A stretch of DNA of 64,000 bases, taken from Thiotrichaceae bacterium. GTDB lineage: Bacteria; Pseudomonadota; Gammaproteobacteria; Beggiatoales; Beggiatoaceae. The translations under genes were made by a program, and so were the position numbers. The stretch covers positions 1 to 64,000 of the forward strand of contig JAABRD010000019.1 of NCBI GenBank assembly GCA_011391085.1, read 5' to 3'. Below are positions 1 through 64,000 of this stretch, piece after piece. The first letter of the stretch is position 1; every line of letters begins with the position of its first letter. The notes beneath the pieces were generated by a model that was not told the origin of the DNA, did no database searches, and worked only from the letters and a program-made list of their open reading frames with translations.

Positions 1-252
1 ATACATTCCCGATTCCGGGTCACGTTTGAGACCGCGGGTGAGACTTTTGAGTTTGCGCCAGTAGCGGGAAAACGCAATTTCGGTTTTGCCAGGAATGGGG
101 AGACGCATTCCAATGCTATTAATCCAAACAGTCGGAACTCGTTTGGCCAGTCGCGTCGCCATTCGAACCGAAGCGTGGCCGCGATTGTGATACCACCAGT
201 CGACGTTGCCAAAGTGGATAACACCGTCGCAGTGAGGGGAGGAGGTTGTCAT
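1..252 (-). CDS. glycosyltransferase-like protein, 5' part only (runs off left edge)
   Basis: A minus-strand reading frame opens with ATG at 252-250 and stays open for 84 codons to base 1, so only the N-terminus is present. Visible blocks are VIHFGNVDWWYHNRGH, then VPTVWINSIGMRLPIPGKTE, then a basic stretch RKLKSLTRGLKRD. From memory these blocks resemble the start of bacterial group-1 type glycosyltransferases, where an HFGxxDWW block is followed by an 'NSIGMR' strand; I cannot confirm this here. No clear ribosome-binding site precedes the ATG: the upstream bases are GTGGATAGTG repeats, which may have replaced the native leader. That the gene is real is supported by codon use and the clean open frame; the product name is tentative. 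Confidence 0.55.
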   Translation of the reverse strand, partial: MTTSSPHCDGVIHFGNVDWWYHNRGHASVRMATRLAKRVPTVWINSIGMRLPIPGKTEIAFSRYWRKLKSLTRGLKRDPESGMY

Positions 253-257
253 ATTTT

Positions 258-475
258 AGTGGATAGTGGATAGTGGATAGTGAATAGTGGATAGCGGAGA
301 GTGGAGAGTGGATAGCAGCTAGGTAGGGTGGATTAAGCGAAGCGTATCCACCAGCATTTCTAGGTAGCCAGGTAGGGTGGATTAAGCGAAGCGTATCCAC
401 CAGCATTTCCACTATCCGCTATCCACTATTCAATGGTGGTGGATACGCTATCGCTTAATCCACCCTACCTGAACT
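258..475. repeat. GTGGATAGTG tandem tract plus GGTGGATTAAGCGAAGCG repeat pair
   Basis: Imperfect tandem copies of GTGGATAGTG fill about 258-312. A unit reading GGTAGGGTGGATTAAGCGAA and continuing through gcgtatccaccagcatttc occurs at about 322-360 and again at 371-409. An inverted copy, ggtggatacgctatcgctta onward, lies at 436-470. The same GTGGATAGTG family recurs at 14.06-14.26 kb and 26.31-26.39 kb. No gene is visible between 253 and 749. Confidence 0.8.
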
Positions 476-539
476 ACCTGAACCACTTTTTCATTGATTA
501 GTCATCATGAGTCTAACTGCCGCTGGAAAGTCAGTCTTT

Positions 540-616
540 GTAGGGTGGGCAAGTGTTTTTTGCCCACCTGAAAAATTCAACTTGGTGGGCCACGATAAAC
601 CTGTGGCCCACCCTAC
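540..616. repeat. GGGTGGGCAA palindromic repeat
   Basis: A nested inverted repeat begins GTAGGGTGGGCAAG, has an inner TTTTTTGCCCACC arm, and ends GGTGGCCCACCCTAC-like. Copies or half-copies of this family occur at 2040-2125, 4646-4690, 5360-5436, 6714-6800 and 44451-44533. It carries no ORF and may fold as a long hairpin on either strand. Confidence 0.85.
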
Positions 617-629
617 TTGGCTACTTGAC

Positions 630-658
630 TTGACACTTTCCAAAGAGTAGATTACAAT
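630..658 (+). promoter_or_regulatory. sigma-70 type promoter of first antitoxin cassette
   Basis: TTGACA at 630-635 and TACAAT at 653-658 are separated by exactly 17 bases. The same pair with the same spacing is kept in the duplicated cassette at 2139-2167. Downstream, a GC-rich partial palindrome (gcccgcggttcaaccgccggc, about 702-722) could be an operator for autoregulation, which is usual for type II toxin-antitoxin operons. An AGGAGG ribosome-binding site lies at 741-746. Confidence 0.7.
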
Positions 659-749
659 ACTCTCGCTAATGCACTTTATTCAAAATATCTAAAATTCTCC
701 TTGCCCGCGGTTCAACCGCCGGCATACTCCAATTCACCAAGGAGGCACC

Positions 750-1010
750 ATGCAAATCACTTTGACACTTCCAGATGACTTGATTGGGCAATTGTTACAA
801 CAGTCCCCTGACCCAGAAACGTTTGCGCGGGACGCCATTGCCACCGCCATACAGCGGCAACAACCAGACGCCACGTCAGTACCTCTCTCCCGGTGGCGCA
901 AACTAGCGCGTCGTCTCCGCGACCATCCTATCTCGCTAGGCGAATACGCCGGGCAAGCTAAACAGGACGGTCAGGAATTTCGGGAAAATGTTCAGTTCGG
1001 ACCAGAGTAA
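750..1010 (+). CDS. antitoxin-like protein, copy 1
   Basis: An 86-aa protein starts at an ATG four bases after AGGAGG. It opens MQITLTLPDDLIGQLLQQ, a short beta strand followed by helices, which fits a small ribbon-helix-helix or VapB-like DNA-binding antitoxin, followed by a basic region (RWRKLARRLRDHP). It is followed two bases later by a PIN-domain toxin reading frame, the normal antitoxin-toxin order, so its likely role is to bind and neutralise that toxin and repress the operon. The gene is nearly identical to the copy at 2259-2519; I see two amino-acid differences (D/V at about residue 47 and G/E near the C-terminus). The family assignment rests on context more than on recognised motifs. 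Confidence 0.7.
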   Translation: MQITLTLPDDLIGQLLQQSPDPETFARDAIATAIQRQQPDATSVPLSRWRKLARRLRDHPISLGEYAGQAKQDGQEFRENVQFGPE

Positions 1011-1012
1011 AC

Positions 1013-1339
1013 ATGAAGTATTTATTAGATTCAAACACGGTCTCAGATTTATACGAGGATGCCACCGTGGCATCTCATGCTATCGTCTCCCGCTTAGAAC
1101 AATTGTCAGACACGGACGAGGTATATGTTTCCATCTTAACGGTATATGAGTTTGAATATCGTTTCGCCAAAGCCCCGACAACTCTGAAACCGCGAATCCG
1201 TGAACAAATTACCGCTATACGTCAAGACTTTGCACTCTTGCCTCTCTCTGAAACGGGGGCCGAAATCTTTGGAGAGTTGAAGAACCATTTGCAAACGGTA
1301 CGTGGTATGAAATCCGAAAATCTCAAAAAACATACCATA
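1013..1339 (+). pseudogene. PIN-domain toxin copy 1, 3'-truncated and fused to next antitoxin
   Basis: The frame starts at ATG 1013 with MKYLLDSNTVSDL, the first acidic strand of a PIN ribonuclease, and keeps the second acidic helix (TVYEFEYRF). Homology to copy 2 stops after codons for KKHTI at about 1339. Copy 2 continues with DLMLAANAIAAQAVLVSADR, which supplies the last catalytic acids; copy 1 instead runs in frame into a different gene, giving one 195-aa ORF 1013-1600. PIN nucleases need three or four clustered acids, so this fragment should be inactive. It may still bind its antitoxin as a decoy, but that is speculation. Confidence 0.75.
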
Positions 1340-1360
1340 CTTACTTTATCCAAAACCAAA

Positions 1361-1600
1361 ATGGAGAATCTTACCATGATAGCCAGAACACAACTCAAAC
1401 GAAAAATAGAGGGTCTCGACCAGCAATACTTGGAACTGGTTTATCACTTCCTACACCAACTTTCACCCTCCCCAAACATGACACCGTCAGGGGTTCACAA
1501 ACCTTCTTTACTTGAAGTGTTAGCCACGTTGGAAGAGATTGATGAGGAGTTTCCAGAAATAGATGAAAATTTACTTCCACTGGATGACTTCAGATTATGA
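1361..1600 (+). CDS. VapB-like antitoxin of the VapBC pair
   Basis: Within the 3' part of ORF 1013-1600 lies a self-contained antitoxin of about 79 aa from ATG 1361 (or 74 aa from ATG 1376). It opens MENLTMIARTQLKRKIEGLD, predicted helical, and ends with an acidic tail (EEIDEEFPEIDENLLPLDDF), typical of antitoxins that wrap a basic toxin. Its stop overlaps the toxin start by ATGA at 1597-1600, indicating translational coupling. It should neutralise the VapC toxin at 1597-2007. The leader needed for independent translation is short, so part of the protein may be made as the fusion with the truncated PIN domain upstream. Confidence 0.7.
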   Translation: MENLTMIARTQLKRKIEGLDQQYLELVYHFLHQLSPSPNMTPSGVHKPSLLEVLATLEEIDEEFPEIDENLLPLDDFRL

Positions 1601-2007
1601 ACCATCAATATTTATTGGATACCAACATCCTCTCCGAGTTGGTGAAACATCCGTCTGGTGTCGTCGCCAAACGAATTGCTGAAGTTGGAGAAGCGCAGAT
1701 ATGTACCAGCATTATCGTGGCTTGTGAACTACGTTTTGGCGCGGAAAAAAGTGGTTCCAAACGATTGGCAGAATCCTTGGAAAAAATCTTGGGGGCCATT
1801 GAGATATTACCATTGGAAACACCCTGTGAAACCGACTATGCGAAAATTCGTACTGATTTGGAACAAGCTGGCACACCCATCGGGCCAAATGATTTACTAA
1901 TCGCAGCCCATGCCCTAACGCTTAATTTAATTGTAGTCACTGCCAATGAACGAGAATTTTCCCGTGTTCCTAATTTGAAGGTAGAAAATTGGCTAAAATT
2001 AATTTAG
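1597..2007 (+). CDS. vapC: VapC-family PIN-domain ribonuclease toxin
   Basis: A complete 136-aa PIN protein. Conserved acids are visible in order: D in YLLDTNILSEL (about residue 8), E in ACELRFG (about 44), D in GPNDLLIAAHAL (about 98) and a C-terminal VVTANEREFSRVPNLKVENW block, where the usual last D is N or E. This matches FitB/VapC toxins, Mg-dependent endoribonucleases that block translation by cutting tRNA or rRNA. It is coupled to the antitoxin before it through an ATGA overlap. Length is normal for the family, with no frameshift. It is the only intact PIN toxin of the three PIN reading frames in this island. Confidence 0.88.
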   Translation: MNHQYLLDTNILSELVKHPSGVVAKRIAEVGEAQICTSIIVACELRFGAEKSGSKRLAESLEKILGAIEILPLETPCETDYAKIRTDLEQAGTPIGPNDLLIAAHALTLNLIVVTANEREFSRVPNLKVENWLKLI

Positions 2008-2039
2008 CCAGGGTAGCCAGGTAGGGTGGGCAAGCCCGT

Positions 2040-2125
2040 GTAGGGTGGGCAAGTGTTTATTTGCCCACCTAACTAACCCAAATTCCCCAGGTGGTGGGCA
2101 ACGATAAACCTGTGGCTCACCCCAC
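2040..2125. repeat. GGGTGGGCAA palindromic repeat, second copy
   Basis: Same family and layout as 540-616. It sits immediately upstream of the second antitoxin promoter just as the first copy sits upstream of the first, so it was part of the duplicated unit. A short extra half-copy (gtagggtgggcaag) precedes it at about 2022. Confidence 0.8.
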
Positions 2126-2138
2126 TTGACTACTTGAC

Positions 2139-2167
2139 TTGACACTTTCCAAAGTGTAGGTTACAAT
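2139..2167 (+). promoter_or_regulatory. sigma-70 type promoter of second antitoxin cassette
   Basis: TTGACA 2139-2144, 17-base spacer, TACAAT 2162-2167, conserved with 630-658. Retention of a near-consensus promoter in front of the degraded cassette suggests the antitoxin copy is still transcribed. Confidence 0.68.
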
Positions 2168-2258
2168 ACTTCCACTAATGCACTTTATTCAAAACACCTA
2201 AAATTCTCCTTGCCCGCGGCAAGGCCGCCGGTATAATCCAATTCACCAAGGAGGCACC

Positions 2259-2519
2259 ATGCAAATCACTTTGACACTTCCAGATGACTTGATTGGGCAA
2301 TTGTTACAACAATCTCCTGACCCAGAAACGTTTGCGCGAGACGCCATTGCCACCGCCATACAGCGGCAACAACCAGTCGCCACGTCAGTACCCCTCTCCC
2401 GGTGGCGCAAACTAGCGCGTCGTCTCCGCGACCATCCTATCTCGCTAGGCGAATACGCCGGGCAAGCTAAACAGGACGGTCAGGAATTTCGGGAAAATGT
2501 TCAGTTCGAACCAGAGTAA
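2259..2519 (+). CDS. antitoxin-like protein, copy 2
   Basis: An 86-aa near-duplicate of the protein at 750-1010 with the same AGGAGG leader, start and length. It precedes a toxin copy that has lost its start codon, so it is probably an orphan. It may still bind the intact part of either PIN reading frame or cross-regulate the first cassette. The duplicated segment extends from the GGGTGGGCAA repeat through this gene into the toxin. Confidence 0.68.
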   Translation: MQITLTLPDDLIGQLLQQSPDPETFARDAIATAIQRQQPVATSVPLSRWRKLARRLRDHPISLGEYAGQAKQDGQEFRENVQFEPE

Positions 2520-2521
2520 AC

Positions 2522-2971
2522 CTGAAGTATCTATTAGATTCAAACACGGTCTCAGATTGATACGAGGATGCCACCGTGGCATCTCATGCTATCGTCTCCC
2601 GCTTAGAACAATTGTCAGACACGGACGAGGTATATGTTTCCATCTTAACGGTATATGAGTTTGAATATCGTTTCGTCAAAGCCCCGACAACTCTGAAACC
2701 GCGAATCCGCGAACAAATTACCGCTATAAGTAAAGACTTTGCACTCTTGCCCTTATCTGAAACGGGGGCCGAAATATTTGGAGAGTTGAAGAACCACTTG
2801 CAAACGGTACGTGGTATGAAATCCGAAAATCTCAAAAAACATACCATTGACTTGATGCTGGCCGCTAATGCTATTGCCGCGCAAGCGGTCCTCGTCAGTG
2901 CCGACCGGTTGTTTACAGATTTGCAACGACTTAATACGAGGTTAGGTACGGAGAATTGGAGTGTTAGATAG
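2522..2971 (+). pseudogene. PIN-domain toxin copy 2, start codon lost and early stop
   Basis: The position matching ATG 1013 reads CTG (2522-2524), and codon 13 reads TGA (2558-2560) where copy 1 has TTA. The remaining frame, usable from GTG 2576, keeps the full C-terminus of the toxin, including DLMLAANAIAAQAVLVSADR with the last catalytic acids, and ends at 2971. Restored, it would be about 149 aa. It lacks the first catalytic aspartate strand, so any product from 2576 should be inactive. Copies 1 and 2 therefore carry complementary halves of one toxin. Confidence 0.78.
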
Positions 2972-2978
2972 CGGGTAT

Positions 2979-3071
2979 AGGGTGCGTCCTACGCACCCTT
3001 CTCAAACGCCGGTCAAATTCTCCAGAAATGGCGAAGCGGACGGAATTGAGAAAAGTGCGGGGGACGCACCC
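2979..3071. repeat. GGTGCGTCCTACGCACC repeat
   Basis: A compound inverted repeat: ggtgcgtcctacgcacc, a central CAAACGCCGGTCAAATTCTCC block, and a closing gggacgcaccc. Related copies lie at about 4005-4056, 6659-6712 and 37964-38030. It fills most of the gap 2972-3158. Confidence 0.75.
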
Positions 3072-3158
3072 AATAAAGTTTGATGAGTTAATCGTGACTT
3101 GAGAATTGGGGGTGCCTCGTGTTAAACTTGACCATTCACCCCCTGTTATTCATTCGAT

Positions 3159-3458
3159 ATGCGCTTGACGACTTTTGAAAAAGAGACCATCCTAAATGTG
3201 ATTCACTCTCAATTTGGAAATGAGGTAAAAATCTGGCTGTTTGGTTCGAGGGTCTCAGACCAGAAACGTGGTGGGGATATTGACCTATTCTTAGAAACGC
3301 CACAGAATTTTCTGGAAGCCTGGAAACATAAAATGATTGCCGTTTCCCTTCTCCAAATTCAATTGGGTGACCAGAAAATTGATCTCATTGTACGAAGTGC
3401 CGAGGATGCCGATAAACCTATTTATCAGATTGCCAAACACACGGGTATTTTATTATGA
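3159..3458 (+). CDS. MNT-type nucleotidyltransferase antitoxin
   Basis: A 99-aa minimal nucleotidyltransferase. The signature FGSRVSDQKRGGDIDLFL (about residues 28-45) gives GS-x9-DxD, the metal- and NTP-binding motif of the MNT/MntA family. In HepT-MntA systems the MNT protein AMPylates the HEPN toxin and blocks its RNase activity. Here it is followed by a HEPN-like gene with a 4-base ATGA overlap, the standard organisation. A third acidic residue appears in QKIDLIV (about 80). The length and motif suit an active enzyme. Confidence 0.87.
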   Translation: MRLTTFEKETILNVIHSQFGNEVKIWLFGSRVSDQKRGGDIDLFLETPQNFLEAWKHKMIAVSLLQIQLGDQKIDLIVRSAEDADKPIYQIAKHTGILL

Positions 3459-3946
3459 TAACCTTTGACCCGACTTATTTAGCTCAATTTCAGGAAAATT
3501 TCAGGCTTTGTCAAACAGCTGTTGATAATCTCGTCTTTACCCGCAACGGTTTACAAGATTTCTTCCCGTTAACGGGTGAACGGTTAAGCCAAGTATCCCC
3601 CGAATCCCTTGAAAGGCTTGATGCACTGACGGGGCGTTTTAGCCGCTTGCAAGATTTAATGGGGGAACGTTTATTTCGGTCCTTGATGTTCTTAGAAGGT
3701 GAATCACGACCGCGTTTTTTAGACGTGTTGAACTTAATGGAAAGTCGTGGTATTGTGGTATCTAGTCAACAATGGATGGAATTACGTAATATGCGTAATG
3801 AAGCCTCGCATGGCTACCTTGAGGACCCTTCACAATTGGCCATGGTCTTGACCACTCTCTTCAATCGTTCTGGCGATTTGATAGAAAGTTTTTCTAATCT
3901 GAAACGCTATGTTCGTGAGGTGTTGAAAATCGCCATGAATGGCTGA
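3455..3946 (+). CDS. HEPN-domain (HepT-like) RNase toxin
   Basis: A 163-aa mostly helical protein. The catalytic HEPN motif R-x4-H-x-Y is visible as RNEASHGY (about residue 112), preceded by MELRNM. HEPN toxins of this class are metal-independent RNases that often act on tRNA; activity is controlled by the MNT partner encoded just upstream and overlapping by four bases. The protein is slightly longer than typical HepT (about 130-145 aa), the extra length being at the N-terminus. A terminator-like hairpin follows at 4108-4134. Confidence 0.82.
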   Translation: MITFDPTYLAQFQENFRLCQTAVDNLVFTRNGLQDFFPLTGERLSQVSPESLERLDALTGRFSRLQDLMGERLFRSLMFLEGESRPRFLDVLNLMESRGIVVSSQQWMELRNMRNEASHGYLEDPSQLAMVLTTLFNRSGDLIESFSNLKRYVREVLKIAMNG

Positions 3947-4107
3947 CCGCCGGCACCTTGGCTGAAATAAGCAACAGTTCCCATTGTTGCTGGTTAGCCC
4001 ATGTAGGGGGCGTCCTACGCACCATTCTCAAACGCGGGTCAAATTCTCCAGAACTGAAGCCCTGGGTTCTATTGACGTTTTGGTAGAAATGGGGCGTTTT
4101 AAAGGAT

Positions 4108-4134
4108 GTTCTCCTGTGAGAACCCATTTTTTTT
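4108..4134 (+). terminator. possible terminator after the MNT/HEPN pair
   Basis: GTTCTC (4108-4113), loop CTGT, GAGAAC (4118-4123), then CCA and a run of eight T. An outer AAATGGG/CCCATTT pairing can extend the stem. It also overlaps the leader of the next gene. The rest of 3947-4107 contains a GGTGCGTCCTACGCACC-type repeat and no gene. Confidence 0.5.
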
Positions 4135-4158
4135 AACCAACATACTGGATTTTGCAAT

Positions 4159-4632
4159 ATGAAGACCACTTCTGTTAAGATTATCGCAATACCGTTACTG
4201 AGTTATTCCCTTTGCAGTAGTTCCTACGCTGAGGGTACTCAACCTACCGAAACTCTTTCGGACCTTTCAGTTAACTTTGAAATCAACCGTTTTAAGGATG
4301 AACAAGGTTCACAAGAGTGGGATGGTATCATGGGTTCTAGTCCGCCACCGGATGTTTATGGTAGCCTTCAGTGGTTTGACCAACAATGTGAGATTCCGCT
4401 ACATAAAGATAGCTTATTGGTGGATGTGACGTGTAAGGTCAAGCAAATGAAGATTGGGGACCGAATTAGCGTCCAACTGTATGACCGGGATAGAATCGGG
4501 CAAGATGATGTGATAGCCATTGGTACCGTAGAATTTAAGGAGAATCCAACGGTAGTGACTCTTGGACCTGCCAAGATAACTCTCCTCTATTCTACTAAAC
4601 CACCGCAAGGACAATCGTCATCGCAACCGTAA
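4159..4632 (+). CDS. secreted protein of unknown function
   Basis: A 157-aa protein with a signal peptide: MKTTSVKIIAIPLLSYSLCSSSYA followed by EGTQ, so export to the periplasm is likely. The mature part has one block resembling a C2-like or beta-sandwich strand pattern (IGDRISVQLYDRDRIGQDD, with acidic loops), which could bind a divalent metal, but I do not recognise a family. It stands alone between two toxin-antitoxin pairs. The hairpin at 4108-4134 is immediately upstream, so it probably has its own promoter, which I could not identify. Confidence 0.6.
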   Translation: MKTTSVKIIAIPLLSYSLCSSSYAEGTQPTETLSDLSVNFEINRFKDEQGSQEWDGIMGSSPPPDVYGSLQWFDQQCEIPLHKDSLLVDVTCKVKQMKIGDRISVQLYDRDRIGQDDVIAIGTVEFKENPTVVTLGPAKITLLYSTKPPQGQSSSQP

Positions 4633-4730
4633 ACCTAAAGCCAGGTAGGGTAGGCAAGTGTTTTTTGCCCACCTTAAAAATTCAATTTGATAGCATAAAG
4701 ATAGACCACACGGACCCCAATACCCTATCC

Positions 4731-5033
4731 ATGTACACCATACAACAAACCCAAATGTTTGCCAAATGGTTCACGGCCCTACGCGATGCCCGTGCTAAAG
4801 CGGCGATTATCTTACGACTCGACCGGGTTCGCACAGGTCATTTGGGAGAGGTCAAAACCTTGGGAAATAATTTATTTGAATTACGATTTGAATTACGAAT
4901 AGATATGGGACCAGGATACCGACTCTATTTCACCCGTCGCGATACCGCGGTGATATTGTTATTAGTAGGAGGCGACAAATCCTCCCAAGACCGAAACATT
5001 AAACGTGCCAAACAATTAGCGAAAGAGTGCTAA
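4731..5033 (+). CDS. RelE/HigB-family toxin (phage-Gp49-like)
   Basis: A 100-aa protein starting MYTIQQTQMFAKWFTALRD. The frame is open further back to TTG 4665, but those 22 codons are read out of a GGGTGGGCAA repeat half-copy, so the true start is ATG 4731. Blocks WFTALRDARAKAAIILRLDR, LGEVKTLGNNLFELR, GPGYRLYF and GGDKSSQDRNIKRAKQLA match the 'putative addiction module killer protein' group of the RelE/ParE superfamily, ribosome-dependent mRNA nucleases. The toxin comes first and the antitoxin second, as in higBA operons; the antitoxin starts three bases after this stop. Confidence 0.88.
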   Translation: MYTIQQTQMFAKWFTALRDARAKAAIILRLDRVRTGHLGEVKTLGNNLFELRFELRIDMGPGYRLYFTRRDTAVILLLVGGDKSSQDRNIKRAKQLAKEC

Positions 5034-5036
5034 CCA

Positions 5037-5321
5037 ATGAAACGGATGATAACTGAATTTGATCCAACTACCTACCTCGACACTGAAGAAGTGATTGTGG
5101 AATATCTCTCGGCGGCCTTGGCTGAAGGGGACCCAGAATTATTGCAGACGGCCATAAGTAACGTCGTCAAAGCGCGTGGCATAGCCCAGGTTGCCCGCGA
5201 AGCTGGGCTAAGGCGTACCAGTCTTTCGCAAGCCTTGGCCCCTGGCGCCAAGCCACGTTTTGATACTATTCTGAAGATTATGCGGGCCTTGGGTGTTAGG
5301 TTGCAAGTACAAGCTACTTAA
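5037..5321 (+). CDS. HigA-like HTH antitoxin of addiction module
   Basis: A 94-aa protein with an N-terminal PTTYLDTEEVIVEYLSAAL block and a helix-turn-helix around IAQVAREAGLRRTSLSQALA (about residues 49-68), then FDTILKIMRALGVRL. This is the standard layout of the 'addiction module antidote' family that pairs with Gp49-like toxins. It should bind both the toxin and the operon promoter. ATG 5037 is used here; ATG 5046 is an alternative three codons in. Translation is coupled to the toxin gene upstream. Confidence 0.88.
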   Translation: MKRMITEFDPTTYLDTEEVIVEYLSAALAEGDPELLQTAISNVVKARGIAQVAREAGLRRTSLSQALAPGAKPRFDTILKIMRALGVRLQVQAT

Positions 5322-5359
5322 AGGTGTGATGAAGAAATATAGGGAGTAGAAGTAGCCAG

Positions 5360-5436
5360 GTAGGGTGGGCAAGAGTTTTTTGCCCACCTTAAAAATTCAA
5401 TTTGGTGGGCAACGATAAACCTGTTGCCCACCCTAC
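5360..5436. repeat. GGGTGGGCAA palindromic repeat, full copy
   Basis: Same family as 540-616, ending TTGCCCACCCTAC. It sits between the HigA-like gene and the lipoprotein gene and may act as a transcription barrier. Confidence 0.8.
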
Positions 5437-5486
5437 ACAGACTTAAAAAGTCTATCTCTTCAATCAACCTAACTTAAAACCAACCA

Positions 5487-6134
5487 ATGACTATGAACCA
5501 ATCACAACGCCAATTTTCTTTGTTATCCCTGCCGGGGCTTCTTCTCATCCTGGGAGTTTTCTTGACCAGTTTGACGGCCTGTTCGGAAGGCCAACCACCG
5601 CCACCGCCATCAAAAGACCAACCATCACCTGCACCGGACCAACCACCACCACCTGCAACCGAACCCGTCACGACTCCAGCAACAGGGTCATTGTGGGACA
5701 ATCTCAAAGATAAAGCCAGTGGCGGTCTCACAGAAGCCAATACGTTGTTGGACAATTTCAAAGACCAAGCCGGTAGCAGTCTCACAGACGCCAAAAATTG
5801 GTCCACCGACAAGTTAAATGACACCTTGGGAGAACTTACCAACGCTCTTCCAGTCATCCAAGAAGCCGGTTTTGAAGCCTCGGAAATCGCTGTCACCATG
5901 AGTTTGATACCCACCTTGACCTTGGAATTTAAACAAGTCAAGGTCATCACTCCAGAAGAACAGGTGAAGATTTTGAAGGCGCACGAGGACCAGAAAATCT
6001 TGTCTTACCTTCTGCAATCGCTATTTAAGATTTATAGCCTTCAATTTGGTAAATACAAAATTGCTTTTACCGAAATTGCGTTGACGGTGCCACCGACCAC
6101 GAAAGTCAGATTGTCACCGGAACCTCCTAAATAG
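5487..6134 (+). CDS. lipoprotein of unknown function with proline-rich linker
   Basis: A 215-aa protein. The N-terminus has a signal peptide (SLPGLLLILGVFLTSLTAC) ending in an LTAC lipobox, so Cys at about residue 32 should be lipidated. It is followed by a disordered proline-rich stretch (PPPPPSKDQPSPAPDQPPPP) suited to span the periplasm, then two related amphipathic repeats (LWDNLKDKASGGLTEANTLL and LLDNFKDQAGSSLTDAKNW), then a beta-rich C-terminal domain. Residue after the Cys is Ser, which favours outer-membrane sorting. I do not recognise the C-terminal domain. It is flanked on both sides by repeats and appears monocistronic. Confidence 0.75.
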   Translation: MTMNQSQRQFSLLSLPGLLLILGVFLTSLTACSEGQPPPPPSKDQPSPAPDQPPPPATEPVTTPATGSLWDNLKDKASGGLTEANTLLDNFKDQAGSSLTDAKNWSTDKLNDTLGELTNALPVIQEAGFEASEIAVTMSLIPTLTLEFKQVKVITPEEQVKILKAHEDQKILSYLLQSLFKIYSLQFGKYKIAFTEIALTVPPTTKVRLSPEPPK

Positions 6135-6217
6135 ATACGTAGGTTGGGTGAACGAAGCGAACTCCAACATTATCGTAATAGCAATTTGTTGGACTTCGCT
6201 ACGTTCAATTCAACCTA

Positions 6218-6349
6218 TAGTAATATTCCTATAAATTGGTACCTATTATCTGGAGCACAATAAAAATTATTGCGCCGGAAGCCCGCGTAGCGGCGGCGAG
6301 AGATGGCGCAATAATTTTTATTGCGCTCCAGAGGAAATCGTACAATTTT
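6218..6349. mobile_element. MITE, truncated at right end
   Basis: Starts TAGTAATATTCC at 6218 after TA (6216-6217). The interior is a long inverted repeat, tctggagcacaataaaaatt ... aatttttattgcgctccaga, around a GC-rich centre. It shares ends and interior with 50861-51096 and 51241-51387, but the right terminus (GGAATATTACTA) is missing, so it looks truncated or joined directly to other sequence at about 6349. Confidence 0.75.
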
Positions 6350-6652
6350 GAAAGACCACACGGTTGCCGAAGCCTGGCAGACGGAACGGTTTTTAGTGGC
6401 TATGGGACATCCAGGCACTCATGTGAGGAAGTGTGTGTCAATCCCGTGGGGAAACATGTTTACTTAACCACCAGTGTGGACGGAAAAACTGCCTTGCAAT
6501 GTACTATAAAGGGTGATGGTGGAGTACCCGCCGCGGTGCTTGGCAAAACGCTTCTGTTCTCTTATAATCCCCAGACTAAGGGATGGCAGTGTGAGACCGG
6601 TAGAGGGACGCTGGAACGGAAATATCGGCCAGCGGGATGTCGTGCTAAATAA
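6236..6652 (+). CDS. hypothetical protein whose N-terminus is encoded by a MITE
   Basis: The 138-aa frame begins inside the MITE at 6218-6349: the first ~38 residues (including IIWSTIKIIAPEA and AIIFIALQRKSYNF) are translation of repeat sequence. The remaining ~100 residues look like a small cysteine-containing secreted domain (six Cys), with GTVFSGYGT, CEEVCVNPVG and GKTLLFSYNPQTKGWQCETG. No signal peptide remains. The simplest reading is a gene whose 5' end was removed or overwritten by the MITE, so expression is doubtful. I do not recognise the family. Confidence 0.35.
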   Translation: MVPIIWSTIKIIAPEARVAAARDGAIIFIALQRKSYNFERPHGCRSLADGTVFSGYGTSRHSCEEVCVNPVGKHVYLTTSVDGKTALQCTIKGDGGVPAAVLGKTLLFSYNPQTKGWQCETGRGTLERKYRPAGCRAK

Positions 6653-6713
6653 GCCTGTGTAGGGTGCACATCCTACGCACCATTCCCAAACGCCGGTCAA
6701 GTTCCCCAGTAAG

Positions 6714-6800
6714 GGTAGGGTGGGCAAGTATTCATCTGCCCACTTAACTGACCCAGCTTCGAAAGGTGGAGGGCAACGATAAACTGATGGCCCACCCTAC
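6714..6800. repeat. GGGTGGGCAA palindromic repeat
   Basis: Divergent copy of the family at 540-616. A GGTGCGTCCTACGCACC-type repeat directly precedes it (about 6659-6712). Between 6801 and 7149 I see no gene, only a partial TACGTTCA...CCAACCTACAC repeat shared with about 6135-6215. Confidence 0.72.
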
Positions 6801-7149
6801 ACAGATTTGACTACTCATTTTAGCCCTAGTATGATAGTTGAAAGTGTCCGTCCTGGCCTTCTGAACTTATTCACAAGTTAACAATGCGGTCATTTCTGTA
6901 GCAGAAAAACAACGCCATATTTCTAAAAAAATTGTGTGAATATCCGCTGGGTTTGGAATAAGGCGGAACAGAACTCGTGTAGATTGAAGTTCGCTACGTT
7001 CAGTCCAACCTACACGACTACATGACTGTCATGCAAATGTTCCATGGTGTGTCTTGCGTTACGCCTAATATTCACTCACTTATATTGATGTTCAAAAGGA
7101 TAATATATGAAATTGTTTCCCAACGAAAAAATTAAGTTTCATGATAATC

Positions 7150-7299
7150 ATGAGAAAGACCCCAAGATTATTATCTGACTACGATTTTTACAAAGATCGG
7201 CTAGAACTGGAAGGTTTGCAAGAGTGGCCGGAACTCAATGGTTGCAAATACTCTGATCTTCCCGAACAAATAAAACCATATTTTGCAGACGGAAAATAG
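7150..7299 (+). CDS. possible 49-aa protein, perhaps a remnant
   Basis: ATG 7150 to TAG 7299 encodes 49 aa with balanced composition (SDYDFYKDRLELEGLQEWPE, ending KPYFADGK). A second short frame starts at ATG 7108 with a better leader (aaggataatat) and reads MKLFPNEKIKFHDNHEKDPK before stopping. The two could be one small gene split by a frameshift near 7175. No family recognised. Confidence 0.28.
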   Translation: MRKTPRLLSDYDFYKDRLELEGLQEWPELNGCKYSDLPEQIKPYFADGK

Positions 7300-7460
7300 C
7301 ATTTGACGCAAAATTATTTTAGAATATTTTTCTTCATTTTACCTCTTGCGCCTTTACTTTAGTAATAGTTGGTGCAATACTTTGGAAGATGGTAAGAAAC
7401 CCAGTTGATTTTCCGAAACTGAGTTTCTTTAGCATCGTTACACAAGTCCTATTTGAAAAA

Positions 7461-7507
7461 GAGGAGTGAATAAAGAATGACATTACAACCCATTTCCCCC
7501 CTCCCCC
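7461..7507 (+). promoter_or_regulatory. ribosome-binding site and C-tract before hybrid kinase
   Basis: GAGGAG at 7461-7466 is well placed for ATG 7477, not for the open-frame ATG 7508. ATG 7477 is one base out of frame with the kinase. Between them lies C6-T-C5 (7496-7507). Loss of one C would give MTLQPISPSP joined in frame to MAPQEYLRLF. Upstream, 7392-7430 carries a GAAACTGAGTTTCTT-type inverted repeat. Confidence 0.5.
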
Positions 7508-10500
7508 ATGGCACCCCAAGAATACCTCCGCCTCTTTGAACATACCCCTTCTGGAGTGGTCATCACCAACCTCCAAGGCCACCCGTTGGCCTTCAATCCT
7601 GCCTTCCCTAACCTACTTGGTTACTCGGCTTCTGATCTGGCCACGTTACTGGATTATGGCAAACTGTCCCTCGTTGACCCTTCGGACCTTCCTAATCCGC
7701 TGTTGCAAACGTCACAACAATTAAAAAAAGTCTATCTACATCACCATCAACACCCCGTGTATGCCAAACTGACTCTCTCATTGGTCAATGATGAGGATAA
7801 ACAACCGCGTTACTGGCTGATTTTCTTAGAAGATATTACAGCCTATAAAATTCGGGAGGGGGCCTTACAGCGCCGGGAAGAACGTTTTGATCTCGCGTTG
7901 CGTACCTGTAATGACGGTGTGTGGGATTGGGACCTGCAAACGCAACAAATCCACTTTTCTGCGGAATGGAAACATATTTTAGGGTATGCGATTCATGAAT
8001 TTAGCAATCAACGTTTGGTCTGGCAAAACTGTATTCATCCCGAAGACTTGCCTGGGGTGTTGCACGACTTGCAAACGCATTGGGATCATCTCACACCACG
8101 CTATGAAAGCGTCTATCGCATCCAACATAAAGAAGGAGATTATCGCTGGATTTTAGATCGTGGTGCGGCATTACGTGACCGGGATGGGACGCCCTATCGA
8201 ATGATCGGCACTTGTGTTGACATCACTTCTCATAAATATACTGAACAAGCCATTGAAAGTGCAAGAGACTATTTACATAATCTTATCAACGCGGTACCTA
8301 ACCCAATTTTTCTCAAGGACCGTGAACATCGGTGGTGCTTTTTCAATGATGCTTTTTGTGCCCTGTTAGGCTATTCGCGTCCACAACTGTTGGGAAAAAC
8401 GGCTACCGATGTGCTTCCAGTTGAACAAGCGGCCCGCTTCCATCAAAAAGACGATTTTCTGTTCACCACGGGACAAGAGGACACGGCGGAGGAGACGTTT
8501 ACAGATGCCCATCAGAACTTTCATACGGTGTTGACGAGACGGATTTTGTACACAGATCTCCAAGGTCGTCAATTTATTGTGGGCACGATTGTCGACATTA
8601 CCGAACGTAAACTCGCCCAAGAAGTCCTCCTTGCCCAAGAAGCCCAATATCGACATCTGTTACAATATGCTAACAGTATTATCTTACGTCTTGATCCCCA
8701 CGGTCAAATCACGTTTTTCAACGAATTTGCCGAAATTTTTTTTGGCTTCCCCGCTTCCGACATTTTAGGGCAGTACGCTATTGGTACAATTACCCCAGCC
8801 ACAGATAGCGAAGGTTTTGATCTGGTGCCGATAATAGAAAGTCTGCTACGTTATCCCCAGTACTACCCACATACCGAACATGAAAACGTGCGGCGTAACG
8901 GTGAACGAGTCTGGATTGCTTGGTCAAATAAACCCATTTATAATCCAGAAGGCCAATTACAAGAAGTGCTTTGCATTGGCAACGACATTACGCAACGCAA
9001 ACGTGCGGAAAAAGCCCTTCAGGAACGGGACCGTATTCTCCAAGGTGTCGCCCACGTCACTCAACATTTACTCACCAGTCTCAACTACACGCAAGCCATT
9101 GCTGACGCACTGAAAACGGTAGCGGACCTGATTCTGGTGCATCGCGTGTACATCTTTGAGAATGTGATACCGTCTGCCACTCAAGAACCGCTGATGAGTC
9201 ACCGCTTTGAATGGCATATGAAAAGTCAACACCTGTGGGTGAACCATCCCAAGCAACAACTGTTGCCTTATGGTATCTTTCTACCGCGCTGGTATCCACG
9301 ATTGGCGGCGGGAAAACCGATTGCGGGCTTGGTTTGCAACTTTCCTAAAGACGTGCGACGTGCCTTGGAACGTAAGAAAATCGTCTCGGTTCTCCTCGTT
9401 CCCATCTTCTTTGATAACTATTTTTGGGGATTCATTTGTGTTGAAGACGGTCAACAAAAACGGTCTTGGTCGGAACATGAACATTTTCTGTTAACGGCGA
9501 TTGGAGACAGTATTCGTGGGGCGATGGCCCGGCAACAGGCTGAATGCGCCCTTCAGCAAAGTGAAGCCAAATTTCGAACCATCATTGAAAATACCCGTGA
9601 CGGCATTCTGATCTTGGATCAAGCAGGTATCATTCAATTTGCTAATCCTGCGGCTGAACAACTTTACAAAGCGGCCCCTGGCAAGTTGGTTGATAAGCCG
9701 TTTGGGAATCCTTCGCTACCAGATAAAACCGAAGTATGTATCCCCGACTGGGCTGGCCATCATCATATTATGGAATTACAATTGGCCCAATGCCAATGGG
9801 AAGGACAGCCGGCCACTATCGTTTCTCTGCGCGACATCACGGCCCGCAAAAAGGTCGAAGAAGCGTTGCAAAAACAATTGGAACGGACTCGTCTGATTCT
9901 CGAAGGTTCTATGGATGGTTTCTATGTCACTAATCTCGCCGGCCACCTGCTGGAAGTCAACCCGGCTTTTGGGGCCATGTTGGGTTATCAAGCGTCAGAA
10001 CTTCTCTCCAAGAATGATGAGATGTTATGTTGTCAAGAAGCCCATGAATCTTTACAACATCAACGTTATCTGATTCGCGAACAAAAATGGGGTAGCTTTG
10101 AAATCAATTTGTTGAGTAAACATGGTGCCACGGTTATCGTTGACATCAGTAGCAATTTTGTTCAACAAGAGTCCGAAGGATTGTTCTTCAATTTTGTTCG
10201 CGACATCACGCGCCGCAAACAAGCTGAAACGAAACTTCTCGAGGCTAAAGAGACTGCGGAGGCGGCCAGCCGGGCCAAAAGCGAATTTTTGGCCACCATG
10301 AGTCACGAAATTCGCACTCCTATGAACGGCGTTATGGGGATGACGGAATTGTTGTTAAACACCTCCTTAGACTCTCAGCAACGCCAATATGTTGAGGCAG
10401 TTCGCCATTCTGGTAAAAATTTGTTGGCCCTGATTAAAGACATTTTAGATTTCTCCAAAATTGAGGCTGGAAAACTTTCCTTAGAACTCGTGGACTTCAA

Positions 10501-12409
10501 TCTGATTGAGGGAGTCGAAGAAGTGGTTAACTTATTTGCCCCGTCGGCTTATCAGAAAGGTTTGGAATTGTATTGCCAGTTGCCCACGGTGCCGTTGCGT
10601 TTATGGGGCGACCCAGGCCGGTTACAACAAGTTCTCAACAATCTTCTTAATAATGCTATCAAGTTCACTGAAACCGGTGAAATCATATTAAAAATCCGAA
10701 TCTTAGAAGAAACGTCGCAATTCTGCAAAATCTCTTTTGAAATCACCGATACGGGCATTGGCATTGATCCACAAACTCGTCATCGTCTGTTTCAACCATT
10801 TTCTCAAGCCGATAGTTCCACGACGCGCCGGTATGGGGGCACGGGTCTAGGTTTAGTCATTGTCCAACGCCTGGTTCATTTGATGAACGGCGATATTGGG
10901 TTCACCAGCACTCCTAAACAGGGTAGCCAGTTTTGGTTTACCTTATGTTTCAATAAAACTTTGAAAGAGGAGACCCTCGGTAGGGGTGACAACGGTTATC
11001 TTCCTATCAAACCTGACAGGCCTGTTAGACCTGTCAGGTTTAACCAGGAAAACTTCCAGGCTTTAAAGCAGTGGCGATTCCTGTTATTATCTCCTCATCA
11101 CACTTTGAGTCTCATCATTATTGAACAACTGCGACGTTGGGGACTCGATTGCCAGGTGGAAACCAATCTTGACCAAGGGATTCGTTGGTTACGTGCGGCT
11201 ATCAAGATAGGTGAACCTTATCCCATCACCTTTGTTGACCCCCTGATTTCACCAAATTTAGACGAGGCGGACCTTGTTCAGATTCTTAATCGCGAATTTC
11301 AATTTGCCAATCTGTCTCTAATTTTACTCTCTCGACCTGCCTTCAAAGCATTCTCCCTAGATAATCGCACCGTTGACCACTCTCCTGCGCCTGTGGTTGC
11401 CTATCACTTGACAAAGCCGGTGTTACCTTCCAAACTCTATGCGGCGTTGTCTTCTCTGCTGGACCAAGTGCAATCTCCTGTCTCAAGTGAAGATGCGATA
11501 ACTTCCAACGTTGCGAATCGCCCCCTTGAATTGACTGGGCGACGCATTCTCGTGGTGGAAGACAACCGACTCAATCAAGAAGTGATTCGCCAAATGTTGC
11601 TTCAATTAGGTTGTCAAATTCAGCTTGTGGAAAATGGTCAACAAGCCGTACAATTGTTTGACTCCCAAACCACCCACAAGTCTTCCAAACCGATCATGTT
11701 TGATTTAGTGTTAATGGATTGCTTCATGCCCGTCATGGATGGTTTTGAGGCCAGTCGGACGATTCGCGTCCGTGAAAGTCAACAGCCAGGAAAACCTCAT
11801 ATTCCGATTGTTGCCCTGACGGCGAATGCCCTGGAAGGTGACCGCGAACGTTGTCTAGCCAGTGGTATGGATGATTATTTAACCAAGCCGATTTCTTTAC
11901 GAAAATTACATGATACGCTGATTGTTTGGCTAGGTGAAAAAACTGAGAAGGTGGAACCAGCGATTTCCAGTCTGCCTGCCAAAAAGACTGAAAAAATTTC
12001 CAACGAGATAGAACGTTCTCAAAAAGACACGGTTACCTCCGTCAGTAACCTGTTGTCAGAACAACTGTTGGTGTTAGATGAACAAACGATTCATCATTTA
12101 CGTCAAGAATTGCGTGGACGGGGCGTGAACTGGTTAATTGACATATTTTTGACCGAACTTCCCAATTACTTAAACGCTATCATTGCGGCTTTGCAAGCCA
12201 AAGATTGTGAACAATTGTATATGGCAGCCCATAAACTCAAAGGGAGTGTTTCCAATTTAGGAGGCAAGCGATTGATGGCCCTTTGTGTTCAACTCGAAAC
12301 TCAGGCCCGGGCGGACGCCCTCGACCAAGCACACACTTTGGTTTATACTCAACTCTCACAAGAAAGCACTAAACTCAAGCTTGCCCTGGAGAATATCAAA
12401 AATGTTTAA
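7508..12409 (+). CDS. multi-PAS/GAF hybrid sensor histidine kinase with REC and HPt
   Basis: A 1633-aa cytoplasmic-looking hybrid kinase without transmembrane segments. Order: PAS (1-115), PAS-PAC (125-250, DGVWDWDLQTQQIHF), PAS (255-375), PAS (380-500), GAF (about 510-675), PAS (685-790), PAS (800-920), HisKA with MSHEIRTPMNG (His about 933), HATPase (N box NNLLNNAIKFTE, DTGIGID, GGTGLGL), a degenerate receiver-like region, a true receiver (phospho-acceptor Asp about 1404 in LVLMDCFMPVMDGF) and a C-terminal HPt (AAHKLKGS, His about 1575). It should run a full His-Asp-His phosphorelay. The next gene, a REC-GGDEF protein, overlaps by 8 bases and is the likely phosphate acceptor, linking this sensor to cyclic-di-GMP. 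A 33-base palindrome is inserted in frame at 11009-11041 between HATPase and the pseudo-receiver. The start is uncertain because of the C-tract upstream. Confidence 0.93.
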   Translation: MAPQEYLRLFEHTPSGVVITNLQGHPLAFNPAFPNLLGYSASDLATLLDYGKLSLVDPSDLPNPLLQTSQQLKKVYLHHHQHPVYAKLTLSLVNDEDKQPRYWLIFLEDITAYKIREGALQRREERFDLALRTCNDGVWDWDLQTQQIHFSAEWKHILGYAIHEFSNQRLVWQNCIHPEDLPGVLHDLQTHWDHLTPRYESVYRIQHKEGDYRWILDRGAALRDRDGTPYRMIGTCVDITSHKYTEQAIESARDYLHNLINAVPNPIFLKDREHRWCFFNDAFCALLGYSRPQLLGKTATDVLPVEQAARFHQKDDFLFTTGQEDTAEETFTDAHQNFHTVLTRRILYTDLQGRQFIVGTIVDITERKLAQEVLLAQEAQYRHLLQYANSIILRLDPHGQITFFNEFAEIFFGFPASDILGQYAIGTITPATDSEGFDLVPIIESLLRYPQYYPHTEHENVRRNGERVWIAWSNKPIYNPEGQLQEVLCIGNDITQRKRAEKALQERDRILQGVAHVTQHLLTSLNYTQAIADALKTVADLILVHRVYIFENVIPSATQEPLMSHRFEWHMKSQHLWVNHPKQQLLPYGIFLPRWYPRLAAGKPIAGLVCNFPKDVRRALERKKIVSVLLVPIFFDNYFWGFICVEDGQQKRSWSEHEHFLLTAIGDSIRGAMARQQAECALQQSEAKFRTIIENTRDGILILDQAGIIQFANPAAEQLYKAAPGKLVDKPFGNPSLPDKTEVCIPDWAGHHHIMELQLAQCQWEGQPATIVSLRDITARKKVEEALQKQLERTRLILEGSMDGFYVTNLAGHLLEVNPAFGAMLGYQASELLSKNDEMLCCQEAHESLQHQRYLIREQKWGSFEINLLSKHGATVIVDISSNFVQQESEGLFFNFVRDITRRKQAETKLLEAKETAEAASRAKSEFLATMSHEIRTPMNGVMGMTELLLNTSLDSQQRQYVEAVRHSGKNLLALIKDILDFSKIEAGKLSLELVDFNLIEGVEEVVNLFAPSAYQKGLELYCQLPTVPLRLWGDPGRLQQVLNNLLNNAIKFTETGEIILKIRILEETSQFCKISFEITDTGIGIDPQTRHRLFQPFSQADSSTTRRYGGTGLGLVIVQRLVHLMNGDIGFTSTPKQGSQFWFTLCFNKTLKEETLGRGDNGYLPIKPDRPVRPVRFNQENFQALKQWRFLLLSPHHTLSLIIIEQLRRWGLDCQVETNLDQGIRWLRAAIKIGEPYPITFVDPLISPNLDEADLVQILNREFQFANLSLILLSRPAFKAFSLDNRTVDHSPAPVVAYHLTKPVLPSKLYAALSSLLDQVQSPVSSEDAITSNVANRPLELTGRRILVVEDNRLNQEVIRQMLLQLGCQIQLVENGQQAVQLFDSQTTHKSSKPIMFDLVLMDCFMPVMDGFEASRTIRVRESQQPGKPHIPIVALTANALEGDRERCLASGMDDYLTKPISLRKLHDTLIVWLGEKTEKVEPAISSLPAKKTEKISNEIERSQKDTVTSVSNLLSEQLLVLDEQTIHHLRQELRGRGVNWLIDIFLTELPNYLNAIIAALQAKDCEQLYMAAHKLKGSVSNLGGKRLMALCVQLETQARADALDQAHTLVYTQLSQESTKLKLALENIKNV
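11009..11041. repeat. in-frame 33-bp AAACCTGACAGG palindrome inside kinase gene
   Basis: A 33-base near-perfect palindrome (AAACCTGACAGG ... CCTGTCAGGTTT) adds 11 residues (around KPDRPVRPVRF) to the linker after the ATPase domain. Members of the same family occur twice in frame in the reverse transcriptase ORF (20992-21024, 21046-21078) and between genes at about 51864-51894 and 52646-52678. Confidence 0.85.
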
Positions 12410-14060
12410 TCAAGACCCACAAAAACCTCTTATCCTCATTGTTGATGACGACGTCTTCATGCGCGGCATGTTGCAAAACCTTTTAGAAGGACAAGGTTAT
12501 CGTGTCGTCGAAGCCCAAGACGGTGTCACGGCTATCCAAGAATTTCAACGTCACTCTCCTGACCTCATCTTGTTAGATGCGGCTATGCCGGTGATGGATG
12601 GCTTTGCTGCTTGTGCCCAATTGAAACAATTACAAGTCGATGGCGATGTACCCATCATCATGATTACCGCCCTGGATGATGAGAAATCGGTGGACAAAGC
12701 CTTTGAAGTAGGGGCGGTGGAATATATCACAAAACCCGTTCATTGGGCCGTGTTACGTCACCGTGTCGAGGTGATTTTACAGGCCCGCCGTGCCCAGGTC
12801 GCATTGCGCGAAAGTGAAGCGCGGTTCCGTGGCATTTTCGAACAAGCGGCAATGGGGATTGCCCTCATTGACATGAATGGGCATCTGTTGTATAGCAATT
12901 CGGCCCTCCAGAAAATGTTAGGTCATGGGGAAACCGAATTACATGGCAAACCCCTCAACAAATTTTTCTATCCGTTTGAAACGACGATAGAAAAAGAGTT
13001 TCACCATCAATTGTTGGATGGTAGTTGCAATTACTACCAGATGGAGAAGTATTTTTTCCGCAAAAATTCACCGATGTTATGGGGTCGGTTGACCACCTCT
13101 TTGGTTAGAGGAATGGATGGTAAACCGCTGTACCTCATTCAAATGGTCGAAGATATTACGGAACGCAAACGCGCCCAGGCTAAACAACGTCTGGCGGCCA
13201 AAGTGTTTGAGACCACTTCGGATGGCATTGTGATTACCAATGCCGAAGGCAACATCATTGATGTGAACCAAGCCTTCTTAATTATCACGGGCTACAGTTA
13301 CGAAGAAGTGTTAGACCGTAATCCGCGCTTTCTACAATCTGGTCACCATGACAAAACGTTCTATGAAAATTTATGGATGACCACTCGTGAAACGGGCCGC
13401 TGGAGTGGCCAAATTTGGAATCGCCGCAAAAATGGTGAAATCTTCACCGTCTGGGTGTCTCTCAATGCCGTCCGGGGTGAACATAACGAAGTCACGCACT
13501 ATGTGGCAGTCTATTCTGACATCAGCACGTTGCAGGAAGACGACCAACGGATGCGTTTGTTAACCCATTATGATTCTTTGACAGAATTACCCAACAGGTT
13601 GTTATTCAACGAATATTTAACTCGTGCGGGTCGTCAAGAAGAACGTCTAGCGTTGTTGTATATAGACCTCGACGATTTTAAACAAATCAATGAAACCTTT
13701 GGCTTTGATGTGGGTGACGAGTTTTTGAAAATCATTGCCAAACGTCTCAAACAGTGTGTCCGCGAAGGAGACAGGGTGTCACGGTTAGAAGGTGACGAAT
13801 TTGGGATTATTTTATCTCCCATTCACCAAGATTATGATGCCCGAATGGTGGCTGAGAAAATTTTTGAAACGGTGACAACGCCTGTTATTTTGGCAGGCCA
13901 CACGCTTCAAATCGATTGTAACATTGGCATCAGTTTTTACCCTGACGAGAATTTGCCGATGGGGACCGACAGCATGGAGACTCTTATCCAACATGCGGAT
14001 ATGGCGATGTATCTGGCTAAGGAAGCGGGGGAGAATACTTACCATATTTATAACGGGTAG
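12402..14060 (+). CDS. REC-PAS-PAS-GGDEF response regulator (diguanylate cyclase)
   Basis: A 552-aa protein. The frame is open back to 12285, but the start is ATG 12402, which overlaps the kinase stop by 8 bases and begins right before the receiver domain (MFNQDPQKPLILIVDDDVF). Order: REC 1-130 (Asp about 59 in LILLDAAMPVMDGF, Lys in YITKPV), PAS about 140-260, PAS-PAC about 265-385, GGDEF about 395-552. The active-site loop reads EGDEF (about 463-467) instead of GGDEF; the first position is variable in some active enzymes. An inhibitory-site motif REGD sits five residues before it, suggesting c-di-GMP feedback. It most likely takes phosphate from the overlapping hybrid kinase and makes c-di-GMP. 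Confidence 0.92.
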   Translation: MFNQDPQKPLILIVDDDVFMRGMLQNLLEGQGYRVVEAQDGVTAIQEFQRHSPDLILLDAAMPVMDGFAACAQLKQLQVDGDVPIIMITALDDEKSVDKAFEVGAVEYITKPVHWAVLRHRVEVILQARRAQVALRESEARFRGIFEQAAMGIALIDMNGHLLYSNSALQKMLGHGETELHGKPLNKFFYPFETTIEKEFHHQLLDGSCNYYQMEKYFFRKNSPMLWGRLTTSLVRGMDGKPLYLIQMVEDITERKRAQAKQRLAAKVFETTSDGIVITNAEGNIIDVNQAFLIITGYSYEEVLDRNPRFLQSGHHDKTFYENLWMTTRETGRWSGQIWNRRKNGEIFTVWVSLNAVRGEHNEVTHYVAVYSDISTLQEDDQRMRLLTHYDSLTELPNRLLFNEYLTRAGRQEERLALLYIDLDDFKQINETFGFDVGDEFLKIIAKRLKQCVREGDRVSRLEGDEFGIILSPIHQDYDARMVAEKIFETVTTPVILAGHTLQIDCNIGISFYPDENLPMGTDSMETLIQHADMAMYLAKEAGENTYHIYNG

Positions 14061-14063
14061 TGG

Positions 14064-14265
14064 TGGTGATAGTGGATAGTGGATAGTGGATGGATAGTGG
14101 ATAGTGGATAGTGGATGGATAGTGGATAGCGAAAAAAACAGGGTGGACTAGAGGCTTTAGCCGGGTGACGTGCCCCGTCCTCCGGCTTCCGCCTCTAGTC
14201 CCGCATGTTATCATTCTCCACTATCCACTATCCACTATCCATCCACTATCCATCCACTAAAACCG
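14064..14265. repeat. GTGGATAGTG tandem tracts flanking a GACTAGAGGCTTTAGCC palindrome
   Basis: GTGGATAGTG-like tandem repeats at 14064-14130 and inverted ones (ccactatccactatccat) at 14217-14262 bracket gactagaggctttagccggg ... ggcttccgcctctagtc (14148-14203). The whole 200-base gap is one large imperfect inverted repeat lying between two convergent genes, so it could work as a bidirectional terminator. Confidence 0.78.
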
Positions 14266-14691
14266 CTATTCCACTTCCACCGCCGCCGTCAAACAAGGAT
14301 CCACGGCAATGTTCAAAATGCGAACGTATTCGCCCCACCCTGGTTTATCCTGTTTTTCCTTGATCTTTTCCGCCTTCAGATGTACCCACAGCCCTTCTTC
14401 CTTTAACAATTCAGGCAAGTTGACGGGTACATACTTATCACCAGTGTCACTTTCTATGCCATACGCATTGTCTTCGCCAGGCAGAGACAAGATTTTGCCG
14501 GTATATTCAAGGACCGACGACTTATTTGCGGGTTTCTCAGGGGCGTGTTTTTCTTCAGGTGGCGAGGCCTTTTCTTCAGGTGGCGAGGCTTTCGAAGCGG
14601 GTGGTTTATCCGTATTCTGGGCGAGAATTGACGTAGCACCGATAGAGAGTAGCAGTGCGAAAAAGGAAAAAAATAAGATTTTTGAGTTCAT
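14266..14691 (-). CDS. secreted protein of unknown function
   Basis: A 141-aa minus-strand protein. Signal peptide: FFSFFALLLSIGATSILA, then QNTDKPP. A low-complexity segment with a tandem seven-residue repeat (ASPPEEK twice) and KHAPEKPANK precedes a small beta-rich domain (VLEYTGKILSLPGEDNAYGI, then YVPVNLPELLKEEGLWVHLK). A similar domain order occurs in small periplasmic proteins that bind metals or regulate envelope enzymes, but I do not recognise the family. ATG with AGGAC eight bases upstream supports the start. It is convergent with the GGDEF gene. Confidence 0.68.
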   Translation of the reverse strand: MNSKILFFSFFALLLSIGATSILAQNTDKPPASKASPPEEKASPPEEKHAPEKPANKSSVLEYTGKILSLPGEDNAYGIESDTGDKYVPVNLPELLKEEGLWVHLKAEKIKEKQDKPGWGEYVRILNIAVDPCLTAAVEVE

Positions 14692-14865
14692 TGAGAAATG
14701 TCCTATATTAATTGTTTGGGTAAAAATTTGAAGAAATATTCATCACGCCGAAACAGGATAACCCTGGTTTAATTTTTTGTCAAGAACACCTAAACTGTGA
14801 TATATATGAAATGTATAAACTTTATCTTCTCTCATAGACTTCACATACATCATAGTTCACATTTA

Positions 14866-14977
14866 TAGTAGTATTCCATTTCTTTTGTACCCCCCTAACC
14901 CCCCCCGTACACGGGGGGAGTGACTCCCCCCACGTGCGAGGGGTTGGGGGGTGTACAAGAGTAGAGGAATATCACTA
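14866..14977. mobile_element. MITE, C-rich interior subtype
   Basis: A 112-base element starting TAGTAGTATTCC and ending GGAATATCACTA, flanked by TA on both sides (14864-14865, 14978-14979). Interior: gtacccccctaacccccccc, a short spacer and an inverted G-rich arm. The same ends with a different, AT-rich interior are found at 50861-51096. A second element of this C-rich subtype is at 26140-26264. Confidence 0.75.
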
Positions 14978-15000
14978 TATCACTCAAGAAATACCCTCTG

Positions 15001-15045
15001 CATTCTGACATCCTTTCCAAAGTACAACAAATTCTGGTAACGATG
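15001..15045 (+). pseudogene. fragment of the 90-aa gene found at 26396
   Basis: Forty-five bases match codons 2-17 of the gene at 26396 with only a few changes (shared cctttccaaag and caaattctggtaacgatg). The ATG is lost and the match ends at a GGAGTCCAAGACCTGTCTTGG repeat. In both places the 90-aa sequence lies just downstream of a C-rich MITE, so the MITE and this gene head were duplicated together. Confidence 0.7.
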
Positions 15046-15080
15046 CTGGAGTCCAAGACCTGTCTTGGACTTCAGCACGG

Positions 15081-15110
15081 TTGACAATCCTCCCCCTCTC
15101 CTGTTAAACT
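15081..15110 (+). promoter_or_regulatory. putative promoter of AAA-ATPase copy 1
   Basis: TTGACA 15081-15086, 18-base spacer, TAAACT 15105-15110. The equivalent in copy 2 is TTGACA 24198-24203, 17-base spacer, TAAACT 24221-24226. Conservation of both boxes despite changes in between supports a real promoter. Confidence 0.5.
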
Positions 15111-15143
15111 GTCACTTCTTTCACTCACCAGAGGTGCCTTCCC

Positions 15144-16952
15144 ATGAAATTTCCATACGGCATCAGCTACTTTGACAAAATTATTACCAACCACTATTTT
15201 TATATCGACCGCACCGACAAAATTCCACTTCTGGAAGACGCGGGCGAACACTTGCTATTCTTGCGTCCCCGCCGCTTTGGTAAAAGCCTGTTATTGTCCA
15301 TGCTAGAAAACTACTATGACGTGGCCAAAGCCTCTCAATTTGACTCCCTGTTTGGCCACTTAGCGATTGGCCAAAATCCGACGCCCAAACACAATCAATA
15401 TTTTGTAATGAAATGGGATTTTTCTAAGGTGGAACCACATACCAATCTCACTGATCTTCGTCAAGCCATACATCGACACCTCAATGACCAAATTGAAGCG
15501 GTGGCTACCAAATATGAAAGTTGGTTGAAGCGCCCCGTCACACTCTATTCTGAGTACGCCCTGTCGTCCTTTGAATCCCTACTGACAGCCATCCAACAAA
15601 CTCCCTACCAACTTTATCTCCTCATCGACGAATACGACAACTTTGCCAATAACGTGTTGATGAGTCAAGGTCCAACGGGTTCGTCACGTTATCAAGAATT
15701 GGTGACGGGAGAGGGGCTGTTGAAAACGGTCTTCAATGCGGTTAAAGCGGCCAGTGCCGGGCGTGGCTTAGATAAAGTGTTCATCACGGGAGTCTCGCCG
15801 CTGGTGATGAGTGACATGACGTCGGGTTACAATGTGGCGGTCAATATTTACTTACGTGCGGAGTTCAATGACCTTTGTGGTTTTCGTGAAGAAGAGTTGA
15901 CCACCGTGGTGACGGACCTCATTACCGAATGTCAGTTACCAGCCGAGACGGTTGCAGAGGTGCTATCGGTGATGCGCACGTTTTATAATGGTTATCGGTT
16001 CTGTGTACGTTCCCAGCAACCTTTGATTTACAACCCGACCTTAACTCTCTATTTTCTGCAAGAGTTTCAAAGGGAGTGCCTGACGCCACGGGAGATGTTA
16101 GACAATAACTTGGCGATGGACAAAAACAAGCTGGCTTATATTGCGTTGTTACCCCTGGGTAACGCCGTAATTTCTGAAGCCCTGTTAGGCACCGCACCTT
16201 TGCTTATTCCAACTTTATCCAGCCGGTTTAATCTAACGGACCTTCTCAAACCGAATCCTGACCGCAGTTTTATGATTTCCCTCCTCTATTATTTTGGAGT
16301 GTTAACCCTGGCCGGTCAAACGCCCTTAAATGAGTTACTCTTCACCATTCCCAATTTGGTCATTCGCAAATTATATGTCGAACAACTGCACGAATCACTG
16401 ATTCCTGCCGATAGCACTCGTGAGACGAATCGTCAAGTCGCCCGCCAATTTTATCGGACCGGCGACTTGCAACCAGTGTGTGAGTTGCTAGAACAAAGTT
16501 ATTTTCCAGTGTTTGATAATCGTGATTATCGGTGGGCCGATGAATTGACGGTCAAGATGGCGTTTGTCATGTTACTGTTTGATGACTTGTTATATGTCAT
16601 GGACTCGGAAACCAAGATTGGACGGGGCTATAGCGATTTGACTTTGATAATTCGTTCGGATTTACGCCAAGCCCCGTTATGGGACATCGTGTTTGAATTG
16701 AAATATGTCAAGTTAAAGAAGGACGGGAAGTTGACCGCGGCCGCGATGAAAACCAAATCTATAGAGGAACTCAAAGCATTACCTGTCGTTCAAAACCAAT
16801 TCGTGGCGGCCCAGACGCAATTGCAACGGTATCGCGAGATTTTAGAAAACGAATATCCGGGCGTCTTGCGGTTACGAACGTATGCGGTGGTGGCCGTGGG
16901 ATTAGAACGATTGGTGTGGGAAGAGGTTCTGCCCTCTGGAAACTCAGGCTAA
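15144..16952 (+). CDS. AAA-ATPase-like / PD-(D/E)XK nuclease protein, copy 1
   Basis: A 602-aa protein of the 'predicted AAA-ATPase' family with a C-terminal PD-(D/E)XK domain. The N-terminus is the family signature (FPYGISYFDKIITNHYFYID, then RTDKIPLLED). The Walker A region LRPRRFGKSLLLSML keeps GKS but lacks the usual leading Gly; Walker B is YLLIDEYDNF (about residues 158-167). The C-terminal block WDIVFELKYVKLKK (about 513-526) is the ExK part of the nuclease motif. These proteins are frequent and multicopy in some sulfur bacteria and Bacteroidetes; a defence or mobile role is suspected but not established. Copy 2 is at 24260-26092, with conserved promoter and 3' palindrome. The two differ mostly in the middle (about residues 235-330). 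Confidence 0.9.
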   Translation: MKFPYGISYFDKIITNHYFYIDRTDKIPLLEDAGEHLLFLRPRRFGKSLLLSMLENYYDVAKASQFDSLFGHLAIGQNPTPKHNQYFVMKWDFSKVEPHTNLTDLRQAIHRHLNDQIEAVATKYESWLKRPVTLYSEYALSSFESLLTAIQQTPYQLYLLIDEYDNFANNVLMSQGPTGSSRYQELVTGEGLLKTVFNAVKAASAGRGLDKVFITGVSPLVMSDMTSGYNVAVNIYLRAEFNDLCGFREEELTTVVTDLITECQLPAETVAEVLSVMRTFYNGYRFCVRSQQPLIYNPTLTLYFLQEFQRECLTPREMLDNNLAMDKNKLAYIALLPLGNAVISEALLGTAPLLIPTLSSRFNLTDLLKPNPDRSFMISLLYYFGVLTLAGQTPLNELLFTIPNLVIRKLYVEQLHESLIPADSTRETNRQVARQFYRTGDLQPVCELLEQSYFPVFDNRDYRWADELTVKMAFVMLLFDDLLYVMDSETKIGRGYSDLTLIIRSDLRQAPLWDIVFELKYVKLKKDGKLTAAAMKTKSIEELKALPVVQNQFVAAQTQLQRYREILENEYPGVLRLRTYAVVAVGLERLVWEEVLPSGNSG

Positions 16953-16966
16953 AAACCAACCGACAT

Positions 16967-17003
16967 GCAGGTTTCCTAACCCTCGAAGGGTTAGGAAACC
17001 TTG
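16967..17003. repeat. CCTAACCCTCGAAGGGTTAGG palindrome after AAA-ATPase copy 1
   Basis: GGTTTCCTAACCCT-CGA-AGGGTTAGGAAACC, a 14-bp stem with a tiny loop. The same element follows copy 2 at 26081-26115. Related TTTCCTAAACCTCGAAGGTTTAGGAAA versions are at 50670-50743. It probably ends transcription of both copies. Confidence 0.72.
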
Positions 17004-17035
17004 CCACTTTTTAAGAACTCAAGAGAACTCTCCAA

Positions 17036-17251
17036 ATGACCAAATCAAACTTAACTTACACCGACACCCCTTTTGAGATTCCCCCCGAAGGCATGTTAGG
17101 ACTGTTAGCCTTTGGTGCCGTCGGGGTCAAAGCCTGGCGAGACAGACGCCAACAAGCTGGTATCGAATCTCACTGGGAAATCAGACCTCCCAAAGAAAAT
17201 AAATCGAACGCCATTGAAGATTTTCACACCCAAGGTATTCACAATGACTAA
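17036..17251 (+). CDS. small protein coupled to phosphodiesterase-TPR gene
   Basis: A 71-aa protein reading TDTPFEIPPEGMLGLLAFGAVGVKAWRDRR near its start: a short apolar segment (about residues 19-32) followed by basic residues. It may be a small membrane anchor or peripheral partner. Its stop codon overlaps the start of the next gene by eight bases (ATGACTAA), so the two are translationally coupled and likely work together. No known domain recognised. Confidence 0.6.
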   Translation: MTKSNLTYTDTPFEIPPEGMLGLLAFGAVGVKAWRDRRQQAGIESHWEIRPPKENKSNAIEDFHTQGIHND

Positions 17252-19970
17252 ACGACTCGCACACCAAATCTTGCTTATCGGTTGGGATGCCGCCGATTGG
17301 AAGATTCTGCAACCATTAATGGATGCCGGTAAAATGCCCACCTTGAAGCAATTTGTAGAAACCGGGGTAATGGGTAATTTGGCGACGTTAGACCCGCCGT
17401 TATCGCCCATTATGTGGACCTCCATTGGTACCGGTAAGACCGCCGATAAGCACGGTGTCTTAGGTTTTACGCAACCGCGGCCAGATGGCCAAGGCATTCA
17501 ACCGGTACTGTCAACCACGCGCCAAGTCAAAGCCGTGTGGAATATTTTGATGCAAAATGGGTTCAAAACCCACGTCGTCGGTTGGTGGCCAAGTCATCCC
17601 GCGGAACCCTTGAATGGGGTATGCGTCTCGGATTTTTACCATAAAGCCCACGATATACCGCAGGACCAATGGAAAATGGCACCGGGCACAGTTCATCCAG
17701 AACAGTTGGCCGACACGTTGGCCGAATTACGAGTGCATCCACAAGAGTTAACCGCCAATCACATCTTACCATTTGTCCCCGACGCGGAGAAAGTGAATCA
17801 GGAAACCGACCAGCGGTTATGGTCCGTGGCGAAAATTACTGCTGAATGTTCGAGTATTCATGCCGCCGCCACTTGGATCATGGAACATGAACCCTGGGAT
17901 TTTATGGCGGTGTATTATGATTCGATTGACCATTACTGTCACGGTTTTATGAAGTTCCATCCACCCTATCGCGAAGGTCTCCCGCGGGACTTATATGATT
18001 TGTACAACGGCGTGGTAGAAAGCGGTTATCGTTTTCATGACATGATGTTAAGTCGTCTGCTACAACTGGCTGGGGAGAACACGACGGTGATTATTTGTTC
18101 TGACCACGGTTTTCATCCCGACCATTTACGCCCGTTGCACTTGCCTAGAGAACCTGCGGGACCCGCGGCGGAACATAGTCCTTATGGGATGGTGGCGATG
18201 CGGGGGCCTGGGATTAAACGCGACGAGTTGATTTTTGGGTCCACGTTGTTAGACATCACACCCACCATTCTCACCTTATTTGGCGTTCCTATTGGCCGTG
18301 ATATGGATGGGAAACCGTTGCTACAAGCCTTTATCGAACCCGTCGAACCGGCACGCATTGACTCTTGGGAAACTGTAGCAGGGGACTGTGGACGCTGGCC
18401 TGCTGATAAAATTGGCGACCCTTGGGCGGACCAGGAAGCCATCGATCAACTGGTGGCGTTGGGTTATATCGAACCACCCGGCGCGGATGCCCAAAAGGCA
18501 GTTGACCGGACGATTCGAGAATCTAAATTTTACCTAGCACGGGTGTATTTACATAAACACGATTATGCAAATGCCTTGCCCCTTCTCGAAGAACTGTATG
18601 CAAATTATCCAGACCAAACTCGTTTTGGCTTACGGTTAGCCCAATGCTATAAAGTGCTAGAGTTGATTTCCGAAGCGCGACGAGTGACTGATGCAGTGAT
18701 TGCGACTTGGAAACAACAACGCATTGAGGAAATCCAAAAGAATATTGCCAAAGCGAAAGAAGCGGGTAAAGACACTTCTGAGATGACCGTACCAGAGGAT
18801 CCGAGTAGTCCCCAATTGGAATTGTTACAAGGTAATCTCTGTTTGGCGGAGGAGACAGCGGACGCGGCATTAGCCCATTTCCAACGTGCGCAACAAGCCA
18901 CGCCGAGATTGCCCGATTTGCATTTAGGAATTGCGCAAGCTTATGTTAAATTGAAACGCTGGCAAGATGCCGAGGAAGCCTATTTTCAAGCCTTGGAGAT
19001 TGACCCTGACAGTGCCTTTGCCTATCACGGTTTAGCGCAAGTGTACTTGCATATACGCCATTTCAAAGAAGCGGCAGAAGCGGCGGTCACTTCCGTAGGT
19101 TTGCTATTTCACAACCCCAGTGCGCATTATCACTTGGGGGAAGCGTTGTTTCGGTTAGGACGTTTTCAGGAAGCCGAACAATCCTGGTTACGCGCCGTGA
19201 CTCAAGCCACTGGCATGAAACGGGCGCATGAACAGTTGATTCGTCTGTATCAATATCACCTCCATGACCCGGTGAAAACGTTGACCCATCAACACATCAT
19301 GGAGCGTATTCAACCGGTGCCGAACAGACGTGTGGTTAGCCAGGTGACAGACAGTACGAGAGTGTCAATCACGGCCCAACCGTTTAAAATCCAGCCTATC
19401 GAAGCGGCCAAAGTCATCACGGTGGTTTCCGGTCTCCCCCGGTCTGGCACCTCCATGATGATGCAAATGTTACAAGCCGGCGGTTTGCCTCTCCTCACGG
19501 ATGCACAACGAGTAGCCGATGACAGCAATCCGAAAGGTTACTGGGAATATGCTAAAGTCAAAACGCTTAGTCAAGATAATACCTGGCTAGGTGAAGCCCA
19601 AGGCCAAGTGGTCAAGATTATCGCCCAACTATTGCCTGAGTTATCGGCTGACTATCACTACCGAATTATTTTCATGCAACGAGATTTAGAGGAGGTGTTG
19701 CAGTCGCAACAAACGATGTTGGAACGGTTAAATACCAAAAAGAGTAACCCAGTTCAGTTACGGCAAACTTATGCACAACAACTGACTCGTTTAGCCACCT
19801 GGTTAGCCCTGCAAGACCACCTTGCGGTATTACCACTGGACCATCATGCGGTGATAGAACAACCGTTAGTGGTGGCGCAACAGTTGCAAACTTTTTTGGG
19901 CGGTCCATTTGACAGACAACAAGCCGTCACGGTGATTGACCAGCAATTGTATCGGGCGCGGAAGAGTTGA
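17244..19970 (+). CDS. alkaline-phosphatase-superfamily phosphodiesterase with TPR and sulfotransferase-like domains
   Basis: A 908-aa protein. The frame is open back to 17112, but ATG 17244 is chosen because it overlaps the previous stop and begins the domain directly (MTKRLAHQILLIGWDAADWK). Residues about 8-400 form a type I phosphodiesterase/nucleotide-pyrophosphatase-like domain: metal Asp in GWDAAD, nucleophile Thr region MWTSIGTGKTADKHGVLGF, then YYDSIDHYCHGF and the metal motif ICSDHGFHPDH. Residues about 430-715 are tetratricopeptide repeats (ALAHFQRAQQATP, AYFQALEIDPDSAFAYHGLA). Residues about 725-905 form a P-loop sulfotransferase-like domain (VVSGLPRSGTSMMMQMLQAG). The combination suggests processing or sulfation of a surface glycan or lipid head group, but the substrate is unknown. 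No signal peptide is seen. Confidence 0.87.
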   Translation: MTKRLAHQILLIGWDAADWKILQPLMDAGKMPTLKQFVETGVMGNLATLDPPLSPIMWTSIGTGKTADKHGVLGFTQPRPDGQGIQPVLSTTRQVKAVWNILMQNGFKTHVVGWWPSHPAEPLNGVCVSDFYHKAHDIPQDQWKMAPGTVHPEQLADTLAELRVHPQELTANHILPFVPDAEKVNQETDQRLWSVAKITAECSSIHAAATWIMEHEPWDFMAVYYDSIDHYCHGFMKFHPPYREGLPRDLYDLYNGVVESGYRFHDMMLSRLLQLAGENTTVIICSDHGFHPDHLRPLHLPREPAGPAAEHSPYGMVAMRGPGIKRDELIFGSTLLDITPTILTLFGVPIGRDMDGKPLLQAFIEPVEPARIDSWETVAGDCGRWPADKIGDPWADQEAIDQLVALGYIEPPGADAQKAVDRTIRESKFYLARVYLHKHDYANALPLLEELYANYPDQTRFGLRLAQCYKVLELISEARRVTDAVIATWKQQRIEEIQKNIAKAKEAGKDTSEMTVPEDPSSPQLELLQGNLCLAEETADAALAHFQRAQQATPRLPDLHLGIAQAYVKLKRWQDAEEAYFQALEIDPDSAFAYHGLAQVYLHIRHFKEAAEAAVTSVGLLFHNPSAHYHLGEALFRLGRFQEAEQSWLRAVTQATGMKRAHEQLIRLYQYHLHDPVKTLTHQHIMERIQPVPNRRVVSQVTDSTRVSITAQPFKIQPIEAAKVITVVSGLPRSGTSMMMQMLQAGGLPLLTDAQRVADDSNPKGYWEYAKVKTLSQDNTWLGEAQGQVVKIIAQLLPELSADYHYRIIFMQRDLEEVLQSQQTMLERLNTKKSNPVQLRQTYAQQLTRLATWLALQDHLAVLPLDHHAVIEQPLVVAQQLQTFLGGPFDRQQAVTVIDQQLYRARKS

Positions 19971-19985
19971 GTTGAGAGGTTAGTT

Positions 19986-20043
19986 GGAGTCCCAAAACAC
20001 GTTTTGGGACCACGGTAAAGTCCCAAAACATGTTTTGGGACTC
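19986..20043. repeat. GTCCCAAAACACGTTTTGGGAC palindrome pair
   Basis: Two palindromes in a row: gtcccaaaacacgttttgggac and gtcccaaaacatgttttgggac. The rest of 20044-20240 has a minus-strand open stretch from ATG 20211 (MKNEFKVVTQNTFHWWRAET, ending near 20060) that may be a gene remnant cut by this repeat; I cannot assign it. Confidence 0.75.
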
Positions 20044-20240
20044 CACAAGACCTAAACACACAACAATTTTACTGAGTAATTTGCTACCATATCTGGGTAA
20101 TCGTCCCCCCTTGGCTGGTTCATTGACAGACCCCATGATAATGGGTGCGGGTGTTTCGGCCCGCCACCAGTGGAATGTATTTTGCGTCACCACCTTAAAT
20201 TCATTCTTCATTGTCAATCACCACCATAATCTTCACAAAT

Positions 20241-20292
20241 GAGGAAATTTTTATGAATAATCAATATGATACACTAGACAGACAGACAGACA
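20241..20292 (+). promoter_or_regulatory. ribosome-binding site, ATG and (GACA)4 tract before the reverse transcriptase
   Basis: GAGGAA at 20241-20246 is six bases before ATG 20253. Reading from this ATG passes through four tandem GACA units (20277-20292) and then stops at TGA after about 32 codons. The reverse transcriptase frame is +1 relative to this ATG. Loss of one GACA (or gain of two) joins them: MNNQYDTLDRQTERNSCQVS and onward into QPLIQRVAANDTLQRAYRWL. Confidence 0.65.
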
Positions 20293-20355
20293 GAGCGAAA
20301 TTCGTGCCAAGTCTCCCAACAGCCGTTAATTCAACGAGTTGCGGCGAATGACACG

Positions 20356-23300
20356 TTGCAACGTGCCTATCGCTGGTTACAGGCCCAGCAACCGGGCGCC
20401 TTGCCACATTGGCACCATCTCAAATCGTCACTGCAAGAACAACTACTCAGCGGTGAATACTGCTTTCAGGTACTCACTCGTGTGACTCACACGAATGCCC
20501 GTGGCGAGACCGAAACCCTAGAGGTTTGGGACGCCCAAGACCAATTGGTCTTAAAAGCCATGAGTCTGGTGCTAACCGACCACCTGAATTTACCCCACCC
20601 CAACCCTCCCCGCACGCAGGGTGGGAGTGATTTCCCCCGTGTACGGGGGGCTAGGGGGGGCTTTCATCACCTAGAAGGACGCGGGGGTATTAAAGCCGCC
20701 GTTCGTCAAACCCGTGAGTATCTTGAGAATCACCCCGACAGTTGGGTGATGACCAGCGATGTCAAAGGCTATTATGCCCATATCGACCACTCCATTCTCT
20801 ATCAGCAATTTCAGAACCTAATCCCGCAAGAAAAATATCTGCTACGTTTGCTATGGCAGGCGGTTAAGCGCACGGTGTCTGATGGCGGGAATTATGAGGA
20901 CATCGAACGCGGGATTAGTTTGGGGTGCCCGTTGTCACCCTTGATGGCGGCCTTGTATCTGAAACCGTTGGATGACTTCTTTGATGGTGTTAAACCTGAC
21001 AGGTCTTCAAGACCTGTCAGGTTTGGGGAGGATTTAGACGCGGTTAAACCTGACAGGTCTTCGAGACCTGTCAGGTTTGGCAGTGAGTTCTTCTACGCCC
21101 GCTTCATGGATGAGTGGATAATCGTGGCGCCGACGCATTGGCGGTTGCGTGAGGCGGTGGCACAGAGTCATCTAATCTTAGAATCACTCAAACTTCGCCA
21201 AGCCCCCGATAACACGTTCATCGGTCGGGCGTCTCGTGGGTTTGACTTTCTGGGCTATCACTTGACACCCGCACAATTAACGGTGTCCAAGACCGCCCTG
21301 CAACGCCGTGATGCACGTCTTCACCAGCTTTATCTCCCTCTCCCCCTGGGAGAGGGCCGGGGTGAGGGGGAGTCGGTGTCACGCTGGCCGCGGTATCTCC
21401 CTCGCCCTCTGGGAGAGGGTCGGGGTGAGGGTAGCGATTTGACGGCAACGACGGAATTTAACCCGTCCCCCCGTCCACGCATTCCAAACAAACGACCGTT
21501 CGAAGCACAGTTCCTCGCGTTGGGGGCGGCTTCGGTTCTGAGTGCAGCGGCTTCGGAATCGCACGCGACAATTTGGTATGTAGATTTGTCGACGCCTGTC
21601 CAGATTGACCAGTGGAGTGATGACCTAGATTGTGACAATAAATCTGACATGGATGGTCTCAAAACATCAACGACCTCGAGCTCAGCGGCTATTTATTTTA
21701 ACCCGAAGGCGAGCGTTTCTGTCGGATGGAACGGGTCGGGGCAATGCGTAGGTGACGGCACCATTCAGTGGTCTGCGAATGGGTGTTTAGCGGGGTGGTA
21801 TACGTCTAATGTTGGACATGATGGATGGTCGAACCAGGGGCCCAAATGGCTTGCGTTCAAGGGGACCTCGGGAAATTACGGATTTGTACATGTGGAGGTT
21901 GATGCGTCTCAGTCATCCGGGGGTAATGTTACCGGGTGGGCTTATGATGACACCGGGGCATCTTTTAATAGTGTTCAGATACCCCCTGTTGCAAATACTC
22001 CCGATGGGTGCCCAGTTACGTCATCGCCTCAACCTCAATCTCAAACCCTCACCTTCACCCCACCCGCCAGTGCGACTGTTGGTGATACGCCTTTGACTTT
22101 GACGGCGACTGGCGGTGCCTCTGGCAATCCTGTGACCTTTGCCAGCACCACCCCGAACGTATGCACCGTCAATGGGACGACGTTAACTCCAGTCAGTGCG
22201 GGAACTTGCACGGTGACTGCCAACCAAGCTGGTAATGCGAATTACGACGCGGCGCCGACGGTGACACAAAATATCACGATCAACCCGGCCCCGCAGAAAG
22301 TGGAGAAGACCACTCCTAGCACCCCGTTACCACCAGAGTTGGGTCTCTTCCTCCAAACGGCAGGCAATGGCAATGGCACCGTAACTGGTGCTGGTAGTTA
22401 CCCTGTTGGCACCGCCATCACATTGGGTGCGACTCCCGATGCCAATTCGAACTTTGTAGGCTGGTCGCCCAACAGTTGTCAGACAGGCATGACGTTGACG
22501 GCCGATACGACTTGTGTGGCCACGTTTGAGAAGAAGACGCCTGCCACTCCGCCGTCTCCATCCACCACACCCCTGCCCCCCGAACTGGGTCTCTTCCTCC
22601 AAGTCGATGGCAGTGGCCAGGGCCGCGTGACGACTGACACGGGAATGTCTTGCCAGTCCAGTGATTGTCAAGAGAATCCAGCGGGCCAGTTGGTATGTAA
22701 CCCACAAGCCTGCACCCAAACCGTGAAAACCACTGCCACGGTAATTCTCACTCCCTACGCCGACCCCGATTCCATCTTCAGCAATTGGGGAGGTCACGAA
22801 GATTGTGTTGATGGTGAAGTGTTTATGAACAGTAGTAAGCTGTGCATTGCCTTTTTCCGTCGCCTTTACCCATTGACCGTCACCCTCCAAGGGCCCGGTC
22901 AAGTGCAAGGATTCGGATGGGACCAACAATCCATGGGGATTGACTGCGGAACTCAATGTGACGCGACCTACAGTGCCGGCACCACCGTTTATTTACAAGC
23001 CACGCCTGCCACAGGTCAAGACTTTCTAGGGTGGGGTGGAGATTGTGACGGCTGGCATAATCAGTTGGCGGTGAAAGTGACTCAGGAGATGACCTGCGAA
23101 GCACACTTCGGCTTGATAGAAGTGCTGCCGGCCGAGGTAACGCCACCGCAAACGCCGCCAGTGACACCACCGACCACGGGTGAGACCACGCCACCTGTCA
23201 CGGTGGAGATGACGGCCAACACACCACCTGTCACGGCGGAAACGACGGCCAATACGCCACCTGTCACGGCAGAGACGACGGCCAGCACACCACCTGTCAC

Positions 23301-24018
23301 AGCAGAGACGATGGACGGTACGCCACCTGTCACAGCAGAGACGATGGACGGTACGCCACCGGCGACCGAGACACCACCGACCGTCACCCCGATTGACACC
23401 ACCGCGGTGGTACCCCCAGTCGTCACGGCGACCGAGACCACCGTCACACCACCTACCACCGTCACACCACCCGCAACGGCGGTGGTGACACCTCCTCCCG
23501 TGATGACCATCCCACCCATGGTCGTCTCTGCTAATTTCGCCTGCGCCACCACCGGCAACATTGGTGAAGTTTGCAACTATGGTGGACGTGAAGTCACGAA
23601 CTTGAACGTGCAAGGGTCGGGCATCGTTTCCAATGGGGTGGTGTCGACCACCGTCGTCAATACGGGCTGGGTCTCCAACTTCACCATTACCGCCACTGGG
23701 AAACTGAGTGGTGGAATCGTCACCGGTTATATCAAATCTGACGGGGTGATGCTGGACTTTGAGTTCCGGGGCGCCGCCATTCTAGGCGGCACCGTGGGCG
23801 GCACCATTCTCAACACCAGCAAGGTCGGTGGTTACTTCCAAGATGTCACTTTGTTAGCCAATACCAAGATAACCGGTGGCATTCTCAAAGGGACGATTAA
23901 AGGAGATAAGAAGTCCCCGGCGGTGTTGGAGAAAGTGCGAGTGAAGAAGGGGAGTCAATTGTCTGGCGTGAAGTTAGGCAAGGGCGTCGTGTTAGAAAAA
24001 GGCGTCGTCGTAGAATAA
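20356..24018 (+). CDS. reverse transcriptase joined in frame to a large secreted repeat protein
   Basis: One open frame of 1220 codons from TTG 20356 (no usable start in frame; see the GACA tract upstream). Residues 1 to about 325 are an RT: DAQDQLVLKAMSLVL, HHLEGRGGIKAAVR, SDVKGYYAHIDH with catalytic Asp, ISLGCPLSPLMAALYL, and motif 5 as FMDEW where RTs have xxDD, then GFDFLGYHL. Four palindromic insertion zones interrupt it in frame. From about residue 375 the character changes: FLALGAASVLSAAASESHA resembles an export signal, followed by a beta domain, a bacterial Ig-like domain (about 560-645), three InlB-type repeats ending WxP..C/FLGWGGDCD (about 655-915), five 11-residue TPPVTAETTAN repeats and a C-terminal beta-helix-like tail rich in Gly and Val. 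Either a true fusion or two neighbouring genes joined after repeat-mediated deletion; expression as one protein is doubtful. Confidence 0.7.
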   Translation: MQRAYRWLQAQQPGALPHWHHLKSSLQEQLLSGEYCFQVLTRVTHTNARGETETLEVWDAQDQLVLKAMSLVLTDHLNLPHPNPPRTQGGSDFPRVRGARGGFHHLEGRGGIKAAVRQTREYLENHPDSWVMTSDVKGYYAHIDHSILYQQFQNLIPQEKYLLRLLWQAVKRTVSDGGNYEDIERGISLGCPLSPLMAALYLKPLDDFFDGVKPDRSSRPVRFGEDLDAVKPDRSSRPVRFGSEFFYARFMDEWIIVAPTHWRLREAVAQSHLILESLKLRQAPDNTFIGRASRGFDFLGYHLTPAQLTVSKTALQRRDARLHQLYLPLPLGEGRGEGESVSRWPRYLPRPLGEGRGEGSDLTATTEFNPSPRPRIPNKRPFEAQFLALGAASVLSAAASESHATIWYVDLSTPVQIDQWSDDLDCDNKSDMDGLKTSTTSSSAAIYFNPKASVSVGWNGSGQCVGDGTIQWSANGCLAGWYTSNVGHDGWSNQGPKWLAFKGTSGNYGFVHVEVDASQSSGGNVTGWAYDDTGASFNSVQIPPVANTPDGCPVTSSPQPQSQTLTFTPPASATVGDTPLTLTATGGASGNPVTFASTTPNVCTVNGTTLTPVSAGTCTVTANQAGNANYDAAPTVTQNITINPAPQKVEKTTPSTPLPPELGLFLQTAGNGNGTVTGAGSYPVGTAITLGATPDANSNFVGWSPNSCQTGMTLTADTTCVATFEKKTPATPPSPSTTPLPPELGLFLQVDGSGQGRVTTDTGMSCQSSDCQENPAGQLVCNPQACTQTVKTTATVILTPYADPDSIFSNWGGHEDCVDGEVFMNSSKLCIAFFRRLYPLTVTLQGPGQVQGFGWDQQSMGIDCGTQCDATYSAGTTVYLQATPATGQDFLGWGGDCDGWHNQLAVKVTQEMTCEAHFGLIEVLPAEVTPPQTPPVTPPTTGETTPPVTVEMTANTPPVTAETTANTPPVTAETTASTPPVTAETMDGTPPVTAETMDGTPPATETPPTVTPIDTTAVVPPVVTATETTVTPPTTVTPPATAVVTPPPVMTIPPMVVSANFACATTGNIGEVCNYGGREVTNLNVQGSGIVSNGVVSTTVVNTGWVSNFTITATGKLSGGIVTGYIKSDGVMLDFEFRGAAILGGTVGGTILNTSKVGGYFQDVTLLANTKITGGILKGTIKGDKKSPAVLEKVRVKKGSQLSGVKLGKGVVLEKGVVVE
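20594..20660. repeat. C-rich/G-rich repeat inserted in frame in RT
   Basis: CCCCACCCCAACCCTCCCCG ... GTACGGGGGGCTAGGGGGGG, the same sequence type as the interior of the MITEs at 14866 and 26140 but without their ends. It encodes about 22 extra residues (NPPRTQGGSDFPRVRGARGG) between LTDHLNLP and FHHLEGRGG, where members of this RT group, as I recall them, run straight through. Confidence 0.7.
20992..21078. repeat. two in-frame AAACCTGACAGG palindromes in RT (54-base period)
   Basis: Palindromes at 20992-21024 and 21046-21078, 54 bases apart, each giving VKPDRSSRPVRFG. They lie between RT motif 4 and the catalytic FMDE motif. The palindrome and a spacer appear to have duplicated as a unit. 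Confidence 0.85.
21334..21431. repeat. two CCCTCTGGGAGAGGG repeats at the RT/secreted-protein junction
   Basis: CTCCCTCTCCCCCTGGGAGAGGG ... at 21334-21371 and ctccctcgccctctgggagagggt ... at 21396-21431, encoding LPLPLGEGRGEGE and LPRPLGEGRGEGS. The same family is at 31485-31582. Its position exactly where RT homology ends supports repeat-mediated joining. Confidence 0.8.
23188..23352 (+). repeat. five tandem 33-bp repeats encoding TPPVTAETTAN
   Basis: Five in-frame 33-base units (acgccacctgtcacggcaga + gacgacggccaac type) encode 11-residue Thr/Pro-rich repeats, with a partial sixth unit. Third-position differences between units show some age. Typical of an extended cell-surface stalk; copy number may vary between strains. 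Confidence 0.88.
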
Positions 24019-24045
24019 GGCCTGAGTAATGGTTATGGGTTTTGG

Positions 24046-24121
24046 AGTACGGAATTTATTCCGCTTGGAACGGAATAAATTCCGTACTCCAACGGCGAAC
24101 GGAATAAATTCCGTACTCCAA
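24046..24121. repeat. GGAATAAATTCCGTACTCCAAC repeats
   Basis: Three units of the GGAATAAATTCCGTACTCC family, one inverted (ggagtacggaatttattcc). Larger arrays are at 33877-34052 and a short pair at 35823-35852. Confidence 0.8.
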
Positions 24122-24197
24122 AACCGATTTGAGGGAGGTATAGTACAAGTATAGAGGACTATAAGGAGTCCAAGACCTGTCTTGGACTCCAACATAT

Positions 24198-24226
24198 TTG
24201 ACAATCCTCCCCTCTCCTGTTAAACT
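24198..24226 (+). promoter_or_regulatory. putative promoter of AAA-ATPase copy 2
   Basis: TTGACA 24198-24203, 17-base spacer, TAAACT 24221-24226, conserved with the boxes before copy 1. A GGAGTCCAAGACCTGTCTTGGACTCC palindrome just upstream (24166-24191) is also shared. Confidence 0.5.
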
Positions 24227-24259
24227 CTCACCTCTTTCACTGACAAGAGGTGACACCCG

Positions 24260-26092
24260 ATGAAATTTCCCTACGGCATCAGCCAGTTTGACAAAATCAT
24301 TACCAACCACTATTTTTATATCGACCGCACCGACCGGATTCCACTGCTGGAAGACGCGGGCGAACACTTGCTATTCTTGCGTCCCCGCCGCTTTGGTAAA
24401 AGTCTGTTACTGTCCATGTTAGAAAACTACTATGACGTGGCCAAAGCGTCTCAGTTTGAGTCCCTGTTTGGGCACTTAGCCATTGGCAAGAACCCGACGT
24501 CCAAGCACAATCAGTATTTTGTGATGAAATGGGATTTTTCCAGAGTGGAGCCTTACACTAATCTTACCGACCTCCGTCAAGCGGTACACCGACATCTCAA
24601 TGACCGCATTCAAGCGGTCGTCACCAAATATCAAGCGTGGTTGCCACCGATCATCCAAATTTATCCAGACTACGCGCTGTCCTCGTTTGAGTCTCTGCTG
24701 GCCGCGGTTCAACAAACCCCCTACCAACTCTATCTCCTCATCGACGAATACGACAACTTTGCCAATAACGTGTTAATGAGTCAAGGTCCAACGGGTTCGT
24801 CACGTTATCAAGAATTGGTGACGGGAGAGGGGCTGTTGAAAACGGTCTTCAATGCGGTCAAAGCGGCCAGTGCCGGGTGTGGCTTAGATAAAGTGTTTAT
24901 CACAGGAGTCTCGCCGTTGGTGATGAGTGACATGACGTCGGGTTACAATGTGGCCAAAAATATTTATTTGGAACCCGAGTTAAATGACCTGTGCGGCTTT
25001 AGTGACGCGGAAGTGGCGGCTACGGTGGCACAATTGGTGACCGATTGCCAACTCCCTGCCACCCGGACCGCAGAAGTCGTGTCATTGATGCAAACATTTT
25101 ACAACGGTTATCGGTTTTGTCGTCGCGAGAAGAAGGCCCTCGTTTACAACCCGACCTTGGCCCTGTATTTCTGGGATTCTTTCCAAAAATCGTGTCAGTC
25201 TCCAGAGGAAATGTTAGACAATAACTTAGCGATGGACAAAAACAAACTGGCTTATATTGCATCGTTACCACTGGGTACTCCCGTGATTTCTGAAGCCCTC
25301 TTAGGCACAGAACCGTTGCTGATTCCAACTTTATCCAGCCGGTTTAATCTAACGGACCTTCTCAAACCAAATCCCGACCGCAGTTTTATGGTCTCCCTCC
25401 TCTATTATTTCGGAGTGTTAACCCTGGCCGGTCAAACTCCCTTGCATGAGTTATTATTCACCATTCCCAATTTGGTGATTCGCAAATTGTATGTCGAACA
25501 ACTGCACGAATCACTGATTCCCGCCGATAGCACCCGTGAGACGAATCGTCAAGTTGCCCGCCAATTTTATCGGAACGGCGACTTGCAACCGGTGTGTGAG
25601 TTACTTGAACAAAGTTACTTCCCGGTGTTTGATAATCGTGACTACCGGTGGGCCGACGAATTGACGGTCAAGATGGCCTTTGTCATGTTATTGTTTGATG
25701 ACTTGTTGTATGTCATGGACTCGGAAACCAAGATTGGACGGGGCTATGGGGATTTGACTTTGATCATTCGTTCGGATTTACGCCAAGCCCCGTTATGGGA
25801 CATCGTGTTCGAATTGAAATATATCAAACTCAAAAAGGAAGGGAAGCTGACCGCGGCGGCGGTGAAAACCAAATCCACAGAGGAACTCAAGGTGTTGCCC
25901 GCCGTCAAAGACCAATTCGTGGCGGCCCGGGCGCAATTGCAACGGTATCGGGAGATTTTAGAACAAGAATATCCGGGCGTCTTGCGGTTACGAACGTATG
26001 CCGTCGTAGCGGTGGGATTAGAACGGCTGGTGTGGGAAGAGGTTCTGCCACCTGGAAACTCAGGAAAACCAGCCGATACGCAGGTTTCCTAA
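24260..26092 (+). CDS. AAA-ATPase-like / PD-(D/E)XK nuclease protein, copy 2
   Basis: A 610-aa paralogue of 15144-16952 with the same signature start (FPYGISQFDKIITNHYFYID), GKS-containing P-loop region, LYLLIDEYDNF Walker B and the C-terminal WDIVFELKYIKLKK nuclease block. The N-terminal third and C-terminal half are almost unchanged, while residues about 230-330 have diverged (for example KNIYLEPELNDLCGFSDAEV against VNIYLRAEFNDLCGFREEEL). That mosaic suggests either gene conversion of the ends or selection for a different target-recognition segment. Eight extra C-terminal residues come from read-in to the downstream palindrome. Function is unproven; mobile or defence roles are possible. 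Confidence 0.9.
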   Translation: MKFPYGISQFDKIITNHYFYIDRTDRIPLLEDAGEHLLFLRPRRFGKSLLLSMLENYYDVAKASQFESLFGHLAIGKNPTSKHNQYFVMKWDFSRVEPYTNLTDLRQAVHRHLNDRIQAVVTKYQAWLPPIIQIYPDYALSSFESLLAAVQQTPYQLYLLIDEYDNFANNVLMSQGPTGSSRYQELVTGEGLLKTVFNAVKAASAGCGLDKVFITGVSPLVMSDMTSGYNVAKNIYLEPELNDLCGFSDAEVAATVAQLVTDCQLPATRTAEVVSLMQTFYNGYRFCRREKKALVYNPTLALYFWDSFQKSCQSPEEMLDNNLAMDKNKLAYIASLPLGTPVISEALLGTEPLLIPTLSSRFNLTDLLKPNPDRSFMVSLLYYFGVLTLAGQTPLHELLFTIPNLVIRKLYVEQLHESLIPADSTRETNRQVARQFYRNGDLQPVCELLEQSYFPVFDNRDYRWADELTVKMAFVMLLFDDLLYVMDSETKIGRGYGDLTLIIRSDLRQAPLWDIVFELKYIKLKKEGKLTAAAVKTKSTEELKVLPAVKDQFVAARAQLQRYREILEQEYPGVLRLRTYAVVAVGLERLVWEEVLPPGNSGKPADTQVS

Positions 26093-26115
26093 CCCTCGAA
26101 GGGTTAGGAAACCTG
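26081..26115. repeat. CCTAACCCTCGAAGGGTTAGG palindrome after AAA-ATPase copy 2
   Basis: Same 14-bp stem as 16967-17003; here the first arm overlaps the last codons and the stop of the gene. Confidence 0.72.
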
Positions 26116-26139
26116 CACCGTGGTTGATCGACAATGGTA

Positions 26140-26264
26140 TAGTAATATTCCCTCATTCTTGTACCCCCCCCAGCCCCCCCGTACACGGGGGGGTGACTCC
26201 CCGTGGATGACTCCCCCCCGTGTACGGGGGACTGGGGGGGTACAAGAGAAAAGGAATACTACTA
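26140..26264. mobile_element. MITE, C-rich interior subtype, second copy
   Basis: A 125-base element from TAGTAATATTCC (26140) to GGAATACTACTA (26264), flanked by TA at 26138-26139 and 26265-26266. Interior cccccccagccccccc ... actggggggg pairs as a long hairpin. Compare 14866-14977. Confidence 0.75.
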
Positions 26265-26307
26265 TATCGACTTTGGAAGAATGGATTTGAAAAAATGAAA
26301 ATTTTCA

Positions 26308-26394
26308 GATACCATCACTCACTATCCGCTATCCGCTATCCACTATCCGCTATCCACTATCCACTAAAACCACTATCCACTATCCGCTATCCAA
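26308..26394. repeat. ACTATCCGCTATCC tandem tract
   Basis: About eight imperfect copies of the (g)ctatccactatcc unit, the inverted form of the GTGGATAGTG family at 258-312. It ends directly before the ATG of the 90-aa gene and so replaces its native leader. Confidence 0.8.
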
Positions 26395-26395
26395 C

Positions 26396-26668
26396 ATGAA
26401 CCCTGACACCCTTTCCAAAGAACCACAAATTCTGGTAACGATGCGTAAAGTCTTGACGACGATTATCAGAGAACTGACACCCGCACCGGGCGATAAATAC
26501 CCGTTGTCGGAATCTACCGTACAAGATATTCGCTTTTGTCTAGGATTAATTATCACTCGTGAAAAAGAATTGACAGAGGCCCTGGGCAGTGTCAAGACAG
26601 AACGTCCCCATTACATCGATGAGTTACCTGCCTCTCAAGTGGTGCAATTTCCTTCAAAGACAAATTGA
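26396..26668 (+). CDS. small helical protein of unknown function
   Basis: A 90-aa protein (MNPDTLSKEPQILVTMRKVL ...), with a predicted helix pair and a central PGDKYPLSESTVQDIRFCLG. No signal peptide or motif I recognise. There is no obvious ribosome-binding site, because the upstream bases are a tandem ACTATCC tract. The first 16 codons recur as a fragment at 15001-15045. The mid-region may be a two-helix dimerisation fold, but function cannot be assigned. Confidence 0.5.
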   Translation: MNPDTLSKEPQILVTMRKVLTTIIRELTPAPGDKYPLSESTVQDIRFCLGLIITREKELTEALGSVKTERPHYIDELPASQVVQFPSKTN

Positions 26669-26692
26669 GAGAAAAAAGGCAGAAACAAGCAC

Positions 26693-26866
26693 TGGTGGAC
26701 TAGAGGCTTCCGCCGGTGGACTAGAGGCTTCCGCCGGTGGGGGGAGGAACAAAATTGAAATCGCGGGGCCCTGCCCCCGGCTGAAGCCTCTAGTCCATCA
26801 GGTGCCACCCCCCGGCTGAAGCCTCTAGTCCACCAGGTGCCCACCGGCTAAAGCCTCTAGTCCACT
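26693..26866. repeat. GGTGGACTAGAGGCTTCCGCC repeat cluster
   Basis: Two direct copies (ggtggactagaggcttccgcc) followed by three inverted copies (ggctgaagcctctagtcca type) make a large cruciform-capable cluster. Related copies: 14148-14203, 29598-29725, 31338-31435, 44421-44441 and 61273-61324. No gene. Confidence 0.85.
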
Positions 26867-26917
26867 AGAACCTTTTTTCGTTTTCTATTTTCCATTTTCC
26901 AAATTCTATTTCATCAA

Positions 26918-28453
26918 ATGAGTCAAAAACTAATCAAATCCACCGCCATGGTCGGCGGTCTCACCTTAATTTCCCGCATTTTGGGATTTATCCGTGACAT
27001 TGTTATCGCCAATCTCTTCGGTGCAGGTGCCAGCATGGACGCCTTTTTAATTGCATTTAAAATTCCCAATTTTATGCGACGTTTATTTGCCGAAGGCGCG
27101 TTTTCACAAGCGTTTATTCCGGTGTTAAGTGAGTATAAAACGCAACATGAACCCGCTGAAGTGAAACAACTGGTTGACCATGTGGCAGGAAATTTGGGAA
27201 GCGTATTACTTCTCGTGACCATCGTAGGCATCTTAGGTGCCCCCCTCCTCGTCATGATTTTCGCGCCTGGTTTTTACCAGCAACCGGAAAAATATGAGAT
27301 GACGGTGGCCATGTTAGAAATCACCTTCCCCTATTTGCTACTGATTGCTTTGACGGCATTTGCAGGAGGCGTGTTAAATACTTACGGACGCTTTGCCGTG
27401 CCCGCTTTGACACCCGTATTACTTAATATATGTATGATTGGTGCGGCACTGTGGTTCACTCCCTTCTTTGATTTACCCATCATGGTGTTAGCCTGGAGTG
27501 TGTTTCTAGCCGGCGTGTTACAACTATTGTTCCAATTACCGTTTTTAGCCCGTTTAGGTTTATTGCCAAGACCGCGTTTCCAATGGCAACATGAAGGCGT
27601 CAAAAAAATTTATCGCCTCATGCTACCTGCGATTTTTGGCGTCTCCGTCACCCAAATCAACTTGATGGTCGACACCCTCATGGCCTCCTTTTTAGTCACC
27701 GGTAGCGTCTCCTGGTTATACTACTCAGACCGCCTCATGGAGTTCCCAGTCGGCGTGTTTGGACTGGCATTAGCTACCGTGACTTTGCCCAATTTATCGA
27801 AAACAGTCGCCCAAGGTGATTTACAAGCCTACTCAAAAATGCTAGACTGGTCCCTGCGTTGGGTATTTTTAGTCGTCATCCCCGCCACCTTTGGTATGAT
27901 AGCCCTGGCCACGCCCATCTTATCCACCTTATTTCATCGTGGTCAATTTGGTGAACACGATGTCATAATGACCACACGTAGCCTTATCGCTTATACCATT
28001 GGACTGTTAGGTTTTGTTGCCATCAAAGTGCTGGCATCGGGTTTTTATTCCCGTCAAGACACCCGCACCCCAGTCAAGGTGGCAGTCATTGCCATGGTCA
28101 CGAATATCGTGTTAAACTTGATCTTGATTGTCCCCTTACAACATGCCGGCCTCGCCCTCTCAACCGCAGTGGCAGCCCTACTCAACGCTGGGTTACTGTA
28201 CTATTATTTACGCAAACAAAACGTCTTTCAACCCCAGGCAGGTTGGCAACGGTTTTTACTGCGCATATTCCTTGCAAGTACCTTGATGGCCCTGCTACTA
28301 TGGTGGACCTGCGGCACGTTGTCATTTTGGCTAAATCTAGGTTTATTCGAACGTGCTTTATATTTATTAGGTTTCATCACGGCAGGTATGTTAATCTATC
28401 TGGTCAGTTTATTCGCCTTGGGTGTGCGGTGGCACCAGCTAAATTTAACTTAA
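26918..28453 (+). CDS. murJ: lipid II flippase MurJ
   Basis: A 511-aa integral membrane protein with about 14 hydrophobic segments, matching MurJ/MviN in length and sequence: VGGLTLISRILGFIRDIVIA near the start, DAFLIAFKIPNFMRRLFAEGAFSQAFIPV (split across the loop after TM2, with the essential Arg and Asp residues), and LMVDTLMASFLVTGSVSWLYYSDRLMEFP later. MurJ flips lipid-linked peptidoglycan precursor across the inner membrane. It is followed by ribF, an arrangement common in gammaproteobacteria (murJ-ribF-ileS), although ileS is not next here. Start ATG 26918 lacks a strong ribosome-binding site. Confidence 0.97.
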   Translation: MSQKLIKSTAMVGGLTLISRILGFIRDIVIANLFGAGASMDAFLIAFKIPNFMRRLFAEGAFSQAFIPVLSEYKTQHEPAEVKQLVDHVAGNLGSVLLLVTIVGILGAPLLVMIFAPGFYQQPEKYEMTVAMLEITFPYLLLIALTAFAGGVLNTYGRFAVPALTPVLLNICMIGAALWFTPFFDLPIMVLAWSVFLAGVLQLLFQLPFLARLGLLPRPRFQWQHEGVKKIYRLMLPAIFGVSVTQINLMVDTLMASFLVTGSVSWLYYSDRLMEFPVGVFGLALATVTLPNLSKTVAQGDLQAYSKMLDWSLRWVFLVVIPATFGMIALATPILSTLFHRGQFGEHDVIMTTRSLIAYTIGLLGFVAIKVLASGFYSRQDTRTPVKVAVIAMVTNIVLNLILIVPLQHAGLALSTAVAALLNAGLLYYYLRKQNVFQPQAGWQRFLLRIFLASTLMALLLWWTCGTLSFWLNLGLFERALYLLGFITAGMLIYLVSLFALGVRWHQLNLT

Positions 28454-28469
28454 CCGACACCAGGACCGA

Positions 28470-28566
28470 GACCTGGAGTCCAAAGCATAGCTTTGTCCGG
28501 GTCAAAGCTACGCTTTGAACTCCAGGTCTCGGATTTTGGACCCGGTCAAAGCTGCGCTTTGGACTC
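28470..28566. repeat. CTGGAGTCCAAAGCATAGCTTTG repeat cluster
   Basis: Three alternating copies of a palindrome built on GAGTCCAAAGC..GCTTTGGACTC. Related short forms occur at about 15049-15075, 24166-24191, 37219-37243, 40160-40235 and 59630-59650. Read in frame, it makes a spurious N-terminal extension of ribF. Confidence 0.8.
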
Positions 28567-28600
28567 CTGGTCTGGTCTTTTTCGTCATCACTTAACACTT

Positions 28601-29533
28601 ATGGAACTAATTCGCAACTTTGCACAACTTCGTCCGCGTCACCGTGGCTGTGTCGCCACCATTGGCAACTTTGACGGTGTCCATCGTGGTCATCAAACCG
28701 TTTTACAACAACTCGTTAGTCAGGCCCAAAAACTGCAACTACCTACTACCATCATCATTTTTGAACCGCAACCGCAAGAATTTTTTTCACCCGAAACAGC
28801 ACCAGCCCGCTTGACGAGATTGCGCGAAAAACTTCAGGCGATGACCCGTTACGCCATTGACCGAGTTCTCTGTCTGCGCTTCAATGCAAACTTTGCCGCA
28901 TGGACCGCCGAAGAATTTATTCAACGAGTATTGGTACACGGATTGGGTGTGCAACATCTAGTCGTAGGTGACGATTTTCGTTTTGGACATTGTCGAGAAG
29001 GTCACTTTATGACGTTACAGCAAGCGGGACAACATCAAGGTTTTACGGTAGAAAAATGGCAAACTTTTATCTTAGAGGGCACCCGAGTCAGTAGCACTCG
29101 GATCCGGGACGCCTTGACCTGCGGCAACCTACAAACCGCAAAGGAATTACTAGGTCGTCCCTATACCCTCTGTGGCAGAGTGACTCATGGACAACAACGT
29201 GGTCAACGTTTAGGTTTTCCTACCGCCAACCTGCCCTTGCAACGCCGTGTTTCACCACTGTCAGGCGTGTTTGCCGTCCTGCTACATGGTCTTGGCAACC
29301 CACCTCGGCCAGGCGTTGCCAATATCGGCACCCGTCCCACCGTGGACGGCCACCACTTGGTTTTAGAAGTACATCTATTTGATTTTAAGGACTCTATCTA
29401 TGGACGCCAAGTGGAAGTGGAATTTGTCCAAAAATTACGAGAGGAGAAACGCTTCAATACACTTTTCGATTTAACCCAACAAATTCAACAAGACGTGTTC
29501 TTGGCTAAGAAAATATTGCAAGAAACGCCGTAA
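28601..29533 (+). CDS. ribF: bifunctional riboflavin kinase / FAD synthetase
   Basis: A 310-aa RibF. ATG 28601 is chosen because the upstream in-frame codons (from 28493) are translated repeat. The N-terminal FMN adenylyltransferase domain has IGNFDGVHRGHQ (about 23-34) and the GTRVSSTRIRDAL block; the C-terminal riboflavin kinase domain has GRVTHGQQRGQRLGFPTANL and the GVANIGTRPTV motif. The enzyme converts riboflavin to FMN and then to FAD. It lies downstream of murJ, possibly co-transcribed despite the intervening repeats. Complete and unremarkable. Confidence 0.97.
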   Translation: MELIRNFAQLRPRHRGCVATIGNFDGVHRGHQTVLQQLVSQAQKLQLPTTIIIFEPQPQEFFSPETAPARLTRLREKLQAMTRYAIDRVLCLRFNANFAAWTAEEFIQRVLVHGLGVQHLVVGDDFRFGHCREGHFMTLQQAGQHQGFTVEKWQTFILEGTRVSSTRIRDALTCGNLQTAKELLGRPYTLCGRVTHGQQRGQRLGFPTANLPLQRRVSPLSGVFAVLLHGLGNPPRPGVANIGTRPTVDGHHLVLEVHLFDFKDSIYGRQVEVEFVQKLREEKRFNTLFDLTQQIQQDVFLAKKILQETP

Positions 29534-29597
29534 ACTCTGATGGTCTGAATCAGAATTTGCAGAATTTTAGAATGAACAGAATAGTTAAGTGTAACCG

Positions 29598-29725
29598 CCG
29601 GACTAGAGGCTTTAGCCGGTGGAGTGGAGGCTTTAGCCGGCTGGCGGTAGGCGTCCCCCACTCTTGAAGTATGGAGTGCGCCTACCGCCAGCCGGCTAAA
29701 GCCTCCACTCCACCAACACACTGCA
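29598..29725. repeat. long GGAGTGGAGGCTTTAGCCGG inverted repeat
   Basis: Arms of about 45 bases (ggagtggaggctttagccgg ctggcggtaggcg and its complement) around a short spacer. A near copy is at 31338-31435, so the two bracket the GTPase gene at 29778-31286. Confidence 0.85.
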
Positions 29726-29777
29726 CATTCTCAAATTCTGCTTCAGACTCCCCTTTAAATCAAGGAACCATAACACT

Positions 29778-31286
29778 ATGTCACAAACCAACACCCCCAT
29801 TGAAAACCAACTCCAAAAGTTAGAAACGCATCTCAAGGAGGAGAACGATTTTTTGGCAGATTTCATTCCCATCTGCCGTAACCTTGACCATCTCGCCTAT
29901 CGCTTAGGGCTGTTAAACGCAGATGAACAATCTTACGTCACCCGCATTTCCTGGTGGCCTATCATTTCCATCCTGGGCACCTATTCAGCAGGCAAATCCT
30001 CCTTTATCAATCACTACCTGGGACAAACTCTACAACGCACAGGCACTCAAGCGGTGGACGACAAATTCACCGTCATCTGCTATAGCAACGACCCCACTAG
30101 CACCGTCTTACCCGGCGTGGCCCTGGATGCCGATGACCGCTTTCCCTTTTACGAAATCAGTCACGAAGTCGCCAAACGAGTGGACTCCACCGAAACACGA
30201 GTGGAAGCCATGTTGCAAATGAAGACAGGTTCCAGCCAACTCCTGCGTGGTAAAGTCCTCGTTGACTCCCCAGGCTTTGATGCCGACGACCAACGTACCG
30301 CGACGTTGCGGAACATTACGCGCCACATTATCGACTTGTCTGACTTGGTACTGGTGTTTTTTGACGCCCACCATGCTGAACCCGGCGCGATGCGAGACAC
30401 TTTGACTTACCTAGTGAAAGCCACCATTGACCGCCCGGACTCCAGCAAATTTTTATACATCCTCAACCAGATGGATGTCACCGCCCGCGAAGACAATCCC
30501 GAAGAAGTGGTTGCTGCCTGGCAACGTTCTCTCGCCCAAGCTGGACTTACCGCAGGTCGCTTCTATCGCATTTACAACCCCGACGTATGTCCTCCCATTG
30601 CCGACCCCCAGGTCAAAGAACGTTTTGAAAAGAAATGTTTAACCGACCTCAAAGACATCCACCAGCGCATGAACCAAGTCGGAATTGACCGTTTTTATCG
30701 TCTCACCGGCATGTTGGAACACACCGCCAAAGAGATTGAAGATAAAATCGTGCCCACCCTTCAAGAACTTATTCGCCGCTGGAAAACCCGGGTCGTCTGG
30801 ACCGAAATGGGACTCTTAGCGGTGTTAGCCGCCGCCGTAGGCACCTGGTTTAGCGTAACAGGAACGGGTCTTGACCTCTGGGCCAAATTCCAGAACCTCT
30901 CCTCCCCTGCACAATGGACCACGCTAGGCGTTGTAGTCTTCCTGGCCCTCTTGCTACACCTCAAAATCAGTAGAAAAGCGGCGCGAAGTGTTCTCAAACA
31001 GTTCAAACGCAAGAAAGAGATTCCAGACGATTACACCCGCGACTGCGTCATCCGTGCCTTTCGGAAGAACACTTGCATGATGCGTTCCCTGTTTGTCTGG
31101 CTGATTCAAGAACCCAAAGGCTGGTGCCAACGTTCTCGGCAACGCCTGCATGGTGTTTTAAATGACATTAACAGCTATGTGCAAGCGTCGAACAATCGCC
31201 TGACCAATCCCTCTGGCGAAAAAACCAAAGCTAAACCTGTGTCAACGACTCAGCAAACTCCGCCGCCTCATGTAGCGGCTGGTTAA
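29778..31286 (+). CDS. dynamin-like membrane GTPase
   Basis: A 502-aa dynamin-family GTPase. G1 P-loop GTYSAGKSSFIN (about 67-78), G2 Thr region GTQAVDDKFTVI, G3 DSPGFD (about 163-168), G4 NQMD (about 229-232). Two hydrophobic segments follow (about 340-360 and 376-395), then a basic helical C-terminal part and a disordered tail. The combination suggests an EHD- or bacterial-dynamin-like protein that oligomerises on and remodels the inner membrane. It stands alone, without the usual paired dynamin partner, and is bracketed by two copies of a long inverted repeat, so it may have moved as a cassette. Confidence 0.85.
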   Translation: MSQTNTPIENQLQKLETHLKEENDFLADFIPICRNLDHLAYRLGLLNADEQSYVTRISWWPIISILGTYSAGKSSFINHYLGQTLQRTGTQAVDDKFTVICYSNDPTSTVLPGVALDADDRFPFYEISHEVAKRVDSTETRVEAMLQMKTGSSQLLRGKVLVDSPGFDADDQRTATLRNITRHIIDLSDLVLVFFDAHHAEPGAMRDTLTYLVKATIDRPDSSKFLYILNQMDVTAREDNPEEVVAAWQRSLAQAGLTAGRFYRIYNPDVCPPIADPQVKERFEKKCLTDLKDIHQRMNQVGIDRFYRLTGMLEHTAKEIEDKIVPTLQELIRRWKTRVVWTEMGLLAVLAAAVGTWFSVTGTGLDLWAKFQNLSSPAQWTTLGVVVFLALLLHLKISRKAARSVLKQFKRKKEIPDDYTRDCVIRAFRKNTCMMRSLFVWLIQEPKGWCQRSRQRLHGVLNDINSYVQASNNRLTNPSGEKTKAKPVSTTQQTPPPHVAAG

Positions 31287-31293
31287 CTGGTAA

Positions 31294-31326
31294 AGATTTG
31301 ACAACTTTTCAAAAGTTGTCAAATCT
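31294..31326. terminator. GATTTGACAACTTTTCAAAAGTTGTCAAATC palindrome
   Basis: A near-perfect 14-bp stem immediately after the GTPase stop. The same palindrome follows or separates genes at 58039-58080 and 60690-60720. Position suggests a transcription terminator, but no T-run follows. Confidence 0.5.
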
Positions 31327-31337
31327 CAATGTTGAAA

Positions 31338-31582
31338 TGTTGGAGTGGAGGCTTTAGCCGGTTGGCAGTAGGCGCACACCCACTTTTGATGTGGGGGGTT
31401 ATACCCACTGCCAGCCGGCTAAAGCCTCCACTCCAGCGTACCTTATTCGGTAGTGATGCAATCTGGGTGATATTCATGGAGTTGCCCTCACCCCCGGCCC
31501 CTCTCCCAGAGGGAGAGGCGAGTGTGGCGGAACCAACGGTTTTCTCCCCTCTCCCTCTGGGAGAGGGGCCGGGGGAGAGGGT
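31338..31582. repeat. repeat cluster: GAGTGGAGGCTTTAGCCGG inverted repeat and CCCTCTGGGAGAGGG pair
   Basis: 31338-31435 copies the long inverted repeat at 29598-29725; 31485-31582 holds two inverted cccctctcccagagggagagg units. This fills the gap before pbpC, with a TTCACTATTCATT tract at about 31612-31638. Confidence 0.82.
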
Positions 31583-31638
31583 AAACATATCACCCACATT
31601 GCATCACTACCCATTATTCACTATTCATTATATTCACT

Positions 31639-33849
31639 ATGCGCAAATTCCTACTTACCACTTTTACCCTTTTCCTCCTCGCCACCCTCCTCCTCTTCTG
31701 GCAAACCACTCAACACCTGTTGCCACCTCCCAAAACCTTATCGGTGGCCCATACCGCAGTTCGCAAAGTCCAAATTTTAGACCGCCAGGCGACACCGCTT
31801 ACGATTACTTATCAAAATGATTGGAACCTCTATGACCATGTGCCTCTCCATGACATTCCAGAACGATTTCAACAAATTTTTATTGTAGCCGAAGACAAAC
31901 GCTTCTTTGAACACCACGGCACCGATTGGCTGGCCCGGTTCAATGCCGTTTTCCAAAATCTCAAATTGTTTCGAAAAGTTCGCGGGGCCAGCACTATTAC
32001 AGAACAAACGGTACGAATGCTTTACCCACGTCCTAGAACCCTTTGGTCACGTTGGTTAGAAGGCTTCGAAGCCACCCAACTCGAAGACCATTTTTCCAAA
32101 TCTGACATCTTAGAATTTTATCTCAACCAAGTTCCTTACTCCAGTCAACGACGTGGTGTGGTTCAAGCCGCCCGGTACTTTTTCGACCGTAGTTTAGATA
32201 CCCTCAACCTCACCGAAATGATGGCACTGGCCATTATTGTCCGGGCCCCAGGTCGTCTGGACTTGCACAAGGGGACTACCCAAATTGAAAAACCGTTGCA
32301 ACGTTTGGCCCAACGTCTCCTCGAGTTAAATATCATCACGCCCGAAGAATATCAGGTAGCACAAACTACCCCTTTGCAACTTCGTCATGCGGAACTCCCG
32401 ATCAAGGCGACCCATTTTGTGCAATACCTGTATGCCTCGCAACCCCCAGACTATCTACAAAGTTCGGGACGTTTACAAACCACCTTAGATGCCAATTTGC
32501 AACGAACCGTGCAAGACATTTTGGATAAACGTATTCAAGACTTGCGTAACAAAGGCGTTCACAATGGCGCCGTGTTAGTCGTGGACCACCAGCCTCAAGA
32601 AGTTCTAGCCTGGGTAAACGGTGGTCTCTCCCTTGCAGATGTTCCCGGTAGCGACATTGATGCCGTCACCACGCCTCGGCAACCGGGGTCCACCTTGAAA
32701 CCTTTTGTATATGCCATGGCATTAGAAAAAGGGTGGACCGCTGCCACTCTCGTTGACGACGCGCCGCTTTCGATGCCGGTAGGAACAGGAATGCACAACT
32801 ATCGTAACTACAGCCGTCAATATTACGGTCCCCTGCGCCTCCGCGACGCGCTGGGTAATTCCTTGAATACGCCAGCAGTCAGAACTGTTCAATTTGTAGG
32901 TGCCTCTCACTTGCTACGCAGGTTACATACGATGGGTTTTCGTAGTTTAACTGCCGATGCCAATTTTTATGGTGACGGTCTGGCTTTAGGAAACGGCAAT
33001 GTGACCCTGTTTGAACTGGTGCAAGCCTATACCACTTTGGCTAACTTTGGCCAATTTCGTCCCCTCAAGTTGTTATCCAACGCCCCCAATTCGGTTCCTA
33101 TAAAAATATTTTCCAAAGAAAACACTTCCATCATTGCCGACATCCTATCGGACCCAGAAGCCCGTAGCCTAGAATTTGGAAGAGGTGCGCTTCTCTCCCT
33201 GCCCGTGCAAACAGCCGTCAAAACCGGCACCTCGACAGATTACCGAGATGCTTGGGCCGTGGGCTTCAACCATCAATACACCGTAGGCGTTTGGTTAGGC
33301 AATCTGGACCAACAATCCATGTCCAGCGTCTCCGGCTCCTCTGGCGCCGCGTTGGTGTTACGGGCAGTTTTCGCGGAATTGACCCGCTTTGCCGAAACGC
33401 GGGGACTTTATTTGAGTCCTGAATTGATCAAAGTTCACATTTGTCGCACCACGGGATTACGTGTCACCCCAGAATCTCATTGCCCAACTCGTTATGAATG
33501 GTTTGTTGCGGGTACAGAACCTTCGGCAGATTCCTCTTCCCTTCCGACGCCATCCGTTGTCCCGCCACTGCGTTTGAAACAACCTAACGAAGGGTTACAA
33601 ATGGCTTTAGATCCACGTATTCCCGATGACCACGAAGCCTTTGCCTTGGTGCTGTCTGACACCCCTTTGGAAGAAACTGACTTGGTACAATGGCTAATAG
33701 ATGGAGAAGTGATTGGCACCACGCCCGTCGACACCCGTCAGTTTTTATGGCCAGTTCAACGCGGCACTCACACCGCCCAAGCTAAAATCAAACAGTCCCA
33801 AACGGATAGCACGTTGGTGACTCCACAAGTCACTTTTTATGTAAAATAA
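31639..33849 (+). CDS. pbpC: penicillin-binding protein 1C
   Basis: A 736-aa class A PBP of the 1C type. One N-terminal transmembrane helix (about 5-25) is followed by a GT51 glycosyltransferase (VAEDKRFFEHHGTDWLARFN with catalytic Glu about 84; RGASTITEQTVRML), a transpeptidase (active Ser in PGSTLKPFVYAMA, about 350; SxN as SLNTPAV; KTGTS about 527) and a C-terminal BiPBP_C domain (LKQPNEGLQMALDPRIP onward). It polymerises and may crosslink peptidoglycan in the periplasm. In many genomes pbpC follows an alpha-2-macroglobulin gene; here it does not. No truncation seen. Confidence 0.96.
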   Translation: MRKFLLTTFTLFLLATLLLFWQTTQHLLPPPKTLSVAHTAVRKVQILDRQATPLTITYQNDWNLYDHVPLHDIPERFQQIFIVAEDKRFFEHHGTDWLARFNAVFQNLKLFRKVRGASTITEQTVRMLYPRPRTLWSRWLEGFEATQLEDHFSKSDILEFYLNQVPYSSQRRGVVQAARYFFDRSLDTLNLTEMMALAIIVRAPGRLDLHKGTTQIEKPLQRLAQRLLELNIITPEEYQVAQTTPLQLRHAELPIKATHFVQYLYASQPPDYLQSSGRLQTTLDANLQRTVQDILDKRIQDLRNKGVHNGAVLVVDHQPQEVLAWVNGGLSLADVPGSDIDAVTTPRQPGSTLKPFVYAMALEKGWTAATLVDDAPLSMPVGTGMHNYRNYSRQYYGPLRLRDALGNSLNTPAVRTVQFVGASHLLRRLHTMGFRSLTADANFYGDGLALGNGNVTLFELVQAYTTLANFGQFRPLKLLSNAPNSVPIKIFSKENTSIIADILSDPEARSLEFGRGALLSLPVQTAVKTGTSTDYRDAWAVGFNHQYTVGVWLGNLDQQSMSSVSGSSGAALVLRAVFAELTRFAETRGLYLSPELIKVHICRTTGLRVTPESHCPTRYEWFVAGTEPSADSSSLPTPSVVPPLRLKQPNEGLQMALDPRIPDDHEAFALVLSDTPLEETDLVQWLIDGEVIGTTPVDTRQFLWPVQRGTHTAQAKIKQSQTDSTLVTPQVTFYVK

Positions 33850-33876
33850 CCAGTTGCAAAGATAATGGTTATGGGT

Positions 33877-34052
33877 TTTGGAGTATGGGTTTTGGAGTAC
33901 GGAATTTATTCCGTTGGAATCCGGAATTTGTTCCACCTGAAACGGAATAAATTCCGTACTCCAACGGAATAAATTCCGTACTCCAACGGAATAAATTCCG
34001 TACTCCAACGGAATAAATTCCGTACTCCAACGGAATAAATTCCGGACTCCAA
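33877..34052. repeat. tandem array of 22-bp AACGGAATAAATTCCGTACTCC units
   Basis: After inverted and degenerate units (33877-33935), at least five direct 22-base copies run without spacers to about 34052. Each unit holds the palindrome GGAATAAATTCC. Between pbpC and rdgB, which point the same way. Confidence 0.9.
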
Positions 34053-34096
34053 AACCACCATACCATTACTTGTATAACACTACCAATTTTTAAACC

Positions 34097-34693
34097 ATGA
34101 ACCCTAAAATCGTCCTCGCCAGTTCCAATCCTGGCAAAGTTTTTGAATTTGCTCAAATTTTATCCACTTGCCAGTTAGAAGTCGTTCCTCAAGACCAATT
34201 CCAAGTCCCAAACGTAGAAGAAACCGGTCTCACTTTTGTCGAAAACGCCCTCCTCAAGGCCCGTCAAGCGGCTAAATGCACGGGCTTACCTGCGATAGCA
34301 GATGACTCAGGAATCGAAGTAGATGCCCTGCACGGTGCCCCTGGTATTTACTCGGCCCGGTTCGCCGGCCCCAAAGCCACAGATGCGGATAACAATGCCT
34401 TGTTACTAGACCGCTTGAAAGATGTTGCCGACTCTGACCGCACGGCCCGTTATCATTGTGTCATCGTCTATCTGCGTCATGCCGATGACCCGATGCCACT
34501 GATATGTCATGGTTCTTGGGAAGGTCAAATTTTACAGGCACCCCGTGGCCAACATGGCTTTGGTTACGACCCTTTGTTCTATGTTCCTACCCATCAGTGT
34601 AGTTCAGCAGAATTACCGCCTGAAGTGAAAAATCAACTGAGTCACCGGGCGCAGGCATTGCGGGCTTTGCAAAGGGCGTTGCAGTTGAGTTAA
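34097..34693 (+). CDS. rdgB: XTP/dITP pyrophosphatase
   Basis: A 198-aa RdgB/HAM1 protein: [19 protein letters not shown] at the start (SNxGK), [43 protein letters not shown], and the C-terminal [11 protein letters not shown] with [10 protein letters not shown]. All canonical blocks are present. It hydrolyses dITP, dXTP and XTP to keep deaminated purines out of nucleic acids. Normal length (about 197 aa); start is ATG 34097. It is likely transcribed with pbpC or alone. Confidence 0.97.
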
Positions 34694-34697
34694 GATA

Positions 34698-34770
34698 TAG
34701 AAACTAAGTTTCTTACCACTTCAGCACAGAAACTAAGTTTCTTTAATAAACTTAGTTTATTACCACTTCA
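34698..34770. repeat. AGAAACTAAGTTTCTT repeats
   Basis: Three copies of the GAAACTnAGTTTC palindrome, two with a following ACCACTTCAG spacer. The family recurs at 7392-7430, 44640-44656, 46425-46457, 49385-49454, 56972-57060 and 59582-59612. Confidence 0.8.
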
Positions 34771-34837
34771 GTTCAAGTTTGGTGTAGGATGCTTCTTTAT
34801 AGCAAACCATTTTTCATTAAACCCAGGAACCACGACT

Positions 34838-35818
34838 ATGCAATTTTTAGATGTCAAAACCGACTTTGCCTTTAAAAAAGTCTTTGGTAGTCCGCACTCC
34901 AAAGACCTTCTCATCAGTTTCTTAAACGCTCTGTTAGATGTGGGAGACTATCCTATTGTCGACTTAACCATTGTCGACCCTTATCAGATTCCCCTCATCG
35001 AAGGAATGAAAGACACCTTTGTGGATGTCAAGGCCGTGTTATCCAATGGTAGCCAGGTCATTATTGAAATGCAAGTGTTATCGGTAGAAATGGAAAAACG
35101 GGTGCTGTACAATGCTGCCAAAGCCTACTCGATGCAACTGCAACGTGGTCAACCGTACACCCTTCTCAACCCCGTGATAGCGTTGACGATCACGGATTTT
35201 ATTATGTTTCCTGAAGAGGAACTGAAATCGTTTATCCTCACTTATTTTAAATTGCTGGAAACGCGGCAGTTTATTGAATACAGCAATGATATTGAATTGG
35301 TCTTCGTAGAATTGCCGAAGTTTCAAAAGACCGAAGCGGAGTTAACCACTCTCACAGATAAATGGATTTACTTTGTCAAACATGCGGGGAGTTTAGAGAT
35401 GATACCAACTCTGCTGGCCGTGGAACCGGACATTGCCCAAGCCTTTCAAATCGCCAATGAAGCCAGTTTGACCAAAGAGGAGTTAGAAGTTCAAGACAAG
35501 AAATTGCGGTGGATTGCCACGCAACGGCTGTTGCAAGAACAAGCGGGACAAGTGGAGGCGGCGGAACGTCGGATCCAACAGGCACAACAAGAAATACAAC
35601 AGGCTAAACAGGAGGCACAACAGGCCAAACAGGAAACACAACAGGCTAAACAGGAAGCACAGCAAGCCAGACTGGAAGCGCAACAAACGGCGCGGAAGAT
35701 TGCCCAACAACTGTTCAAAACGGGTGCTGATTTGGCATTGATTCAACAAGTGACAGGCTTAGATTTGGTCGATTTAGAAAGGTTAATATCGATACCAGCA
35801 GAATCCAGTAAATCGTGA
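34838..35818 (+). CDS. Rpn-family recombination-promoting nuclease / putative transposase
   Basis: A 326-aa member of the PD-(D/E)XK family annotated as Rpn or 'PD-(D/E)XK nuclease family transposase'. Signature start FLDVKTDFAFKKVFGSPHSK; the nuclease core has DTFVDVKAVL (catalytic Asp about 67) and IIEMQVL (ExQ, about 81-83). Rpn proteins nick DNA and promote RecA-independent gene transfer. The C-terminal third contains five heptads QQAKQEA encoded by 21-base tandem repeats (35576-35680) that should form a coiled coil of variable length, then a short helix with a TGLDLVDLERL motif common to this group. No inverted terminal repeats are seen. Confidence 0.85.
   Translation: MQFLDVKTDFAFKKVFGSPHSKDLLISFLNALLDVGDYPIVDLTIVDPYQIPLIEGMKDTFVDVKAVLSNGSQVIIEMQVLSVEMEKRVLYNAAKAYSMQLQRGQPYTLLNPVIALTITDFIMFPEEELKSFILTYFKLLETRQFIEYSNDIELVFVELPKFQKTEAELTTLTDKWIYFVKHAGSLEMIPTLLAVEPDIAQAFQIANEASLTKEELEVQDKKLRWIATQRLLQEQAGQVEAAERRIQQAQQEIQQAKQEAQQAKQETQQAKQEAQQARLEAQQTARKIAQQLFKTGADLALIQQVTGLDLVDLERLISIPAESSKS
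35576..35680 (+). repeat. 21-bp tandem repeats encoding QQAKQEA heptads
   Basis: Five in-frame 21-base units of the type caacaggctaaacaggaagc, inside the Rpn-like gene. Units are similar enough for slipped-strand change by whole heptads without loss of frame. Confidence 0.88.
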
Positions 35819-35863
35819 CGAAGAAGGGAGTACGGAATTGATTCCGTACTCCATAATTATCTG

Positions 35864-37198
35864 TTATTTCCCAATACAAAACGTCGAAAAAATGCGTCCC
35901 AGTAAATCTTCCGTCGTAACTTGTCCCGTGATTTCGCCCAAGGCTTGTTGCGCTTGTCGCAGTTCTTCCGCAAGCAGTTCGCTTTGATGTTCCTCCGCAT
36001 GACGGAGGGCTATACGAAGAGCATTTTGAGTACGTTGTAACGCTTCCAAGTGGCGCCGCCGTGCTAAAAATGTTCCTTCCAGGTTGCTATGCAGTCCCAT
36101 TTTTTCCTTCAAGAGTTGTTTAAGCAGATCAATGCCTTCTCCAGTTTTGGCCGATAGATACAACACGCCAGTGGCACCTCTTCCCGCCGGATGACCCGTC
36201 AAGTCAATTTTATTGCGAATAATGAGAGGAGACATTGGTATTTGGATCAGTAATGGGGCTGGCACTTGGTCATCTGGATGACGATCATCAAGAAGTAAGA
36301 TCACCAGGTCCGCTTCTTTGAGGGCAAGTTGAGTGCGGCGAATGCCTTCTTGTTCAATCAGGTCATCTGTCTCTCGTAACCCCGCGGTATCTGTGATATG
36401 TAGAGGCATTCCATCTAGTAGGATATGGTCGTGCACAATGTCGCGGGTCGTCCCAGGAATCGGGGTCACAATGGCCGTTTCGCGTCCTGCTAGACAGTTG
36501 AGGAGACTGGATTTACCGACATTGGGTTCACCTACCAAGACGAGTCGCATCCCTTCTTTGAGGAGGTAGCCTTGCTGGGCTTGGTCAAAAATTGTCTGGA
36601 GTTGAGTTTGCAACGTTTCGATTTTCGTAATGACGTGACCTGTGGCCAGAAAATCAATGTCTTCATCGACAAAATCAATACTGGCTTCGATATAGGTGCG
36701 TAACTCTGTCAGTTGTTCTACCAAGACGTGAATGTGTCGGGAAAACTCGCCTTGTAAAGAACGTAAGGCACACCGGGCCGCTTGAGTGGAAGTGCTATCA
36801 ATAAGGTCCGCAATGGCTTCAGCTTGAGTGAGGTCCAATTTACCATTCAGAAAGGCCCGTTCTGAAAATTCACCGGGCCGGGCGAGACGGGCGCCTAAGA
36901 GGAGGAGAGTCTGAAGGAGTTGGTCGACAACGACAGGGCCACCGTGTCCTTGGAGTTCTAAGATGTCTTCACCCGTGAAGGAATGAGGGGCGGGGAAGTA
37001 GAGGGCGATACCTTGGTCTAGTAATTCACCTGTGGAGGAGGTAAAGGAGGAGAAGGTGGCATAACGAGGTTTGGGTAATCGACCCAGAAGGTGATGGGCG
37101 AGTGCAGGGACTTGGGGACCTGAAACGCGGACCACGCCGATGCCTCCGCGTCCAGGGGGAGTAGCAATGGCAGCAATGGTGTCTTGAAGGTGAGTCAT
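35864..37198 (-). CDS. mnmE: tRNA modification GTPase MnmE
   Basis: A 444-aa MnmE. ATG 37198 is chosen over 37213 because family members begin a few residues before DTIAAIATPPGRGGIGVVRV. It has the N-terminal tetrahydrofolate-binding domain, a helical middle domain, the inserted G domain (P-loop GEPNVGKSSLLN about 218-229, DTAGLRETDD, NKID) and the conserved C-terminal FCIGK with the essential Cys. With MnmG it installs cmnm5U34 in tRNAs. The usual neighbours yidC and rnpA are not in the window. A short GGAGTCCATGGACTCC palindrome lies upstream at about 37219-37243. Confidence 0.98.
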   Translation of the reverse strand: MTHLQDTIAAIATPPGRGGIGVVRVSGPQVPALAHHLLGRLPKPRYATFSSFTSSTGELLDQGIALYFPAPHSFTGEDILELQGHGGPVVVDQLLQTLLLLGARLARPGEFSERAFLNGKLDLTQAEAIADLIDSTSTQAARCALRSLQGEFSRHIHVLVEQLTELRTYIEASIDFVDEDIDFLATGHVITKIETLQTQLQTIFDQAQQGYLLKEGMRLVLVGEPNVGKSSLLNCLAGRETAIVTPIPGTTRDIVHDHILLDGMPLHITDTAGLRETDDLIEQEGIRRTQLALKEADLVILLLDDRHPDDQVPAPLLIQIPMSPLIIRNKIDLTGHPAGRGATGVLYLSAKTGEGIDLLKQLLKEKMGLHSNLEGTFLARRRHLEALQRTQNALRIALRHAEEHQSELLAEELRQAQQALGEITGQVTTEDLLGRIFSTFCIGK

Positions 37199-37250
37199 GT
37201 AAAGTTTGTCCAATCAGGTCCAGGAGTCCATGGACTCCTGAATATAAGTA

Positions 37251-37853
37251 TTATAACACTTTTTCACATTCTGTAAACAGTGTATCTAAAATCCCTAATA
37301 GCACTTCCAAATTTTGTAACGAAGCCGAGAATGGATGTTTGATAAATTGTTGCTTCTCCAGTTTAGCAAACTGCCACAGGTCGCCCGTAGTGACTATCGC
37401 TAACACAGGAAGGTTGGCAGTACCATTGATTTTTTGGCAGACCACAGCTTGTAATAAAGCTTGCGTCCAACCATCCTCAAATTTTTCATTCTTAGCCTCC
37501 ACGGTGAGGAGTAACGGTTTATAGACAGTTTTATAACCTGTTGGATGTTTAGCCGTCACCAGATAATCAGGAATCACCGTCAGGTCTTCCGCTTGAATCG
37601 CTACATGACTGAAGAGACTGAGATGTGGATGCTTTTTCCAGGCTTCTTTCAGGAACGGTACAATAATAAATTCGCACGCAAACGCTTCTTTGTCAGGTTC
37701 ACCACGGTTGGCTATCGTAAAGCGTAGGTCTTGTTTAAACCACTCTGGAATCTGCACTGCTGGCGGTTGGTTAAAGTCAAGAAACTCGGCCATTTGATAG
37801 TCTAAGTGATAATGCGTTAGAATATCTGGAACGTGATTAAAATTATGTGGCAT
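37251..37853 (-). CDS. PD-(D/E)XK-nuclease-like protein of unknown role
   Basis: A 200-aa protein. The centre reads VIPDYLV then LLLTVEAKNEKFEDGWTQAL, which fits the PD ... ExK catalytic core of restriction-like nucleases (Asp about 96, Glu-Ala-Lys about 119-121). The N-terminal part (NRGEPDKEAFACEFIIVPFL) resembles proteins related to the N-terminal nuclease of type I restriction enzymes. No methylase or helicase is adjacent. It is separate from mnmE by 52 bases and probably its own unit. Assignment is from motif only. Confidence 0.62.
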   Translation of the reverse strand: MPHNFNHVPDILTHYHLDYQMAEFLDFNQPPAVQIPEWFKQDLRFTIANRGEPDKEAFACEFIIVPFLKEAWKKHPHLSLFSHVAIQAEDLTVIPDYLVTAKHPTGYKTVYKPLLLTVEAKNEKFEDGWTQALLQAVVCQKINGTANLPVLAIVTTGDLWQFAKLEKQQFIKHPFSASLQNLEVLLGILDTLFTECEKVL

Positions 37854-37922
37854 CGTAAATCTCCTTTAGCGGATTGAACAAATTTGATTGTACCATCGCC
37901 AGGTGAGGTGAGGCAACATTTA

Positions 37923-38030
37923 TAGTAATATTCCCCTAAACCTAATACGATTCCCTAATCAGTAGGGTGCGTCCCACGCACCACCGTGGGCGATGTGCGG
38001 TTTCAAACATGGTGCGTGGGACGCACCCTA
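37923..38030. repeat. MITE left end plus GGTGCGTCCCACGCACC inverted repeat
   Basis: TAGTAATATTCCCC at 37923 after TA is a lone MITE terminus with no matching right end. It is followed by a ggtgcgtcccacgcaccacc / ggtgcgtgggacgcaccc inverted repeat at 37964-38030 that abuts the TonB-receptor stop. Confidence 0.65.
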
Positions 38031-38034
38031 CGGG

Positions 38035-40026
38035 CTAAAATCGATACTTAAACTGCACATAAAACGCCCTCTGTATTTCGTCTGCCATGACGACTCCACC
38101 ACTGATGCCGGATTCAAATTCACGATGTTGGTTATCAAATAGGTTACGTCCTCCCAAACTCATTTCAAAATAGGGCGCAGGTCGCCACCCGAAGCGGACG
38201 TCGAAACGGCTGTAACTGGCTGTATTTTGATTAGGTACTTCGCCGACATAGTACCAAGCGGTGTCCAGTTCAATTTGTTTGGAGAGAGTGAACAAGGAAC
38301 GCAATGTTGCTTCATGTTTAGGGCTGTCTCCTTCTTCAGAATGGCCTAACAGGGAACGACTTCCCGCATAGAGATGTAAGTTCATTCCCAAATAGCTATA
38401 CGTCCCCACTACTTTCCAAACGTCATTGATTTGCCAAGAGGTTGCCAATTCTACTCCATACGTTTCTCCATACAGTTGATTTTCATTCTGTACCCAAAAA
38501 GTGGGCAGTGGCAAAGTATCTTGAAAATCTATCACCTCTGGCGTCCGTAACTTATCGTATTGATTATAAAACAAGCTGACATCCCATAACCAGTTTGGAC
38601 TGGGATTGAAACGATAACCCAATTCATACGCCCGTAACTCTTCGGCTTGAAAGTGAGGATTGCCAGACAGAATGATTCTTGCCTGGTCTGGCACCACGAG
38701 GATTAAATGCGCGTCTGCATCTGTACGCGACGGTGTGCGCACTGCCTTGGACGCAGCTATCCAAAGACTGTGACGGTCTTCCCAGTTCCATAACAGGCGA
38801 ACCGTGGGTTGTATTTCAAATCCTGAATAATTGTTATGTTCAAACTTGGAACCCAAGGTGAGACGCCCATGGTCAAATAATTTAAAGTCACCTTGGGCAA
38901 ACACACTGACCAACGTATCCCTACGTTGGGTTGGCATATAGGTCATGGTCGGGGAATTGGTCATGTCATCCTTCGTCTGACGCAAATCCACACCGGCTAA
39001 AAATTCCTGAGACTCGTTGGGACGCCAGTGATATTGAAAATCCACATCTAGTGTCCCGCGCCAATCTCCATAAGAAATTTCGTCACGGTTGGTCACATCA
39101 TAATAGGTTTGCAAAATCATATCTCCATTCGAAACGTTGCGCTTCCAGCGTCCTAATACGTTGAAACCACTCAAATAAGTTTTATCGGTCACTAAGGTTG
39201 GCGCCGGCCTGGAAATAAACACCATTTGTTTAGCAAAGCCTGTATAAATGTCCCCTTGGAGAGTTAACGCATCTTGTTTAGTCGCTTCCCAATCGATCCG
39301 AAATCCACCGTGTTTCAATTGCCAGTCATCCTGTTGGGTTTGCCCTTGTACATTGACCAGACCATCATGTTGATAAAATTTGCCAAAGACTCGATAATCG
39401 AGGTCATGGTGCAGTTTGCCACCATGTCGCACCTCTGTAATCAGACGTTCTTGATTGCGCCCCACTTGAGTGGTTATCAAGGAACCAGACGTTTGATGGG
39501 CGGATTGAGTGATAATATTGATAACTCCGTTCACGGCATTGGCCCCCCATAACGAGGCCCCCGGTCCACGAATCACTTCAATACGTTCCACATCTTCTAT
39601 CAACGTATCTTGAACATCCCAATAAACTTCAGAACGTAATGGTGAATAGACACTGCGTCCATCGATCATAACCAGTAATTTGCTGGAAAACATTCCATTG
39701 AAACCACGGGCACTGATAGCCCATTTATGGGCATCAATTCGGGCCACTTCTAAACCAGGCACCATCCGTAACGCTTCTGGAATACTAGTGACACCGGCCC
39801 TACGCAGGTCTTCTTGAGTCATCACAAATAATGCCGCGGCAGTGTCCATCATCTTTTGTTCTTTGCGGGACGCCGAAGTGTAGGTCACGACTTTCACTTG
39901 TAGCAATTCTTCTATAGACAGTTCCGTATAATCTAAATTGTCTATGGGTTGCGCCCCAGCTATCGTGACATTCACAAGAATAGATAAAAGTGTTAAAAGA
40001 AATGAGGGGGTCAAATTATGTTTCAT
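38035..40026 (-). CDS. TonB-dependent outer-membrane receptor
   Basis: A 663-aa receptor. ATG 40026 is chosen because it starts a signal peptide (MKHNLTPSFLLTLLSILVNV, cut after AGA) and the 16 earlier codons add nothing. The plug domain has VFVMT-like strands, RRAGVTSIPEALRMVPGLEV, ARGFNGMFSSKLLVMIDGRS, and EVIRGPGASLWGANAVNGVI; the barrel ends with an aromatic YVQFKYRF. The cargo cannot be read from sequence; such plugs (VKVVTYTSASRKEQ start) are common in receptors next to sensory kinases. It is divergent from the Cache hybrid kinase at 40242, which may control it. Confidence 0.93.
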   Translation of the reverse strand: MKHNLTPSFLLTLLSILVNVTIAGAQPIDNLDYTELSIEELLQVKVVTYTSASRKEQKMMDTAAALFVMTQEDLRRAGVTSIPEALRMVPGLEVARIDAHKWAISARGFNGMFSSKLLVMIDGRSVYSPLRSEVYWDVQDTLIEDVERIEVIRGPGASLWGANAVNGVINIITQSAHQTSGSLITTQVGRNQERLITEVRHGGKLHHDLDYRVFGKFYQHDGLVNVQGQTQQDDWQLKHGGFRIDWEATKQDALTLQGDIYTGFAKQMVFISRPAPTLVTDKTYLSGFNVLGRWKRNVSNGDMILQTYYDVTNRDEISYGDWRGTLDVDFQYHWRPNESQEFLAGVDLRQTKDDMTNSPTMTYMPTQRRDTLVSVFAQGDFKLFDHGRLTLGSKFEHNNYSGFEIQPTVRLLWNWEDRHSLWIAASKAVRTPSRTDADAHLILVVPDQARIILSGNPHFQAEELRAYELGYRFNPSPNWLWDVSLFYNQYDKLRTPEVIDFQDTLPLPTFWVQNENQLYGETYGVELATSWQINDVWKVVGTYSYLGMNLHLYAGSRSLLGHSEEGDSPKHEATLRSLFTLSKQIELDTAWYYVGEVPNQNTASYSRFDVRFGWRPAPYFEMSLGGRNLFDNQHREFESGISGGVVMADEIQRAFYVQFKYRF

Positions 40027-40159
40027 CTGATTTTCAAGACCGACAGTCCTGTTATTTTCAAGGTATCTTGACAAGTTCAGGGAAAATGTTCTACAATGTT
40101 TGCCAAAAGTATGCGTTAATTTATATTATATCACAAGATTTCCTATCAGATTCCCCTAA

Positions 40160-40235
40160 GACTCTCCAGGCGTTCAAAGCGTCGCTTTGAACGCCTGGTT
40201 ATCTTGCTACGCTTTGAACGCCTGGTTAACCTGTT
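40160..40235. repeat. CAGGCGTTCAAAGC palindrome cluster between divergent genes
   Basis: ccaggcgttcaaagcgtcgctttgaacgcctgg followed by a second copy of one arm. It occupies the shared upstream region of the TonB receptor and the kinase, where promoters must also lie; an AT-rich stretch (atttatattatatcacaag, about 40118-40137) is the best promoter candidate for the receptor. Confidence 0.7.
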
Positions 40236-40241
40236 ATTCAC

Positions 40242-43200
40242 ATGTTGCACAAACACTCTCTCGCCTATACCACCCTCATCAAAATGGGCTTTCGAATTGC
40301 CCTCGTGATTATTGCCGTAACACTGGTCAGCTACTGGCATGTCGTTTCCATTTTGGAATCTCAAACCATCGAACAACTGAAAAAGTATATTGTGGAACGT
40401 GGACACCGCGAAAGTCAGTTATTTCAATTGGCCGAAGATAACCACGTCCTTTTCAATACCGAATTTTTAGCACGTTATCAGGCAATGGGCAATCAAGACC
40501 CTCTCGCTGAATTTAACCAATTGTTTGAACAGACTCACGATGGCCTGGTCAAAATGCGCGTTGACTATTATTCGGGTCATGCCCAAACCAATGGCTTGAC
40601 AATTAAAGGAGTGTTTGGTTCGTTCTCCCCCAAAATGACGTTAACACCAAGTTTGCGGCGCGTGGCCATGATAGTGACGGACCTGTTAAGTCAATATGGA
40701 CCTGCCTGGCGGTCGCGGTTTTTTGATGCGTATGCGTTTACACCAGAAGAACTTTTTCTGGGATATTGGCCCGAAGTGTTGTGGTATCCTCAAGCTACTT
40801 CGGGATACGAAATGGCTTCCCAAGAATGGTTTTATGTGGCTGATTTACAGCATAATCCACATCGTCAAACCGTGTGGACAGGTGCTTATTATGATGAAAT
40901 TAGTAAAGTTTGGTTAGTTTCTTGTGTCACTCCTCTGGATGTGGAAGGCAAGCATCTGTTGTCGATGGGGAGTGATGTTAAACTGAGTGACTTGTTTGGT
41001 CGTACTATAGAGAACCATATTGAAGGCGCCACCAATCTGATTTTTCGCACCGACGGGCGTCTCCTCGCCCATCCAGAATATATGAAGGACATTGAGAAAA
41101 CGGGGGGGTTATTTGATATGCGGCGGGATGGTAATGCCGAGTTACGTCATCTGTTTGAATTAGTGAAACAACGTCCCTCTGGTACCGTGGTCATTGACGA
41201 TTCCAAAGACAATAACTTTTTAGCGGTCACGAACATCGAGGGACCTGATTGGTATTTGGTGATCGTGTATCCCAAATCTTTATTGGCCACCCAAGCGTTT
41301 AATACAGCACGTTGGATACTGATATTAGGTATTCTGTCTCTATTATTAGAGGTCGCCATTTTATTTTGGGTGCTACGCACTCAAATTGCCCAACCCTTGC
41401 AACGTTTTATTGAAGCCACGCAACGAATTGCCTCTGGCCATTTTGACATTCTGTTGGATACTCGCCGAGAAGATGAACTCGGTTTACTCGCCTATTCCTT
41501 CAATCTGATGGCGGCTGGGGTTGCCAACCGTGAAATAGCCAATCAGCAAATAGAAGACGTGTGGAAAGAATATAATCATCGCCTCGAACATGAAATAGCC
41601 GAGAGAACCAGTGAACTGGCAGAAAACAACCGGCTGTTGCAACAGAAAATGGAATCGCTACGAGAAAACGAAACCCGTTATCGAATTCTCTTTGAAGAAT
41701 CTCCCGTTTCGCTGTGGGAAGAAGATTTTTCAGGAGTCAAACAGGCCATAGATAAGTTACGAGAATCAGGTATCACTGACGTTAGCAGTTATTTTAAGAA
41801 GCATCCCGAAATAGTAATAGAGTACATCCCCCTGGTCAAAGTGATCGATGTTAACCAAGCCACGTTAACCTTGTACAAAGCGACCAGCAAAGAACAATTA
41901 TTAGGGAATCTCAATCATATCGTAGTCGATGCCGTGGCTGCTTTTACCGAAGAATTTTCTGCCATAGCCGAAGGTAAAACGGCCCTGTCTTTAGAAATTG
42001 ACAACCTCACTTTGCAAGGCGAGGTAAAACAAATTTTGTTCAAAATGTCAGCCGTTCCAGAGTTTAACTATGCAAAGGTGTTTGTGTCCTTGGTGGATAT
42101 TACCGAACGCAAACGGGCTGAACAATTTCTCCAAGAATACAATCAACGCCTCGAACAAGAAATTGCGGAACGTACCAAAGCGTTACGAGAAAGTGAAGAA
42201 CGCTTTGACCTGGCTTTGCGGGGGGCAAATGATGGGTTATGGGATTGGAACATTCAGACCAATCGAACTTATCTCTCACCACGTTATTGCCAAATCATTG
42301 GACTTCCGACCTCCAGTGAAGTGGGGCTTGAAGAATTTTTACAGTGGATTCATCCAGAAGATGCAGGCAGAGTTAATCATATTCTCCAGGCTTATCTTAG
42401 CAAACACACACCGTCTTACGAAATCGTGTACCGGGTCAAACAGGTTGCGCGGGAAGATTACCTTTGGTTGTTATCTCGTGGCACTGCGGTATGGAATGAA
42501 CAAGGGCAACCACTTCGCATGGTGGGCACCATCATGAACATCACGGCACACAAGCAAGCGGAGGCTAAATTACAAGCCGCTTTAAATGAACTCCAACGGT
42601 TTAAAACCATGTTGGACTTCACCTTAGATGGCATCTATATGGAAGATGCCCAAACATTCCAATTCTTTTATGCGAATCAAGGTGCCGTTGCCCAAGTGGG
42701 TTATACTCAGGCGGAACTTTTGCAGATGACTCCTTCAGATTTGTTAGTCAATTTCTCGTCAGAACAAATCCAAGAAATGGCTAATCGGCTTCGCAACAGT
42801 ACACCCCCATCGATTACTCTCGAAGCTATCATACGACGTAAAGATGGTTCTCTCTTTCCGATTGAACTTTTTTTACAATATATTGCTATCCACGACCAGG
42901 GTTATTTTATCGCTTTTGTCCGTGACATCACCGAACGTAAACAAGCAGAACTGGCGTTGCAAGCCGCTAAAGAAGCGGCGGAGGCAGCAAACGTGGCAAA
43001 AAGTACATTCTTGGCCAATATGAGTCATGAGTTACGCACTCCCCTCAATGGAGTTCTAGGCTACACTCAAATTCTGAGTCGGGATAAGACGTTAACCGCA
43101 AAACAACAAGAAGGGATTGGCATCATTCAACGTAGCGGAGAATATTTACTTACCTTGATTAACGACGTGTTGGACCTCTCCAAAATTGAAGCGGGTCGGG

Positions 43201-44372
43201 TCGAACTCTATCCTGTCGATATTAACTTTAGTCACTTCTTACAAGGTATCCGAGAACTGTTTCAAATGCGGGCCGAACAAAAACACATTGCGTTTATTTT
43301 TGAACCTCTCTCTCGCCTACCCACTGGAATACAGGCAGACGAGAAGAGATTACGCCAGATACTTATTAATTTGTTAGGGAACGCGGTCAAATTCACTGAG
43401 AAAGGGGGAGTCACTCTCAAAGTGGGTTATGACCCAGATAATCGGTTCCGGTTTCAAGTGGAAGACACCGGCATTGGAATTGACCAACAGGAACTGGACC
43501 GCATCTTTCTCCCCTTTCAACAAGTCGGACACCAAAGCTACCGGGCAGAAGGCACTGGCTTAGGACTCTCTATCACCAAAAAATTGGTCGAGATGATGGG
43601 CGGAGAATTGCGCGTCACCAGTGTTTTGGGTCAGGGTAGCACATTTTGGATAGTTTTGGATTTACCGGAAACTGATTTAATTTCTACTACGGTAGAAGAA
43701 AAACCGATGATTATTGGTTTTCAGGGACCACCCCGCAAAATTTTAGTTGTAGATGACAAATGGGAAAATCGCTTGATTCTCATCAATCTCCTAACCTCTT
43801 TGGGCTTTGACGTGTTAGAAGCCAATCATGGCAAAGAAGGATTGGAAATGGCACAACGTTGGTCGCCCGATTTGATTTTGAGTGATTTAGTGATGCCAGT
43901 CATGGATGGTTTTGAATTGACTCGCCAACTCCGCAACATACCGCAATTCCAAACTGTGCCAGTGATAGCCGTGTCAGCCAGCGTCTTTGACTGGCATCAG
44001 CAAGAAAGTGTGGCCGCCGGTTGCAATGATTTTGTTCCCAAACCAATTCGTACCGAGGTGTTGTTGGAAGTCTTACGCAAGCATTTGGAATTGACTTGGA
44101 TTTATGAAGAACCAGAACTCACGGTTTCAAAAGAAATTCCCGTACATTCGGAAGAGTCTGCCACCACGTTGGTAGGTCCTGCGCCGGACCAGGCAACTGA
44201 ACTTTATGAATTAGTCATGATGGGTGACATCACAGGGATTCTGGACACCTTGGAGGCTTGGGAACAAACAGAATCACAATTAGGGCCGTTTATTAGAAAA
44301 TTTCGGCAGTTAGCTAAGAATTTTGAGGAGAAGCAGATGGAGGAATTGATACGGCAGTATGTCACCGACTAA
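40242..44372 (+). CDS. membrane Cache-HAMP-PAS hybrid sensor histidine kinase
   Basis: A 1376-aa hybrid kinase. TM1 about 15-35; a periplasmic double-Cache sensor about 40-345 (WFYVADLQ, WTGAYYDE, VSCVTPL, WYLVIVYP); TM2 about 353-377; HAMP about 378-430; a coiled coil (EIAERTSELAENN); three PAS-type modules (about 490-625, 645-775, 780-900); HisKA (MSHELRTPLNG, His about 929); HATPase (NLLGNAVKFTE, DTGIGID, GTGLGLS); receiver (Asp about 1213 in LILSDLVMPVMDGF); and a C-terminal helical extension of about 95 residues with no recognised domain. The periplasmic Cache domain should bind a small ligand. Its partner may be the divergently transcribed TonB receptor, but no separate regulator or HPt is next to it. 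Confidence 0.93.
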   Translation: MLHKHSLAYTTLIKMGFRIALVIIAVTLVSYWHVVSILESQTIEQLKKYIVERGHRESQLFQLAEDNHVLFNTEFLARYQAMGNQDPLAEFNQLFEQTHDGLVKMRVDYYSGHAQTNGLTIKGVFGSFSPKMTLTPSLRRVAMIVTDLLSQYGPAWRSRFFDAYAFTPEELFLGYWPEVLWYPQATSGYEMASQEWFYVADLQHNPHRQTVWTGAYYDEISKVWLVSCVTPLDVEGKHLLSMGSDVKLSDLFGRTIENHIEGATNLIFRTDGRLLAHPEYMKDIEKTGGLFDMRRDGNAELRHLFELVKQRPSGTVVIDDSKDNNFLAVTNIEGPDWYLVIVYPKSLLATQAFNTARWILILGILSLLLEVAILFWVLRTQIAQPLQRFIEATQRIASGHFDILLDTRREDELGLLAYSFNLMAAGVANREIANQQIEDVWKEYNHRLEHEIAERTSELAENNRLLQQKMESLRENETRYRILFEESPVSLWEEDFSGVKQAIDKLRESGITDVSSYFKKHPEIVIEYIPLVKVIDVNQATLTLYKATSKEQLLGNLNHIVVDAVAAFTEEFSAIAEGKTALSLEIDNLTLQGEVKQILFKMSAVPEFNYAKVFVSLVDITERKRAEQFLQEYNQRLEQEIAERTKALRESEERFDLALRGANDGLWDWNIQTNRTYLSPRYCQIIGLPTSSEVGLEEFLQWIHPEDAGRVNHILQAYLSKHTPSYEIVYRVKQVAREDYLWLLSRGTAVWNEQGQPLRMVGTIMNITAHKQAEAKLQAALNELQRFKTMLDFTLDGIYMEDAQTFQFFYANQGAVAQVGYTQAELLQMTPSDLLVNFSSEQIQEMANRLRNSTPPSITLEAIIRRKDGSLFPIELFLQYIAIHDQGYFIAFVRDITERKQAELALQAAKEAAEAANVAKSTFLANMSHELRTPLNGVLGYTQILSRDKTLTAKQQEGIGIIQRSGEYLLTLINDVLDLSKIEAGRVELYPVDINFSHFLQGIRELFQMRAEQKHIAFIFEPLSRLPTGIQADEKRLRQILINLLGNAVKFTEKGGVTLKVGYDPDNRFRFQVEDTGIGIDQQELDRIFLPFQQVGHQSYRAEGTGLGLSITKKLVEMMGGELRVTSVLGQGSTFWIVLDLPETDLISTTVEEKPMIIGFQGPPRKILVVDDKWENRLILINLLTSLGFDVLEANHGKEGLEMAQRWSPDLILSDLVMPVMDGFELTRQLRNIPQFQTVPVIAVSASVFDWHQQESVAAGCNDFVPKPIRTEVLLEVLRKHLELTWIYEEPELTVSKEIPVHSEESATTLVGPAPDQATELYELVMMGDITGILDTLEAWEQTESQLGPFIRKFRQLAKNFEEKQMEELIRQYVTD

Positions 44373-44420
44373 AGCCTTAATGTCATCTAAACTAAGAAAT
44401 CTCCCCGAAATTAACCGACA

Positions 44421-44533
44421 GGTGGACTAGAGGCTTCAGCCGGTAGCCAGGTAGGGTGGGCAATGTCTTTTTGTTGCCCACCATTTAGGTGGTGAAATAG
44501 GTGGGCAACGGTAAACCACGTTGCCCACCCTAC
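44421..44533. repeat. GGACTAGAGGCTTCAGCCGG half-copy and GGGTGGGCAA palindrome
   Basis: A GGTGGACTAGAGGCTTCAGCC unit is followed at 44451-44533 by a complete GGGTGGGCAA inverted repeat. The rest of 44373-44667 has no gene; a GAAACTGAGTTTC unit lies at 44640-44656. Confidence 0.8.
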
Positions 44534-44667
44534 AAATACTAAACGCAACCTTAAAGTGTTCCGCCCGGTGAAGCGGAAATCGTGTTGGTGATTAACTCGA
44601 AAGGGGTCAAACGCCGGCACCATGAGGATTTTGAAATGAAAACAGAAACTGAGTTTCTCCCTGACCT

Positions 44668-46365
44668 TTACAACTCGTCTATCATCTCGATAAACCCACA
44701 TGGGCACTCATGCACACACACTCCGCAACCTTTGCAATAATCATAATCAAACACGTAATGCGACCCATCACTGGCCAATTCCTTGGTCTTCAATACCGCG
44801 GAATCAGGGCACAAGGTCCAACAATTATCGCACGCTAAACAGTTCCCACACGAAAAACACCGTTGACTTTCTTTGGTAATGAGGGGGCCATGCAGGGTGG
44901 TCGTAATCTCCTCATCTCCTGTGCGCTGGTTGACAGGCAAAGTCGGTTCTTGAACCCGGGGTCCCGGTTCATAATAATTCACATTCAAGCGTTCAAACCC
45001 AATCGATTTTCCTTCTCCTTCCTCTGGCAATGCTAGAGATTGTAATTCACAAATAATCGCCCGGGCCGCCCTACGTCCATCACCGACTGCCGCGGTTACG
45101 GTGCCTGCATTCCCTGTGGCATCTCCGCCTACGTAAATGCCAGGATGGTCGACTAAACGTCCAAACCGGTCCGCTTTTAAATAGGAACGATTGCCTACCA
45201 ACATTTCCATCCCCATAGGGTCAATCACTTGACCTACGGCAGGAATGACTTGGTCAACGTTTAAAATGGTCTCCGTTCCTTCAAAAGCGATGCGTTTGAG
45301 TTTACCACTGGCCTGTTTGAGTTTCTTCATGTGGACCAATTCCACGCCAACCACTCGTTCACCGCGGAGGATGAGGCGACGAATGCCGCGATATTCATGG
45401 ATAATGACACCTTCTTCTAAAGCCTCCTCCACTTCCCGCGGAATGGCCGGCATCGCTTCGGAAACGGGTACGCCAGGTCTAGGAATGGGTTTATGAGAGA
45501 TGATATGGACTTCCGAAACGCCGGCCCGTTTCATCACACGCGCCATATCTACCGCAGTATTCCCAGCCCCAATAATGGCGACACTTTTCGGCGTGGGTAC
45601 CGTACCAATGTCGATCCAGCCTTTTAACAATTCCAAGCCTGAATGTAAATCGCGTGGAACCGCACCATCAATACTCCATTCGGCACTGCGTTGGGCACCG
45701 GGACCTAGAAATACGGCAGGATATTGTTGCTGTAATTCATTTAAGTGCATATCTCGTCCCAGCCGTGTCCGGGGTTTAAACGTGATACCATCGAGAGACA
45801 GGATTCTCCCCAACTCTGCATCTAAGACCGAACGGGGGAGACGATAAGGAGGTAACGCGGTGCGTAACGTGCCACCAGATTCGGTACGTTCATCAAAAAT
45901 AACCGCCCGATAGCCACCTCTGACGAGATGATAAGCGGTGGCAACACCTGCTGGACCTGCGCCCACAATAGCAATTTCTGGGGCTGATTTATCTACAGGT
46001 TTCACAGGATAAGGCCAGTTATTGGCAATCGCTTCGTCTCCTAAGAAACGTTCAACGGCGTGAATCGCAATGGGTTCATCATATTGACCACGGTTACAAG
46101 CCGCTTCACAAGGATGCGGACACACGCGGCCAGTGATAGCGGGTATCGGATTGACGGCCACCAAAGTTTCCCAAGCCAATTGATTATGACCGGCTTGAAC
46201 ATGCGCTAGATACGCTTGGGCATCTTCACCGGCGGGACAGGCCGAATGACAAGGGGCTGGCTGATGATGATGTTGCGGTTTTTGAACGCGCCACGTCCCC
46301 GTTTTAAAATTGATGGAAGTGCCTGGTAAAGCATAACCACTCCGAGTTAGGATGAGTGCTGCCAT
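44668..46365 (-). CDS. NAD(P)-linked FAD/Fe-S oxidoreductase (GltD/DsrL-like)
   Basis: A 565-aa flavoprotein. ATG 46365 is preferred: AAGGTG lies nine bases upstream, and the longer GTG start falls inside that site. Order: N-terminal Fe-S domain (CHSACPAG about 39-46, GRVCPHPCEAACNRG about 80-94), FAD-binding domain (IAIVGAGPAGVATAYHL), NAD(P)-binding domain (VAIIGAGNTAVDMARVMKRAG), closing YVGGDATGNAGTVTAAVGDGR, and a C-terminal two-[4Fe-4S] ferredoxin (CGNCLACDNCWTLCP, CKGCGVCVHECP). It resembles the small subunit of glutamate synthase and the DsrL family that feeds electrons to or from sulfite reductase in sulfur oxidisers. No dsr, glt or 2-oxoacid oxidoreductase genes adjoin it, so the electron partner is unknown. 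Confidence 0.85.
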   Translation of the reverse strand: MAALILTRSGYALPGTSINFKTGTWRVQKPQHHHQPAPCHSACPAGEDAQAYLAHVQAGHNQLAWETLVAVNPIPAITGRVCPHPCEAACNRGQYDEPIAIHAVERFLGDEAIANNWPYPVKPVDKSAPEIAIVGAGPAGVATAYHLVRGGYRAVIFDERTESGGTLRTALPPYRLPRSVLDAELGRILSLDGITFKPRTRLGRDMHLNELQQQYPAVFLGPGAQRSAEWSIDGAVPRDLHSGLELLKGWIDIGTVPTPKSVAIIGAGNTAVDMARVMKRAGVSEVHIISHKPIPRPGVPVSEAMPAIPREVEEALEEGVIIHEYRGIRRLILRGERVVGVELVHMKKLKQASGKLKRIAFEGTETILNVDQVIPAVGQVIDPMGMEMLVGNRSYLKADRFGRLVDHPGIYVGGDATGNAGTVTAAVGDGRRAARAIICELQSLALPEEGEGKSIGFERLNVNYYEPGPRVQEPTLPVNQRTGDEEITTTLHGPLITKESQRCFSCGNCLACDNCWTLCPDSAVLKTKELASDGSHYVFDYDYCKGCGVCVHECPCGFIEMIDEL

Positions 46366-46424
46366 ATTGTGTTTCACCTTAATTGTAGAAATGAGTTGTT
46401 GGTTGTGAATTGTCGGTCGCCTAG

Positions 46425-46826
46425 AAACTCAGTTTCTTAAAAAAACTGAGTTTCTTACAAACAGGTTGTCTGATTTGTTAATAGATATTTTTGAGGTCTT
46501 CTTTATGACTGGCATTCATGTTAGCCTAATGACATAATTAAGTCAACATCTATACTTATTATCTTTGTCAGTTTGGACGATAACATGGTTTATCACAAGA
46601 ACTCTTGATGGAATTGGCACAGTTACAGCCCTGTAGGGAGGGCGAACCAACGAAAGTCTAATCTCCATTATTCATTATTCATTCTCCGACGACGATTTGT
46701 CAAGGGCAATTTCTCGTTCCCACGCGCCGGCGTGGGAATGCCGAGGGGCAACGCGCCAGCGTTGCGGGAACGGGACGCGGGCGCGTTGCCCACCGCATTC
46801 CCACGCGCCCGCGTGGGAACGAGACA
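46425..46826. repeat. GAAACTCAGTTTCTT and GTTCCCACGC-GCGTGGGAAC repeats
   Basis: 46425-46457 has two opposed GAAACTCAGTTTCTT units. 46710-46826 is a compound palindrome, CTCGTTCCCACGCG ... CGCGTGGGAACGAG, enclosing smaller GGGCAACGCG palindromes. The latter family also occurs at 56338-56446 and 59515-59551. Between them (46458-46709) I see no gene. Confidence 0.82.
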
Positions 46827-46902
46827 ATAAAGTATTCGTGACGTGAGACCTCCGAGGTCTGACCGAAAGTTTCACCACTCCCTTGTGCATCACTACCATA
46901 TT

Positions 46903-49356
46903 TCACAACCAATTCCCAATCAACAAAAATGGTGACCAGTAAAACGGATGAGATTTTTTCTTTAACCATTCCTGTTGAACCTGTTGCCACACCTTCACTT
47001 TAGGCAAGTTGGGAGACTCTTTGAGAACTTGATAAAACCGTTGTATCAACTGCGCCGTGGACTCATCATCTACCGGCCATAAACTGGCTAAGACACTATA
47101 CGCCCCAGCTTTTACGGCCACGCCTGCCAAGCCCAGACTTGCCCGGTCATCGCCTTCCGCAGTTTGACAGGCACTTAACGTTAATAATTCAACGGGCTGT
47201 TTGTCCGCCAACTGTCCCAATTTGACGAACCCTTCCAACTTATCCATCGTCAATTTGTGCGGGTCAAAGGTTAAGATAAAACTATCTCGACTTTTAGGAT
47301 TGAACTGGGCGTGGGAAGCAATTAAGACCATTGAATAACGGTGCCCGGCCAATTGTTGTTGCATCTGGTCTTGAACAAATTGTTCATCCAACAACACCTG
47401 GCTAGAGTCTGGATAAAGTTGTTGAACCGCTTCGATTTCCTTCCGCACCCCTGGCAGTGGCGGAAATTCGGGATAATGAGGATTTTGTTGAGATAAGCCA
47501 CCGAGTAGCAACCGTGCGGATTGACGAGACAACGGGCGGGCGTCGGTCAAAGTTAACCCTTGAGTGGTAGCCAGGGCATATTGTTCAATCAGATAAGAGT
47601 GACGCTGTGAGTCATATAAAACGGCCCAAGGAATCGTCCGTAAAGCACCCTCTGGAATAATCACCAAAGTATCAATGGGGGACGTCAAGAAGCCGTCTAT
47701 GGGACGAATTAACTCGTCATACAAAGGTATGGCATATTCTTTATACCCTGGGATTTTTTGTCGTAAGTCCCTACTCAAGGCTTTCGCAAAGTTATCGATA
47801 TGTTCAGGAGACGTGGTTAACAAAACGGGTTGTAAACCAGTCGGCAAATCTAGCAACATGACCACTCGTTTGGAATTGTGCAACAACAGTGGATAGATGA
47901 CCGCGGTATGGTCTCGTGCAGGCAATGGTTGTTCCAAACTCATTGGACAAGTTTGAGTGCCGGTCACACAATCATCTTGAAAATAATCGCGCAATTCTGC
48001 ATCCTTCATCCGTTCCGCAGCCAGTTGGGCATTGCGTAAATCACACTGGGCTTGCGTGGTGGGTAAAGTGCGCTGGGGTGGTAACTCACCGCATGGAGAG
48101 GCCGGATTCTCCCGCTGAGGAGTGGTAGAGGAAGTCTTCGTAGGGGCCAGAGTAGGTGCGCTGGGTAACGTTTCACAATAGTCAATGCGCTTCTCCACCG
48201 TTTCCCTTAACAGTGCACGTTGCAACAGTAAATCGAGTAATTCACGATAAATCTGAATACTCTGTTGAAACCCGCCTAACTCTCGGCGTTGCCGACAGGA
48301 TTCCAAATCTTGACGCAGTTGTTCTAAATAACTGACGGTGCGAAAATAGGTCGTGATAGCAGGTTCTAACTGACCTTGTTGAGTGAAGAGACGCGCTTTT
48401 TGGAGATACCGTAAGAGTAACGAATCTGTGTCATTGATTTCTTGGGCCACAAAAATCGCCTGTTGAAGGAGTCGTTCCGCCTCCTCATAACGCTGGGCCT
48501 TCTCATACAACTCACCTAAGTAACCCAACGCATACGATTCCGTCCGTTTATCCACCAGCCGATGTGCCATTTGCAAGGCTTGCTGGAACAGGTCAACGGG
48601 TGAAGGCAGAGTGGTCCTTGAAGTAAGCAAACGAGTTAACTGTCCCACACTGAGGAGTGCATAGGCTTTGTCATGGGAATCGGGCAATGGCTTTAAATAC
48701 TCCAACGTTTGTCTTAACCACTCTTCGCTAGAAGCTGTTTCACACTGGTCGGTTTCTAGCAACCCACAAGTGGCAGCATTCGTTAAGGCTTTGGTGAGGA
48801 GGTTTACATGGTTTGCCTGTTTGGCTAAAGTGGCCGCTTGTTGATAATCTCGCAACGCGATACTCCATTCTCCATCAAGGGCCGAAACGTTTCCACGATT
48901 GATGAGTAACAGGGCCGTCACCGCGGCCTGACCCGTGGCCAATTGCAATCCCTTCTCCAAAAGGTTTGCGGGATTCGGTTGACATTCCTCACGGAGAGGT
49001 TTGGAGGAGTGAGTGACCAATGCGCACCAATAACCTAAATTGGCTAAGAAGGTGGCTTGCAAAGGCTTGTTATCCATGGTTTCGACTAACTTCAAGGCTT
49101 GGTGTAAGCGGTGAATGGCTTCGGGATAATAGCCCAGGCGTTGATAAGCCTCGGCTTGTTGACTTAACGCTAAACTGTGTGGAAGGGGTTGAGGTGATTG
49201 TACATAATGTTGAATCACTGCTTCCCATTCGGTAATGGCTTGCCGAAAATCACCGCGTTGAAAGGCTTGTTCTGCCGGCGTTAGCAGAGGTTCGGCAACG
49301 GTTGGAGGACTGAAAAGGAGGAGGTTGGTAAGAAGTAAAATAATCAAATGGGTCAT
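46903..49356 (-). CDS. exported CHAT-domain protein with TPR repeats
   Basis: An 817-aa protein with a signal peptide (MTHLIILLLTNLLLFSPPTVA, then EP). Residues about 25-390 are tetratricopeptide repeats (AFQRGDFRQAITEWEAVI, YLGELYEKAQRYEEAERLL). A disordered Thr/Pro linker (about 395-435) precedes a C-terminal CHAT caspase-like protease domain, about 490-817. The catalytic pair is visible: His in LIASHAQFNP and Cys in LLTLSACQTAEG (about 735), followed by GLAGVAVKAGAYSVLASLWPV. CHAT proteases cut partner proteins. Export is unusual for Craspase-type CHATs but typical for those near filamentous-haemagglutinin-like proteins, one of which is encoded at 52708-56244. Confidence 0.92.
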   Translation of the reverse strand: MTHLIILLLTNLLLFSPPTVAEPLLTPAEQAFQRGDFRQAITEWEAVIQHYVQSPQPLPHSLALSQQAEAYQRLGYYPEAIHRLHQALKLVETMDNKPLQATFLANLGYWCALVTHSSKPLREECQPNPANLLEKGLQLATGQAAVTALLLINRGNVSALDGEWSIALRDYQQAATLAKQANHVNLLTKALTNAATCGLLETDQCETASSEEWLRQTLEYLKPLPDSHDKAYALLSVGQLTRLLTSRTTLPSPVDLFQQALQMAHRLVDKRTESYALGYLGELYEKAQRYEEAERLLQQAIFVAQEINDTDSLLLRYLQKARLFTQQGQLEPAITTYFRTVSYLEQLRQDLESCRQRRELGGFQQSIQIYRELLDLLLQRALLRETVEKRIDYCETLPSAPTLAPTKTSSTTPQRENPASPCGELPPQRTLPTTQAQCDLRNAQLAAERMKDAELRDYFQDDCVTGTQTCPMSLEQPLPARDHTAVIYPLLLHNSKRVVMLLDLPTGLQPVLLTTSPEHIDNFAKALSRDLRQKIPGYKEYAIPLYDELIRPIDGFLTSPIDTLVIIPEGALRTIPWAVLYDSQRHSYLIEQYALATTQGLTLTDARPLSRQSARLLLGGLSQQNPHYPEFPPLPGVRKEIEAVQQLYPDSSQVLLDEQFVQDQMQQQLAGHRYSMVLIASHAQFNPKSRDSFILTFDPHKLTMDKLEGFVKLGQLADKQPVELLTLSACQTAEGDDRASLGLAGVAVKAGAYSVLASLWPVDDESTAQLIQRFYQVLKESPNLPKVKVWQQVQQEWLKKKSHPFYWSPFLLIGNWL

Positions 49357-49384
49357 AAGGTGGTTTCTTGGTGAGTGAGGGTTG

Positions 49385-49454
49385 AAAACTGAGTTTCTGT
49401 GGTGCCAAAACCTTTGCGAAGAAACTCAGTTTCTTAAAGAAACTGAGTTTCTGT
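49385..49454. repeat. GAAACTGAGTTTCTG repeat cluster
   Basis: Three to four alternating GAAACTGAGTTTC units with GTGGTGCC spacers, in the gap between the CHAT gene and its upstream neighbour. Confidence 0.8.
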
Positions 49455-49485
49455 AGTGCCGTTGCGTAAGGTGAGTGACTACCAA

Positions 49486-50109
49486 TCATCGTTGCCGGTC
49501 CTCCCGCAGTAATTCCACACCATCTGGCGCAACCATAGGCAGTTGGGTACGCGACTGGTAAATTTCGGCCAAGATTCGGGCTTGTCGTTGACCAACGGCT
49601 ACCAATTTTCGTGGTTTGGACCAGGAGTCATAAATGGAGGTAAGAAACTCCAAATCACCTTCATTTAAATTGATTCTCACATTGACCTCAATCCTGGAAG
49701 CCATGGCGGTAAGTTGGACCACCAGCGGCGATTGACTGAGATGATTGGCAAATTCAAATTGCAAGCCATCCAGATAACCTTGTTGATTGACCAAAGTCCA
49801 CGCCCAGCGAACCATTCTACCTTTGGCCATTCGCCAAGGCAATTGATGTGAAACGGTGAAGCTTTGTAAACCTGGATTAGCCCAATTCTCTGCGGTAGGG
49901 TCCTCCACCAATTCTAGTGAATCATCGTCTTTGACCACCACGACCACATAGGTGTGATGCTGAAATATCAATTTGATGGCACTAATATCTGAAGGTAAGT
50001 CTTCATCATAGAAATATTCGACTTCTCTTAATAGACCACTGTCATTGGCCATCGTTTGAATTAACGGTTCCATCATATTCGTATATACCTCCAGAGAGAG
50101 AAATTTCAT
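49486..50109 (-). CDS. protein of unknown function, second gene of a coupled pair
   Basis: A 207-aa soluble protein with no signal peptide. The first ~140 residues form a plausible alpha/beta domain (YFYDEDLPSDISAIKLIFQH, then HTYVVVVVKDDDSLEL, RMVRWAWTLVNQQGYLDGLQ, EFANHLSQS); the last 60 are basic and helical. Its ATG overlaps the stop of the 82-aa gene upstream by ATGA. The domain reminds me of small immunity-type proteins, but I cannot name a family. The pairing with a very small gene suggests a toxin-immunity or toxin-antitoxin relation. Confidence 0.6.
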   Translation of the reverse strand: MKFLSLEVYTNMMEPLIQTMANDSGLLREVEYFYDEDLPSDISAIKLIFQHHTYVVVVVKDDDSLELVEDPTAENWANPGLQSFTVSHQLPWRMAKGRMVRWAWTLVNQQGYLDGLQFEFANHLSQSPLVVQLTAMASRIEVNVRINLNEGDLEFLTSIYDSWSKPRKLVAVGQRQARILAEIYQSRTQLPMVAPDGVELLREDRQR

Positions 50110-50354
50110 TTGCCTTGGTATTTTTGAGCTTTACTCGCCGCTTGTTTGATGATTTTGATAGCAGTACGTGCGGCACTGTCACCTTGCGCGGCCCATTCGG
50201 CAATTTCGCCTAAGGTTTTATCGGCCAGATGTTGTAGATGTCTAACTTGACTGCCTCCTCCTCCTCTTTGGAGGACCACCTCGCGGGCTATTTTGTTTGC
50301 CTCTCCAAGTAAATTGCCGAGAATCTTGCTGGCACCTTTGCTTAAATTGGGCAT
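50106..50354 (-). CDS. small protein of unknown function, first gene of a coupled pair
   Basis: An 82-aa protein beginning MPNLSKGASKILGNLLGEAN. A GGGG break (about 31-34) divides two helices, and the C-terminal part is AARTAIKIIKQAASKAQKYQ. It resembles the C-terminal tip of a larger polymorphic-toxin-like protein that has become free-standing, but this is inference from composition. It overlaps the next gene by four bases. An AAGGTG ribosome-binding site is placed before its ATG (cattctgtgtcaccttttt on the plus strand). Confidence 0.55.
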   Translation of the reverse strand: MPNLSKGASKILGNLLGEANKIAREVVLQRGGGGSQVRHLQHLADKTLGEIAEWAAQGDSAARTAIKIIKQAASKAQKYQGK

Positions 50355-50438
50355 TCTGTGTCACCTTTTTTAACTGAATGTAATCGGTGTTTCCTCATTC
50401 CCGAGTTGCCAATTATTTAACTGGGATTTCATTATATC

Positions 50439-50642
50439 TCATCTCAGTTCCAACACCAATTCTTTACCTAATCCTTTCAACACCTGTTGCAATTGCTTTA
50501 CCGTGGGGTTGCGTGACAACGGCTTCATCTGTTTTGGTCCTTTGCCTGTAACTTTGTGTAACTGGGCGACATGAAGTAACAAGGCAACCTGCACTGGTGC
50601 TGCTGGTGCGATGAGATGAATATCTGTGGTGGCGGGGGCCAT
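50439..50642 (-). CDS. possible 67-aa protein
   Basis: ATG 50642 to stop at 50439 encodes a 67-aa protein (APATTDIHLIAPAAPVQVAL, then VTGKGPKQMKPLSRNPTVKQ, ending LVLELR). Composition is plausible for a real protein, possibly a small antitoxin-like or truncated gene, but no leader or family is evident. Its upstream side is a TTTCCTAAACCTCGAAGG repeat. Confidence 0.35.
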   Translation of the reverse strand: MAPATTDIHLIAPAAPVQVALLLHVAQLHKVTGKGPKQMKPLSRNPTVKQLQQVLKGLGKELVLELR

Positions 50643-50669
50643 CGAAGGAAACGGAATGGGTTCGTTAAC

Positions 50670-50743
50670 CTCAAAGGTTTAGGAAAGTTGCCTGGCGATT
50701 CCCCTTTAACTTTCCTAAACCTCGAAGGTTTAGGAAAGTTGCA
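50670..50743. repeat. TTTCCTAAACCTCGAAGGTTTAGGAAA palindromes
   Basis: Partial and full copies of the palindrome, ending just after the stop of the interrupted DUF5615 gene. Related to the palindromes after the AAA-ATPase copies and to about 51810-51848. Confidence 0.75.
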
Positions 50744-50860
50744 GGTCTTATTCTTCTTTATTGACACGAATCAGTTGATTATCTAATGAAGTATAAGTCA
50801 TCAATTGCAAATGAACTCTATAAGCAAGTTGCTGGTCATTACGGTCCTCAGCACATGCTA

Positions 50861-51096
50861 TAGTAATATTCATTCAAATTTGTACGATTTCCTCTGGAGT
50901 GCAATAAGAATTATTGCCCCCCTGCGCCCGCGAAGCGTCGGCGCGAAATGCAAACATTTTTCTGACGTTCCAGAGGGAATCGTACCAGTTTGGGGGAATC
51001 TCACTCTCTTGCGCTTCACGCTGCGCGGGCGCAGGAGGTGCAATAATTCTTATTGCACTCCAGAGGATAAGGTACAAATTTATAGGAATATCACTA
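50861..51096. mobile_element. MITE inside the DUF5615 gene, long form (236 bp)
   Basis: Begins TAGTAATATTCA (50861) and ends GGAATATCACTA (51096), flanked by TA duplications 50859-50860 and 51097-51098. Interior has ctctggagtgcaataagaat at both ends in opposite orientation. The two halves contain related GC-rich cores (gcgcccgcgaagcgtcggcg and tgcgcgggcgcaggag), so it may be a compound of two shorter elements. No transposase. Confidence 0.85.
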
Positions 51097-51240
51097 TATA
51101 ATACCGGCATGAAGTTTTAAGCGATGATGTAACTTAATAAAATGCTTACGATTATAGGTAATCACAGCCCGTTGTTGCCGAGTAGCAAATGCCAAGACTT
51201 CTTCATCAGACAAACCCTGATTAGCCTGTCCTGCTTCATA

Positions 51241-51387
51241 TAGTGACATTCATATAATATTGTACATATTTGCTGGAGCGCAATAAGAATTATTGCGCCC
51301 CCTGCGCCCGCGTAAGCGTCGGCGCGTAGCGCAATAATTCTTATTGCGCTCCAGATGGAATCGTACAGGTTTGGAGGAATATTACTA
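51241..51387. mobile_element. MITE inside the DUF5615 gene, short form (147 bp)
   Basis: Begins TAGTGACATTCA (51241) and ends GGAATATTACTA (51387), flanked by TA at 51239-51240 and 51388-51389. Interior ctggagcgcaataagaatta ... taattcttattgcgctccag is a long stem around gcgcccgcgtaagcgtcggc. TA duplication points to mobilisation by an IS630/Tc1-mariner type transposase elsewhere. Confidence 0.85.
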
Positions 51388-51465
51388 TAACAGGTTAACA
51401 CATCGTAACCTAATTGACGTAATTGCGTTACCGCAGGTTGACGAAAATTTTCGTCTGCATATAAT

Positions 51466-51771
51466 TTAATCGTCATCTTGTGAAGTTATCGCTTGGTCAA
51501 TTTCGGTTTGGTGATGCTGGTAATACTTCCAAGCCACATTTAAATCGCTTTGCGTAAGCGTGGGATAACTTTCCAACAGTTCACGGTCGGTAGCACCCTG
51601 ATGGCGAAGCGATACCAGGGTCCAAACGGGAATCCGGGTATTCCGAATTCTCGCGTCTCCACCACAAACTCCTGGCGTGTGTTGAATCTCGGCCCATCTG
51701 ATTCGCTGGGTGAATAGCCTTGACGTTTTCTCCTGTTCTATCGTCGCTGGTAATCTGTTTTGAAGTATCAT
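51466..51771 (-). CDS. DUF433 antitoxin
   Basis: A 101-aa protein with a DUF433 core, HTPGVCGGDARIRNTRIPVW followed by TLVSLRHQGATDRELLESYP and LTQSDLNVAWKYYQHH, a winged/HTH-type fold used by VapB-like antitoxins. The C-terminus is acidic (TSQDDD). It overlaps the DUF5615 toxin start by 11 bases; these two families are known partners. With the toxin gene split by MITEs, it is probably an orphan antitoxin. ATG 51771 is used; other in-frame starts exist before the core. Confidence 0.85.
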   Translation of the reverse strand: MILQNRLPATIEQEKTSRLFTQRIRWAEIQHTPGVCGGDARIRNTRIPVWTLVSLRHQGATDRELLESYPTLTQSDLNVAWKYYQHHQTEIDQAITSQDDD

Positions 51772-51809
51772 TCATGTTTCCTTTTTCGAGTTTGCCACCG
51801 GGATGGCTA

Positions 51810-51895
51810 TTTAACTTTCCTAAACCTCGAAGGTGGAGGCAAAGTTGCATGGTGTCTGCCAAACCTGACAAGTTTTCAAAATCTGTCAGGTTTGC
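51810..51895. repeat. mixed repeat: TTTCCTAAACCTCGAAGG and AAACCTGACA palindromes
   Basis: A partial AACTTTCCTAAACCTCGAAGG unit (51810-51848) followed by aaacctgacaagttttcaaa-atctgtcaggttt (51864-51894). Noncoding gap between the DUF433 and YoeB genes. Confidence 0.72.
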
Positions 51896-51921
51896 TTCCA
51901 CAAGCAGACGTTGCAGGAAGT

Positions 51922-52185
51922 CTAATCACCATAATGATGGCGTGCTTGTGCGATAATAATTTTCTCATTGTCAAATTGATAAACGAGACGATGTTGCTGA
52001 TTGATTCGACGTGACCAATATCCTGACCAATCATGTTTCAGTGGCTTTGGTTTGCCTATACCGGTTTGTGGAGTCACACGAATTTGTTCTATCATACGCT
52101 TGATTTTTTGATAAGTTGGGTCGTCCTGCCGACGCCAATAAGCCAAATCTTCCAGTGCCACTGGAGTGAGTTGTAGTTTTCTCAT
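51922..52185 (-). CDS. yoeB: YoeB-family mRNA interferase toxin
   Basis: An 87-aa Txe/YoeB toxin: LTPVALEDLAYWRRQDDPTY, IKRMIEQIRVTP, GIGKPKPLKHDWSGYWSRRI, NQQHRLVYQF and the C-terminal ARHHYGD with the catalytic His and Tyr. All expected blocks (Glu, Arg, His) are present, so it should be active. YoeB cuts mRNA at the ribosomal A site. Its ATG overlaps the antitoxin stop by four bases. The length equals the family norm. Confidence 0.93.
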   Translation of the reverse strand: MRKLQLTPVALEDLAYWRRQDDPTYQKIKRMIEQIRVTPQTGIGKPKPLKHDWSGYWSRRINQQHRLVYQFDNEKIIIAQARHHYGD

Positions 52186-52493
52186 GTCAGGAGTTCGTCT
52201 AAATCGTTGACATGTTCGATTTCAATTAATTGTCCAGCCGCGATTTGTTGTTTAGCCAGCTGGAGTCGGGCCACATTTGCAGGCGAAGACAGTAAATAAG
52301 TCGTTTCATCTAGCAGGTTTTCATTGAATTCTTCCTCTGCTTCAGAATCGGAATCGTCGAATCGTCGAAACTGCAATGTTTGTCCTTCTAACAACGTCGT
52401 AACCCGGTCCCCCTCCCGCAATTGGAGACGTGCCATTAAGGCCATGGGGAGGGCAATGATGTGGTCTTGAGAAAGGCTGACGAGAAAAGACAT
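52182..52493 (-). CDS. antitoxin with AbrB/MazE-like N-terminus and YefM-like C-terminus
   Basis: A 103-aa protein. ATG 52493 is chosen (GAGGT eight bases upstream); the open frame to 52664 lacks any such support. Residues 1-45 (SLSQDHIIALPMALMARLQL, then REGDRVTTLL) look like an AbrB/MazE swapped-hairpin DNA-binding domain. An acidic linker (DDSDSEAEEEFNENL) leads to YLLSSPANVARLQLAKQQI and a C-terminal EIEHVNDLDELL, which match the toxin-binding end of YefM/Phd antitoxins. The normal Phd fold at the N-terminus is absent. It partners YoeB, with ATGA overlap. Confidence 0.8.
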   Translation of the reverse strand: MSFLVSLSQDHIIALPMALMARLQLREGDRVTTLLEGQTLQFRRFDDSDSEAEEEFNENLLDETTYLLSSPANVARLQLAKQQIAAGQLIEIEHVNDLDELLT

Positions 52494-52645
52494 ATCATAC
52501 CTCAAAAGTGGGTGGTAAGTAAACTTGAATTGACTTCTATACAAAGGGTAAAGAAGGATGATACCACAGTTATTTATTATTTGCCAGTTAAACCAGAGAT
52601 AGGTTTTGTTCATAATGAGTGGCGAAAAACTCCTCAATATCAACC

Positions 52646-52678
52646 AGACCTGACAAGTTTTCAAAATCTGTCAGGTCT
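52646..52678. repeat. GACCTGACAAGTTTTCAAAATCTGTCAGGTC palindrome
   Basis: A 33-base member of the AAACCTGACAGG palindrome family, placed between the FHA-like gene end and the YoeB antitoxin leader. Confidence 0.78.
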
Positions 52679-52707
52679 TCCACAAGAGGATAGGTAATAC
52701 CCAGACG

Positions 52708-55700
52708 TTACCACAACTGTTCCCCCATCACATCCCTCACCGACCCCGCCCGTAAATCAGTTGGAGTTTCGGATACACCACCGCGGCCTGTTGGCACGAA
52801 GCTATTGCGTTTCTCCTTGTCAAGGAGTTGTTCAACGGTGCAATGTTTTTTGATGATTTCGTAGTTTTGGAGGGTGGCGGGTAGGATGGTTAAGGTGGCA
52901 CCCAAGTTATTGGGTGTTGTGCTAATCCTGATTTTTCCTGATTTTTCCAAGTTATCTGACGAAGCATCTAAAAAATTTCTTCTATCGATAGAAACCATCG
53001 TAATACTTTGATTAGTGCCAGGCTTTACGTTGGCCAAAAAACGTCCAGAGGAAGCTAAAAAGTGTTTGGAGTTGATGTTAATATTTCCACCAGAACCGCC
53101 TTTTGCGCCGCTCATGATCGATGCACCATCTAATACTACAAATACAGGGGTTTGAATAGTGATGTTACCACCATCACCATTGCTATTATTTCCTTCTACA
53201 AGTGTAGAGATACTACCTTCTCGCAAGTATAGCAAATTAGGTGTTATTATTGTAATATCTCCACCTGTAGCGTTGTTAAATGCTGATGTAGAAATTCTAC
53301 TGTTGTCGGTTATGTTTATCGTGTTAGCTTGTATTTCAATTTTCCCCGCATTACCTGAGTTAGAGTCTTTGCCTAATGAATTACACAAAATAGCACTATT
53401 CTCCGAACCGGCATTATCAGTATGAGCAGAAACACCACTGCTCTGACCGGAAGATTGATTCTCCCCAGAGATTGTTAAAGTATCACTCACTATAGCAATA
53501 GTACCACCCGCCCCAGAACTCCTTGTAGAACTGGAAATTATTGCACCATCTGTTAAGATGATTTGGCGAGCCCCGATTTTAATATCGCCACTCTTACCAT
53601 TACCAAAAGCTCCTTCAGAATTAGTAGAAATGTGGCTACTATAACCTGATTTAGACTCTCCTGATGCTACCAACGTATCAGCTATTATAGTAATAGTACC
53701 AGCTTCTCCATTACTGTAGGTACTGCTGCTAATTCCTCCCCCTGCTGTTAGGACGATTTGGACAGCACCTATCGTAATATTTCCACCATTCCCTTTCTGT
53801 GAATTAGCATCTTTGCTGACAGAATTGCTATAAATGCCACTATTTAATTCTGCTGGTTTATCACCACCAGAAATTGTCAAAGTATCAGCTAATATGGTGA
53901 TGTTGCCACCATTTCTAGCAGTTACTGTAGAACTAGCAATTTGTGCCTCATCCATCAAATTAATTTGGTGAGATTCTATCTCAATATTTCCACCTTTACC
54001 GGCATTAGTGTCAGTGTTTGTTGAATGACTAAGGATGCTACTGCTATCACCCTTTTTATTTTTCCCTGAGAGCGTCAAGGTACCAGATTTAATCACGATA
54101 CTGCCAATTTCTCCAGTTCCATAAGATTGACTACTATCAATCTGTGCTCCGTTCTTTAAGATGATTTGGCCAGCCTCTATACGAATATGTCCACCGTTAC
54201 TCCAAATACTACTGACATCCCCACCTTCAGTATTTTCTCCTGAAACCGTCAGCGTATCAGCCACCTGAAGAACAATATTACCACCTTCCTTAGATCTTGT
54301 GATACCGCTAATTTTTGCGCCTTCTGCCAAGGTGATTTGACGAGATTCTATCTCAATCTTACCTGGTTGTTTACTATTTTCCGCAACGGTAGCCGTTGCA
54401 ATATCACTTTCTAATGCTGTTAGGGTATCTGCTCCTTTAATGATAATACTTCCTCCTTCAGCATTTCCAGAAGCATCAATAGAAGCTTTTTCTAATGTGA
54501 TTTGCCGTGCTTCTATCTTAATCTCACCGGCTTTTCCAGGGTTGCTTTGTGTACTTGTGGAAACACTAAAAATTCCAGTAAGATCATTTATCTTTTCGCC
54601 ATGTATAGTTAAAGTATCAGCCTTAATGCTAATACTACCAGCGTTTCCACTTCCGATCGTACTACTACTAATGTTTGCTCGATTCGTTAAGCTGATTTGA
54701 GGACTCTCTATTTCAATGCGTCCTGCGTTGCCTGCATTGATTTCTTCGCTTAGTGAATCACTAGAAATACCACTGGAAATCCCTAATTTATTAGAAATTC
54801 CTGAAATAGTTAGTGATTCACCCACTTTGAGAATAATGGTACCGCTGTCGTTTTTACTAGGTGTACTGTTATCAATTAGAGCTCCGTCCATCAAATTAAT
54901 TTGACGAGCCTCTATCTCGATACGTCCAGCAGCATTATTAGCATTTTCTACTAGATCAATCCAAATAGCGCTACCACCTAATTTGCCTTCTCCTGATAAA
55001 TTCAGGCTACCGACAACTTTGATAGAAATATTACCTCCTGATTGAGTAGATATTCTGGCACCATCTTTCAATTCTATTTGGTTAGCTTTTATTTCAATGT
55101 TCCCTCTTTTACCTATGTTATCTTCAGCCCCTACTGATTTAATACTACTACCGTTACCATCATTAGTTTTTCCAGTAAGAATTAAGGTGCCAGCCACTTT
55201 GAGGATGATATTACCGCTTTCTCCAGTCCCAACTGTAAAACTTAAAATTGTTCCATCCCTTAGTGTTATTTGGCCAGCTTCTATTTCAATATTTCCCGCT
55301 CTGCCTACTCCAGTTGTGAAATTGCTAAGGCTTGTTCCATTCGTCAGAGTCATATTATCGACCTGAATGTTTACTACACCACTGTTTTTATCACTGTGCG
55401 TGAGACTACCTATAACAGTATTAGCTGCTTCAAAGCGCCCCCCTCGAATGAAGATACCACCTCCATCTTGGCTGGCTATTCTGGTGTTATTGACCGTAAT
55501 TTGCCCACCTTGTGCAGCAGCACTCAGATTTAATCCAACATCGGTTGGAGTAATTTCACCACGCGAGGCAATACTGGCAAGATTAATTCGGCCATATTGA
55601 TATAAGTCTGAACTATATGTTGGTATACCTTCCGCATCATAAACGGGCGGTTCCCCATCTATGTGTATGTTGCCCCCAATCAACGACAACGTCCTCCCCT

Positions 55701-56244
55701 CTGACACCGACAATTTACTATCTTGCAACCTAATCTCCCCCATCTCCTCTGTCAAAAACCCAAACGCCGTCACCGGCGCCACCGTCAACAAACTATTACC
55801 TGGCGTCCGCGCCTCAAACCTCCCCCCATCTTGCAATCGCAAATAATCCGCCGTACTGACATGAAAACCGCCTTGCACATCCAACTTAGCATTCGGTCCA
55901 AACATAACGCCATACGGGTTCAGAAAATACATATCCGCATTAGGAATCGTTGACCGTAACGTGCCATCAATGCTAGACGGATTCCCGCCCGTGACGCGGC
56001 TGATGACATTTTGGACATTGGCGGGACCACTAAAGGTTGCACTTTCGTGACTTTGCAGATTGAAGTCACCAAAACTATGAAACAAATTGCCACCGTGTTG
56101 TTGGCCCAAGTCGGCGCCAATTTGATAATTGGGCCCAGCGAGGGCACCGCTTTTGCCAAGAGTGCCGTCTAGGATGATTTGGGCGTGGGCGGTGAAAGTG
56201 AGGCAAAGTAAGAGAGTCAAGAGGGGGAGTGGATAGCGTGGCAT
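52708..56244 (-). CDS. filamentous-haemagglutinin-like (two-partner secretion) exoprotein
   Basis: A 1178-aa protein with a signal peptide (YPLPLLTLLLCLTFTAHA) and a TPS domain: DGTLGKSGALAGPNYQIGAD, GNLFHSFGDFNLQ, SATFSGPANVQNVISRVTGG, SSIDGTLRS, NADMYFLNPYGVMFGPNAKL. The rest is a long series of beta-helix repeats alternating 'GNIEIEARQITL.DGA.ISS' and 'SGTI.I.ADTLTISGE' strands. It should be exported through an outer-membrane TpsB transporter and form a surface fibre; no tpsB gene is in the window. An AAGGAG site precedes the ATG. Located between CHAT and CHASE2 genes on the same strand, it is a candidate partner or substrate of the CHAT protease. Confidence 0.93.
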   Translation of the reverse strand: MPRYPLPLLTLLLCLTFTAHAQIILDGTLGKSGALAGPNYQIGADLGQQHGGNLFHSFGDFNLQSHESATFSGPANVQNVISRVTGGNPSSIDGTLRSTIPNADMYFLNPYGVMFGPNAKLDVQGGFHVSTADYLRLQDGGRFEARTPGNSLLTVAPVTAFGFLTEEMGEIRLQDSKLSVSEGRTLSLIGGNIHIDGEPPVYDAEGIPTYSSDLYQYGRINLASIASRGEITPTDVGLNLSAAAQGGQITVNNTRIASQDGGGIFIRGGRFEAANTVIGSLTHSDKNSGVVNIQVDNMTLTNGTSLSNFTTGVGRAGNIEIEAGQITLRDGTILSFTVGTGESGNIILKVAGTLILTGKTNDGNGSSIKSVGAEDNIGKRGNIEIKANQIELKDGARISTQSGGNISIKVVGSLNLSGEGKLGGSAIWIDLVENANNAAGRIEIEARQINLMDGALIDNSTPSKNDSGTIILKVGESLTISGISNKLGISSGISSDSLSEEINAGNAGRIEIESPQISLTNRANISSSTIGSGNAGSISIKADTLTIHGEKINDLTGIFSVSTSTQSNPGKAGEIKIEARQITLEKASIDASGNAEGGSIIIKGADTLTALESDIATATVAENSKQPGKIEIESRQITLAEGAKISGITRSKEGGNIVLQVADTLTVSGENTEGGDVSSIWSNGGHIRIEAGQIILKNGAQIDSSQSYGTGEIGSIVIKSGTLTLSGKNKKGDSSSILSHSTNTDTNAGKGGNIEIESHQINLMDEAQIASSTVTARNGGNITILADTLTISGGDKPAELNSGIYSNSVSKDANSQKGNGGNITIGAVQIVLTAGGGISSSTYSNGEAGTITIIADTLVASGESKSGYSSHISTNSEGAFGNGKSGDIKIGARQIILTDGAIISSSTRSSGAGGTIAIVSDTLTISGENQSSGQSSGVSAHTDNAGSENSAILCNSLGKDSNSGNAGKIEIQANTINITDNSRISTSAFNNATGGDITIITPNLLYLREGSISTLVEGNNSNGDGGNITIQTPVFVVLDGASIMSGAKGGSGGNININSKHFLASSGRFLANVKPGTNQSITMVSIDRRNFLDASSDNLEKSGKIRISTTPNNLGATLTILPATLQNYEIIKKHCTVEQLLDKEKRNSFVPTGRGGVSETPTDLRAGSVRDVMGEQLW

Positions 56245-56337
56245 AAGAGTCTCCTTTGGTTATGTGGTTTTGGACTGTGGATTAAGAGTCGTTTTGGTTA
56301 TTATAGTCAAGGCTGGGGAAAAGGGCAATTTTTTTCT

Positions 56338-56446
56338 CTCGTTCCCACGCAAAAGCAGGGGAATGCCGTGGGCAACGCAAAAGCGTTGCGGGAAAGGAAC
56401 GCTGGCGCGTCCAGACGGCATTCCCCTGCTTTTGCGTGGGAACAAG
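56338..56446. repeat. CTCGTTCCCACGC compound palindrome
   Basis: gttcccacgcaaaagcaggg ... ccctgcttttgcgtgggaac, with an inner GGCAACGCAAAAGCGTTGC palindrome. Same family as 46710-46826. The outer arms also hold a small AAAAGC stem. Confidence 0.82.
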
Positions 56447-56524
56447 AATCAAACTTGACAAATTAAACCAAATGGATTATAAAATAAATTCATCTAAGTT
56501 TTAACATTCATAAACGAGGTAACT

Positions 56525-56965
56525 ATGTCCCCAGCCATTGCTGAAGAATATCAACGAGACCTTTATACCTGGCTGATACACAATGCCCAATTACTAAGGC
56601 AAGGTCGATGGTCAGAAATAGATGCGGAAAATGTAGCGGAGGAATTAGACAGTATGGCGCGAAGTGAGAGACGAGAATTGGTCAGCCGGTTAGCGGTGTT
56701 ACTCGCGCATTTGTTAAAATGGGCTTACCAACCAGAGAAACGTTCACACAGTTGGAAATACACGATTGAAGAACAACGTCAACAGGTGTGGGAAGTGTTG
56801 GAAGACAGTCCTAGCCTCAAGTATCAACTGGAAGAGAAGTTTCTGCGGGCTTACCAATTGACAAAGATAATGGCAGCTAAGGAAACTGGGCTGGCCAAGA
56901 CTTATTTTCCTTCGAGTTGTCCCTTCTCGTTGGAACACACTTTGGATGAGAATTTTCATCCATGA
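56525..56965 (+). CDS. DUF29 family protein
   Basis: A 146-aa protein matching DUF29: YQRDLYTWLIHNAQLLRQGR, then DAENVAEELDSMARSERREL, LLAHLLKWAYQPEKRSHSW, and the C-terminal ETGLAKTYFPSSCPFSLEHT. The fold is helical; no function is established. DUF29 genes are widespread and multicopy in cyanobacteria and sulfur bacteria. It stands alone on the plus strand, interrupting the minus-strand FHA/CHASE2 block. An AACGAGGTAACT leader supplies a GAGG ribosome-binding site. Confidence 0.9.
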   Translation: MSPAIAEEYQRDLYTWLIHNAQLLRQGRWSEIDAENVAEELDSMARSERRELVSRLAVLLAHLLKWAYQPEKRSHSWKYTIEEQRQQVWEVLEDSPSLKYQLEEKFLRAYQLTKIMAAKETGLAKTYFPSSCPFSLEHTLDENFHP

Positions 56966-56971
56966 GGTGTC

Positions 56972-57060
56972 ATCAGAAACGGAGTTTCTTCCATGAACTC
57001 AGTTTCTCATTAAAAGGGGAACACAGAAACTGAGTTTCTGGAAGAAACTCCGTTTCTCAT
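56972..57060. repeat. GAAACTGAGTTTCT repeat cluster
   Basis: Four alternating GAAAC(T/G)GAGTTTC units between convergent genes (DUF29 and the 311-aa protein). A likely bidirectional terminator region. Confidence 0.8.
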
Positions 57061-57067
57061 CTCGGTC

Positions 57068-58003
57068 CTACCACTTCCCATGAGATGCTACCCATTTAGA
57101 AAATTTATCCTGACCCGTGGCAACCCATTGATAGGCTTCCAACCCCCAAGTCACTCGATTACTATGGTTTGGATGTAATAACCAGGCCACAAATAGCGTC
57201 TGTTTCTGTTCCTCCGTTAAAGCACTCTGCTTTAATTCTGGTGGCATGACAGGAAGTTGGGCCGACGCCACGATGGTGAAATGACCCGTGGCAACACATT
57301 GAGACTCACTCAACTTGGCTTTACAGTTGGATTCTGGGAGACTCTCTACCTGAACCCGGTAAGTTTGTCCCTCTGCAAAAGAATGCTTGTCCAACTGGAC
57401 TTGGCGAGTCATCACTTTGGCTTTTTCCAACATCGATGATTTTGATTCCCCTGAATACATTCGTACCCGATAAGGTGGTACTCCCCCTTCCCAGAGGATG
57501 TTCAAAGTACGGTCACCTTCAACCAAGCGGGCGCCGTCCGTTTGCAGAAATGGAATGACTAATGCCTGCAATGGTTCTTCTTTCGGACCGCGAATGCTGA
57601 CAGTACGTGTGGGTATTTCTCCTTCACCATAGAGTAAATAATTGATGCCTTGCTTCAAGGTATCCCAAAGATTTTCGGATAGCGTAGGAGGTTGCTTCAT
57701 TTCTGCAACGGGGTAGAAGAGTTTGTCCGCATTTAGGTGAACGATGTTGATTTCACCCAAACGCAAAGTCATTTCACAGGTACGGTTCTTGAGTTTCACT
57801 TCGTCATTGGCATACAAGCGCGTGAGAAATTTGATCTCTTCGGCGGATAATGGTTTACCTTGCCGGATAAGTTCATAGTCTGCCGATGTGCAAGTGAAAC
57901 TTTCGATATGTCCTGCGGGACCTGCCACCATGGATTCGGTAGCGGGTAGTGGGGTGGCACACAATAGAGAACCACAGATAGCAATAATTAGGGGACGTTG
58001 CAT
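57068..58003 (-). CDS. secreted protein of unknown function next to CHASE2
   Basis: A 311-aa protein with a signal peptide (MQRPLIIAICGSLLCATPLP, then ATES). The N-terminal half includes SFTCTSADYELIRQGKPLSA and DEVKLKNRTCEMTLRLGE; the middle has VSIRGPKEEPLQALVIPFLQ and ILWEGGVPPYRVRMYSG, a beta-sandwich-like segment; the C-terminus (VAWLLHPNHSNRVTWGLEAYQWV) is helical. I do not recognise the family. A gene in this position is expected to act with the CHASE2 sensor encoded 116 bases upstream on the same strand, and with the FHA-like protein downstream. Confidence 0.72.
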   Translation of the reverse strand: MQRPLIIAICGSLLCATPLPATESMVAGPAGHIESFTCTSADYELIRQGKPLSAEEIKFLTRLYANDEVKLKNRTCEMTLRLGEINIVHLNADKLFYPVAEMKQPPTLSENLWDTLKQGINYLLYGEGEIPTRTVSIRGPKEEPLQALVIPFLQTDGARLVEGDRTLNILWEGGVPPYRVRMYSGESKSSMLEKAKVMTRQVQLDKHSFAEGQTYRVQVESLPESNCKAKLSESQCVATGHFTIVASAQLPVMPPELKQSALTEEQKQTLFVAWLLHPNHSNRVTWGLEAYQWVATGQDKFSKWVASHGKW

Positions 58004-58038
58004 AGTTGATTCCTGAGGATAAAGATTCTTTTCAAGAT

Positions 58039-58080
58039 TTGTTCAAGATTTGACAACTTTTCCAAAGTTGTCAAATCTCA
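58039..58080. repeat. GATTTGACAACTTT palindrome
   Basis: gatttgacaacttttccaaagttgtcaaatct, with an extra ttcaagatttgttcaagattt prefix. Same family as 31294-31326 and 60690-60720. Confidence 0.75.
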
Positions 58081-58118
58081 CCGTAAATCATAGCCCTTCA
58101 CCATTCCATTGTCAACCG

Positions 58119-59492
58119 CTAATGGGAATGATGTTTGGCAAAGGGCGACTTTTCATACAGATAATGGAATATCACCGCCAGCGGAGGTATCGCAAAATCT
58201 AGCCAGCCACCGGTGGAGAATTGCCAGAGACTGAGAATAAATAAGAGACCAAAGGTAACCATCAGATAAATGAACATCTTGCCCAAAGACGTTCCAAAGA
58301 CGATGAAAAATAAACTGATGACGACAATCAGTATGGCTTCAACCAAGAGATTTAGCCATCCTACCACGTTCAATTCACCAGGCTGTAGTAAAGAGTGAAT
58401 CGAGTTGAGAATAATCAGTGCCCCTGGCATGATACCTACGGGTGTGGCATAGAGGTCGCGACTGTCGGCAAAACTGCCACCGATAAGTACCACACTGTCT
58501 TTGATGCGTCCTTCCTCTGGTGGTTGTTGATGGGTCGTAGCTTGGATAATGCTGTGGGCAGAAATGATTTCCAGCAAGGATTTGAATTGGGCCGGCGGAC
58601 AAGCTGATGCTGGACAAATGAGAGGGCGATTCTCTAAATGCCACGGCATTTTATAGACAATCCGTTGTTGCAAGCGAGTTTGGGTAGGACTGAGGTTTAA
58701 GTCACTTTGATTCTCACAAGAAGGAGGAGTGGCAGTGCTGGCAGTGTCGGAAGACGATGGCCTATATTGGTCTTGCAAACAAGCGAGGAGGTCCAACGGA
58801 GGTTGGTCAGGATTTTTGAGGAGTTTGGCCGCTAACAGTTGAATCGACGGCAAAAAATTGGGCTTTTGCAAATTTTGATGCCAAAGTTGCCAGTGACGAA
58901 TGTAATAATATTTCTCCAAATAAAACTCAGCAGTGGCCCAGAAAACGTGGTTAGACTTCTCTACGGTGGCTTCGAGAAAAGATGGACGTGCTTCCAATTG
59001 AGGAGTGGGTTGCCCCAGTTCATCAAGAAGAGGACGTAGGGAACGCACCAAAATAATAGGTGGACACAGGGGAGGAGGGGAGGAGGTGGACAAGGGTGAA
59101 CAGCGAGTAGAGTAATTTTCCAAATATGTCTGCAATTCTTTGTCGTCCGACTCAGGTAAGCGAGACTGACTCAAGTCTATATCGACAATCACTACTTGCG
59201 CCTGATTATTCACCGCAAATTGAATCAGCGTCAACAGGTGGTTTCTCGGCATGTATAAAGGCTCCCCCCAGGCTTGGTAGGTGCGTTCATCAATGTCTAA
59301 AAAGATATATGGGGTGGACGGCGTGGTGGGGGTTGGGAGATGGCCTTGATAAAGGGCTATCATCCAATCTATGGCAGTGTCCTCCAGTTCTTGCACCAGG
59401 TAAATATGCTTATGGTGCAACATAATTAGAAAGAGGGCAATGAACAGTCCGATTAGCAGACTTTTTAGAAAATGGCGATTTAGGTTAATCAT
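58119..59492 (-). CDS. CHASE2-domain membrane sensor protein
   Basis: A 457-aa protein. ATG 59492 is chosen: the 41 earlier codons include translated GTTCCCACGC repeat. One N-terminal TM (about 8-27, LLIGLFIALFLIMLHH), a large extracytoplasmic CHASE2 domain (about 28-350: YIFLDIDERTYQAWGEPLYM, VVIVDIDLS, DSVVLIGGSFADSRDLYATPVG, PGALIILNSIHSLL), and three C-terminal TM helices (about 365-440) ending in a short tail. There is no kinase or cyclase output domain, so it must signal through a partner. Domain composition matches CHASE2 proteins found with CHAT and FHA-like genes. Confidence 0.9.
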   Translation of the reverse strand: MINLNRHFLKSLLIGLFIALFLIMLHHKHIYLVQELEDTAIDWMIALYQGHLPTPTTPSTPYIFLDIDERTYQAWGEPLYMPRNHLLTLIQFAVNNQAQVVIVDIDLSQSRLPESDDKELQTYLENYSTRCSPLSTSSPPPLCPPIILVRSLRPLLDELGQPTPQLEARPSFLEATVEKSNHVFWATAEFYLEKYYYIRHWQLWHQNLQKPNFLPSIQLLAAKLLKNPDQPPLDLLACLQDQYRPSSSDTASTATPPSCENQSDLNLSPTQTRLQQRIVYKMPWHLENRPLICPASACPPAQFKSLLEIISAHSIIQATTHQQPPEEGRIKDSVVLIGGSFADSRDLYATPVGIMPGALIILNSIHSLLQPGELNVVGWLNLLVEAILIVVISLFFIVFGTSLGKMFIYLMVTFGLLFILSLWQFSTGGWLDFAIPPLAVIFHYLYEKSPFAKHHSH

Positions 59493-59514
59493 AAATCTGA
59501 GTTGAACGGTATTA

Positions 59515-59612
59515 GGCATTCCCACGCTGGCGCGTGGGAATGAGTTGGAAAATGAACGGGACGCAGGCGCATTCGCACGGCAGAGAAACCGAGTTTTGAA
59601 AAAACTCGGTTT
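59515..59612. repeat. GGCATTCCCACGC palindrome and GAAACCGAGTTTT repeat
   Basis: ggcattcccacgctggcgcgtgggaatg (59515-59542), a partial second unit, and gaaaccgagttttgaaaaaactcggtttc (59582-59612). A GCTTTGGACTCC half-repeat follows at about 59630-59650. These produce the false 5' extension of the CHASE2 frame. Confidence 0.78.
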
Positions 59613-59663
59613 CACGGCAACGAGAGAAAAAGCTTTGCTTTGGACTCCTGGGACTGGTTGGAC

Positions 59664-61225
<1,562 letters not shown>

Positions 61226-61272
61226 CCTATTTATACCTCCTGTTGGATAATGGATAATAAATAACAGAGACT

Positions 61273-61324
61273 GGACTAGAGGCTTTAGCCGGTGGTAGGG
61301 GCACGTTTCCGGCTAAAGCCTCCA
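61273..61324. repeat. GACTAGAGGCTTTAGCCGG inverted repeat
   Basis: gactagaggctttagccgg ... ccggctaaagcctccaatc around a short loop, between the helicase stop and the Uma2 start. Confidence 0.82.
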
Positions 61325-61345
61325 ATCCGGCCTTGGTTTTTGTCA

Positions 61346-64000
61346 TTATTCATTGTTTACTTGCACATCAATCGCGTTCTCCTCACACCGTACCTCATAC
61401 CTCTTCTCCGGTCTGGAATACACATTCACTTTTTGATGCGTGGTGATAAAACAGTTTTCATAAATGTAGTTGGACTTTTTAAACATCGCCCGTTCTATTT
61501 CCTCAGTCCTAAACCAGCGGCAATGTGACCGGATATTTTCCTCTCCTCTTAGAATATCTGTCAAGCGATTGAGTTGTTCTAACTCTTCTATTATATCAGG
61601 AACTATCAAAATGAGATAGTCTCTAGCCCGACTAATAGACACGTTTAAGATATTGAGTTTATTCAAAAAAATGTCGGGGCCAATGGCAGGCGGAGGATTC
61701 AGTAAGTTTACAATTATATCACATTCATCCCCTTGAAAACCATGAATCGTTCCTGTCATCACCTGCACCTGGGGAGACTCCACAGACATGGCATAAAAAA
61801 TTTTCTCTACCAAATTCGCTTGGGCCAAATATGGGCAAATCACGCCGATTTTCCAAGAGGTTGGATGTTGTTTCAGTATTTCTTTGGCTAAGTATAACGT
61901 CAACTCCACTGTGAAAATGGCCGAGTAAATTTGGTAAGCACTGCCTCCATCCAAACGTTGCGGTTTATAAATGCTATCAAATTTACTGACGGGAAACTTA
62001 ATCACGGTAATCTCCTTTAACTCCGCCCCGAACATCCGTAACTTCTTCTTTTCTGCCAAGGAACGTTGATGAGTCAATTGCCCCGCGTAGGTGAACTGAC
62101 TGAATAACTCCCCCAGCGGTGGCAGGCTTCGGTATTGAGTCATCAATTTGGTTATCGGAAACGAGTGGGGCACCGTTTGGGAACCGTGAAAGTCATTCAA
62201 GCCTACCAAGGTATAAATATTCTCCTCTTGCCACGAGTTGGCTATCACCAACGGTTGAATTTGAAAAGGGTCCCCAGAGACCACGAATTGACTGCGCGGT
62301 TGTTGATACAGCACATATACAATCGTCGCCAACGTTATCATGGAAGCCTCGTCAAACAGAATGATTTGCCAAGGCACCTGTTTGAGTTTTTGGCCCAGAA
62401 AACCGTCATAAATAAATCGTGCTATCGTCGTCACCACCACGCAAGTTGCAAGGGTGGTCAACTCAAATGACTTGTCTTTGAGGAAACCGTTTCTCTCAAT
62501 GTCACTGTCGCCTGTGATGCCAAAGCGAATTAACCATTTTCGCGACATCTCCTCTTCACCGGCATTTCTCATCTCCTCCCAAATTTTTCTGAATAACACA
62601 TCAGCGGCCTTGTTGGTTGGAGTTAATACTAATATTTTCAATGAGTTAGAAGATTTCAGCAGAGGCACAATTTTCTCTTTAGCCAAATAAGTTGTCTTCC
62701 CCGTGCCAGGTGGTCCAAACACAAACTCTATTTGACGAGGTAATAAGATTTGCAAATTGTCCTCCTCCCCCAAGGGCAGACGTCGAAAGGCTGATTTCAA
62801 GTGTTCCAAAATGAACGTAGGATTGCTAATGTCCAGAATCGCACTTTGAACTTTTGATAAATCAATGTCGGCTATTTCCGCCGGTGACTTGAGTCGTGCC
62901 CGCAGAGTAAATTCTTTGACATTCACGACTTCCACAAAAATGCTTTTCGTCTCTTTTTTTAAACATAATTGTAGAGACAAATCAGTCAGGTCTTCGATGC
63001 TACGTGGAATGTGTCGGGAAGGATATTTAAGAATCAGAATCCGGTCTGAAGTCGGATCCTTTTCCACCTTACCAAATTGAATGCTAATCTGTTTACCGCG
63101 ACTGGCGTTTTCGTAACTCAATAAATATTCTAATTCCAACAACGTATTAAACCACGCAAACGTATATTTAGGGAAGTGATTCACTTGGCGTTGTAAAACC
63201 TCCAAGTGACCTAATTCACCCAGTTGTTGTTCTAATTGCTTTTGTTGTCCTTCTAACCGCGCCCGTTGTTTAGCCACGGCATCGATTCGATTTTCGGGAA
63301 GCGTGGCAAGGGTTTCTGGCACCGGTGAAATCTTTCCATTGTGCAACGTATGCGTGAAAAAATTCTGAAATTGTTTAAACACTTCCGTAGGGTCTTGACC
63401 CAATTCCGTGGCCAATTTAAAAATCTCTTCCCCAAAGGCATACTTACTTTTCTGTTCTGAGGTGAAACCTATCAAGCGTTCCGTCGGTATTCCCAATTTG
63501 GCCAGCAACATTTTGGCTGCATAACTTTCTGTATCATACTCACAAGCCAAGTCAAAGACAACCATCTCACCAGATTTGCGACACTGACCTTGCTTATCAT
63601 ACAACCAGGACGTCTGTTTTAGCGTGGTTAAAAACTGCGCATCAAATCGGTGCGAACGGGTTTTGCGATAAAACCAAGTATATTGTCCTTGAAATAACTC
63701 CTGATTCGCCGGTTCCCGCATCAGGTTCAACAAAAAATTCCAAACCTGCTTCGATTTTTCTTTAGTCAAATGTGTCAAACAATGCGTTAACCCTTCCATC
63801 TCATAATCATAAGTCTGTTGTCTATCCTGCGCGTAATCACGAGTACAGCGACCTTGATGTATCTCGGCCCGTTGCACATTCGTCAACGTAGCTACCACTT
63901 TTAGACATCTTGGTGTAGTGGCCACCCCCAATTTGTGCAAAAATGTCGTCACCGAGTCCTTTCCAAATTCGTCATAACAGGTTTTATAAAAACTCGTTTC
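61346..64000 (-). CDS. superfamily 1 helicase (UPF1/DNA2-like), 5' end outside window
   Basis: The frame has a possible GTG start at 63952 but stays open to base 64000 (16 further codons, including ETSFYKTCYDEFGKDSV), so the gene most likely begins beyond the window. Of at least 884 aa visible, the C-terminal ~480 form an SF1 helicase: Walker A FGPPGTGKTTYL (about 422-433 from GTG), Walker B ILFDEAS, GDPFQIQP (motif III), LMTQYRS (IV), and the motif VI region NVSISRARDYLILIVP with GTIHGFQGDECDIIV (V). The N-terminal part has SWLYDKQGQCRKSGEMVVFD, which resembles a segment of sacsin/NOV-type ATPase proteins, and a coiled coil (about 220-250). It may be a DNA/RNA helicase of a defence or repair system; the missing upstream part would decide. 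Confidence 0.85.
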   Translation of the reverse strand, partial: ETSFYKTCYDEFGKDSVTTFLHKLGVATTPRCLKVVATLTNVQRAEIHQGRCTRDYAQDRQQTYDYEMEGLTHCLTHLTKEKSKQVWNFLLNLMREPANQELFQGQYTWFYRKTRSHRFDAQFLTTLKQTSWLYDKQGQCRKSGEMVVFDLACEYDTESYAAKMLLAKLGIPTERLIGFTSEQKSKYAFGEEIFKLATELGQDPTEVFKQFQNFFTHTLHNGKISPVPETLATLPENRIDAVAKQRARLEGQQKQLEQQLGELGHLEVLQRQVNHFPKYTFAWFNTLLELEYLLSYENASRGKQISIQFGKVEKDPTSDRILILKYPSRHIPRSIEDLTDLSLQLCLKKETKSIFVEVVNVKEFTLRARLKSPAEIADIDLSKVQSAILDISNPTFILEHLKSAFRRLPLGEEDNLQILLPRQIEFVFGPPGTGKTTYLAKEKIVPLLKSSNSLKILVLTPTNKAADVLFRKIWEEMRNAGEEEMSRKWLIRFGITGDSDIERNGFLKDKSFELTTLATCVVVTTIARFIYDGFLGQKLKQVPWQIILFDEASMITLATIVYVLYQQPRSQFVVSGDPFQIQPLVIANSWQEENIYTLVGLNDFHGSQTVPHSFPITKLMTQYRSLPPLGELFSQFTYAGQLTHQRSLAEKKKLRMFGAELKEITVIKFPVSKFDSIYKPQRLDGGSAYQIYSAIFTVELTLYLAKEILKQHPTSWKIGVICPYLAQANLVEKIFYAMSVESPQVQVMTGTIHGFQGDECDIIVNLLNPPPAIGPDIFLNKLNILNVSISRARDYLILIVPDIIEELEQLNRLTDILRGEENIRSHCRWFRTEEIERAMFKKSNYIYENCFITTHQKVNVYSRPEKRYEVRCEENAIDVQVNNE

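Follow-up and report, generated by a model that had tools for sequence, protein, structure and literature searches.

An in-frame palindrome within the gene of a hybrid histidine kinase raises the question of where the palindrome came from and how the gene came to carry it. The window in this study was a 64,000-nucleotide stretch of contig JAABRD010000019.1 from a Thiotrichaceae bacterium. The preliminary description had placed a 33-base palindrome in frame within a 1633-aa kinase. This position was exact: the first base of the repeat fell on a codon boundary, the repeat filled codons 1168–1178, and the ORF was open throughout. The palindrome was AAACCTGACAGGCCT-GTT-AGACCTGTCAGGTTT, in which 15-bp arms with a single non-pair (position 13/21) enclose a 3-nt loop. 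The 33-mer folded as RNA on its own gave −18.8 kcal/mol (z −5.5), and none of 200 shuffles was as good. The features of the window are listed in Table 1.

Table 1. Coordinates of the kinase gene, the copies of the 33-bp repeat, and the sister hairpins in the window.
Feature	Position	Strand	Details
PAS/GAF hybrid histidine kinase, 1633 aa, repeat host	7508..12409	+	ORF without internal stop; Pfam; relatives
33-bp palindromic repeat copy	11009..11041	.	in frame, residues 1168–1178, KPDRPVRPVRF
Second copy, RT-like ORF	20992..21024	.	in frame, KPDRSSRPVRF; pattern match and translation
Third copy, same RT-like ORF	21046..21078	.	21 bases beyond second copy, KPDRSSRPVRF
Diverged copy, 4 mismatches to consensus	51861..51893	.	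outside all ORFs of at least 120 aa
Diverged copy, AGACC...GGTCT subtype	52646..52678	.	29 bp past 3' end of ORF 52708–56244 (−)
Sister 33-bp hairpin AGGTTTCCTAACCCT-CGA-AGGGTTAGGAAACCT	16969..17001	.	16 bp past ORF end
Sister 33-bp hairpin AGATTTGACAACTTT-TCA-AAAGTTGTCAAATCT	31294..31326	.	7 bp past ORF end
Sister 33-bp hairpin AGAAACTCAGTTTCT-TAA-AGAAACTGAGTTTCT	49420..49452	.	
Sister 33-bp hairpin AACTTTCCTAAACCT-CGA-AGGTTTAGGAAAGTT	50708..50740	.	

The domain order of the kinase was HisKA, HATPase_c, a degenerate receiver-like region, receiver, and Hpt. Pfam placed HisKA at 923–988, HATPase_c at 1034–1147, the receiver at 1347–1470, and Hpt at 1543–1630. The catalytic motifs had been called intact, and the translation could be read through each of them (H, N, G1, G2, receiver-D, and Hpt-H). 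The repeat had also been placed between the HATPase domain and a pseudo-receiver. The first boundary held, with HATPase_c ending at residue 1147. For the second, a Pfam search of the kinase ORF gave no match in the proposed pseudo-receiver that follows the repeat; this region looks like a degenerate receiver, judged from DYNMPAMSGL at the corresponding position of the homologue L023 and from the alpha/beta pattern in the predicted structure. The AlphaFold model of the kinase fragment, built with 8 aligned sequences, had a mean pLDDT of 75.4. The repeat corresponded to positions 273–283 of the fragment, and pLDDT was below 50 at 260–282, between two better-predicted domains. In the model, the 11 residues of the repeat look like an addition to a linker that appears floppy, with the reading frame kept.

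The repeat was dispersed. The 12-mer AAACCTGACAGG matched the window 8 times (at most one mismatch), and these matches were both arms of four palindromes; the number expected by chance was 0.29, and 8 was reached by 0/100 shuffles. The 5.77-Mb genome (140 contigs) held the repeat at 103 places with at most two mismatches, and the same pattern read backwards at none. A purine/pyrimidine pattern gave 98 matches, and 97 copies were studied after C53:189385 was dropped as unlike the rest. The counts of 103 and 97 follow different rules and are not nested, and the purine/pyrimidine pattern misses the copies with the most transversions. The peptide in the kinase had been described as nearly equal to the insertions in the RT, and 9 of 11 residues agreed between KPDRPVRPVRF and KPDRSSRPVRF. 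Two copies in the window touched smaller ORFs: a 106-aa ORF of uncertain standing spans the copy at 51861, and the copy at 52646 overlaps the start of a 160-aa ORF (52182–52664, −).

Of the 35 other genomes from this bacterial family, 22 carried the repeat at one mismatch or fewer, at 1 to 428 places each, and 13 had no copy. At the same threshold, it was missing from all 21 genomes that represented other families of the class and from all 397 of a phylum sample, which had drawn no other genome of this bacterial family; three genomes were common to both samples. The centre was lineage-specific: the bases around the loop were mostly TCT-NNN-AGA here and TTT-NNN-AAA in most copies of the relatives, among the matches listed. 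Plasmids gave no match to the 33-bp repeat, and two viral contigs carried it. The arm sequence was found in no paper, and no description of the repeat was found among the papers listed in the literature search, several lists being the top of longer ones.

The sequence could in principle be the kinase's own linker, palindromic by chance. The linker from the HATPase end to the next strand, with anchors picked by eye, was 46 aa in the window kinase and 20, 24, 24, 24, 26, 27, and 28 aa in seven linker-keeping homologues (L021, L023–L027, and L050). Homologue L022 was left out of this count, as it lacks the whole receiver-like region. The inserted peptide was absent from all eight aligned homologues, L022 included. 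An unrelated linker of equal length in relatives, proposed beforehand as the sign of an ancestral linker, was thus not seen. Equal length would not have proved an ancestral linker, because the stretch that the repeat occupies in CoaX, and also in PurL of the relative genome G003, is about equally long in relatives. The excess of the window kinase was 18–26 aa, of which the repeat covers only 11, and this is the one point in favor of an ancestral linker. The same 33-base unit at 103 places and the repeat-free linkers of the seven homologues led to rejection of this explanation, which is practically out of the question. The exact 33-base empty site predicted for kinase orthologues was not found among the homologues; those keeping the linker were 43–56% identical to the window kinase in the linker part. 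The closest named relative (L050) came from a Thiomargarita MAG, with 54% identity in the best segment; Thiomargarita is assigned to the Beggiatoaceae in PMC4853749.

Copies within genes were examined across the genome. Seventeen of the 97 copies lay within 15 ORFs of at least 190 aa, compared with 364 of 568 control positions 600–1000 bases away and 76% of 3000 random window positions. The repeat is therefore strongly depleted in long ORFs. With non-overlapping ORFs of at least 120 aa, the number was 19. One genic copy (L066) lies so close to the start of its ORF that the actual gene may not include it. The 17 copies used two frames, 5 and 12 times, a split for which no significance is claimed; the third frame was empty because it holds TGA and the ORFs were drawn stop-free. 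Two very different peptides, KPDRSxRPVRF and NLTGLxDLSGL, occurred in unrelated proteins. Ten of the 15 host ORFs were searched against NCBIfam, and the names obtained included phosphoribosylformylglycinamidine synthase, FeoB, type III pantothenate kinase, a cobyrinate-type a,c-diamide synthase, and NRPS and PKS proteins.

The host proteins were aligned to relatives. The PurL peptide was absent from 20/20 aligned relatives, which did not include the partial match L150 or the G003 fragments; for 19 of the 20, the gap was 15 aa, not 11. The FeoB peptide was absent from all 14 rows, which were the main FeoB matches among 29 other loci, and the gap was mostly 10 aa. The CoaX alignment took in 18 of the 19 other loci, and row L176, a wrong ORF, was excluded; the peptide was absent from all 17 usable rows, most of which had about equally many residues of their own there. 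Genome G003 carried NLTGFKNLSGL in frame in PurL at a different site, with no net lengthening relative to most rows. Both aligned RT relatives (L210 and L211) lacked the repeat. Several conserved genes that are unrelated to one another (PurL, FeoB, CoaX, kinase, and RT) thus carry the palindrome in frame, and it is absent from relatives at the same sites. Judged from these alignments, the palindrome can take the place of linker sequence, or a subsequent deletion can offset it.

The suggestion that a living gene tolerates a dispersed palindrome was supported, where "living" stands for an open frame and conserved domains and the gene is accordingly only apparently so. Tolerance was shown better by PurL, FeoB, and CoaX, which were aligned to relatives, and by the CobB-type synthase, identified by its NCBIfam name and outside the orthologue alignment, than by the kinase alone. 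Selection for the inserted peptide as a useful linker would agree with the location of the repeat, which lies where several conserved proteins are variable and in the low-confidence loop of the kinase model. The depletion in long ORFs and the occurrence of two very different peptides in unrelated proteins speak against such selection, which is very improbable.

In another explanation, the hairpin is kept for a function, either in RNA or as a binding site for protein (terminator, mRNA end, or protein site), and the genic copies are accidental. Outside ORFs, a flanking ORF end was within 50 bp in 26/73 cases for 3' ends and 6/65 for 5' ends, with medians of 90 and 181. The arms stayed paired. 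Pair 2/32 was A-T in 83 and G-C in 13 of the 97 copies, and pair 14/20 was C-G in 75 and T-A in 14. Over the stem pairs of all copies, 28 were changed on both sides yet paired, 33 were mismatches, and 23 were wobble pairs, counted as sequences and not as events. The bias toward 3' ends, the strong hairpin, and the stem-preserving changes fit a function. The 13 same-family relatives without a copy do not, a terminator inside a gene would truncate it, and Rfam gave no match in the window at gathering scores. A functional origin is therefore considered unlikely.

The extent of the mobile unit was also considered. The 33-mer may be only the central part of a mobile unit that is about 44 bp long or has outer arms of the GGTAGTGATGCACAAGGTAGTG type, and the kinase would then have received a larger or truncated form. 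A 22-bp outer repeat was within 70 bp of 17 of the 97 copies. The paralogue pair at L122, the only informative one within the genome and the only informative case when joined flanks were compared with the available DNA in search of empty sites, differed by 44 bp including the repeat, not by 33. The kinase linker excess is greater than 11 aa, and the left flank of the kinase copy scored best against copies with the outer repeat; this match was not significant, being reached by 66/200 shuffles, and 80 of the 97 copies had no outer repeat within 70 bp. A larger unit is accordingly an improbable source of the kinase copy. The very small mobile repeats of cyanobacteria are likewise very short, dispersed, and nested in other repeats.

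C before and A after the palindrome, or the reverse complement, occurred in 54/97 copies, and because of these asymmetric ends, the mobile unit may extend slightly past the palindrome. Flanking direct repeats were not above shuffles (k = 2, 6 against a mean of 6.06; k = 3, 1 against 1.41), and no target-site duplication, as in a MITE, exceeded the shuffle level. Empty copies of the outer repeat (gap of 0–30 bases, exact stems) were not present in the same genome. No empty site was found in 12 stretches of G027 and 8 of G003, two species of one genus, which overlapped little and were mostly 66–87% identical. Part of the copy number is passive and is due to the outer repeats and a toxin-antitoxin array. 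Copies in this array have long flanks in common, and one has lost 18 bases, one arm plus the loop. The array at C57 was also inspected by eye as a possible integron attC, and this reading was dropped.

These observations led to the following reading. The element is, with a probability of about 0.7, a copy of a very small non-autonomous REP-like mobile repeat that has multiplied within one family, probably the Beggiatoaceae. It is near-identical at many unrelated places, aligned relatives of the host genes lack it at the same sites, its arms stay paired, and its copies are mostly outside long ORFs and there nearer the 3' ends of ORFs. Copies would spread by DNA copying to new sites, perhaps through the action of a transposase or repair enzyme, with its gene elsewhere, on a single-stranded hairpin. 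Most insertions in genes would be purged, and the survivors would be in one of the two stop-free frames and in flexible linkers. Since 33 bp are 11 codons, the reading frame is kept. In the kinase, the insert would be a probably disordered, basic peptide rich in Pro and Arg that separates the HATPase domain from the receiver-like region, and it is probably close to neutral. Against this reading, the repeat appears from the alignments to replace rather than lengthen the sequence in CoaX and G003 PurL, which simple insertion does not predict. The missing exact empty site, the differences of 44 bp at L122 and 15 aa in PurL, the flanking repeats at shuffle level, the lone Y1_Tnp match with no copy around it, the passive share of the copies, and the 13 copy-free relatives of the same family also count against it.

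The repeat was compared with known systems. In Rickettsia and in some REP-rich genomes, palindromes within protein-coding sequence are known (PMC10969869, PMC3733652). The Rickettsia palindromic elements (RPE) resemble the present repeat in being palindromes in frame in unrelated, apparently functional protein-coding genes (PMC10969869, PMC3733652), and differ in bacterial group and in a length of about 150 bp, as given in the review, versus 33 bp (PMC10969869). RPE-4 and RPE-6 are equated with short CGTC-tagged repeats (PMC3733652). CGTC was within 4, 8, and 12 nt of an end in 2, 5, and 10 of the 97 copies, with 1, 3, and 5 in the control; it was slightly above control yet far from the conserved tag of a CGTC REP (RPE-4/6). 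GTAG was within the same distances in 0, 5, and 20 of 97 copies, with 1, 19, and 21 in control windows 20 nt out. The genome had one Y1_Tnp match (30 bits, cut-off 23), and no core-like sequence was found in 3288 bases around it. An origin from a RAYT was thus unsupported, the sole Y1_Tnp match having no adjoining copy. Neither the end tag nor the repeat-flanked Y1 (RAYT) transposase of GTAG REPs and REPINs was present. As the tags and the RAYT linkage failed, the repeat was not filed under the GTAG or CGTC families.

In other respects, the repeat resembles GTAG and CGTC REPs: PMC3733652 describes palindromes of 20–40 bp, mostly intergenic near gene 3' ends, with several families per genome and some copies within genes. 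Stems are 5–13 bp for GTAG and 8–9 bp for CGTC REPs (PMC3733652, Table 1), versus 15 bp with a 3-nt loop here. PARCEL repeats are also coding repeats with dyad symmetry and are thought to be mobilised (PMC2996958). They form tandem arrays of 25-residue units (PMC2996958), while the present 11-residue unit is single in the kinase, occurs twice in the RT 21 bases apart, and is found in unrelated proteins. Candidatus Thiomargarita nelsonii, of the same probable family, has many palindromic repeats, some interrupting genes (PMC4853749). Its hupL MITE, with 10-bp direct and 19-bp inverted repeats, is unlike the 33-bp repeat (PMC4853749); other repeats of this organism may overlap the 33-bp family.

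The window was scanned for all hairpins with arms of at least 11 and at most one mismatch, and hairpins of the same size with other arms were found. Of the 16 that had a 3-nt loop, 12 had arms of 15 bp, 3 of these belonging to the main family and 9 having other arms; one shuffled window gave zero hairpins with a 3-nt loop. In 456 kb of the genome with the main family excluded, 15-bp arms occurred in 33/71 hairpins with a 3-nt loop versus 2/44 with a 4-nt loop; this sample was non-random, mostly from around main-family copies, and some of its hairpins may be parts of longer repeats. The arm AGATTTGACAACTTT has a TGACA centre in common with the main family and recurs at 58046 and 60688. Hairpins similar to AGAAACTCAGTTTCT-TAA-AGAAACTGAGTTTCT were at 46423 and 57025, each with one non-pair. 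A further copy of AGGTTTCCTAACCCT-CGA-AGGGTTAGGAAACCT at 26082 overlaps the stop codon of ORF 24260–26092. Plasmids gave two partial matches (E 0.3 and 0.9) to one sister hairpin, and viral contigs gave none for two sister arms.

The 15-3-15 geometry spans at least five dissimilar arms, AAACCTGACAGGTCT, AGAAACTNAGTTTCT, AGGACTGSCAGTCCT, AGGTTTCCTAACCCT, and AGGGATAACACCCCT, together with AGATTTGACAACTTT, which is alike only in its TGACA centre. The genome may thus host a class of mobile hairpins set by shape (15-bp arms, 3-nt loop, 33 bp) and not by sequence. All these hairpins would be multiplied by a single machinery that reads structure, stem-preserving drift would make new families, and 11-residue linkers would be fed into proteins, sometimes replacing sequence. 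This proposal is speculative. The 15-3 hairpins in the stretches of relatives were mostly of the main family (7/7 in G027 and 8/9 in G003), and because of this and of the TGACA in AGATTTGACAACTTT, there is evidence against a general shape class.

The repeat works like intragenic REP and RPE repeats. The core idea is not new, because intragenic palindromes are already described in the review PMC10969869 and the REP paper PMC3733652. The present family occurs in probably free-living sulfur bacteria, inside genes for purine, iron, and coenzyme functions, and provides natural insertions for studying how linkers are taken up by proteins. The geometry common to dissimilar arms makes a copying enzyme guided by structure a testable claim.

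At L122, two paralogous stretches (107-214 versus 1503) were compared, one with the main hairpin repeat and one without it; they differed by 44 bp. The purL gene of G003, a genome from another genus, carried the repeat at a site different from the purL site in the genome of the window. The repeat-encoded peptide was present in this PurL, and the net length of the protein was not increased.

The flanks of 97 studied copies of the main hairpin in the genome of the window were also analyzed. A longer, outer inverted repeat, GGTAGTGATGCACAAGGTAGTG, flanked the hairpin and lay within 70 bp of it in 17 copies, including 7 with the outer repeat on both sides. Sister hairpins with the same geometry were found at nine positions in the window. 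Several of these were located at most 40 bp beyond the end of an ORF, one overlapped a stop codon, and the one at 60688 was located in the interior of an ORF.

A second repeat with coding potential, giving peptides of the PxPPRxxGG / GEGRGEG type, was observed in PurL of L129 and L109 (residues about 635-668) and in the RT-like ORF of the window (residues about 75-105). The PurL stretch matched 45 further places in the genome of the window (E up to 0.001), and the stretch from the RT-like ORF also had many matching places there.

In the toxin gene array, the genes were spaced by a repeated unit containing the main hairpin, with copies about 600-900 bp apart, an arrangement that is cassette-like.

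Coordinates of repeats and repeat-bearing loci
Feature	Location	Details
RT-like ORF	window 20356-24018	single ORF; RT-like domain, InlB-type (Flg_new_2) repeats, several inserted repeats
GGTAGTGATGCACAAGGTAGTG around main hairpin	L010, L062, L077, L089, L090, L100, L121 and others	
Further long inverted repeats	window 24035-24128, 33892-33986	based on TTGGAGTACGGAATTTATTCCG
Sister hairpins	window 16969, 26082, 31294, 46423, 49420, 50708, 57025, 58046, 60688	33 bp, 15-3-15; arms differ from main family
In-frame main repeat in PurL	L135 (G003), about 1463-1495	peptide NLTGFKNLSGL
Toxin gene array	L074 (G000 C57:33800-40500), L075	PIN and ParE toxin-type genes
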